Assembly (NCBI GenBank): GCA_025057455.1 | Contig: JANWWY010000015.1 | Coordinates: 1-34,686, forward strand | DNA from: Aquificaceae bacterium | Lineage (GTDB): Bacteria > Aquificota > Aquificia > Aquificales > Aquificaceae | Reading direction: 5' to 3' | DNA: 34,686 bases | Part shown: positions 1 through 34,686 of the stretch, in pieces | How the letters are laid out: each line of letters starts with the position of its first letter | Position numbering within the stretch: position 1 is the first letter of the stretch | The notes under the pieces: generated by a model | What the model saw: the letters and a program-made list of their open reading frames with translations, nothing else | Database searches by the model: none | What the model was told of the DNA's origin: nothing | Translations under genes and position numbers: made by a program

Positions 1-30
1 TTTTATTTTTTTGTGCATACAGGCATAAAA

Positions 31-50
31 GCATACAGATGTCTGTATGC
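31..50. repeat. perfect 9-bp inverted repeat (GCATACAGA / TCTGTATGC)
   Basis: Arms at 31-39 and 42-50 are perfectly complementary, and GCATACAG is also repeated directly at 15-22. On the minus strand the hairpin is followed by TTTTAT, so it could be a weak terminator for transcripts running out of cmk. The direct plus inverted copies would also fit a protein-binding site. Neither role can be decided from sequence. Confidence 0.45.
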
Positions 51-161
51 GGTATAGCTCAAAGCCTTGTGTATCAATCTTTTAAACTTTACAATAGCGC
101 GCTCAACTTTGCGTTACCGACGGTTTTGGAAAAATAACCTTCATTTGAGAGGGGTACCCCC

Positions 162-190
162 TTGACAAAAGTGTTGTTATTTCTTATTAT
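162..190 (+). promoter_or_regulatory. strong sigma-70-type promoter reading into the CRISPR remnant
   Basis: TTGACA at 162-167, a 17-nt spacer and TATTAT at 185-190 give a near-consensus promoter. The start of transcription is expected near 197, about 14 nt before the intact repeat at 211. The palindrome GGGGTACCCC sits two bases upstream of the -35 box and could be an operator. The likely product is a short pre-crRNA-like transcript. Confidence 0.7.
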
Positions 191-210
191 TCTTTATGTG
201 CTTAGGTAAG

Positions 211-319
211 GTTGCTAATCTACCGTGTGGAGTTGAAACCGTGGAGTTGAAATTGCTTGTTTTTCCTGAGCTGTTAAAACATTAAATTCAGTTGCTAACC
301 TACCATATAGAAGTTAGTA
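211..319 (+). CRISPR. decayed orphan CRISPR array (one intact and one or two degenerate repeats)
   Basis: An intact 29-nt repeat at 211-239 starts GTTGCTAATCTACC and ends GGAGTTGAAAC, the type of repeat seen in thermophilic Aquificales. It is followed at once (238-252) by a second copy of its tail with a 2-nt deletion (ACCGTGGAGTTGAAA). After a spacer-like stretch of about 38 nt (253-290) comes a degenerate copy at 291-319. Its first 14 bases match at 13 positions and its 3' half is mutated, as expected of a trailer-end repeat. No cas gene is in the window. The orientation with the leader on the left fits the promoter at 162-190. The array is too small for routine array finders and is most likely a relic. 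Confidence 0.65.
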
Positions 320-330
320 GACCTATTCTG

Positions 331-978
331 TTATCCTCTCTCCTTTATAAGGTTTAGAACCTTTTCTATTACTTCTTCAAGTTTCATATCTGTAGTGTCT
401 ATTATCACTGCATCCTCCGCAGGCTTGAAAGGGTACAATGGTCTGCTGGCATCTCTTTGGTCCCTTTCTATTATGGCTCTTAATATTTCCTGATAGTCCA
501 CCTGAAAACCTTCAGACTTGAGTTGCTCATATCTTCTTCTTGCCCTCTCTTCTGGGGATGCAGTCAGGAAAATCTTTAGGTCCGCATTGGGGAATATGTG
601 TGTGCCCGCATCCCTACCCTCTATAACCGCCTGTTTTTCTCCCATCAAAGAACGAAAAAACTGATTTATCCTTTCTCTAAAGGCTGGAAACGTTGCTATT
701 TGAGAAGCTATTTTACCTACATCCTCAGAACCCAGCTTATCACTTATGTTTTCTTGCTTGTAGAAGACCTCCGTTCTGGCAATGCCCAACTCAACTCTAA
801 TAGGACTATCAAAAACCTTAAGAACTTCCCCTTCCTCTAAACCTTCAATCATACACACGTAAGCTGTTGCTCTGTATACAAGCCCAGTGTTTAGATAGGG
901 TATTCCAAGCCTTCTGGAAATCTCTTTGGCTACTGTGCTTTTACCGCTACCTGCAGGACCATCTATGGTTATCTTCAT
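331..978 (-). CDS. cmk: cytidylate (CMP/dCMP) kinase
   Basis: This 215-residue protein phosphorylates CMP and dCMP with ATP in the cytoplasm to supply CDP and dCDP for nucleic acid and lipid synthesis. It starts with the P-loop GPAGSGKST (residues 7-15), followed by the NMP-binding segment with LNTGLVYRA. It has IEGRDAGTHIFP in the middle and the lid-like RARRRYEQL with a later RDQRDASRPLYP. These are typical of bacterial CMP kinase and the length is normal. The start ATG overlaps the pilT stop by one base (TAATG), so the two are translationally coupled. It is the last gene of the minus-strand run. In E. coli cmk precedes rpsA; here rpsA is about 11 kb away. Confidence 0.95.
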   Translation of the reverse strand: MKITIDGPAGSGKSTVAKEISRRLGIPYLNTGLVYRATAYVCMIEGLEEGEVLKVFDSPIRVELGIARTEVFYKQENISDKLGSEDVGKIASQIATFPAFRERINQFFRSLMGEKQAVIEGRDAGTHIFPNADLKIFLTASPEERARRRYEQLKSEGFQVDYQEILRAIIERDQRDASRPLYPFKPAEDAVIIDTTDMKLEEVIEKVLNLIKERG

Positions 979-2075
979 TACATATATTCCCTGCCACCCG
1001 AAGCAATTCCCTTTAGCTTCAATTCCAAGTCTGTTGGTCTGCTGGCGTACATCAGAGCGGTGGTGTAGTCTATTATGCCATTTCTATATAGCTCTTCTAA
1101 ATGTTGGTCAAAAAGCTGCGTGCCGTATACAGGCTTACCCCTTTCCAGGAGCAGAGGTATTTCATCAAACTTAGCGGGGTCAATTATAGACTCCTTTATA
1201 GAGGCGGTGTTTATGAGCACTTCTACCGCTGGAATTACACCTGTTCCGTCGGCTCTTGGGAGAAGTCTTTGAGAGAATATAGCGACCAAAGTTTCTGCAA
1301 GCTGTATCCTTATTTGCTCTCTTACCTCTAAGTTAAACATACCTATGAGCCTGTTTATAGTTTCCTTAGTATCAAGAGTATGAAGCGTAGACATAACTAA
1401 GTGTCCAGTCTCTGCCGCCTGAAGAGCTATCTGGGCGGTCTCGGAGTCTCTTATTTCACCCACCATTATAACATCTGGGTCTTCCCTTAAGGCTGCACGC
1501 AAGCCTCTTACGAAGGAAGAAGTATCTATGCCCACCTCACGCTGAACTATGTAGGACTTGTTATCCCTAAACAGGTATTCTATAGGGTCCTCTATTGTAA
1601 CTATTAGGTCACTCCTTGTGGAATTGATAACCTCTATGAGAGATGCAAGAGTAGTGGATTTACCTGCACCAGTTGGTCCAGTTACCAAAATCAAACCCTT
1701 AGTGTGTTCTAAAACGACCCTTTTCATCACCTCAGGAAGATTAAGCTTTTCAAATGGGGGTATATTGAAAGGAATAACTCTAAAAGCTATGCCCGTGGTA
1801 TTTCTTTGCTTGTAGACGTTTACACGAAAACGAGCTAAACCTGGCAGGGAATAGGAAGTATCGGCCTCCCCAAATTCGTCAAACTCAGCCATCTTTTTGC
1901 GATTTTTTTCTAACACTTCCCGAACGATAAGCTCCATTATCCTATCATCTAACAGTGGGAAGTCCGTTAGTCTCATCAGCTGTTTTTTTACCCTTACGGT
2001 AGGCACTGAGCCAGTTTTAAGGTGTATGTCAGAAGCTCCTAACTCTAATGCCTTTTCAAGTATCAGTTGTAGCAA
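978..2075 (-). CDS. pilT: PilT-family twitching-motility ATPase
   Basis: This 365-residue hexameric secretion-type ATPase is expected to power type IV pilus retraction at the inner membrane. The N-terminal PAS-like part has LGASDIHLK. The RecA-like core has Walker [10 protein letters not shown] (133-141), an Asp-box region with TIEDPIEYL, Walker [13 protein letters not shown] and the His-box STLHT. The start is TTG at 2075, inside the last codons of recA, with AGAGGTGG upstream. No ATG is available until about residue 34, so TTG is preferred. It overlaps recA by 20 nt and cmk by one base. The [10 protein letters not shown] variant and the short C-terminus leave open a PilU-like paralogue. No pilin or pilus-assembly gene is in the window. 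Confidence 0.9.
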
Positions 2076-3078
2076 GACCTGCCACCTCTCTTACCTTTTT
2101 CTCTATTTCTTGTGCTATATCTGGGTTTTCCATGAGAAACTTCTTTGCCTGGTCTTTGCCTTGCCCAAGCCTTGCCTCCCCGTAGCTATACCATGCTCCA
2201 CTTTTGTTTATAATTTTCAATTCACTGGCTACATCTATCAGGTCACAAATCTTACATATGCCCTCTCCGTATAGCACATCAAATTCCGCTTCCTGAAAGG
2301 GCGGTGCCAGCTTATTTTTCACCACCTTTACCCTTACCCTATTGCCAGTTTTTTCTCCGCTGTCCTTTAATTCTCCAACACGCCTCACATCCAGCCTCAT
2401 GTCTGCAAAGAACTTCAGTGCTCTACCGCCTGGTGTAGTTTCTGGGTTTCCAAACATAACACCTATCTTCTCCCTCAGTTGGTTTATAAATAGTATGGCA
2501 GTATTAGCTTTGTGTGCCATACCCTTGAGCTTTCTAAGAGCCTGAGACATAAGCCTTGCCTGCTTACCAACGTGAGCTTCACCTATCTCACCCTCCAGCT
2601 CGTCCTTAGGCACAAGAGCAGCCACAGAGTCTACCACTATGATGTCTACCGCATTGCTGGCTATTAAACTCTCCGCTATCTCTAAGGCTTGCTCTCCGTA
2701 GTCGGGTTGAGATATGTAAAGGTTTTCTGTGTCAACGCCTATTTTTTCTGCGTACTTTGGGTCAAGGGCATGCTCCGCATCTATAAAGACTGCTATCCCA
2801 CCTCTCTTTTGAGACTCTGCAATTATGTGAAGGGCAAGGGTGGTTTTTCCAGAGGACTCTGGTCCAAATATTTCAATTATCCTACCCCTTGGAATACCCC
2901 CTATGCCCGTAGCTATGTCCAGAGCCAAGGAGCCAGTAGGTATAACATCCACCTTTATCTTCTCAGCCTTTTTAAGGGGCATAATGGAGCCCTTACCAAA
3001 TTTCCTCTCTATGCTACTGAGGGCGTTTTCTAAGGCCTTTTTCTTCTCCAGAGTTTCCTTTTGCACTTGTTCTACCAT
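2056..3078 (-). CDS. recA: recombinase RecA
   Basis: This 340-residue DNA-dependent ATPase forms filaments on single-stranded DNA, catalyses strand exchange and activates LexA-type repressors where these exist. It has Walker [10 protein letters not shown] (72-80), Walker B in [10 protein letters not shown], loop L1 around [10 protein letters not shown], the L2 region [17 protein letters not shown] followed by TTPGG, and the usual C-terminal domain. It contains no intein. The ATG has GGGAG six bases upstream. It lies 11 nt after gatC and its end overlaps pilT, so it is part of the purL-lspA-gatC-recA-pilT-cmk run. No LexA-box-like site was recognised before it. Confidence 0.98.
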
Positions 3079-3089
3079 AGCTTCTCCCT

Positions 3090-3362
3090 TTAATATTCTA
3101 TCACTCTGGGAACAACAAAGAAGGAGCCTTCGGAGTTTGGTGCCTGCTTTAAAACAAAAGATGGGTCAATATCCCTTTTAGGTTCGTCCTCTCTCATGGG
3201 TGTTTCACTAAAGACTGGTATGTATAGTTCTACGTTTTCCGTGTTGACCTCTTGAAGTTGATGTACAAAGTCAATTATATTTTGGAGCTGTTTGCCCAAG
3301 GCCTCTCTCTCCTCGTGGGTTAACTTTAGTCTTGCCAAGTGAGCTACTTTTTCCACGTGCAT
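3090..3362 (-). CDS. gatC: Asp-tRNA(Asn)/Glu-tRNA(Gln) amidotransferase subunit C
   Basis: This 90-residue GatC-type protein is the small subunit that clamps GatA and GatB in the complex that converts misacylated Glu-tRNA(Gln) and Asp-tRNA(Asn) to the correct amides. The N-terminal [14 protein letters not shown] and the conserved DEPKRD segment followed by a Gly/Ser tail with VPRVIEY are family hallmarks. gatA and gatB are not in the window, so the operon is split. No clear SD precedes the ATG. An AT-rich TATATT lies 8 nt before it, so an internal leaderless start is possible but weak. Spacing to lspA is 23 nt. Confidence 0.93.
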
Positions 3363-3385
3363 AAGAATAGAATATATTTAAAGCC

Positions 3386-3871
3386 TTACCTTTTTCCAGA
3401 CCTCCAAAAAAGTCCTTTAAACAGTAAAAGAGCTACCGCAGTGCTTATGGATGCATCCGCCAAGTTAAAAGCCGGCCAGGAAATACCACCGTAGGAAAGA
3501 TAGATAAAATCTCTTACATAACCAAGGAACGCCCTATCGTAAAAATTCCCCATGGCACCACCAGCCACCATACCCATATAAACCGCAGTAGAATAGCCCT
3601 TAGATGTTATGGCATAAACATAAGTGATTACCAAAGCCAGAATTGGAGTAATCAGAAGGATAGGAAGCCTTATAAAATCGGGAGCCTCTGATAAAAGACC
3701 AAAGGCAACACCCTTGTTGTATACGAGAACAAGATGCAAGAAAGGGAGAAGGCTAATCTCCTTTTCCTTCAGATACGTGTCCGCAAGGTTCTTTGTAAGC
3801 AGGTCAAGGAGTAAGACCGCAAGAGCTACAAGCGTATATATTAGAGTAGTTTTTCCAAGGTTTCTTCCCAT
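3386..3871 (-). CDS. lspA: lipoprotein signal peptidase (signal peptidase II)
   Basis: This 161-residue inner-membrane aspartic protease removes signal peptides from diacylglyceryl-modified prolipoproteins. Four membrane segments are visible (about 8-27, 67-88, 92-108 and 140-156). The family motifs YNKGVAFGLL, GNFYDRAFLGYVRDF and FNLADASI are present; D121 and D139 match the catalytic pair. The length is normal. The ATG start lies inside the end of purL (31-nt overlap) with only a distant GGAG, so translation probably depends on coupling to purL. Confidence 0.95.
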   Translation of the reverse strand: MGRNLGKTTLIYTLVALAVLLLDLLTKNLADTYLKEKEISLLPFLHLVLVYNKGVAFGLLSEAPDFIRLPILLITPILALVITYVYAITSKGYSTAVYMGMVAGGAMGNFYDRAFLGYVRDFIYLSYGGISWPAFNLADASISTAVALLLFKGLFWRSGKR

Positions 3872-6066
3872 AACTTTTGAAGCTCCAACACAGGTCTTTC
3901 AATGACTTTTTCGCCGTTGTTGGTAAAGGTAAAAAGGCCATCTTCTTTGACCCTTCCAAGCAAGAGCCAATCAAGTCCATAAGACTCCACCATATCCTTG
4001 AGTGTGTCCGCCTTTTCCTTTTCCGTGCTTACCACCACAAGGGTTGGATTTTCAGAGAACAGGAAAAAGTCAAGTCTGCCATCCACATACAGGCTCACTT
4101 CTAAACCAAAACCAGTATCAAAAAGACTTTCAAGCAACGCTACCAAAAGACCACCAACCGATACATCATGAGCGGACTTTATATAGTCTTCTTTTATGAG
4201 CTTTAGGAGAAGCTCATGCAAAGCCTTTTCTTTTTCAAGGTCAACATGGGGAACATCACCCTTTACCTTTCCGTGTACCACCTTAAGATACTCACTTCCA
4301 CCAACTGAATACTCTCTTCTGAGGTCTCCTATTAGAAATACCAAGTCGCCCCTTTCCTTAAACCTGTGGTCAAGGAACTTTTTCTCATCTACATAACCTA
4401 CCGCCACTAATATGGGTGTTGGATATATGTTTCTAATCTCGTTTCTTTCCACCGTTTCGTTGTATAGGGATACATTCCCGCTCACAACGGGCACGCCAAA
4501 AAATTCACAGGCATGGGCTATGCCTTCTATAGCCTTCACCAACTGCCACATAATCTCAGGTCTGTCTGGATTGCCAAAGTTTAGGCAGTCGGTAATGCCC
4601 AGAGGCTTTGCCCCTACACATGCAAGATTTCTAAGAGCTTCAGCCACCAAGTATTTCCCGCCCTCGTATGGATTTAGATAGACCATTCTTCCGTTGCCTT
4701 CCGATGTTATAGCTATCAGCTTGTCGCTGGTAAGCTCTGGCTTTACTGCCCACTTTACCCTCAAAACTGCTGCATCTCCTCCGGGTTTCAGCACCGTATT
4801 GGTTCCAACCTGATGGTCATACTGGCTGTATATCCACTTCTTGGAGCAAACATTCAGAGAAGTAAGAACTTTTAAAACTGCCTCCTCTATGTTAACCTGG
4901 GGAAGGCTCCTCTGGTCAAAGCTTCTGAGCTCTTTTATGTAATCAGGCTCTTTGTAGGGTTTTTCATATATGGGAGCTTCTTCTACTATAAGGCTTACTG
5001 GCAACTCTGCTACGAGCTCCTCTTGGTAGAAAGCCCTAAAGACCTTGTCTTCTGTCAATTTCCCCACTACCTCACCCTCAAGATGGTAGTAGCGGGCAAG
5101 CTCTCTAAGCTTTTCCACCTTGTCCTCTTGTGTAACCAAAAGCATTCTTTCTTGGCTTTCAGAAAGAAGTATCTCAAAGGGTTTCATACCCTCTTCTCTA
5201 AGCGCTACCTTGTGAAGCCAAAGCTCCACACCACAACCAGACTTACTGGCAAGTTCGGAGGCGGACCCAGAAAGACCAGCCGCCCCAAGGTCCTGAAGTC
5301 CAGTGAGCAGTCCTTCCTCAATTGCCTGAAGCACAGCCTCTATTAGCTTTTTACCAAAGTAGGGGTCTCCAATCTGGACGTTAGGAAGCTTTTTTTCCGC
5401 ATCTTCGCTAAACTCTCCAGAGGCCATGACAGCACCGTGTATGCCATCCCTGCCCGTTGAAGAACCAAGCAAAAACAAGAGGTCACCCGGTTTTCCTCTT
5501 GCTCTTAACATCCTTCCTGCTGGCAAAACACCAAGGCAGAAGGCGTTTACCAATGGGTTTGTCCTGTAGCACTCTTCAAAGTAAGTCTCCCCACCTACAG
5601 TTGGAATCCCTATACAGTTACCATAGTGGGAAATACCTTTTACTACACCGTTTACGATTCTTTTGTCAACGGGTAGACCAAACCTCAAAGAATCCACGAG
5701 AGCTATGGGTCTTGCTCCCATGGAGAGCACATCCCTTATTATGCCACCCACACCCGTGGCAGCACCGTGAAATGGCTCTATGTAAGAGGGATGGTTGTGG
5801 CTCTCCACCTTAAAGGCAAGCCAGACCTTTTCGTCAAGCTCCACAACACCAGCGTTTTCACCCGGTCCCTGAACCACCCGCTGAGCCTTTGTAGGAAACT
5901 TTTTAAGGTGGACCTTAGAAGACTTATAAGAACAATGCTCCGACCAAAGTGCTCCAAGAATACCCAACTCTACCTCGTTGGGCTCCCTTTTAAGCTTATT
6001 AACTATCCTTTCGTATTCTTCCTGCTTAAGTCCGTAAAGCTCGTAAAGCTTTTCCATGTATACCAT
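3841..6066 (-). CDS. purL: phosphoribosylformylglycinamidine synthase, large (PurL) subunit
   Basis: This 741-residue small-form PurL catalyses ATP-dependent conversion of FGAR to FGAM in purine synthesis. It needs the separate PurQ glutaminase and PurS, neither of which is in the window. Visible motifs include SEHCSYKSSK, the ATP/substrate motif ESHNHPSYIEPF, GAATGVGGIIRD, a second half with GITDCLNFGNPDRPE, and DVSVGGLL near the C-terminus. This is the two-fold repeat of AIRS-like domains. The first ATG (6064-6066) is used; a second ATG three codons later is possible. It begins 3 nt after the shifted stop of the small reading frame at 6070-6217, and has no strong SD, which suggests coupling. 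Confidence 0.96.
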   Translation of the reverse strand: MVYMEKLYELYGLKQEEYERIVNKLKREPNEVELGILGALWSEHCSYKSSKVHLKKFPTKAQRVVQGPGENAGVVELDEKVWLAFKVESHNHPSYIEPFHGAATGVGGIIRDVLSMGARPIALVDSLRFGLPVDKRIVNGVVKGISHYGNCIGIPTVGGETYFEECYRTNPLVNAFCLGVLPAGRMLRARGKPGDLLFLLGSSTGRDGIHGAVMASGEFSEDAEKKLPNVQIGDPYFGKKLIEAVLQAIEEGLLTGLQDLGAAGLSGSASELASKSGCGVELWLHKVALREEGMKPFEILLSESQERMLLVTQEDKVEKLRELARYYHLEGEVVGKLTEDKVFRAFYQEELVAELPVSLIVEEAPIYEKPYKEPDYIKELRSFDQRSLPQVNIEEAVLKVLTSLNVCSKKWIYSQYDHQVGTNTVLKPGGDAAVLRVKWAVKPELTSDKLIAITSEGNGRMVYLNPYEGGKYLVAEALRNLACVGAKPLGITDCLNFGNPDRPEIMWQLVKAIEGIAHACEFFGVPVVSGNVSLYNETVERNEIRNIYPTPILVAVGYVDEKKFLDHRFKERGDLVFLIGDLRREYSVGGSEYLKVVHGKVKGDVPHVDLEKEKALHELLLKLIKEDYIKSAHDVSVGGLLVALLESLFDTGFGLEVSLYVDGRLDFFLFSENPTLVVVSTEKEKADTLKDMVESYGLDWLLLGRVKEDGLFTFTNNGEKVIERPVLELQKLWEETLEKLL

Positions 6067-6069
6067 ATT

Positions 6070-6217
6070 TTAGCCCATCTCATGGTAAGCTTCTAAAAGT
6101 TTATCCTGCTTGGCATCTAAACAAAAGTTCAGCCACATCGTTTCTATCAAATCTCTCTAATAAGGACAGGAAACATTGCCCTTCCGTAGCATATCCACGG
6201 ATTTTACTCAAAAGCAT
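6070..6217 (-). pseudogene. small frameshifted or decayed reading frame before purL
   Basis: From ATG 6217 a 38-codon frame runs to TAA at 6101, and its sequence looks protein-like (MLLSKIRGYATEG, LSLLERFDRNDVAEL). In the next frame a good continuation (LDAKQDKLLEAYHEMG) runs to TAA at 6070, three bases before purL. Removing one T from the TTTT run in the codons following DVAE joins them into a 48-residue protein. This could be a pseudogene, an assembly or read error in a homopolymer, or a programmed +1 shift at CUU-U. The family was not recognised. Confidence 0.4.
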
Positions 6218-6287
6218 AAAAAAACACCCAATTTTTTAAACCTTTCGGTTTTTATGTTTAAACACTTTGCTTAGGACTCGCATAAAA

Positions 6288-7109
6288 TTAGCTTGATTGA
6301 TTTTCAGACATTCCTTTCCTTATCTCCTCTTCTCTGCCAAAGACACCCATTATGTGGTAGCCGTTGTCCACATGAATGACCTCACCCGTTATAGCCCTAG
6401 CCCAGTGACTGCACAGGAAAACTGCGGTGTCTCCCACATCTTCTATGGTAATAGCCCTTCCAAAAGGGTTTACCTTTATGGTATGCTCCATAAGAAGATG
6501 AAAGCCAGTTATACTATAAGCGGCGAGCGTTTTTACAGGACCGGCGGATATGGCGTTTATCCTGTGTCCATGTCTAGCTATGTCGTAGGCTAAGTATCTG
6601 ACTGTACTCTCAAGAGCGGACTTGGCTATTCCCATTACATTGTAGTGAGGAACCACCTTCTCAGCACCGTAGTAGGAAAGGGTAATAATAGAGCCTTCCC
6701 TCCCTTCCATAAGGGGCAGAAGCTCCCTCGTGAGGGCAATGAGCGAGTAAACGGACACATCCATGGCTATCTTAAAACCTTCCCTTGACGTGTCTATAAC
6801 ACCACCTTTGAATTCTTCCCTCGGTGCAAAGGCAATAGAGTGAACCAGTATGTCAAGGCTTCCCCATGTCCCAAAAAGCCAATCCCTAAGACCTGTGATA
6901 TGCTCATCCTTTGATACATCGCATTCAAACAGCAAGTTTGACCCAAACTCCTGGGCTATCTCTTCTACCCTTTTTCTAAGCTTTTCGTTGGCGTAAGTGA
7001 AGGCAAGCTGTGCACCCTCTCTGTGAAAGGCTTTGGCTATGCCGTAGGCTATACTTCTTTCGTTGGCTATGCCCGTTATAAGAGCTCTCTTACCCTCTAA
7101 AAGTCCCAT
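6288..7109 (-). CDS. fabI: enoyl-[acyl-carrier-protein] reductase (NADH), FabI type
   Basis: This 273-residue short-chain dehydrogenase carries out the last reductive step of each fatty-acid elongation cycle. It has the FabI-specific nucleotide motif GIANERSIAYGIA (13-25), SIAFAP at 91-96, and the catalytic Y146/Y156 and K163 in the Y-x6-K pattern (YNVMGIAK). GPVKTLAA and the C-terminal HVDNGYHIMG are also present. The start has AGGAGG six bases upstream. It sits 11 nt after the aldolase gene in a tonB-aldolase-fabI unit. acpP and fabF are at the other end of the window under a separate promoter. Confidence 0.97.
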   Translation of the reverse strand: MGLLEGKRALITGIANERSIAYGIAKAFHREGAQLAFTYANEKLRKRVEEIAQEFGSNLLFECDVSKDEHITGLRDWLFGTWGSLDILVHSIAFAPREEFKGGVIDTSREGFKIAMDVSVYSLIALTRELLPLMEGREGSIITLSYYGAEKVVPHYNVMGIAKSALESTVRYLAYDIARHGHRINAISAGPVKTLAAYSITGFHLLMEHTIKVNPFGRAITIEDVGDTAVFLCSHWARAITGEVIHVDNGYHIMGVFGREEEIRKGMSENQSS

Positions 7110-7120
7110 GCATACCTCCT

Positions 7121-7912
7121 CTATCCTATAGTTTTTAAGGCTTCTTCCACTCCCTTGCCTTCGTGCACTATCAAACTCAAAGCCCTGACGATTTTAACCC
7201 TATCTTTTGCCTGGAATACGTTCCTTCCTACAGAAAGCCCCTTTGCACCGGCTTTTATAGCACCGTAGACCATTTCCAGAAATTCCTTTTCTGTTTTCAT
7301 CTTTGGACCCCCCGCTATAACCACGGGAATTGGGCAAGCCTCCACAACCCTTGAAAAACTCTCGGTATCTCCCGTATATGGCACCTTCACTATATCCGCT
7401 CCCAGTTCAGCCCCTATCCTTGCACAGTGAGCAACTACTTTTGCGTCGTACTGGTTCATGTCTTTACCTCTACCGTAAACCATGGCGAGCAAAGGCATAC
7501 CCCACTCCTCGCAAACCCTCGAAACATAGCCAAATTCCCTAAGCATTTCCCTTTCCATATCCGCACCTATGTTCACGTGTATGGATACGCCATCCGCACC
7601 CAGCCTTATAGCTTCTTCTACAGTGCATACGAGCACCTTATCGTTTTTGGTTGGAGCCCAATCGGTAGATGCGGAAAGGTGCACTATAAGACCTATATCC
7701 CTACCCCTTCCCCTATATCCGGCTCTTACCATACCCTTGTGAAGAACCACTGCGTTGGCACCACCCTCTGCCACATCTTCAACCGCTTTTCTTATATCCT
7801 CTATACCCTCTATGGGACCTGAGCTCACTCCATGGTCCATTGGAACTATTATTGTCCTACCCGTTTCCCTGTTTAATAGCCTTTCAATTCTTACTTGTTT
7901 GCCTATACTCAT
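7121..7912 (-). CDS. DhnA-type class I aldolase (ADH synthase-like / archaeal-type FBP aldolase)
   Basis: This 263-residue TIM-barrel lyase belongs to the DeoC/FbaB/LacD superfamily. MDHGVSSGP (25-33), [13 protein letters not shown] (48-60), Y146 and the Schiff-base lysine K176 in VKVPYTGD are visible, with the phosphate-binding GGP at 201-203 and SVGRN at 217-221. From memory of the family, the sequence is particularly close to the archaeal enzyme making 2-amino-3,7-dideoxy-D-threo-hept-6-ulosonate for an alternative aromatic pathway. Archaeal class I fructose-bisphosphate aldolases share the same fold and motifs, so the substrate cannot be fixed. The ATG has GAGG six bases before it, inside the end of tonB (2 nt gap). 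Confidence 0.8.
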
Positions 7913-7914
7913 GA

Positions 7915-8616
7915 CTATCCTCCTCTGAACCTGAAGGTTATTACGCCCGTTTGAACAACGTCTTCCCTTATGGGCTCAAATCTAATTCTCTTTACAAAGT
8001 CTAAGATTTTTGCGTCCACCTGCGGTGAACCACTTTTTTGTAGGACCTCAACCCTTGAGACAATACCCGAAGGCTCTACCCAGACTCTTACCCTAATGGG
8101 GCTAAGAGGTTCATCAGAGACCAGCTTGGGAAAAGGTGGAACATATAGCGTAGCCCTCCCACTACCGCTTATACCAACACCACCAGAGGATACAACCGCA
8201 GTAATATCGCCCAGATTTTTACCTTTAAGCCCTTCTTCCGCTTGTTTTTCCTTTCCCCTCATCTTTCTTTCTATCTCTTCAAGAAGACTGGGACCATCCT
8301 CCGGCACACCAGCTGGAACCTGCACATCACCAGCCCTAATTTTTACATTAGCAGGAGAGGAGCTCACTACATCCTTTCCCCTTTTTATGAAACCCTCACC
8401 GGTTTTTGTTTTTTGAACTGTTTCAGCCCTACCTCTGGAAAACTCCACTTCCTTATGCTTTGGGGACTCTTCAAGCATAACCTGAAGAGGCTTATGTGGT
8501 TGTATGAGATTTACGCTAACAAAAAGATACATAGAAAGAAGAGTGAACACAATAAGGTTTAGGAGGGAGGATATGCCCAAATATAGAGCTTTTTCAAAAA
8601 AGTGTGTCTTTGCCAT
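7915..8616 (-). CDS. tonB: TonB-like energy-transducing protein
   Basis: This 233-residue inner-membrane protein has one N-terminal membrane anchor (about residues 13-37) and a charged, low-complexity periplasmic linker (about 45-155). Its C-terminal TonB domain (about 165-233) has [11 protein letters not shown] and [20 protein letters not shown]. TonB couples the proton motive force to outer-membrane transporters through ExbB/ExbD, which are not in the window. The linker lacks the classical Pro-Glu/Pro-Lys repeats. It leads the minus-strand run. A promoter is at 8626-8653, its -10 box ends 9 nt before the ATG, and there is no SD, so a leaderless message is likely. Confidence 0.85.
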
Positions 8617-8625
8617 TTTGGTAAT

Positions 8626-8653
8626 AGTATATCACAACAGTCAAAAGCCTCAA
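8626..8653 (-). promoter_or_regulatory. tonB promoter with near-leaderless start
   Basis: On the minus strand TTGAGG (8653-8648), a 16-nt spacer and TATACT (8631-8626) are seen. Transcription should start about 3 nt before the tonB ATG at 8616. There is no SD. Confidence 0.55.
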
Positions 8654-8679
8654 AAAGCGTGTCTTAGAAGGTTAAACAG

Positions 8680-8685
8680 TATAAT
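8680..8685 (+). promoter_or_regulatory. gpsA -10 box (TATAAT), leaderless start expected
   Basis: A perfect TATAAT ends 8 nt before the gpsA ATG at 8694. The start of transcription would be at about 8692. No SD is present and the -35 region is weak. Confidence 0.55.
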
Positions 8686-8693
8686 TAACAATC

Positions 8694-9674
8694 ATGAAAT
8701 TTTCCGTTTTGGGTGGTGGGCGCTGGGGAACAGCCTTGTCCCTACATCTTGGCAGGCTTGGACACGATGTTTTGGTGTTTGAAAGAAACGAGGGCGTTGT
8801 AGAGCTTTTAAACAAGGGCTTACATCCATACATAGAGGGAATAACTCTGAAAAGAGTCAGAGCAAGTCAGGACTTGAAAGAGGTCCTCAGCTTTTCGGCG
8901 TATGTTATTATCGCTTTGCCAGTTCAGGCAATAGACAAGGTGTTGAGGGAAGAGGATATAAGCGGTAAGGTCTTTATATCCGCCTCAAAAGGTTTAGAGG
9001 TTAGCACCAACAGAAGGGTTTCCCAGATAATACGGGATATAAACCCAGATGCAAAGGTTTTTTGTCTTTCTGGTCCATCCTTTGCTGCTGAAGTTTCCAA
9101 GGGACTCCCTACAGCCTTAGTGCTGGCGGGAAACGACTTAGAGGAAATGGAAAGGATAAGGGTGGCCATTAGCTCTGAAACTTTCAGGGTTTATCTTTCT
9201 CAGGACCTTGTTGGTGTAGAGCTTGGGGGAGCTCTTAAAAATGTTATTGCCATAGCCTGTGGTATTTCTGACGGTCTTGGCTTTGGAGAGAATGCAAGGG
9301 CTTCTCTAATAACACGTGGACTGGCGGAAATGGTCAGAATTGGCGTTGCGCTGGGTGCAAAAAGAGAGACCTTCTACGGTCTTTCTGGTGTTGGTGACCT
9401 TTTCTTGACAGCCAGCTCCTCGCAATCTAGAAACAGGAGCTTTGGATATATGTTAGGGCAGGGGCTTTCTGTAGAAGAAGCTCTCAAAGCTCTCAACCAA
9501 ACCGTGGAGGGCATTCATACGGTTAGGGCAGTTTATGAGCTTTCGAGGAAAAATAACCTACATGCACCAATTAGTCTTGCTGTTTACAGGGCTGTGGTTG
9601 AGAAGGTTGACCCGCGTCAGGTAGCTCTTGACCTTCTAAGGAGACCTCCTCAAAATCCCTTTGAAAGTGTATAA
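8694..9674 (+). CDS. gpsA: NAD(P)-dependent glycerol-3-phosphate dehydrogenase
   Basis: This 326-residue cytoplasmic enzyme reduces dihydroxyacetone phosphate to sn-glycerol 3-phosphate for phospholipid synthesis. The Rossmann motif GGGRWGTAL (7-15), K99 in ISASKG, CLSGPSFAAE and the catalytic K182 in GGALKNVIA are present. SLITRGLAEM and the GLSGVGDLFLT segment complete the family pattern. It is divergent from tonB with only 77 bp between start codons. It lacks an SD and is predicted to be leaderless. Its last 104 bases overlap a small antisense zinc-ribbon gene. Confidence 0.96.
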   Translation: MKFSVLGGGRWGTALSLHLGRLGHDVLVFERNEGVVELLNKGLHPYIEGITLKRVRASQDLKEVLSFSAYVIIALPVQAIDKVLREEDISGKVFISASKGLEVSTNRRVSQIIRDINPDAKVFCLSGPSFAAEVSKGLPTALVLAGNDLEEMERIRVAISSETFRVYLSQDLVGVELGGALKNVIAIACGISDGLGFGENARASLITRGLAEMVRIGVALGAKRETFYGLSGVGDLFLTASSSQSRNRSFGYMLGQGLSVEEALKALNQTVEGIHTVRAVYELSRKNNLHAPISLAVYRAVVEKVDPRQVALDLLRRPPQNPFESV

Positions 9675-9780
9675 GCTCACCATAAAAGTAGTACTCACCA
9701 CAGGCTTCACACCTGTATATACCGCCTCCACAGCATTCAATTATCTCAAGCAGTGCTCCACACCTGGGACAAGTTTCCAT
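9571..9780 (-). CDS. small zinc-ribbon protein, unknown function
   Basis: This 69-residue protein has C4-P-R-C7, C16-C17 and C24-E-A-C27, the pattern of a two-knuckle zinc ribbon. An acidic and then Gln/Pro-rich tail follows. The first 35 codons lie outside gpsA. The tail is antisense to the end of gpsA, which may explain its odd composition. No SD is visible before the ATG. It may be a small regulator or rubredoxin-like protein, but no function can be assigned. Cysteine spacing and start position support a real gene, though moderately. Confidence 0.55.
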   Translation of the reverse strand: METCPRCGALLEIIECCGGGIYRCEACGEYYFYGELIHFQRDFEEVSLEGQELPDAGQPSQPQPCKQQD

Positions 9781-9857
9781 GACTTATAATTTATCCGTTC
9801 CACTGTTCTTAACCATATAACTATAGCCATCAGTTTCAGTAAACCTTGAGTAAGCCT

Positions 9858-9863
9858 TATAAT
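9858..9863 (+). promoter_or_regulatory. -10 box (TATAAT) of the PerM-like gene
   Basis: TATAAT ends 8 nt before the GTG start at 9872, again without an SD. The possible -35 (TTCAGT at 9835-9840, 17-nt spacing) is weak. Confidence 0.5.
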
Positions 9864-9871
9864 CTTTTCCT

Positions 9872-10936
9872 GTGAGAGAAAAGGTATTCTTATATTTCCT
9901 TTTAGGTATTACAGGCTTTTTTACTGCTCTGGCTCTTTTGATGCTCTCACCCTTCTTAAAGCCTATACTTTGGGCAATTATATTTGCCTTAGTCCTCTAT
10001 CCAGTCCACATGAAACTCTCAAGGAAGATGGGCAACACATACTCCGCTCTACTGTTGACCATTATGGTGTTGCTCCTTGTGGTCATTCCCTTTAGTCTTG
10101 TGCTGACCCTTGCCATAAGGCAATCCATAGACCTATTCCAACTGGCTGTAAACCTTACACAAAATAGTTCTTACTTAGACTTCTTAAACAGGCTTCTCCA
10201 TCATCCAGTTATAGAGAGGTTTTTAGAAGAGGATGAAATAAAGAAAAGATTGTTAGCCTATGTAGAATCTGAGGAGTTTAGGAACATCCTCATAGGCGGC
10301 TTAAGGGATATGGCACAGAGGGGTTTAAACTTACTTGCTTCGCTACTGCCAGCAGTGGGCGCCTTCCTCTTCAAAACCTTTGTCTTTCTGATAACCCTCT
10401 TTTTTATACTAAGGGATGGTTCAAGGTTCGTGGAGTTTGCGGAGCGTTTCCTGCCTATGCACGAAGAAGACATAGAAAAAGTATCCCTTACCATTTATAA
10501 AACGGTTTTAGCCACCGTCTATGGCTCCATAGGCGTAGGCATAGTCCAGAGCTTGTTAGGTTTTGTTGGCTACAAACTGGTAGGTATGGATTATGCAGTC
10601 CTGCTTGCCATGGCAACTTTTATAAGCTCCTTTGTGCCTCCTTTTGGTGCAAGTTTAATTTGGTTCCCCGTAGCCCTCTATACGCTTGGTACCAAAGGAT
10701 TTTACAGCGGACTTTTTATGTTCCTCTATGGTATGCTGGTCATATCCACCATAGATAACTTTGTAAGACCCCTCATAATGAAGATGGGTATCCAAATACC
10801 CTACATAGTACTTTTCTTTTCTATAGTAGGTGGACTGCTTACCTTTGGGTTTGTGGGCATATTCCTGGGACCTATTATTTTCACAACCCTTTTCACTCTT
10901 GCCCTTATATACGAGAAGAGAATACTAAAAAAATAG
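9872..10936 (+). CDS. AI-2E / PerM-family membrane protein
   Basis: This 354-residue integral membrane protein belongs to the AI-2E transporter family, which includes TqsA, YdiK, PerM and Na+/H+ antiporter-like members. Two hydrophobic segments near the N-terminus (about 5-50) are followed by one at 65-85, then a soluble stretch rich in charged residues (about 95-150). A cluster of C-terminal helices includes FLGPIIFTTLFTLALIYEKR. The GTG start is chosen because the -10 box lies just before it and the frame fits the N-terminal helix. Its substrate cannot be predicted. It ends 4 bp from the convergent HTH gene with no obvious terminator. Confidence 0.85.
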   Translation: MREKVFLYFLLGITGFFTALALLMLSPFLKPILWAIIFALVLYPVHMKLSRKMGNTYSALLLTIMVLLLVVIPFSLVLTLAIRQSIDLFQLAVNLTQNSSYLDFLNRLLHHPVIERFLEEDEIKKRLLAYVESEEFRNILIGGLRDMAQRGLNLLASLLPAVGAFLFKTFVFLITLFFILRDGSRFVEFAERFLPMHEEDIEKVSLTIYKTVLATVYGSIGVGIVQSLLGFVGYKLVGMDYAVLLAMATFISSFVPPFGASLIWFPVALYTLGTKGFYSGLFMFLYGMLVISTIDNFVRPLIMKMGIQIPYIVLFFSIVGGLLTFGFVGIFLGPIIFTTLFTLALIYEKRILKK

Positions 10937-10940
10937 AGAG

Positions 10941-11579
10941 CTACTCCAGACCGTGCATCTTGAGATTTTCTCTGATGCGATGAAGAAGCTCTGCTGGGTT
11001 TCTTATTGGGTATTCAAGCTCCTGTAGCACCTCTGCTGCGGTCCTACCTTTTATGTAAATTCCCTCAAGCTTGTCCTTTAAACTGTCCGCAGATTCAATG
11101 GGGAAGTCTGTTCCTCTGAGCCTTTTTAAGACCATGTATGCCCAAGGTATGTCCAAGGCATGGGCAACCCTTTCACAGTACTGAAGAAAGACGCTGGATT
11201 CTTCGTGTCCTTCCTTGACCAGCCTATAGGCAAGCTTGGCAATACCTCCTGCGGTGTGAACCTTGAGGTCTTTCCTTTCTTCCTCCAAGAGTTCTTCAAC
11301 TCTTTTGAGCTTTTCCATTGCGGTGGATGGGTCCGCTCTTAGTATGTTCCTTACCGTTTGCTCCGTCAAACCTACCTTTTGAGCTATCTCCGCATCTGTC
11401 TTGTAGTACTCTTCTCTTAGGACTACGCAGTAAACTGCTCTTGCCAAGGAAGGAAGCCAGGTAAGGGTCTTGTACTCTGCAAGCTTTGAAAGGCCACCAA
11501 GAACATCAATGGATTTGAGGAAGACTCTCATGACAAGGGCTTCCAAGTCTTTTTCAACAGGCTCCGCTATGACTACCAT
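10941..11579 (-). CDS. HTH-containing protein, probable regulator of unknown role
   Basis: This 212-residue protein carries a helix-turn-helix at about 60-82 (KTDAEIAQKVGLTEQTVRNIL). Predicted helical regions lie on both sides and a C-terminal segment has GRTAAEVLQELEYPI. It resembles the probable regulatory-domain proteins found in Aquificales and archaea, but that is from memory and uncertain. The ATG at 11579 has a perfect AGGAGGTG seven bases upstream. A longer frame extends into the tRNA and is rejected. It lies 23 nt behind tRNA-Pro, so it probably shares a transcript with rpsA, the HU-like gene and the tRNA. Confidence 0.75.
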   Translation of the reverse strand: MVVIAEPVEKDLEALVMRVFLKSIDVLGGLSKLAEYKTLTWLPSLARAVYCVVLREEYYKTDAEIAQKVGLTEQTVRNILRADPSTAMEKLKRVEELLEEERKDLKVHTAGGIAKLAYRLVKEGHEESSVFLQYCERVAHALDIPWAYMVLKRLRGTDFPIESADSLKDKLEGIYIKGRTAAEVLQELEYPIRNPAELLHRIRENLKMHGLE

Positions 11580-11602
11580 AGTACACCTCCTTTTTTTATA
11601 AA

Positions 11603-11675
11603 TCGGGGTGACGGGACTTGAACCCGTGACCTCTGGCCCCCCATGCCAGCGCGCTTCCGCCTGCGCCACACCCCG
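11603..11675 (-). tRNA. tRNA-Pro(GGG)
   Basis: A 73-nt cloverleaf is complete. The acceptor is CGGGGTG/CACCCCG, the D-stem GCGC, the anticodon stem CTGGC/GCCAG with loop ATGGGGG (anticodon GGG), and the T-arm ACGGG-TTCAAGT-CCCGT. The discriminator is A and CCA is not encoded. It lies 7 nt after the HU-like gene and 23 nt before the HTH gene on the same strand. This requires processing of a mixed mRNA-tRNA transcript unless it has its own promoter. Confidence 0.95.
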
Positions 11676-11682
11676 TTGGAAA

Positions 11683-11925
11683 TTACATTTTAGACCTATT
11701 AATGCCAGATTTCAACCTCAGGAGTACCTTCTTGCTGGGTCTAAACACTATACGCCTGCTACCCCTTTTAAAGCTACCAAATCCAGATACTTTTAAGCCA
11801 TCTTCAGAGACTATAGCCTGTTTCATTTTCTCTATGAGAAAGTTCACCATACGGTATACTTTCTTTTTAGAGTACTTAGGGAAGTATTCTTCGTGCAACC
11901 TCTGAGTGAGGGTCTTTTTTTTCAT
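11683..11925 (-). CDS. shortened HU/IHF-family DNA-binding protein lacking the beta arm
   Basis: This 80-residue protein has the HU helical body (KKKVYRMVNFLIEKMKQAI) and the sheet motif VSGFGSF (46-52). Between GFGSF and the C-terminal FRPSKKVLLRL only 8 residues (KRGSRRIV) remain, where HU has about 28. The Arg-rich arm and its proline tip (RNPxTG) are therefore missing. The C-terminus is very basic. It overlaps the rpsA stop by ATGA. The rpsA-IHF linkage matches the E. coli rpsA-ihfB order, which supports homology. Without the arm, intercalation and strong bending are not expected; backbone binding or dimer-only roles remain possible. Confidence 0.8.
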   Translation of the reverse strand: MKKKTLTQRLHEEYFPKYSKKKVYRMVNFLIEKMKQAIVSEDGLKVSGFGSFKRGSRRIVFRPSKKVLLRLKSGINRSKM

Positions 11926-13499
11926 ATTTTCATCTTCTTCTTGAGTATGTCTCCCAAGGTAAAGCCCTTGTCAGAGCTTCCCGTTGTTATGATTTCCTCT
12001 TTCTCTTTCTTCTCCTCTTCCTTCATGCTAAGGGTTATCTTCTCTGGAGAGAGTTCTATAATCTTAACCTCTAACTCTTGCCCCTCTTGAAGCTTTACGC
12101 CCTTAGGTACCTCTGATATAGGTAAAAGACCATCTATACCTTCCGGAAACTGCAAGAAGGCACCAAAGGGATGCACGCTTTTAACAGTAAGTTTTACCTT
12201 ACTGCCAACCTTGTAGTTTTTGACCACCTTTTCCCATGGGTTCTCCATCAGTTGCTTCAGACCCAGCTTGACAAACTTATTATCCAAACCAAGAACTGCA
12301 AATTCGAGGTTTTGACCAACTTGAAGAACATCCTCAACTCTGCCGGGCTTTACCCAGGCAAGGTCGCTCCTATGAACAACTCCATAGGTGTTTTCTTCCA
12401 GCTTTACTATAGCCTTTGCACCCTCTATTCTCTCCACAGTACCCCTTACCCTGCTACCAACAGGGTTCTTTTTTAGGAATTCTTCCCAAGGCTTGGGAAG
12501 GGTCCTCTTTATACTGAGAATTAGTTTGTGCCTTTTTGGGTCAAAGTCTAAAACTTCAGCAGACACCCTGTCTCCCTTTCTGTAAGTGCTCCCGTCGTAG
12601 GATATCTCCTCCTTGGGCACATAACCCTCTACACCTTCCATGACTTCAACCAGAAGACCGTTTTCCTTTACCTCTACTACTCTACCGCTGACAATCTGAC
12701 CCTTCTTTATAAGTTCTTCCGCTTTTAGCCATGGGTTTTCCTTCATATCCTTCAGGCTTACAAACACAAACTGCCCATCCTTTGGAATTCTCTTTATCTT
12801 TACTTTTAGCCTTTCATCAATCTCTGTGTAGTTGTACGGGTTTTTGTCCCTTCCCCAGCTTAGCTCTTCGAGGGGGAGGAAAGCCCTGAGAACATTACCC
12901 ACGAGTAAAGTAATACCCTTATCTGGGTCTATCTTGATAACCCTACCTTCTACCACATCACCCACTTTTAACTTTGATAGAAGCTTTGTCCTCTTCTTTT
13001 CGTCTTGAGCTTTCAGATAGTCCTTCTGAGATAACACCACCTTCAAACCGCCATTTTCCCTGCTTAGCTCCGCTATTTTTGCTACTATCTTTTTGCCTTC
13101 TTTGAGATTTTTGGCAGCTTCTTTTGCAGGAAGAAAGGTTCTAAGACCGCTCACATCCACTATGTAGCCATCTTCCGTTTTTTCTACCACAGTACCCGTG
13201 ATAAATTTACCCTTTTCATAACAAGCTTTCAAAAATCCTGTGAGCTTTTCCTCTAAGTACCTTCTGTATGAAAGGAGAGGAGACCCACCTCTTGTGAACC
13301 TAATAAGAACAGCCTTTATTTCATCCCCGACCTTTGCCTCTGGTAGGTCCTCCTTTGGCAGTATTCCCTCTACTTTGTAGCCTATATCCACGTATAGATT
13401 CCTATCGTCAACTTTTACTACCTTCCCCTTTACCACTTCTCCCCTTCTTATCTCTCTTAGCTCTAAACTTTCCTGTAAGAGTTTTTCAAACTCACCCAT
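11922..13499 (-). CDS. rpsA: ribosomal protein S1
   Basis: This 525-residue protein (from the ATG at 13499) has six S1 RNA-binding repeats, starting near residues 19, 98, 180, 264, 350 and 434. Repeats 3 and 6 have the classic VxGxV-like openings. S1 delivers mRNA to the 30S subunit and melts structure, and in bacteria it contributes to initiation on mRNAs with weak SDs. That is relevant to the many leaderless starts predicted here, although leaderless mRNAs are generally S1-independent. An upstream in-frame TTG (13511) exists, but GGAGG lies six bases before the ATG, so the ATG is preferred. It is followed by the HU-like gene with a 4-nt overlap. Confidence 0.93.
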   Translation of the reverse strand: MGEFEKLLQESLELREIRRGEVVKGKVVKVDDRNLYVDIGYKVEGILPKEDLPEAKVGDEIKAVLIRFTRGGSPLLSYRRYLEEKLTGFLKACYEKGKFITGTVVEKTEDGYIVDVSGLRTFLPAKEAAKNLKEGKKIVAKIAELSRENGGLKVVLSQKDYLKAQDEKKRTKLLSKLKVGDVVEGRVIKIDPDKGITLLVGNVLRAFLPLEELSWGRDKNPYNYTEIDERLKVKIKRIPKDGQFVFVSLKDMKENPWLKAEELIKKGQIVSGRVVEVKENGLLVEVMEGVEGYVPKEEISYDGSTYRKGDRVSAEVLDFDPKRHKLILSIKRTLPKPWEEFLKKNPVGSRVRGTVERIEGAKAIVKLEENTYGVVHRSDLAWVKPGRVEDVLQVGQNLEFAVLGLDNKFVKLGLKQLMENPWEKVVKNYKVGSKVKLTVKSVHPFGAFLQFPEGIDGLLPISEVPKGVKLQEGQELEVKIIELSPEKITLSMKEEEKKEKEEIITTGSSDKGFTLGDILKKKMKI

Positions 13500-13529
13500 A
13501 CGTTCCTCCAAGAATTCTTTATTATAACA

Positions 13530-14972
13530 CTATCCTTTCAAAGTGCCTAAGGGTTTAAACCTTGCCACCAGCCTTGCTATTCCAAGGCTATGAACTACCA
13601 TGGCAACCTCTGAAACATCCTTGTAGGCTTGAGGTATCTCCTCGGCAACTGTACCCTTACCCCTTGCCACCACAACAAGACCGCTCAGCACCTTTTCAAG
13701 TCCTTCCTTTCTTACGAATTCCTTTGCCTTTGTCCTTGACATGAGCCTCCCAGCACCATGGCAAGCACTTCCAAAGCTCATACTCATGCTCTTTTCCTGC
13801 CCAACTAACAAGAAAGAATACCTGCCCACATCACCCGGTAGTAAAACAGGTTGACCAATATCTCTGTAGGCTAATGGCACATCTGGGTTATGAGGTGGAA
13901 AGGCTCTCGTTGCCCCCTTTCGGTGAACTAAAACCTTTTTTATCTTCCCGTCCACCTTGTGCTCTTCCACCTTTCCAATGTTGTGGGCAAGGTCGTAGAT
14001 TAGCCTGTAGCCAAGTTCTTCCCAGGAAAGACCAAAGAATTTTCTCACCGTATCCGCAGTAAGATAGCCAAGTATCTGTCTGTTGGCAAAGGCGTAGTTT
14101 GCTGCGGAATTCATAGCTTTGAAATAGTCCTGACCTTCGGGAGAGCTGAAAGGCATACAAGCTAATTGCATGTCTGGTATTTCTATGTTGTACTTTTTGA
14201 GTGCATCCTTAGCCACCTTAAGGTAGTCTACGCAGACCTGATGACCAAACCCCCTTGAACCGGAGTGGACCATTATAGTTATTTGTCCAAGAGTAAGACC
14301 GAGCTTTTCCGCAGTTTCCTCATCGTATACTTCGTCCACATACTGCACTTCAACAAAGTGATTTCCAGAGCCTACGGTTCCAAGTTCATCTGAACCCCTC
14401 TGAAAGGCAAATTCTGAAACCTTAGAGGGGTCGGCATTAGGAAGGGCTCCACCACTTTCAATATGATTGAGGTCTTCCTCAAAGCCAAAACCTTTTTCTA
14501 CCGCCCAGCGGGCACCCTTTACCGCTACCTCAGATAGCTCCTCCTTTGATAGCTTCAGCTTGCCAGTAGAACCAACACCTGCTGGGACATTTTTCAGTAT
14601 CTCCTGCATAAGTTCTTTTCTGACAGGCTGGACCTTCTCGGCGGTGAGGTTTGTGGCTATAAGTCTCACACCGCAGTTAATGTCGTAACCTATAGAACCG
14701 GGGCTTATTATACCCTTCCCTATATCCGTTGCCATTATGCCACCGACAGGAAAGCCATAACCCACATGCACATCGGGCATGACGAAGATAGCCTTTTCTA
14801 CACCTGGCAGTGTGGCAGCATTGCCCGCCTGTCTTATGGCATCTTCTTCAAGAAGTTCAAAGAGCCTATCACTAAGATAAAAGTATACTGGAACCTTTTG
14901 CCCTTGAAGTGTATTCTCGGGAAGTTTATAAACAAAATCTGAGACTTTTATTAGGCTTTCCTTCAGGCTCAT
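13530..14972 (-). CDS. rtcB: RtcB RNA-splicing ligase
   Basis: This 480-residue GTP- and Mn-dependent ligase joins 2',3'-cyclic-phosphate (or 3'-phosphate) and 5'-OH RNA ends. Visible metal ligands and motifs are DINCG (D97, C100), GSGNHF (H205), HSGSRG (H236), H330 and the guanylylated H405 in SACHGAGR. No intein is present. The likely job is RNA repair or tRNA maturation. No archease partner is in the window. The first ATG is used, with no SD and a -10 box 9 nt away, so leaderless initiation is likely. It is 30 nt upstream of rpsA and likely leads that unit. Confidence 0.96.
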   Translation of the reverse strand: MSLKESLIKVSDFVYKLPENTLQGQKVPVYFYLSDRLFELLEEDAIRQAGNAATLPGVEKAIFVMPDVHVGYGFPVGGIMATDIGKGIISPGSIGYDINCGVRLIATNLTAEKVQPVRKELMQEILKNVPAGVGSTGKLKLSKEELSEVAVKGARWAVEKGFGFEEDLNHIESGGALPNADPSKVSEFAFQRGSDELGTVGSGNHFVEVQYVDEVYDEETAEKLGLTLGQITIMVHSGSRGFGHQVCVDYLKVAKDALKKYNIEIPDMQLACMPFSSPEGQDYFKAMNSAANYAFANRQILGYLTADTVRKFFGLSWEELGYRLIYDLAHNIGKVEEHKVDGKIKKVLVHRKGATRAFPPHNPDVPLAYRDIGQPVLLPGDVGRYSFLLVGQEKSMSMSFGSACHGAGRLMSRTKAKEFVRKEGLEKVLSGLVVVARGKGTVAEEIPQAYKDVSEVAMVVHSLGIARLVARFKPLGTLKG

Positions 14973-14981
14973 ATGTATTAA

Positions 14982-15010
14982 ATTATGCCTCTAAAGGTGT
15001 ATTTCTACAA
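14982..15010 (-). promoter_or_regulatory. rtcB promoter with near-leaderless start
   Basis: On the minus strand TTGTAG (15010-15005), a 17-nt spacer and CATAAT (14987-14982) are seen. Nine bases separate the -10 box from the rtcB ATG. No SD is present. Confidence 0.5.
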
Positions 15011-15054
15011 CCAGACACTTTAAACTAAAAGCCCTTACGGTTATAGAAGCTTGG

Positions 15055-15081
15055 CGGTTCACACCATTTAAGTGAGAACGG
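15055..15081. repeat. imperfect 27-bp dyad between hydrogenase large subunit and rtcB genes
   Basis: CGGTTCACAC (15055-15064), a 7-nt centre and GTGAGAACGG (15072-15081) pair at 8 of 10 positions. It lies about 45 bp upstream of the predicted rtcB -35 and could be an operator. It could also be an RNA hairpin downstream of the hydrogenase operon. No T-run follows, so a terminator is unlikely. Confidence 0.35.
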
Positions 15082-15162
15082 ACAACAAAGGGGACAATAG
15101 CAACCACATTAATAGACAATTAGCCTTAGCGTTAAGGGGCATCGGTAAGCTACTGTTGAACT

Positions 15163-16863
15163 CTATAATACCTGTACTGATAGAGTATGTCCATCCTCTG
15201 CGTATAGATGAACAGCACAGGCAAGGCAGGGGTCAAAGGAGTGTATAGTTCTTAGCACCTCAAGAGGTTCCGTGGGGTTTGCAAGCTTGTGACCTACCAG
15301 AGAGGCTTCATAGGGTGATAGTTGCCCCTTAGCATCCCTTGGAGAAGCATTCCAGGTAGTTGGTACAACAGCCTGATAGTTGGCAATCTTCCCGCCACTT
15401 ATATGAACCCAGTGGGAAAGGGACCCCCTTGGTGCTTCCATAAGACCTAACCCTTTTGCTTCCCTTTTCCATGTAGATGGATCCCACTTATCTGAGTTAA
15501 AGACTTTGAGGTCTCCAGATTTTATGTTTTCTAAAAGCTCATCGTACCACCTTTTCATGGCGTGAGCATATATTACGGTCTCCAATCCCCTTGATAGAGT
15601 CCTGCCCATGGTAGAAAATATGGCTTCTATGGGTAATCCCAGCCTTGCAAGGGTAGAGTCCAAGATGTGCCTCGCATCATGCACATTTCTCGCATAAAGG
15701 GCTAACATCCTCGCAAGAGGACCAACTTCCGCAGGTAGTCCCTTATACCTCGGTGATTTTAGCCAGGAATATTTAGCCTCCACTTTTAGCTGTTCGTAGG
15801 GTGGTTCTGGTCCAGTGTAATTAAAAACTGTTTCTCCTTCAAAAGGATGAAGACCAACATGGTCTCCTTTTGTATACTTATACCAGCTGTGTGTTACATA
15901 CTCCTCAACCTTTGAGTAATCCACATCCTCGTAAGCCTTAAGGTCTCTGTTCTTTATAAAGGTGGGTGGTATAAAAAACTTGCCATCTCTGTAAGAGTCA
16001 AATTCAGGCTCCCCTAGGACCAAGAAGTTACCTATGCCTTCTCCTTTCTCAAACCAATCCTTGTAGAAACTGGCTATGGCTATAAGGTCTGGCACGTAAA
16101 CCCTTTCTACAAATTCGAGCATCTGATTTATGAGAGTTTTTACTCTGCTTAGCTTTTCCATGTTTATGGCTGTGTCGCTCTGCAAATCTATAGGCGATGG
16201 CATTCCACCCACAGCAAAATTGGGATGTGGGTTTTTACCACCAAATATGGTATGTACTTGAACTATCTGCGCCTGCCAGTTGAGAGCATCCATATAGTGA
16301 GCCAAGACCATAAGGTTGACTTCTGGGGGAAGTCTGTATTCAGGATGGTTCCAGTAGCCTTTATTGAATATGCCCAGCTGTCCCCTCTCTACTTGCGTTC
16401 TTATTCTGTCCTGAACCTCCTTAAAGTAGGAGGGTGTGGACTTTTCATAATTGGAAAGACTCCTTGCGAACTCTGAGGCCTTGACTGGGTCTGCCTTTAT
16501 GGCTTGCAATGGGTTAATCCAGTCAAGGGCATGAAGATGATAGAAGTGAACCACATGGTCGTGGACAAAAAGAGTGCCTATCATTAGCTTTCTTATGAGA
16601 GAAGCGTTTTTGGGAACTTTTATATCAAGGGCGTCTTCTACAGCTCTGATGGATGCGAGGGCGTGAACCATGGTGCATACTCCACATATCCTCTGAGCAA
16701 AAACCCATGCCTCCCTTGGGTCTCTCCCCTTGAGGATTATCTCAATACCCCTTACCATAGTCCCGGAGGAATAGGCGGATTTTATGGTGTTGTCTTGAAT
16801 TTCCGCCTCAATCCTTAAATGTCCTTCTATTCTAGTGACTGGGTCTATTACAAGTCTTTTCAT
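15163..16863 (-). CDS. [NiFe] hydrogenase large subunit (Isp-type uptake hydrogenase)
   Basis: This 566-residue subunit holds the NiFe(CN)2CO site for H2 oxidation. The nickel-binding motifs are RICGVC (58-63) and DPCLACAVH (544-552). The 14 residues after H552 (LYAEDGHTLSVQVL) are the tail normally cut off by the maturation protease after metal insertion. It has no signal peptide and would be co-exported with the Tat-bearing small subunit. It is last in the operon, overlapping isp2 by ATGA with GGAGG upstream. The maturation (hyp) genes and the endopeptidase are not in the window. Confidence 0.95.
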   Translation of the reverse strand: MKRLVIDPVTRIEGHLRIEAEIQDNTIKSAYSSGTMVRGIEIILKGRDPREAWVFAQRICGVCTMVHALASIRAVEDALDIKVPKNASLIRKLMIGTLFVHDHVVHFYHLHALDWINPLQAIKADPVKASEFARSLSNYEKSTPSYFKEVQDRIRTQVERGQLGIFNKGYWNHPEYRLPPEVNLMVLAHYMDALNWQAQIVQVHTIFGGKNPHPNFAVGGMPSPIDLQSDTAINMEKLSRVKTLINQMLEFVERVYVPDLIAIASFYKDWFEKGEGIGNFLVLGEPEFDSYRDGKFFIPPTFIKNRDLKAYEDVDYSKVEEYVTHSWYKYTKGDHVGLHPFEGETVFNYTGPEPPYEQLKVEAKYSWLKSPRYKGLPAEVGPLARMLALYARNVHDARHILDSTLARLGLPIEAIFSTMGRTLSRGLETVIYAHAMKRWYDELLENIKSGDLKVFNSDKWDPSTWKREAKGLGLMEAPRGSLSHWVHISGGKIANYQAVVPTTWNASPRDAKGQLSPYEASLVGHKLANPTEPLEVLRTIHSFDPCLACAVHLYAEDGHTLSVQVL

Positions 16864-18170
16864 GATTGGTCCTCCAAGGCTTCGGCTACAAGTTCCACTA
16901 TGCTCACAAACTTATAGTCTCTCTTTAGCTCCTGACTGCCTTTATTCAGAGCAAGCATGCAGTTGGCGCAGTAGCAGACTATCGTCTTTGCACCAACCTT
17001 ATCAAAAAGGGTCATCTTTGATATAAAGGCCTTTTGTCTGTAGTAATCAGCATCGGCTATCACAAGGACACCCCCTCCACCACCACAGCATATGTTATGC
17101 TCAGGTATTAGAACAGAATCTTTAAAATCTTCAGCTAACATATTAAGTATTTTCCTTGGTTCTCTAAGGACACCTCCTCTTCTACCTATTTGACAGGAGT
17201 CATGCAGGGTACTTCTTTCCTTTAAAACCTTTTTGGTTATTTTAAGATTCCCCTTTTCTATCATCTTTTCTATGAATTCTACTATGTTGATTACTTCAAA
17301 GTTCCATTCCCTTGGAAAGATGTTGGGAGCCACAAACCTCATGGACTGGTAGGCATGTCCACACTCTGGGGTTATTATATGCTTAACACCCAGAGCCTTG
17401 GCACCTTCGAGAACCCTTCTTAACATTTCTTTTGTAACTTCCCTACTCTGAGCAAACAATCCAAAGTTTGTAGCTTCGTGGGCTATAGTGGACATAGTCC
17501 ATTTTACACCAGACCTGTTAAGAACCTTTACCGCAGAAGCCACCGATGAAGGGAATTTCATAAGCTCTATGGAGGAGGGAAGGTAAAGATAATCCGATGG
17601 GGCTTTGTCTATTGGGATTTCTACCTCATACTCATCCGCTATAAATTCAAGCCTCTGAAGAAAGGTTTGAACATCAACACCTAAGGGACTACCTTTCTCC
17701 ACGGAGAGGTTTGTAGCTTCTGCAAGGTCTTTAGGAGTAAGTCCTGCGTATGTGAGGGCACCTCTTACTATGCTTACAAGCCTTGGTGTATCAATACCCA
17801 TGGGGCATGCCTTTGTACACCTATCACAGTTGGTGCACGTGTAAAAAACAAGCTTGACCTGCTCTTTTAAGTCTTCCGGCGTTATTTTGACTCCGAAACC
17901 TAAGAGCTTCTTAATCCTTCCCCAAAAAGTGTAGTTCTCCTTGTATATATCTCTAAGAAGGTCAGCCTTGTAAGCAGGCGTAAGGGTAGGGTCAATCCTA
18001 CCAGCCACATTCTCACCCATGTAAAAGAGACAGGCCTCCGCACATATACCGCATCTGACACATGCCTCAAGATAAGCAGCTACCTCGGTATTTATGCTGT
18101 TTTTGCAAAATTGATAAAACTTTTCTATTTCTTCCTTGCCTATCTCCTCTTTTGAAACTACTACAGCCAT
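16860..18170 (-). CDS. Isp2-like iron-sulfur protein (HdrD/GlpC-type)
   Basis: This 436-residue cytoplasmic-side protein has two 4Fe-4S motifs: C37, C40, C43 and C47, then C112, C115, C118 and C122. Two CCG-type cysteine-rich domains follow, with ICCGGGGG and CYCANCML in the second and DSCQIG just before it. It resembles heterodisulfide reductase subunit D and Isp2 of purple sulfur bacteria. It likely passes electrons between the small subunit or Isp1 and a quinone, or to a thiol or sulfur acceptor. The SD is GGAGG. It lies between isp1 (12 nt gap) and the large subunit gene. Confidence 0.9.
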   Translation of the reverse strand: MAVVVSKEEIGKEEIEKFYQFCKNSINTEVAAYLEACVRCGICAEACLFYMGENVAGRIDPTLTPAYKADLLRDIYKENYTFWGRIKKLLGFGVKITPEDLKEQVKLVFYTCTNCDRCTKACPMGIDTPRLVSIVRGALTYAGLTPKDLAEATNLSVEKGSPLGVDVQTFLQRLEFIADEYEVEIPIDKAPSDYLYLPSSIELMKFPSSVASAVKVLNRSGVKWTMSTIAHEATNFGLFAQSREVTKEMLRRVLEGAKALGVKHIITPECGHAYQSMRFVAPNIFPREWNFEVINIVEFIEKMIEKGNLKITKKVLKERSTLHDSCQIGRRGGVLREPRKILNMLAEDFKDSVLIPEHNICCGGGGGVLVIADADYYRQKAFISKMTLFDKVGAKTIVCYCANCMLALNKGSQELKRDYKFVSIVELVAEALEDQS

Positions 18171-18182
18171 GTTATACCTCCT

Positions 18183-18848
18183 CTAAAAGGAAACCCCCCT
18201 TTTGCCCGCATTCCACCCCATAAAGCCGACAGACAGGAAGTAGTAAATAAAATGAGAGAGTCTGCTGAAGGGTATGTAGATAATGAGAAGGTCCGCCAAA
18301 AGCATATGGAGGGACAGGAGCCATACATAGCCGCTACCGGCCCAGCGAGTGGCAAGGAGACCAGTGAAGAGTACAATGGCTATGAGAAAATTGGCAAAGT
18401 ATTCATCTTTGCCAGTCAGAAGTTTGAGCACGGGGTTTAAAGCCCTATGAACGGTCAGAACAACGAGAGAACCAAGTGCTGCGTAGGCAAGTATATCGGA
18501 AATTATGTTGGGCATGGTAGGCATAGGAAGTCCGGTTATCTCTTGCCAAAGAAGGGCATGAGCTGGCACGAGGAACGTAAGCCCTATAAATCCAAGATGG
18601 AACAAAAAGCCTCCCACATAGTTTACAGCCCTTCTTGAGAAGATTTCATTAAAGGTCCAGCCCATGGTAGGTTTTATAAGAATCTTCTTTACAGCCATGT
18701 AATAGGGGTTGCCCTTTGGTCTTGCGTAGTCTGGCGGAAGGCCAAGAAACACCACCCTAAAGAACCTATAGGCTATACCGAGAAAGAACACAAAAAGGGC
18801 GAACCTTAGAAAAGGTCCCCTCACAAAGTCATAAAGGGCCACATCCAT
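18183..18848 (-). CDS. Isp1-like membrane cytochrome b (NarI family)
   Basis: This 221-residue protein has about five membrane segments, with histidines in several helices (for example FLFHLGFIGL, SLHMLLADLL and RLSHFIYYF) that could bind two b hemes. It resembles NarI and Isp1. It should anchor the periplasmic small and large subunits and carry electrons across the membrane to Isp2 or the quinone pool. An SD (GGGGAGG) precedes the ATG. The gene starts 1 nt after the small subunit stop, so it is co-transcribed. Confidence 0.88.
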   Translation of the reverse strand: MDVALYDFVRGPFLRFALFVFFLGIAYRFFRVVFLGLPPDYARPKGNPYYMAVKKILIKPTMGWTFNEIFSRRAVNYVGGFLFHLGFIGLTFLVPAHALLWQEITGLPMPTMPNIISDILAYAALGSLVVLTVHRALNPVLKLLTGKDEYFANFLIAIVLFTGLLATRWAGSGYVWLLSLHMLLADLLIIYIPFSRLSHFIYYFLSVGFMGWNAGKRGVSF

Positions 18849-18849
18849 C

Positions 18850-19902
18850 CTATTTACCTCCCCTTAGCTTTTTGTTCAAATAGGCGGCACCGGCACCCAA
18901 AGCGGCACCTACAGTAACACTCAAAAGAGCTTCCTTTGGTCCGAAGCCACCTTCCACCACAGAAAGGGGTGTGTAAACAAAACCCCTATCCCAAAAGTCT
19001 GGCTCAGAACAACCAAAGCACGGATGTCCTGACTGAATAGGGAAACTAAGACCTCCGTTCCATCTTATGGTGGCACAGGCGTTTCTTGTCATAGGTCCCT
19101 TGCAACCCAGCTTATAGAGGCAATAGCCCTTTTTAGCCTTTTCATCATCAAAGGACTCTGCAAACCTTCCGGCGTTGTAAAAAGGCCTTCTATAGCATCT
19201 GTCATGAATTGTCTGACCGTAAAAGGCTTTCGGTCTGCCGAGGCTGTCGAGTTCTGGAGGTTTGCCCGTTATGGTATAGCCTGCAATGACAGAAACTATT
19301 ACATCTCCTATAGGAGGACAACCTGGTATGTTGACCACTTCTTTGCCTTTTAGAAGCTTGCTAACCGCTACCGCACCTGTAGGATTTGGATAGGCATAGG
19401 GTATACCTCCCCAACTGGCACAACTACCCACTGCGATTATAAGACCCGCTCCCTCTGCAGCTTCTTGAAGTAGTTCGGCGTTTGATTTTCCTCCTATAGT
19501 GCAATACACACCCCTATCCTTTGGTGATACGGACCCTTCAACCACTAATATATATCTCCCCCTATGTTTTTCTATGGCTTCTTTCTTTGATTCCTCCGCG
19601 TAAAAACCGGATGGAGCCATAAGTGTCTCGTGGTATTCCAGGGATATATAATCCAAAAGAACGTCTGCTGGCAAAATGCTGGTGCTTTTAATAAAAGATT
19701 CTGTGCATCCCGCACAATCTTGAAATTCAAGCCATATAACCGCAGGCTTTGGCCTTGACTCAAGGGCTTTGACAACATCGGGAAACATGGAAGGTGGAAA
19801 CCCTAACGTAGCAGAGAGAAGCATAATGGACCTTAGAAACTCCCTCCTCGAGTAGCCCTTATTCTTGTACAGGTCGTAGAGGCTTTCCATGTTTTTAAAC
19901 AT
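18850..19902 (-). CDS. [NiFe] hydrogenase small subunit with Tat signal
   Basis: This 350-residue subunit carries the iron-sulfur relay. The twin-arginine signal SRREFLRSIMLLSA (18-31) shows folded export to the periplasm with its partner. C63 and C66 in CAGC bind the proximal cluster. Further Cys/His ligands include GCPP, HDRCYRR, CLYKLGCKGP and the HPCFGCSEPDFW motif. A short C-terminal hydrophobic stretch (about 325-345, GAALGAGAAYL) could be a membrane anchor. The first ATG is preferred, but a second lies 4 codons later. A TATCAT -10 box ends 9 nt before it and no SD is present, so it is probably leaderless. Confidence 0.95.
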   Translation of the reverse strand: MFKNMESLYDLYKNKGYSRREFLRSIMLLSATLGFPPSMFPDVVKALESRPKPAVIWLEFQDCAGCTESFIKSTSILPADVLLDYISLEYHETLMAPSGFYAEESKKEAIEKHRGRYILVVEGSVSPKDRGVYCTIGGKSNAELLQEAAEGAGLIIAVGSCASWGGIPYAYPNPTGAVAVSKLLKGKEVVNIPGCPPIGDVIVSVIAGYTITGKPPELDSLGRPKAFYGQTIHDRCYRRPFYNAGRFAESFDDEKAKKGYCLYKLGCKGPMTRNACATIRWNGGLSFPIQSGHPCFGCSEPDFWDRGFVYTPLSVVEGGFGPKEALLSVTVGAALGAGAAYLNKKLRGGK

Positions 19903-19911
19903 AGGTGAGAT

Positions 19912-19917
19912 ATGATA
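19912..19917 (-). promoter_or_regulatory. -10 box of the hydrogenase operon, with a nearby dyad
   Basis: On the minus strand TATCAT ends 9 nt before the small-subunit ATG. ATATT-AGTC-AATAT (19915-19928) forms a perfect dyad overlapping the -10 and the spacer, so it could be a regulator site. The -35 is weak, which would suit activator control. This is inference. Confidence 0.4.
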
Positions 19918-19989
19918 TTAGTCAATATTAATTCAAAAATAAAGCGGTTTTTATAGGCTACTTTAAAGCTCAGTTGAAGATTTTCAAAA

Positions 19990-20061
19990 TGGGCGATGGA
20001 GGACTCGAACCTCCGACCTCCATCTTGTGAGGATGGCGCTCTACCTCTGAGCTAATCGCCC
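19990..20061 (-). tRNA. tRNA-Val(CAC)
   Basis: A 72-nt cloverleaf is complete. The acceptor is GGGCGAT/ATCGCCC, the D-stem GCTC/GAGC, the anticodon stem CCATC/GATGG with loop CTCACAA (anticodon CAC), and the T-arm GGAGG-TTCGAGT-CCTCC. CCA is not encoded. A TATAAT on the minus strand at 20074-20079 lies 12 nt upstream, so it likely has its own promoter. It lies between the small membrane gene and the hydrogenase operon on the same strand. Confidence 0.95.
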
Positions 20062-20073
20062 GTTGAATCTAAT

Positions 20074-20079
20074 ATTATA
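20074..20079 (-). promoter_or_regulatory. -10 box for tRNA-Val
   Basis: TATAAT on the minus strand ends 12 nt before the tRNA 5' end, overlapping the stop codon of the small membrane gene. The -35 is weak. Confidence 0.45.
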
Positions 20080-20281
20080 GTGGAAGTCTCTTTTTCTTCA
20101 TCCAGTATATGAGGGTTAGAGTAACAAGAGAAAGGGTTATGAGAATGGAAACGGGATAAGCCAAGTTTTTTTCTATCCTCAGAAAGGTGTCTAAAAGGAA
20201 AAGAAACAACAAATAAAAACCATAAGCCATAAAGATGAAGGATAAAAACTGAAATAGGTAGTGCTTGATTCTACCAATCAT
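20075..20281 (-). CDS. small two-helix membrane protein, unknown
   Basis: This 68-residue protein has two membrane segments (about 8-35 and 42-60) with basic residues at both ends (RIKHY and KKKRLPL). Its ATG directly follows the deacetylase stop (TAA|ATG), so it is translationally coupled. No domain was recognised. Its link to the deacetylase is positional only. Confidence 0.65.
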   Translation of the reverse strand: MIGRIKHYLFQFLSFIFMAYGFYLLFLFLLDTFLRIEKNLAYPVSILITLSLVTLTLIYWMKKKRLPL

Positions 20282-21211
20282 TTATGCCTCCAGCATCTTT
20301 TGAAGGGTTATGCTTACGCAATCCGCAAGAGCCTTTAGGTTATAGCCTCCCTCAAGAGCAAAAAGCACAGGTATAGAGAGCCTCCTTGCGCTATCAAGAA
20401 GATGAAAAACAACCTTACCCATGCCTTCTGTAGATAAGTTTAAGTAGGTCAAAGGGTCATCTCTGTGGGCGTCATAGCCGGCGGAAACGAGCAGAAACTG
20501 AGGGGAGTACTCGAAAAACAGCCTTGGAAACACCTCGCCGTAGATTCTCTCAAATTCCTCATCTCCTGCGCCAGCGGGCAGTGGTTCGTTATGGGTGTAG
20601 CCGTAACCCTTGCCTGCACCTTTTTCTTCCTTTGAGCCAGTTCCGGGATAGAAGGGATATTCGTGTGAAGAAAAGTAAAATACTCTGTCATCTTCGTAAA
20701 AGCTTCTCTGAGTGCCATTTCCATGGTGGGCATCAAAGTCCACTATAAAAATTCTCTCAAAACCCTTGCTAAGCAAGTAATGGGCACCTATTGCCACGTT
20801 GTTAAAAATACAAAAGCCCATAGCCTTGGCATGCTCCGCATGATGACCAGGAGGTCTTATCCCGCAGAATACCGCTTCTACCTCTTTGTTTAAAAGCCTA
20901 TCTATACCCTCAAGCACACCACCAACCGCATAGAGTGCAACATCGTAAGAAGCGACCGTAGCGTAAGTATCTGGGTCTAAATAGCCACCACCGGCGGCAC
21001 AAAAATCCGCAATCTCCTGCACGTAAGCTGGGTCATGATTTAGGGAGACTTCTTGAGCGGTAGCTCTCCTTGGACTTATGTGAACCAATTCCTTCATAAT
21101 ACCTCTTCTTTCTAATTCTTGCATTATGGATATGAGCCTATCCTTGTTTTCTGGGTGTCCTTTCCAGTGATGCTCCAAGTATATATCATCGTAAACGATG
21201 CCAGTTTTCAT
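20282..21211 (-). CDS. histone deacetylase-family amidohydrolase (AcuC/Hda1-like)
   Basis: This 309-residue zinc hydrolase has H123-H124 in RPPGHHAE, the zinc ligands D160 and H162 in DFDAHHGNGTQ, SAGYDAH with D247, and Y290 in EGGY. This is a complete active site. Bacterial relatives deacetylate acetyl-CoA synthetase, polyamines or other small molecules, so the substrate is open. It looks closer to class II enzymes than to the HDLP protein of Aquifex. It diverges from lysS with only 40 bp between start codons. A TATAAT ends 7 nt before its ATG with no SD. Confidence 0.9.
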   Translation of the reverse strand: MKTGIVYDDIYLEHHWKGHPENKDRLISIMQELERRGIMKELVHISPRRATAQEVSLNHDPAYVQEIADFCAAGGGYLDPDTYATVASYDVALYAVGGVLEGIDRLLNKEVEAVFCGIRPPGHHAEHAKAMGFCIFNNVAIGAHYLLSKGFERIFIVDFDAHHGNGTQRSFYEDDRVFYFSSHEYPFYPGTGSKEEKGAGKGYGYTHNEPLPAGAGDEEFERIYGEVFPRLFFEYSPQFLLVSAGYDAHRDDPLTYLNLSTEGMGKVVFHLLDSARRLSIPVLFALEGGYNLKALADCVSITLQKMLEA

Positions 21212-21251
21212 AGGGAAGATTATAATCCAAAAGTGCTATAATCCTTTTTCT
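21212..21251. promoter_or_regulatory. overlapping divergent promoters for the deacetylase and lysS
   Basis: A minus TATAAT (21224-21219) ends 7 nt before the deacetylase ATG. A plus TATAAT (21237-21242) ends 9 nt before the lysS ATG at 21252. The -35 region of each falls on or near the -10 of the other, so polymerase is unlikely to occupy both at once. Neither gene has an SD. Confidence 0.5.
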
Positions 21252-22958
21252 ATGGAAAGGTCAAGGCTTGAAAAACTCCAGAGGCTAAAGGAAAAAAACT
21301 TAGCTTACCCTCACAAATTCCAAGTCAGCTACGAAATAGGTCAAATAAGAAGCAAATACGAAAAACCAACAGACCGTAAAGAGGTAAGCGTAAAGGGGAT
21401 AGTAAAAAGGATTTCCAAGCTAGAGGATGGCTACATTGTAAGGATTTCAAGCAAGGCGGGAATAGAAATGCTTGCCATGTGCAATGAAGAACTGAAAACA
21501 GGCGAAGAGTACATCCTGAAAGGAAACATAGGAAGGTATGAAGGTAAACTCTGTCTTTTCTCCGCAAAACCTGTAGAGGACGATAATCCTCTTGAAATAG
21601 AAAATCTAAAGGCAGAGTACGACCTTGACCCCAACTTTGAAGAGATCTCCCTCGCAGGAAGGCTTATAACTCTTAGAAGTATGGGAAAAGCCATATTTGG
21701 GCATCTTCAGGATGCCAGCGGAAAAATACAGATATACATAAAAAAGGACATAGTAGGTGAGGAAGCCTTCAAGGATTTTGAGGAGCTTGTAGATACCGGT
21801 GACATTATCGGTGTGAGAGGTAAGCTTTTTAGAACAAACACTGGGGAGTTAACCGTTGAGGTAGAAAGCTTTAACCTTCTTACCAAGAGTTTGCACCCCA
21901 TGCCAGAAAAGTGGCACGGCGTAAAGGATGTGGAAGTTAGATACAGACAGAGGTATCTGGACCTCATAGCCAACGAAGAGGCAAAGAAAATATTCCTCCT
22001 CAGAAGCAGTGTGGTTGGAGAGCTTAGAAACTTCCTAAACAGAGAGGGATTTCTTGAAGTGGAAACACCCATACTACAGCATGTGGCCTCTGGTGCAAAC
22101 GCAAAACCCTTCATAACCTACCATAACTATTTAGAACAAAACCTATATCTTAGGATTGCACCAGAACTATACTTAAAAAGACTTGTAGTGGGAGGATTTA
22201 ACAAGGTCTATGAAATTGGCAAAAACTTCCGCAACGAGGGCGTGGACACTACCCACAACCCAGAGTTTACCATGTTGGAATTTTACGTTGCCTACTGGGA
22301 CTATAAGGACCTAATGGACTTTACAGAAAGGCTCATATCCCATGTTCTGCTGTCCACAGTAGGCACCTTAAAGATAAACTACCGTGAAAAGGAGCTTGAC
22401 TTTACGCCACCCTACAAGAGATACGCTTACTTTGACCTCCTTTATGAAAAGACCGGAAAGGAAAAGGAGTTTTTCCTGAAGGACTTGGAAGGTTTGAGGA
22501 AATTGGCAAAGGACTTGGGCGTACCAAATGCGGATAGCCTTACTCATGCAAAGCTTATAGACAAGGTTTTTGACGTGCTTGTGGAGGATGAGCTTTGGGG
22601 TCCTTGCTTTGTCTTGGACTTTCCCAAAATCCTCTCACCCCTCGCAAAAACTCATCGCCAGGATGCAGACCTTGTGGAGAGGTTCGAGCTTTTTGTGGCT
22701 GGGAAAGAGCTTGCCAACGCTTATACGGAGCTAAACGACCCCCTTGAGCAGAGGGAAAGGTTTTTAGAACAGCTCAGAGAAAAGGAAATGGGTGACGAAG
22801 AAGCAATGCAGATGGATGAAGACTTTATAACAGCCCTTGAATATGGCATGCCCCCCACCGCAGGCGAAGGTATAGGCATAGACAGGCTTGTAATGATACT
22901 TGCCAACGTAGACTCCATAAGAGAAGTAATACTCTTTCCAGCCCTCAGGAGGTTCTAA
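21252..22958 (+). CDS. lysS: lysyl-tRNA synthetase, class II
   Basis: This 568-residue enzyme (from the ATG at 21252) charges tRNA-Lys. It has an N-terminal OB-fold anticodon domain (about 40-240), class II motif 2 in FRNEGVDTTHNPEFTMLEFY, and motif 3 in GEGIGIDRLVMIL. HPMPEKWHG and VETPILQ also fit. The upstream in-frame ATG at 21198 would place 18 residues inside the deacetylase gene and is rejected because the promoter -10 lies between them. It is longer than the about 500-residue norm because of an N-terminal extension before the OB fold. The next gene starts 1 nt later. Confidence 0.96.
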   Translation: MERSRLEKLQRLKEKNLAYPHKFQVSYEIGQIRSKYEKPTDRKEVSVKGIVKRISKLEDGYIVRISSKAGIEMLAMCNEELKTGEEYILKGNIGRYEGKLCLFSAKPVEDDNPLEIENLKAEYDLDPNFEEISLAGRLITLRSMGKAIFGHLQDASGKIQIYIKKDIVGEEAFKDFEELVDTGDIIGVRGKLFRTNTGELTVEVESFNLLTKSLHPMPEKWHGVKDVEVRYRQRYLDLIANEEAKKIFLLRSSVVGELRNFLNREGFLEVETPILQHVASGANAKPFITYHNYLEQNLYLRIAPELYLKRLVVGGFNKVYEIGKNFRNEGVDTTHNPEFTMLEFYVAYWDYKDLMDFTERLISHVLLSTVGTLKINYREKELDFTPPYKRYAYFDLLYEKTGKEKEFFLKDLEGLRKLAKDLGVPNADSLTHAKLIDKVFDVLVEDELWGPCFVLDFPKILSPLAKTHRQDADLVERFELFVAGKELANAYTELNDPLEQRERFLEQLREKEMGDEEAMQMDEDFITALEYGMPPTAGEGIGIDRLVMILANVDSIREVILFPALRRF

Positions 22959-22959
22959 G

Positions 22960-23691
22960 ATGGAGCTTGAGAAAAAGCCCGTAAAGGAGTTTAAGAGCAG
23001 AGTGTTGAAAGTGATTACCGAGACACCTTCCACAAAGACTCTCGTTTTTGACTTAAGTAATATAGAGTTTGACTTCTATCCTGGACAGTATGTGATGCTT
23101 AATGTTCCCTATGAAGGGGATATTCTAAAAAGAGCCTACTCTATAGCAAGCCCACCTACCCAAAAGGATACGCTTGAACTTACCATAAAAAGGACCCCCA
23201 ACGGTAGAGCCTCTGTAGTCTTGACAGAGTATACAAGGGAAGGAGATGAGTTTCTGATAAAGGGACCCTACGGAAAGTTTGTCTGGGTTCCCAGCATGGG
23301 AACAAACTTAGTGCTAATAGGTGCGGGTAGTGGCATAGTACCCCTTATGTGCATTTTGAGGTACATAGTATCCGCAAGGCTGGAGCATGTAAAGGCTACG
23401 CTTCTGTATTCCAACACACACTACGAGGAGATAATATATAGGGAGGAGTTAGAAGAACTTGATAAGTATTCAAACATAAAAGTGGTTCATACCTTAACAC
23501 GGTCGTGGCCCGAAAACTGGAAGGGCTATACTGGTAGGATAAACATGGACATGATTCTAAAAGAGGTAGAAGATATACCCACAAACCTATACTATCTGTG
23601 CGGACCCCCACAGTTTGTGGATGACATAGCAAGCATGCTAATAGAACTGGGTGTAGACGGAGAAAAAATCAAAAAGGAAAAATACGATTGA
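22960..23691 (+). CDS. FNR-family flavin/NAD(P) reductase
   Basis: This 243-residue protein has the FAD motif RAYSIAS (about 54-60), the NAD(P)-binding GAGSGIVPLM and the CGPPQF motif. It has the ferredoxin-NADP+ reductase-like fold. The cysteine cluster of PyrK-type dihydroorotate dehydrogenase subunits is absent, so it is probably a flavodoxin, ferredoxin or cytochrome reductase. The partner cannot be named. It starts 1 nt after the lysS stop and is coupled to it. Confidence 0.85.
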   Translation: MELEKKPVKEFKSRVLKVITETPSTKTLVFDLSNIEFDFYPGQYVMLNVPYEGDILKRAYSIASPPTQKDTLELTIKRTPNGRASVVLTEYTREGDEFLIKGPYGKFVWVPSMGTNLVLIGAGSGIVPLMCILRYIVSARLEHVKATLLYSNTHYEEIIYREELEELDKYSNIKVVHTLTRSWPENWKGYTGRINMDMILKEVEDIPTNLYYLCGPPQFVDDIASMLIELGVDGEKIKKEKYD

Positions 23692-23733
23692 TAGTAGTTT
23701 TTATAAAATGTGCCAGTCCTTAGGTTGTGTGGT

Positions 23734-24504
23734 TTATAGTGGTAGTTTTTCAAGAAGTTTAAGGTTCGTGTAAGCCCTTTCTACGCTTTCCTTGTCAAAC
23801 TTACCCTGAAGGAAGTCTTCTACCATAAGTTTTAGCTTGTCCCTATTTCCTTCCTTTATTAGTTTCCCATCCTGATAAACTCTTTCCTGCCCAAAGTCCA
23901 GCATGATTTCTTCATCTATATACCACACACGCTTTGGGTCTGGATGCTCCCATGCTACGCTAAGACTGAAAGGAACATGGTCCAAAAAGCCCCTTATAGT
24001 CCAAACATTTTCCTCTACGCTGATATCTTCAAGGCTTATATTCCTTGATATACGCTGAAGAAGGTAGAGGTCATGCCAAGCAAGGTCCCAAAGGGGTGAA
24101 AGATATCCCCTTCCCCTTCCATACCTCTGAATTCTCAGAGATTTTTTAGGTTTTCTAAAAAATTCTACACATACAGAGTAGCTTTCTATTTCTGATACGT
24201 ATAATCCTTGGTAATCCTTTATGTTTTCAAACTCCCTTGAGTTCAAGGCTGGAGGCTTTTCAAGAAGAACGGGCACACCTCTTTTCAAAAATTCCTTTGC
24301 TATACCTACGTGTTCCCTTGGGTCTACAGCTACTATAACCGCCCGTAACTCTTCTTTAACATCACCAAAGTGGCAATAAAAAGGATGGGGCCTTTTCTCC
24401 TTTGATGGGTCTATATCGCAAAGGATAAGCTTTTCACCCATTTGCTCCAGCTTCCAAAAATATTTATTTCCCATGTTTCCAAGACCTACAAGGAGAATAT
24501 GCAT
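23734..24504 (-). CDS. Gfo/Idh/MocA-like NAD(P) oxidoreductase
   Basis: This 256-residue protein has the N-terminal Rossmann motif GLGNMG (7-12), an acidic residue after strand 2 (CDID), the LEKPPAL segment and a C-terminal dehydrogenase-like domain. It is shorter than the usual 330-380 residues, so the C-terminal domain is compact. A tentative TAAAAT lies 6 nt before the ATG with no SD, so a leaderless start is possible. Substrate unknown; cell-wall or nucleotide-sugar metabolism is typical of the family. It diverges from the cytochrome gene, about 80 bp between start codons. Confidence 0.75.
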   Translation of the reverse strand: MHILLVGLGNMGNKYFWKLEQMGEKLILCDIDPSKEKRPHPFYCHFGDVKEELRAVIVAVDPREHVGIAKEFLKRGVPVLLEKPPALNSREFENIKDYQGLYVSEIESYSVCVEFFRKPKKSLRIQRYGRGRGYLSPLWDLAWHDLYLLQRISRNISLEDISVEENVWTIRGFLDHVPFSLSVAWEHPDPKRVWYIDEEIMLDFGQERVYQDGKLIKEGNRDKLKLMVEDFLQGKFDKESVERAYTNLKLLEKLPL

Positions 24505-24530
24505 GCTTATATTTTAAAAGACTTATAAGC

Positions 24531-24559
24531 TTGAACTCCCTTCCCGTTTTTCTTAAATT
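24531..24559 (+). promoter_or_regulatory. cytochrome c gene promoter
   Basis: TTGAAC (24531-24536), a 17-nt spacer and TAAATT (24554-24559) precede the cytochrome gene. Transcription should start near 24566, leaving about 19 nt of leader that holds the SD GGAGG. This contrasts with the leaderless genes. Confidence 0.5.
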
Positions 24560-24584
24560 TAGCGTAAAAGTTGGAGGTGGGACC

Positions 24585-25403
24585 ATGAAAAAGACAATTT
24601 CCCTTCTACTGCTGTTATTAGGCTTTGCATTTCCTCAACAGATAACCATGAAAAGACCCCCCAAGTCCTTGGATAAATACTATCCACCCCAATCTCAGAA
24701 GATGGAGTTTTTATCCAACATGTTTGCCATGAGCACTGCCTTCCACGGAATAACCCTAAACATAAACGAGGGTAGATGGGAAAAAGCCTTAGACTGGGCA
24801 AGGCAACTGAAAAAGTCCTACGAGGAATCAGCCAGGATGGTGCCAGAATGGAAGGATTATTTTAAGCCAGCCCTTGCGGATAATCTTGTAAAGGCAGTTC
24901 AGTCAAAAAACGCAGACAGTGTAATAAAAGCCTCAAGGGAACTGGGGCAAACCTGTAATAAATGTCACAGTGACCATCAAGCGGTAGTAAAGCTCTACTA
25001 TCACTTTCCAAGGTACGATAAAATTACGATAGAAGACCCAGTAGAACTTCAAAACCTAAAGACGAAAGATTACATGAAAAGGATGGCAAACTCCATGAAA
25101 TCTTTACAGGTATTTCTGATGCAGGGGGACGTGGCAAAGGCTAAGGAGCATGGAGATAATTTTGTAGAAAGGGCAAAACAGCTAAATACCATGTGCACCA
25201 AGTGCCATACGTCAAAGGCTTCTATAGAATCCCTTGCAGGTAGGGATTACCTTACCGCACTGGATAACCTTCAGAGGGTGCTGAACGCTCCTCAGGTGAG
25301 CAGAGAAACAGTTTTTAAGCATCTTTCGGATATAGGTCAGTATTGCTACAGATGTCATAATGTACATCTTATTCCCGTGCTTGTGCAGGATGCCCTAAAG
25401 TGA
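24585..25403 (+). CDS. secreted triheme cytochrome c
   Basis: This 272-residue precursor has an N-terminal signal peptide (1 to about 18, KK plus poly-Leu). Three CxxCH heme motifs are at C124-H128, C204-H208 and C254-H258. The first and third sit in similar contexts (LGQTCNKCHSDH and IGQYCYRCHNVH), so an internal duplication of a helical four-helix-like unit is likely. The ATG is chosen because GGAGGTGGGACC lies just before it; the upstream in-frame ATG at 24531 lies in the promoter. It should act in the periplasm as an electron carrier. Its last 9 bp overlap the ZIP gene. Confidence 0.88.
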   Translation: MKKTISLLLLLLGFAFPQQITMKRPPKSLDKYYPPQSQKMEFLSNMFAMSTAFHGITLNINEGRWEKALDWARQLKKSYEESARMVPEWKDYFKPALADNLVKAVQSKNADSVIKASRELGQTCNKCHSDHQAVVKLYYHFPRYDKITIEDPVELQNLKTKDYMKRMANSMKSLQVFLMQGDVAKAKEHGDNFVERAKQLNTMCTKCHTSKASIESLAGRDYLTALDNLQRVLNAPQVSRETVFKHLSDIGQYCYRCHNVHLIPVLVQDALK

Positions 25404-26120
25404 GGTATCCAAGAAGAGCATGAGCAATAGCCCAATGAGAAAGGCTATGGTAGACTGGGTGTGTTTTCCCTCCGCATAAGCCTCTGGGAACACTTCCTTG
25501 GCGGTTATGTATATCATGGCACCCCCACCAAAGCCCAATCCCAGAGCAAGAAAATTCCCAAAGGTCTCAAAAAGAGCGTAACCCATGAGAGAAAAAATAG
25601 CTTCAAGGAGTCCACTAAGGAACCCTATTAGTAAAGGCACAAAAACCTTTCCTGTCATCACAACAAGAGGTAGGCTAACCACAAAACCTTCGGGAACATC
25701 CTGAAGGGCTATGGCTATGGCTGTTTCAAAACCTTTGTCTATGGAGTAAGCTGTGGCTATGCCTACGCTGAGACCCTCAGGTATGTTATGTAGGATTACT
25801 GCGGATACTATCAAAATTAATCTGCCAACTTTTTCGTGGGACAATCCTTCCCTTCCCTTGAGGGTATGCTCGTGGGGGACAAGGTTTTCCAAAAGTGCCA
25901 TTATAAAAAACCCAAGAATTATGCCAAGAGCTACAGAAAAAAAGTTTCCCACCTCCAAGCCCGGCAGTATAAGGCTCGTAAAGCTGGCAACCAACATAAC
26001 CCCGCCTGTGAAAGAAAGGCTAATACCTATGCTAAGGAAAGGGCTTTTAAAAAATATGGCTAAAAGGCTACCAGAAAAGGTACCCAGCAGTAGTATTAAA
26101 GAAAGAAACAGTATGTCCAT
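25395..26120 (-). CDS. ZIP-family divalent metal transporter
   Basis: This 241-residue inner-membrane protein has about eight helices. The family's metal-binding motifs are HNIPEGLSVG in helix 4 and QDVPEGFVV in helix 5, and a cytoplasmic loop has HEHTLKGREG. Zinc is the usual substrate, with Fe or Mn possible. It begins 6 nt after pyrE with no SD, so it is coupled to it. It converges on the cytochrome gene. Confidence 0.9.
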   Translation of the reverse strand: MDILFLSLILLLGTFSGSLLAIFFKSPFLSIGISLSFTGGVMLVASFTSLILPGLEVGNFFSVALGIILGFFIMALLENLVPHEHTLKGREGLSHEKVGRLILIVSAVILHNIPEGLSVGIATAYSIDKGFETAIAIALQDVPEGFVVSLPLVVMTGKVFVPLLIGFLSGLLEAIFSLMGYALFETFGNFLALGLGFGGGAMIYITAKEVFPEAYAEGKHTQSTIAFLIGLLLMLFLDTSL

Positions 26121-26126
26121 AAAACT

Positions 26127-26678
26127 TTATTTTAGGAGTTCAGAAACCCTAAAAAGGGAATAAACCTCTACGCCTTCCTTTTCCAAATTTTCCCTTCCAC
26201 CTTCTTCCCTGTCCACTACCGCATAAACACACAATACGGTAAAACCTTCTTTTTTACAGGCTTGGACAGCCTTTAGGGCTGAGCCTCCTGTTGTAATAAC
26301 ATCCTCGATGACAACCACTCTATCACCTTGCTTTAAAAGCCCTTCTACCTGTCTGCCTGTGCCGTGAGACTTTGGTTCCTTGCGAACAACAAATGGCTTT
26401 ATAGGATTGTGCTGAAGGTAAGAAACCATACTTACCGCGTAGGCTATTGGGTCAGCTCCAAGGGTAAGACCACCTACACCATCGGGTTTTAAATCTTTGA
26501 GCCTTTCATACAGAAGTTTGCCTAAAAAGTATACACCCTCCGGGTCAAAGGTTATTTGCTTTAGGTCTATGTAGTATTTGCTAAGCTTGCCCGATGAAAG
26601 CTTATAGATTGGTTCTTCAGAAACCTTTAGAGACCTATCTCTTATCAGGTTTTTTAGCCTATCTCTTATACTTTCCAT
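26127..26678 (-). CDS. pyrE: orotate phosphoribosyltransferase
   Basis: This 183-residue enzyme makes OMP from orotate and PRPP in pyrimidine synthesis. It has the PRPP-binding motif VVVIEDVITTGGSALKAV and the loop with KPFVVRKEPKSHGTG. The ATG is 22 nt downstream of the transporter stop. A possible -10 box TAGAAT lies 9 nt before it with no SD, so it may have its own leaderless transcript. Confidence 0.95.
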   Translation of the reverse strand: MESIRDRLKNLIRDRSLKVSEEPIYKLSSGKLSKYYIDLKQITFDPEGVYFLGKLLYERLKDLKPDGVGGLTLGADPIAYAVSMVSYLQHNPIKPFVVRKEPKSHGTGRQVEGLLKQGDRVVVIEDVITTGGSALKAVQACKKEGFTVLCVYAVVDREEGGRENLEKEGVEVYSLFRVSELLK

Positions 26679-26687
26679 AAGTATGGC

Positions 26688-26693
26688 ATTCTA
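26688..26693 (-). promoter_or_regulatory. possible -10 box of pyrE
   Basis: TAGAAT on the minus strand ends 9 nt before the ATG of pyrE and no SD exists. The -35 is weak. Confidence 0.35.
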
Positions 26694-26700
26694 CCATAAG

Positions 26701-28128
26701 TTATAGCAGGAGTGGCCAATAAAAGGTTAATGCTATGATAACCACCAATATGAGCATCAAACTTGTCACAATGCCATGCTTGAAAAATTCTACAGGGGTA
26801 AACTGATTGGAGTTATAGGCTATAGCATTGGGTGCGGCACCTATAAGAAGCATAAAGGGCATTCCTGAAGCTGCCAAAGAAGCATACAGAACAAGCTCCG
26901 CAGGGACTTTGAGGTAGTCAGCTATAATCAGCGCTATGGGTAATGTTATGGATATGGCTGCCACATTCATTATAAAGTTGGTAAGTATTAACACCAGAAG
27001 GGTAACACCCAGTAGAAAAACGAGGAAACCAGCACCTTCAAACATCTTAAGCCACATAACAGCCATCCACTGCGCAGCACCCGTTTTCCAAAGGCAGAAG
27101 CCAAGGCTCATGGCACCACTAAACAGCAGGATTATATTCCAGGGTATTTCTTCAAGGTCCTTTATTGTTAGTATGCGTAGTAAGAAGAAAATAATTGTTC
27201 CCGTTAGTATTATGGCGGAGCGGTCTATTACTTTAAGTGCAGGGAGTAACGACTGAAGTCCCATAAATACCACAATGGCAAAAACTACCAAAAGCACTAC
27301 CTTTTCCTTAGTGCTCATAGGACCAAGCTCATCAGAGAGTACTGCCACCTTTTCCTTCAATCCTGGAACCCTCTTCTTTTCTGGCTTTAGAAAAACCATA
27401 AAGTAAACCCATATGAGAAGTACCATAGACCAGCCTATGGGAAACATAAAGAGAGAAAGCTCAAAGAAGCCTATGTCCTTACCAGTAAACTCTTTGAAAA
27501 GTCCAGCGGCGGCTGGCGTTCTTGCGGCACCTAAAAAGGTTACCACACTTCCCGCACCCGCAGAATATGCCATGCCTATAAAAAGGGCTTTCCCAAAGTT
27601 GGTCCTTTTATCACCTTCTCCGTAAAGGGCATAGATGGCCAGCAGTATGGGGAGAAGGGTTGCTGCCACCGCAGTGTGTGCCATAACATGGGTTAACAAT
27701 GCGGTAACAACCAAAGAACCCAATAGTATCATTTTTGTTCTCTCGCCCACTATACGGAGCATGGTGTAGGCTAACCTTCTCGTAAGCCCAGTTTTTGTAA
27801 AGGCAGAGCCTATGACCATAGAACCAAATATGAAAAGAACCGCTGGGTCCATAAAGTCTCTAAAGGCTTCTTTGGCTGGGCGTATTAAGAAGAATACTTG
27901 GAAAACACCAATAGCTATAGAAGTTATGCCTATAGGAACAACCTCCGCTATCCACCAAATGCCGGCAAGCAGGAAAAGGGCTATTGCACCCTTACCCTCT
28001 TTAGTCAGAGGAAAGCTCTTACCGCTTGGGTCAACTGCATCGGGCCAAGGAGGAGAAAAATAAACGAACAAAAAAACAAGAACACCAAAAAGGGCAAAGA
28101 ATAACCTTCTATCCAAACCCCTTAGCAT
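26701..28128 (-). CDS. SLC13/DASS-family anion transporter
   Basis: This 475-residue protein (ATG at 28128, with GGGAG upstream; the in-frame TTG at 28140 is less likely) has about 11 membrane helices. It has the two-fold repeat of divalent-anion:sodium symporters. The two SNT-type motifs are altered to A150-H151-T152 and M387-N388-V389, although flanking residues (VATLLPI-like and SITLPI) align. Substrates of relatives are dicarboxylates, citrate or sulfate. The changed motifs question Na+ coupling. It is 18 nt downstream of the CBS gene and upstream of pyrE. Confidence 0.85.
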   Translation of the reverse strand: MLRGLDRRLFFALFGVLVFLFVYFSPPWPDAVDPSGKSFPLTKEGKGAIALFLLAGIWWIAEVVPIGITSIAIGVFQVFFLIRPAKEAFRDFMDPAVLFIFGSMVIGSAFTKTGLTRRLAYTMLRIVGERTKMILLGSLVVTALLTHVMAHTAVAATLLPILLAIYALYGEGDKRTNFGKALFIGMAYSAGAGSVVTFLGAARTPAAAGLFKEFTGKDIGFFELSLFMFPIGWSMVLLIWVYFMVFLKPEKKRVPGLKEKVAVLSDELGPMSTKEKVVLLVVFAIVVFMGLQSLLPALKVIDRSAIILTGTIIFFLLRILTIKDLEEIPWNIILLFSGAMSLGFCLWKTGAAQWMAVMWLKMFEGAGFLVFLLGVTLLVLILTNFIMNVAAISITLPIALIIADYLKVPAELVLYASLAASGMPFMLLIGAAPNAIAYNSNQFTPVEFFKHGIVTSLMLILVVIIALTFYWPLLL

Positions 28129-28146
28129 ACTCTCTCCCAAAACCCC

Positions 28147-28653
28147 TTATTGAAGAACCCAATCTACCATCTCCCTGAAAACATCAAAAAGCCTCAAAAC
28201 ACCAATCACTTTGCCACTCTCCACCACCAGAATGACATCCCTGTTGTCCTTTACCATGTAGTAAACAGCCTTGGCGATTGGGTCCTTTGGACTAACAGTG
28301 TAGTTTACGGGCGGGGTAAGTTCCTTAAGTCTTTTATTTAGCCTGACCTTGCTAATATCTTCAAAGGCTTCTTGCCAGAGTAAGCTCAGCGTTGAATCCT
28401 CTTCAAGATAACCTTGGTAGGGGCTTCTTTCTGAGAATAAGAAGTTTGGCATCATGGCTTTTAGCAGGTCTTTGATGGAGAAAATGCCCACAGGCTCATC
28501 CCTCTCATTGAGGACTATTATGTTTCTGTATTCACGACAAGCCTGTTTACTTTCCGTAAATACAACAAGGGCATCCCTTAGACTTTTATCATATTGAAGG
28601 TTTGGATACTCAGAGAGAGGAAGCATTAAGTCTTCCACTCTTTTTCTTTCCAT
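28147..28653 (-). CDS. two-CBS-domain protein
   Basis: This 168-residue soluble protein has two CBS motifs. The first includes NIIVLNERDEPVGIFSIKDL, the second RDVILVVESGKVIGVLRL. CBS pairs bind adenine nucleotides and regulate neighbouring enzymes or transporters. Its place just before the SLC13 gene suggests it may regulate that transporter, which is inference. It starts 1 nt after leuD with no SD. Confidence 0.82.
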   Translation of the reverse strand: MERKRVEDLMLPLSEYPNLQYDKSLRDALVVFTESKQACREYRNIIVLNERDEPVGIFSIKDLLKAMMPNFLFSERSPYQGYLEEDSTLSLLWQEAFEDISKVRLNKRLKELTPPVNYTVSPKDPIAKAVYYMVKDNRDVILVVESGKVIGVLRLFDVFREMVDWVLQ

Positions 28654-28654
28654 A

Positions 28655-29155
28655 TTAGCCAGATTTTAGCTTTTCCTTTGCATATTCCATGAGACCGCCT
28701 GCTTTTAGTATAGCCATAAGTGTCTCGGGGAATCTTGTTGCTTCGTATTCTTTTCCTTTCGTTAGGTTTTTCACGAGTCCTCTTTCCAAATCTACCTCCA
28801 CCTCATCCCCATGCTCCATTTCATCCACAGCTTGAGGCGCTTCCACTATAGGAAGGCCTATGTTTATGGCATTCCTAAAAAAGATTCTGGCAAAGGATTT
28901 GGCTATAACCACAGGCACACCGGCATACTTTATGGCTATAGGTGCATGTTCTCTAGAAGAACCAGAACCAAAGTTCCTCCCTGCCACTATAATGTCCCCC
29001 TCTTTGTGTTCCCTTGCAAACTCAGGATGCTCTGAATCCTCCATAACGTGCTGAGCAAGCTCGTAAGGGTCTGATGTATTCAGGTATCTTGCTGGTATTA
29101 TTTGGTCTGTGTCTACATTATCCCCAAACTTCCAAACCCTACCTCTTATGACCAT
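28655..29155 (-). CDS. leuD: 3-isopropylmalate dehydratase small subunit
   Basis: This 166-residue swivel-domain subunit, with LeuC, isomerises 2- to 3-isopropylmalate in leucine synthesis. [15 protein letters not shown] (11-25) and [14 protein letters not shown] (59-72) are diagnostic. leuC is not in the window. A perfect TATAAT lies 6 nt before the ATG and the only SD-like GGTGG is 13 nt away, so a leaderless transcript is likely. The archaeal-type length and motifs leave homoaconitase small subunit as an alternative. Confidence 0.9.
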
Positions 29156-29161
29156 GGCAAC

Positions 29162-29167
29162 ATTATA
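29162..29167 (-). promoter_or_regulatory. leuD -10 box (TATAAT) six bases before the start codon
   Basis: The TATAAT is on the minus strand and ends 6 nt from the leuD ATG, so the first transcribed base would be at or next to the A of ATG. No -35 was seen. Confidence 0.5.
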
Positions 29168-29173
29168 CCACCT

Positions 29174-31465
29174 TCAACTTTTTATTACTACTCTAACGAG
29201 CTTATCTTCTCCCAAATTCCAGCGTCTTTTTGTCTTCTGGTCAAGCCTGCTTATGGGCACATCCTTTTCCTCAATCCTGTCGTAGAAAACCTTGCCATCT
29301 CTGGTGGCAAGCATAAGCTCAACAAAGCCCTTTATAGGAATAACATCCACGAGCTTCTCTCTGGAATGTCCAAGAACTTCAACGCCTTTCGTGGCTCTTC
29401 CCCTTTGCGGTACTTCTTCAAGGGATATTTTCTTTATACCGCCTTCCTCCGTTATTACAAGCAGGTATTGCGCATCTTTCAGTGCTCTAATGCCCATTAC
29501 TTTATCCCCCTTCTCCAGCTTTATGCCCTGCACGCCTTTTGAACCAATAGTAGCTGGAGGCACCTCACCCACAGGAAACCTCAAAAGCCTACCCTTGTGG
29601 CTAAACAGAAGCAGGTCACCTTCCTCTGGTGCTTGTACCACCTTAACAACTCGGTCTTCTTCAGAAAACTTTATTATTTGCATACCCTGAGACCTATATT
29701 CAAAGTCTACGAGGGGTATCTTCTTTACATAACCCTTTTCTGTAGCAAGCAGTATTCTGCCCTCCATTCCTGAACGTACAAAGGCACCAACTATGACCTC
29801 CTCTGACTCCCTTAAAGATACAGTGCTACCTCTTAGAGCCTGTGAGCCGGCTATCCAGTAAACCCTTCCCCTGTCAGAAACCATGAAAAGACCGTCTGTA
29901 AAAGGCACATCAAGTATGTTAACCACCTCCTCGCCCTCTTCCATGCTTTCCAAAGGCAAAACTCTACCCTTTGCGTAAACTACCACCGTAAGACTTCCCT
30001 TTTCCTCTTCCTGAAGACCCTCTACTACAGTCCTCCGCGGCGCGGTAAAAGACTTTGAAAGGTCTTGCATTTCTTCAATAAAAACTCTTATACGCTCCTC
30101 TTCTCTCTCTACCAGCTTTGTGTAGTATGCTATTTTTTCTCTAAGCTCCTTTTCCTCTTCTTCAAGCTTGTTCCTTTCGAGGGATGTAAGCCTTTGAAGC
30201 CTCATGTCAAGAACTGCATTTGCCTGCGTCTGTGTTAAGCCAAACCTTATAGTTAGCTTCTCCCTTGCTTCCTGAGTGTCTGCGGAGCTTCTTATTTCTG
30301 CGATGACCTCGTCAAGGTTATTTAGGGCTATAAGAAGACCCTCCACCACATGAAGTCTATCTTTTGCCTTTTGAAGGAAAAACCTTGACCTTCTGAGTAT
30401 GACCTCAAGTCTGTGTTTTATAAATTCTTGAAGGAGGGTTTTTATGCCTACCAGCTTTGGTTCGCCATTTATTAGCACCACGAAGTTTAGGGGAAAGTTT
30501 TTCCTCAGGGCGGTATGCTTATAAAGTTTTTCAAGGACTTTTTCACCGCTCGCCTCACGCTTTAATTCAACCACTATTCTAATGCCCTCTTTGTCAGACT
30601 CATCTCTTATGTCGGATATTTCCTTTAGCTTACCTTCTCTGACGAGCTCCGCCATACGCTTTATAAGTTCAGCCTTGTTTACCTGATAGGGGAGCTCTGT
30701 TATAACTATCTGCTCCCTTCCACCTGATAGCTTTTCCACATGAGCCTTTGCCCTTATCCTTACATGTCCTCTTCCCTTTTCGTAAAACTCAAGAAGTTCC
30801 TTGTAGTTTTCCACTATACCGCCAGTGGGGAAATCGGGTCCCTTTATGTGCTTCATGATTTCTTCTGTGGATAGCTCAGGGTTCTTTGCAAGCTCCACAA
30901 GAGCCTGACAGACTTCCTTTAGATTGTGGGATGGTATAGAGGTTGCCAAGCCTACCGCTATACCGCTGGTTCCGTTGCAAAGAAGGTTGGGAAAACTTGC
31001 CGGTAAGACGGAGGGTTCAAGGGTTGAACCATCAAAGTTGGGTAAAAAGTCTACCGTATCCTTATCTATGTCTTCGAGAAGTTTTACCGCATACTTGGAA
31101 AGTTTAGCCTCTGTGTATCTCATGGCTGCGGGTGGGTCTCCGTCCACCGACCCAAAGTTGCCCTGCCCTATTATGAGGGGATAGTTCATGTTAAAGTCCT
31201 GTGCCATGCGAACCAGAGCTTCATAGACCGCTTGGTCACCGTGAGGATGGTAATAACCCAACACCGCACCCACTATTCTTGCACTTTTCACAAAGGGCTT
31301 TTCTGGATAAAGCCCCATGTCGTGCATAGCGTAGAGTATTCTCCTCTGGACGGGCTTGAGACCATCCCTCACATCGGGAATAGCCCTGCCCACTATAACG
31401 GACATAGCATAATCTATGTAAGACTGCTTTACCTCTTCTTCTATGGGAACCTCTATGATTTCCAT
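29174..31465 (-). CDS. gyrA: type IIA topoisomerase subunit A (GyrA/ParC)
   Basis: This 763-residue subunit cleaves and rejoins double-stranded DNA. R116-Y117 in AAMRYTEAK holds the catalytic tyrosine. A winged-helix domain ([17 protein letters not shown]), a coiled coil with [11 protein letters not shown], and a C-terminal beta-pinwheel with six repeats (for example [26 protein letters not shown] and [12 protein letters not shown]) follow. In place of the GyrA box [15 protein letters not shown] is at 687-694. Known work on Aquifex aeolicus reports a chimeric topoisomerase acting as a topo IV. Promoter and start are near-leaderless. Confidence 0.92.
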
Positions 31466-31476
31466 GGAGTTTAAAA

Positions 31477-31506
31477 ATTATAACATCTTGACATTTTCCC
31501 AATCAA
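31477..31506 (-). promoter_or_regulatory. gyrA promoter
   Basis: TTGATT (31506-31501), an 18-nt spacer and TATAAT (31482-31477) lie on the minus strand. The -10 ends 11 nt before the ATG, so the leader would be about 4-5 nt and lacks an SD. It overlaps the divergent Toprim-gene promoter. Confidence 0.65.
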
Positions 31507-31517
31507 GTATCCATATT
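31488..31517 (+). promoter_or_regulatory. Toprim-gene promoter overlapping gyrA promoter
   Basis: TTGACA (31488-31493), an 18-nt spacer and CATATT (31512-31517) lie on the plus strand. The ATG is 7 nt later, so transcription would start at about 31524, next to the ATG. Its -35 lies inside the gyrA promoter's -10/-35 spacer. Confidence 0.55.
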
Positions 31518-31524
31518 AGAAGGG

Positions 31525-31896
31525 ATGAAAGAGTGGATGGACAGACTACGCAACGCCTCAAAGGACAGTGCGGTTCTTGTAGAGGGCAAGAGAGACAAAA
31601 GAGCACTTCAAAAGTATGGCATAAAAAACATTATTACCCTTGAAGGTAAAAGGTTTACTGAACTGCCAGACCTTCTGGAAGGCTTTAGCAGGGTGATACT
31701 TCTTTTTGACCTTGACAAGCACGGGGAGAGAATAAAGGAGAAGGTTAAGGAAATCTTAACAAAGCAGGGCTATATTTTAATAGAGGAGTTTAGAGAGGAG
31801 CTGAGGCATATGGGAATAAATTTCGTGGAGGATATAGATGGGAAAAGCGGATGTGTTGAGCGCACTTCTGATACAGGACAGGCTCATAAGGTTTAA
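31525..31896 (+). CDS. small Toprim-domain protein, unknown role
   Basis: This 123-residue protein starts with VLVEGKRDKRAL (the acidic E of Toprim). It continues with ILLFDLDKHGERI, whose D-x-D is the second metal motif. It resembles small Toprim/UPF0292-like proteins and the nuclease core of RNase M5, but lacks longer domains. It is likely a metal-dependent nucleic-acid enzyme or binding protein. Its last 59 bases overlap the next gene, so its C-terminus (from IDGKSG) may be less conserved. It has a divergent promoter shared with gyrA. Confidence 0.7.
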   Translation: MKEWMDRLRNASKDSAVLVEGKRDKRALQKYGIKNIITLEGKRFTELPDLLEGFSRVILLFDLDKHGERIKEKVKEILTKQGYILIEEFREELRHMGINFVEDIDGKSGCVERTSDTGQAHKV

Positions 31897-32341
31897 CCTT
31901 CAGATGCTTGAAACCCTCATAAAGGAAATAAAGGCTGACTTTGAGGAGGTCAACCTTTTGGCAGAGGCATGCCTCTCTAAAGAGGAGCTAAAGGCTTACA
32001 AAGATGTGCTTCTTAGAGTGGAAGCAGACCTTTTATCAAAACTTTCGGAGATGGTGGACCACCTGTACGATCTTTATGAAGTTTTTAACTTTGATGTGAC
32101 CTTTTTGGCTACACTTCCCGAGGAATTGGTGCGTGAAATAGAAAGGCTAAACGCCATAAATTCCATCAATTCAAAGTTGGAATTTATAGAGACAATTCTG
32201 GATGAAATCCTGCTGATAGGGGAAGAAAACAACAAGCTTTATGCTATTTTAACTCCCTTTAGAGTTTACAGAGAACTAATCAAGCACGGAATGGAGTTTA
32301 ACAAAAAACTACATGAACTTAGCCTTCAGAGGATTGGATAA
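31838..32341 (+). CDS. helical protein of unknown function
   Basis: This 167-residue protein is almost wholly predicted helix with acidic and Leu-rich heptads (LLAEACLSKEELKAYKDVLL), a coiled-coil-like protein. A good SD (GGAGG with 6-nt spacing) before ATG 31838 supports this start despite the 59-nt overlap with the Toprim gene. The leucine-rich helix and NNKLYAIL near the end are faintly FlgN-like (flagellar chaperone), but this cannot be claimed. It converges on rnc and overlaps its end by 23 nt. Confidence 0.65.
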   Translation: MGKADVLSALLIQDRLIRFNLQMLETLIKEIKADFEEVNLLAEACLSKEELKAYKDVLLRVEADLLSKLSEMVDHLYDLYEVFNFDVTFLATLPEELVREIERLNAINSINSKLEFIETILDEILLIGEENNKLYAILTPFRVYRELIKHGMEFNKKLHELSLQRIG

Positions 32342-33023
32342 GTTCTAAGACCTTTTTTGCCGCAAGCTGTTGTGCGGTCTTTTTACTTCTACCCCTCGCC
32401 GTTGCTCTAAATTCCCTTATACCGCATTCTACTTCAAAAACCCTGTTATGATGGGGTCCTTCTATGCTTATCACCCTGTAGGTTGGCCTTTCCTTCCATC
32501 TTCTTTGGGTTTCTTCTTGAAGCAGTGTTTTGTAGTCCCTTTTGTAATCCTTCTTGTTTACTGTCTCTACTATGCGGTTTCTGTACAGTGTATTAAAAAG
32601 GTTCTTGGTTAGGTCTGCTGACCTACCACAGTCTATGTATACCGCTGCCCAAAGAGCTTCGAAAGTATCCGCCATAAGTGAGGTGCTTACATGATTGTTC
32701 CTTTTCTTTCCACCTACCAGTATGTAGGCATCAAGGGAAAGCTCCTCCGCCAGCTCATGTAGATGCTCCTCGCTTACGAGGTAAGACTTCATCATGGCAA
32801 GCTCACCCTCTGAAGCGTTGGGGAATTCAGACAGAAGTATGTCCACTACGAAGAAGTTTATAAGTGAATCGCCCAAAAATTCAAGAGTTTCGTAACTTTT
32901 AAGACCATGTTCGCCCGCATAAGATTTGTGAGTAAGAGCCTGAACCAAGAGGCTTTCATCCCTAAACTGGTAGCCTATAGCCCTTTGAAGGTCATTCAAG
33001 CCTTTTGAAAAGGAGGCATGCAT
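32319..33023 (-). CDS. rnc: ribonuclease III
   Basis: This 234-residue endonuclease cuts double-stranded RNA in rRNA and mRNA processing. It has the catalytic signature ETLEFLGDS (45-53), the second acidic motif [12 protein letters not shown] and a C-terminal dsRNA-binding domain with [16 protein letters not shown]. The ATG at 33023 with GGTGG before it is preferred over the TTG at 33041. It overlaps the fabF end by 32 nt, so acpP, fabF and rnc form one operon. Confidence 0.95.
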
Positions 33024-34233
33024 TGGTTCCACCAAAACCAAAGGAATTGGAAAGAGCGTATCTAACTGGGAACTCTATGGCTTTGTTGGGCACATAATCT
33101 AAATCACACTCGGGGTCTGGATTTTCTAAGTTTATAGTGGGTGGAATTATGCCAGTTTGAATGGTCTTGACTGTTGCTACAGCCTCCACGGCACCAGCGG
33201 CACCAAGGAGGTGCCCTATCATAGACTTGTTGGAGCTTATTTTGAGCTTGTAGGCATGTTCTCCAAACAGCCTCTTTATGGCAAGAGTTTCAGACTTGTC
33301 GTTAAGGGGTGTAGATGTGCCATGGGCATTTATGTAGTCTATTTGCTCCGGACTTACTCCTGCATCTTCCAGTGCCAACTTCATACACATATAGGCACCC
33401 TCACCATCCGCACATGGGGCGGTGATGTGATAAGCATCATCGGTAGCACCGTAGCCCACTAGCTCTGCGTATATTTTTGCACCCCTTGCCTTTGCATGTT
33501 CGTACTCTTCCAGCACAAGCACGCCAGCACCTTCCCCCATAACAAAGCCATCTCTGTCTTTATCAAAGGGTCTTGATGCCTTTTGTGGTTCGTGGTTTCT
33601 TGTAGACAGAGCCCTCATAACTGCAAAGCCCGCTACGCCAAGAGGAGTTATAGCACTTTCACACCCCCCTGCTATGGCAATGTCAATATCACCCCTTTGA
33701 ATAAGCCTCATGGCATCCCCTATAGCATGGTTGCCAGTAGCACAGGCAGAGACAACGCAGTAATTGGGACCTTTGAAACCAAACCTTATGGCTATAAGCC
33801 CACTTGCCATGTTGGAAATGCCATAGGGTATGAAAAAGGGGGATACCCTTCTTGGACCCTTTTCCATCAAAACCTTTTGCTGTTCTTCAATGTCTCTTAA
33901 ACCACCTATGCCCGTACCAACTATTACACCTATTTTATATGGGTCAAAGCGACCCTCCAGAATACCACTGTCTCTTATGGCTTCTTCTGCGGCTGCTACC
34001 GCAAACTTTATAAAGTCAGAAACTTTTTGAGCATCCTTTTTATCAAAGTAGTTTTCAGGATTAAAGTCCTTGACCTCACCGGCTATATGAACTGGCAGAC
34101 CCTCCTCTACTGGGTCAAACCTTTTTATGATGTCTATACCACTTACGCCGGATACGAGATTACTCCAGTATTTGTCCACTCCGGTGCCGATGGGAGTTAC
34201 AGCTCCCAGGCCCGTCACCACTACACGACGCAT
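32992..34233 (-). CDS. fabF: beta-ketoacyl-ACP synthase II
   Basis: This 413-residue thiolase-fold enzyme condenses malonyl-ACP with acyl-ACP in fatty-acid elongation. The Cys-His-His triad is C164 (SACATG), H304 (NAHGTST) and H341 ([10 protein letters not shown]). The conserved Lys and GFGGTNA are present. It overlaps the acpP stop by one base (TAATG), so acpP-fabF are coupled. Confidence 0.97.
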
Positions 34234-34469
34234 TAGGCTTTTACTTTCTCCTTAAGATAGTCAATTACGTCACCTACAGTCCTTATTTTTTCCGCATCCT
34301 CATCTGGTATTTCAATACCAAATTCCTCTTCAAAGGCCATTACTAGCTCCACAACGTCAAGGGAGTCTGCACCAAGGTCTTCCACAAATCTGGCTCCAGG
34401 GTTTAATTTGTCTACCTCAACTCCCAGCTGGTCTGCAATAATTTCCTTTATTCTCTGCTCCAGGTCCAT
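34233..34469 (-). CDS. acpP: acyl carrier protein
   Basis: This 78-residue acidic four-helix protein carries acyl chains on a phosphopantetheine attached to S36 in GADSLDVVE. It has GGAGG at a good distance from its ATG and a real leader of about 25 nt, in contrast to the leaderless genes. It leads the acpP-fabF-rnc unit. Confidence 0.97.
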
Positions 34470-34499
34470 TTTATACCTCCTTGGAGTATGATGGATTCT

Positions 34500-34505
34500 A
34501 TTATA
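34500..34505 (-). promoter_or_regulatory. acpP -10 box (TATAAT)
   Basis: TATAAT on the minus strand is 30 nt before the ATG, leaving a leader with a canonical SD (AAGGAGG). The -35 is weak. Confidence 0.5.
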
Positions 34506-34581
34506 TCATAAGTCTAAGACCAAGTAGGGCATCTATGGCAAGATTTGTAGGGCAAGCACAAAACTAACCTTATTTACACAC

Positions 34582-34598
34582 TGTCAAAATAGATGACA
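34582..34598. promoter_or_regulatory. TGTCA-N7-TGACA dyad upstream of the last gene
   Basis: Perfect 5-bp arms at 34582-34586 and 34594-34598 lie around the expected -35 of the plus-strand promoter whose -10 is TATAAT at 34609-34614. This suits a repressor or activator site, but short arms can occur by chance. Confidence 0.3.
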
Positions 34599-34608
34599 AA
34601 GAAGTGTT

Positions 34609-34614
34609 TATAAT
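34609..34614 (+). promoter_or_regulatory. -10 box (TATAAT) of the last, truncated gene
   Basis: TATAAT is about 31 nt before the ATG at 34646, leaving a leader of about 25 nt with GAGGAGGTG. The expected -35 is poor, which suggests regulator-dependent use. Confidence 0.45.
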
Positions 34615-34645
34615 TTATTTTAATGTTATAGAGGAGGTGCGTAAA

Positions 34646-34686
34646 ATGAAAACATTGCACCTTATGCTCCTTTGGCTTGCTATTTT
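34646..34686 (+). CDS. start of an exported protein (truncated by the window end)
   Basis: Only 13 complete codons are present (MKTLHLMLLWLAI). Lys followed by a hydrophobic run looks like the start of a signal peptide. The SD GAGGAGG precedes the ATG by about 8 nt. The protein cannot be identified. Confidence 0.6.
   Translation, partial: MKTLHLMLLWLAI

Follow-up and report, generated by a model that had tools for sequence, protein, structure and literature searches.

The leader and the array

The window, meaning the whole 34,686-nt stretch of DNA analysed here, is contig C6 of an Aquificaceae genome (G000; 66 contigs, 1.42 Mb, 99.7% complete), and its base 1 is base 1 of the contig. By comparison of cmk, the nearest named relatives are uncultured Aquificaceae MAGs at 67-70% identity. 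The window opens with a CRISPR leader (1-210, plus strand) whose left edge is the contig end and whose right edge abuts an intact 29-nt CRISPR repeat, GTTGCTAATCTACCGTGTGGAGTTGAAAC (211-239). Further along the same strand lie a stray 12-nt repeat tail, GTGGAGTTGAAA, that is probably the remnant of a deleted repeat (241-252), a 38-nt spacer (253-290) and a degenerate leader-distal terminal repeat (291-319), after which the convergent cytidylate kinase gene cmk (331-978, minus strand) closes the distal end of the array. The two repeats and the tail had been recognised in an earlier, sequence-only reading of this DNA, and they stood up to closer analysis: the first repeat has exact copies elsewhere in the genome and in relatives, the tail is in place, and the terminal repeat matches the first at 19 of 29 positions. 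A chance repeat was ruled out by the exact genome-wide copies of 211-239 and by the rarity of the 19/29 match: of 67,314 background 29-mers taken from the window, 1 matches as well.

With one intact and one 19/29 repeat, a 38-nt spacer and a putative deletion scar between them, the locus has the two or more repeats and the regular spacer by which an array is recognised. The spacer is of the modal length in relatives (mostly 36-41 nt), degenerate terminal repeats are present in the arrays of relatives too, and the spacer and worn repeat together fit the leader-distal end of an array of this leader family. That the tail directly follows the first repeat points to a deletion that was out of register. 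Among the loci examined, a duplicated 10-12-nt repeat tail right after a full repeat was seen for 2 of the 196 distinct full repeats; both are in this genome (window 241-252 and G000:C37 ~7558-7598). Comparison of the spacer with phage and plasmid sequences, as the sequence-only reading had suggested, and with IMG/VR gave no convincing protospacer, few viruses of this host group being known. No protospacer was found in the loci examined from this genome and its relatives, and the repeat itself had no match on viral contigs.

The promoter-like TTGACA-17-TATTAT element that had been described is present inside the leader (162-190, plus strand). Its hexamers (TTGACA at 162-167 and TATTAT at 185-190, spaced by 17 nt) match 11 of 12 consensus positions. 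By consensus scan alone, promoter-like sites were not above chance (2 found versus 1.8 expected from shuffles); both hexamers fall in conserved columns of 40 aligned homologous leaders. The TATTAT columns show 0.6-0.97 agreement, and TTGACA lies within the most conserved leader block (132-170, plus strand, ending in ...GAGAGGGGTACCCCCTTGACAAAA), for which mean agreement among the 40 leaders is ~0.9. The conserved core of the leader spans ~46-200. A palindrome, GCATACAGATGTCTGTATGC (31-50), is common to all three leaders of this genome and is poorly conserved in relatives. Given the conservation of these columns, the leader can be regarded as well preserved and a transcription start near 197 can fairly be inferred. 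The picture of a decayed, nearly empty array behind a live-looking leader was thus upheld, one intact repeat remaining behind a leader in good order.

Sister arrays and a shared leader family

The sequence-only reading had staked its case on further copies of the repeat, and these exist both in relatives and in this genome, where the repeat occurs at ~14 places on seven contigs (C3, C6, C15, C37, C45, C55 and C63). The leader occurs at three sites. Its two further copies, at ~91% identity to that of the window, are on C55 (G000:C55:23938-24183), where two repeats follow, and on C15 (G000:C15:17810-18034), where one follows; loci of a relative, G013, are similarly reduced to one or two repeats behind their leaders. 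Across this genome and its relatives, arrays behind the window-type leader range from 1 to 34 repeats. Of 61 genomes of relatives, 24 had a match to the leader or the repeat. A search for the leader pattern in named genome contigs, among which records of this organism may be missing, gave no match.

The remaining sister arrays vary in composition. C37 carries a run of four repeats plus one cut repeat, and C45 carries three repeats and a lone variant, GTTCCTAATCTATCTTGTGGAGTTGAAAC, ~275 bp past the end of the array (L017:450-478). C3 and C63 each have one window-class copy, which closes an array of a second repeat class, GTTTTAATCCCACCGTGTGGGGTTGCGAC. In both of these arrays (L016:61-197 on C3 and L018:8666-8737, minus strand, on C63) an identical 14-nt sequence, TGGAACTGGAAAAG, is followed by the one window-class repeat, and a similar mixed repeat pair is found in G008 (L140:2265-2343). 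At ~0.5 kb from the C55 array there is another leader-like element, accompanied by a single repeat of the second class (L013:9600-9775); partial copies of this element are present on C8 (G000:C8:23172-23263) and C41 (247-376).

Leaders homologous to that of the window stand in front of repeats of at least three classes: that of the window, GTTTTAAGCCCACTGTGAGGGATGGAGAC with its variants, and GTTCATTTTCCACATTCTATACAGATTAT in G013 (L134). By comparison with window bases 46-200, this three-class family is seen in relatives at L127, L128, L129, L133, L134, L137, L138, L140 and L143. In a leader sample that is uneven and was gathered by similarity to the window leader, mean identity was 0.83 for leaders of the same genome but different repeat classes versus 0.74 for leaders of different genomes but the same class. 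Leaders of different repeat classes in G035 are 95-97% identical. Leaders of one genome mostly fall together irrespective of their repeat class, the three from this genome forming one group with a support of 100; the exception is the L127/L133 pair (G006/G013), which groups across genomes by class.

As a lead, this genome-wise clustering is consistent with homogenisation within genomes or with recent spreading. It is possible, if on balance doubtful, that in the Aquificaceae one leader family has spread and been homogenised within each genome across three repeat classes, so that the leader and not the repeat is the unit that disperses or undergoes gene conversion. If so, unlike repeats could depend on a single promoter and perhaps on a single docking site for the integrase, and near-empty leader loci such as that of the window would mark places where spreading leaders landed or were left behind. 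In Flavobacterium columnare, the Cas1 of one system has been shown to be used in trans by an array whose leader and repeat are different (PMC8092290); by analogy, an integrase shared by unlike arrays is plausible in the Aquificaceae. Conserved blocks in front of unlike repeats of the same genome offer a direct test of whether, in these thermophiles, Cas1-Cas2 specificity lies in the leader or the repeat, and the family is also useful for asking whether leaders spread by gene conversion.

cas genes and contig ends

The locus is joined to CRISPR arrays by its shared repeat, its conserved leader and the linkage of that leader to cas genes in relatives. In G006 and G010 cas3-cas4-cas1-cas2 immediately precedes the leader, and the distance from cas2/cas1 down to the main leader in relatives is no more than ~0.4-1 kb. 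The full G010 set (cas6b, cas7, cas5, cas8, cas3, cas4, cas1 and cas2) is of type I-B. Another leader copy in G006, with eight repeats, is directly upstream of csx1-cmr1-cas10-cmr3-cmr4-cmr5-cmr6-cas6-cas1.

A search of this genome for cas1, cas2 and cas6, which the sequence-only reading had called for, was successful for the last of these. The Cas1 and Cas2 Pfam families had no match in the assembly, a result backed by searching with a relative's proteins: a concatenated G010 I-B query recovered only Cas6b, with no Cas1, Cas2, Cas3, Cas4, Cas5, Cas7 or Cas8. The Cas6b (68% identical to that of G010) is encoded at the very end of C23; it was recovered with the relative's protein, the negative search with the Cas6 Pfam family PF10040 being a false negative. 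Type III genes are present as well. The edge of C16 encodes Csx1 and the start of Cmr1, that of C21 the end of Cmr4 together with Cmr5 and Cmr6, and the end of C19 Csm5 with part of a probable Csm4. When compared with the intact G006 operon, the C16 and C21 edges bracket a missing cmr1-cas10-cmr3 stretch. In all, CRISPR-Cas features are cut at nine contig ends (C3, C6, C16, C19, C21, C23, C37, C45 and C63). As every cas piece is cut at a contig end, the missing genes coincide with assembly gaps, and from the lack of a cas1 match one cannot conclude that the gene has been lost.

For the same locus it had been proposed that no cas genes are nearby and that the array is an orphan. The first statement holds for the right side of the window, where no cas genes were found, the recognisable ORFs are housekeeping genes, the 20 ORFs scanned had no Cas match and the ~10 kb by which orphans are defined is clear; it does not carry over to the left, where the leader ends the view and only 161 bases precede the promoter box at 162. 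The second is unproven: the contig ends where the main arrays of relatives run into cas2/cas1, and the genome as assembled holds Cas6b and type III genes, Cas1 and Cas2 not being found. 'Orphan' calls in fragmented assemblies can be contig-end artefacts. If large arrays that lack an adaptation gene are sought, G022 is the more promising case, a complete one-contig relative with 193 repeat matches and no Cas1 family match.

We nevertheless see some possibility, though a rather low one, that the array is a true orphan relic, in which cas1, cas2 and the I-B interference genes have really been lost and small arrays decay unrenewed, read at most by Cas6b and the type III complexes. Such a loss would agree with the lack of Cas1 and Cas2 matches in a 99.7%-complete assembly, with Cas6b as the only I-B protein found, with the shortness of the arrays and with several same-genus assemblies that likewise lack Cas1, but the cas pieces that were found all lie at or next to contig ends, and arrays sit at the edges of C3, C37, C45 and C63. 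Moreover, in a study of the Aquificae no CRISPR array was reported from the MAGs, the likely reason being poor binning of contigs of this kind (PMC7689252).

A reduced member of a multi-array family

The right flank of the array bears on a second alternative. The gene order purL-lspA-gatC-recA-pilT-cmk is common to the window and G006, and synteny with relatives stops at cmk. The genes that follow cmk vary: G006 and L107 have the same 332-aa gene, while in L108 cmk is followed by a 457-aa gene and then lon. Homologues of this last pair are on C55, the contig with a sister leader. The window array thus lies at a synteny break, which may have arisen by recombination between copies of the leader.

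It is unlikely that the window array belongs to the main I-B cas locus as its array end, cas2-cas1 having adjoined base 1 on the left and been lost at the contig edge. The contig does stop right at the start of the leader, and in G006 the same purL-to-cmk block lies ~6 kb from an I-B array and leader with cas2/cas1/cas4/cas3 within ~0.4 kb, in matching orientation; other genes part cmk from that array in G006, however, and L107 and L108 differ after cmk. In addition, window bases 1-50 are also present in the sister leaders of C55 and C15, neither of which is preceded by cas genes, so the window may lack them too. A stand-alone small-RNA gene that reuses the leader promoter, with no array at all, is very improbable and gained no support, since the promoter-like boxes and short length that might suggest it are set against an exact genome-wide repeat, a normal spacer length, a terminal repeat, a leader homologous to those of arrays of up to 34 repeats and an RNA fold of the array no better than that of shuffles.

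The window array is of an ordinary, known kind: a multi-array CRISPR family, of which it is a strongly reduced member. We consider it very probable that it is a shrunken satellite array of this I-B/III family, most likely transcribed and served in trans. The leader (1-210) would hold both the promoter and the site beside which Cas1-Cas2 would insert spacers, and 211-239 would be the last usable repeat. An out-of-register deletion would have taken the middle of the array, so that beyond this repeat there remain the tail (241-252), a single old spacer (253-290) and the worn terminal repeat (291-319). Most likely the satellite array is still transcribed from ~197 and the Cas6b of C23 processes its RNA in trans, which would give crRNAs with an 8-nt GUUGAAAC 5' handle starting at ~232. 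These would feed the type III (Cmr/Csm) and perhaps the I-B effectors of the sister arrays. Whatever competence for spacer uptake the locus might retain, acquisition in trans may be impossible in this genome, given that neither Cas1/Cas2 nor the I-B set was found.

Like isolated or orphan arrays (PMC5294841), the array has no cas gene in its visible flank, but on the leader side that flank consists of the leader alone, so the definition is not applicable. The type I-B (Cst/Tneap) CRISPR-Cas systems of the Aquificaceae, for example G010 L078, have a homologous leader and an identical repeat; of their cas genes, the assembled part of this genome holds that for Cas6b only. At the type III-B (Cmr) locus L083 of G006, the leader is homologous and the repeat differs by one base, and there, unlike in the window, the cas genes are adjacent and complete. 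The organisation of the Methanocaldococcus jannaschii type is that of a multi-array CRISPR in which dispersed arrays have a common leader. In the multi-array systems surveyed in PMC12814883, as here, leader and repeat recur at dispersed sites, some of them far from cas genes, and the distant arrays are shorter; the present genome differs in that several of its arrays retain just one or two repeats behind a well-conserved leader.
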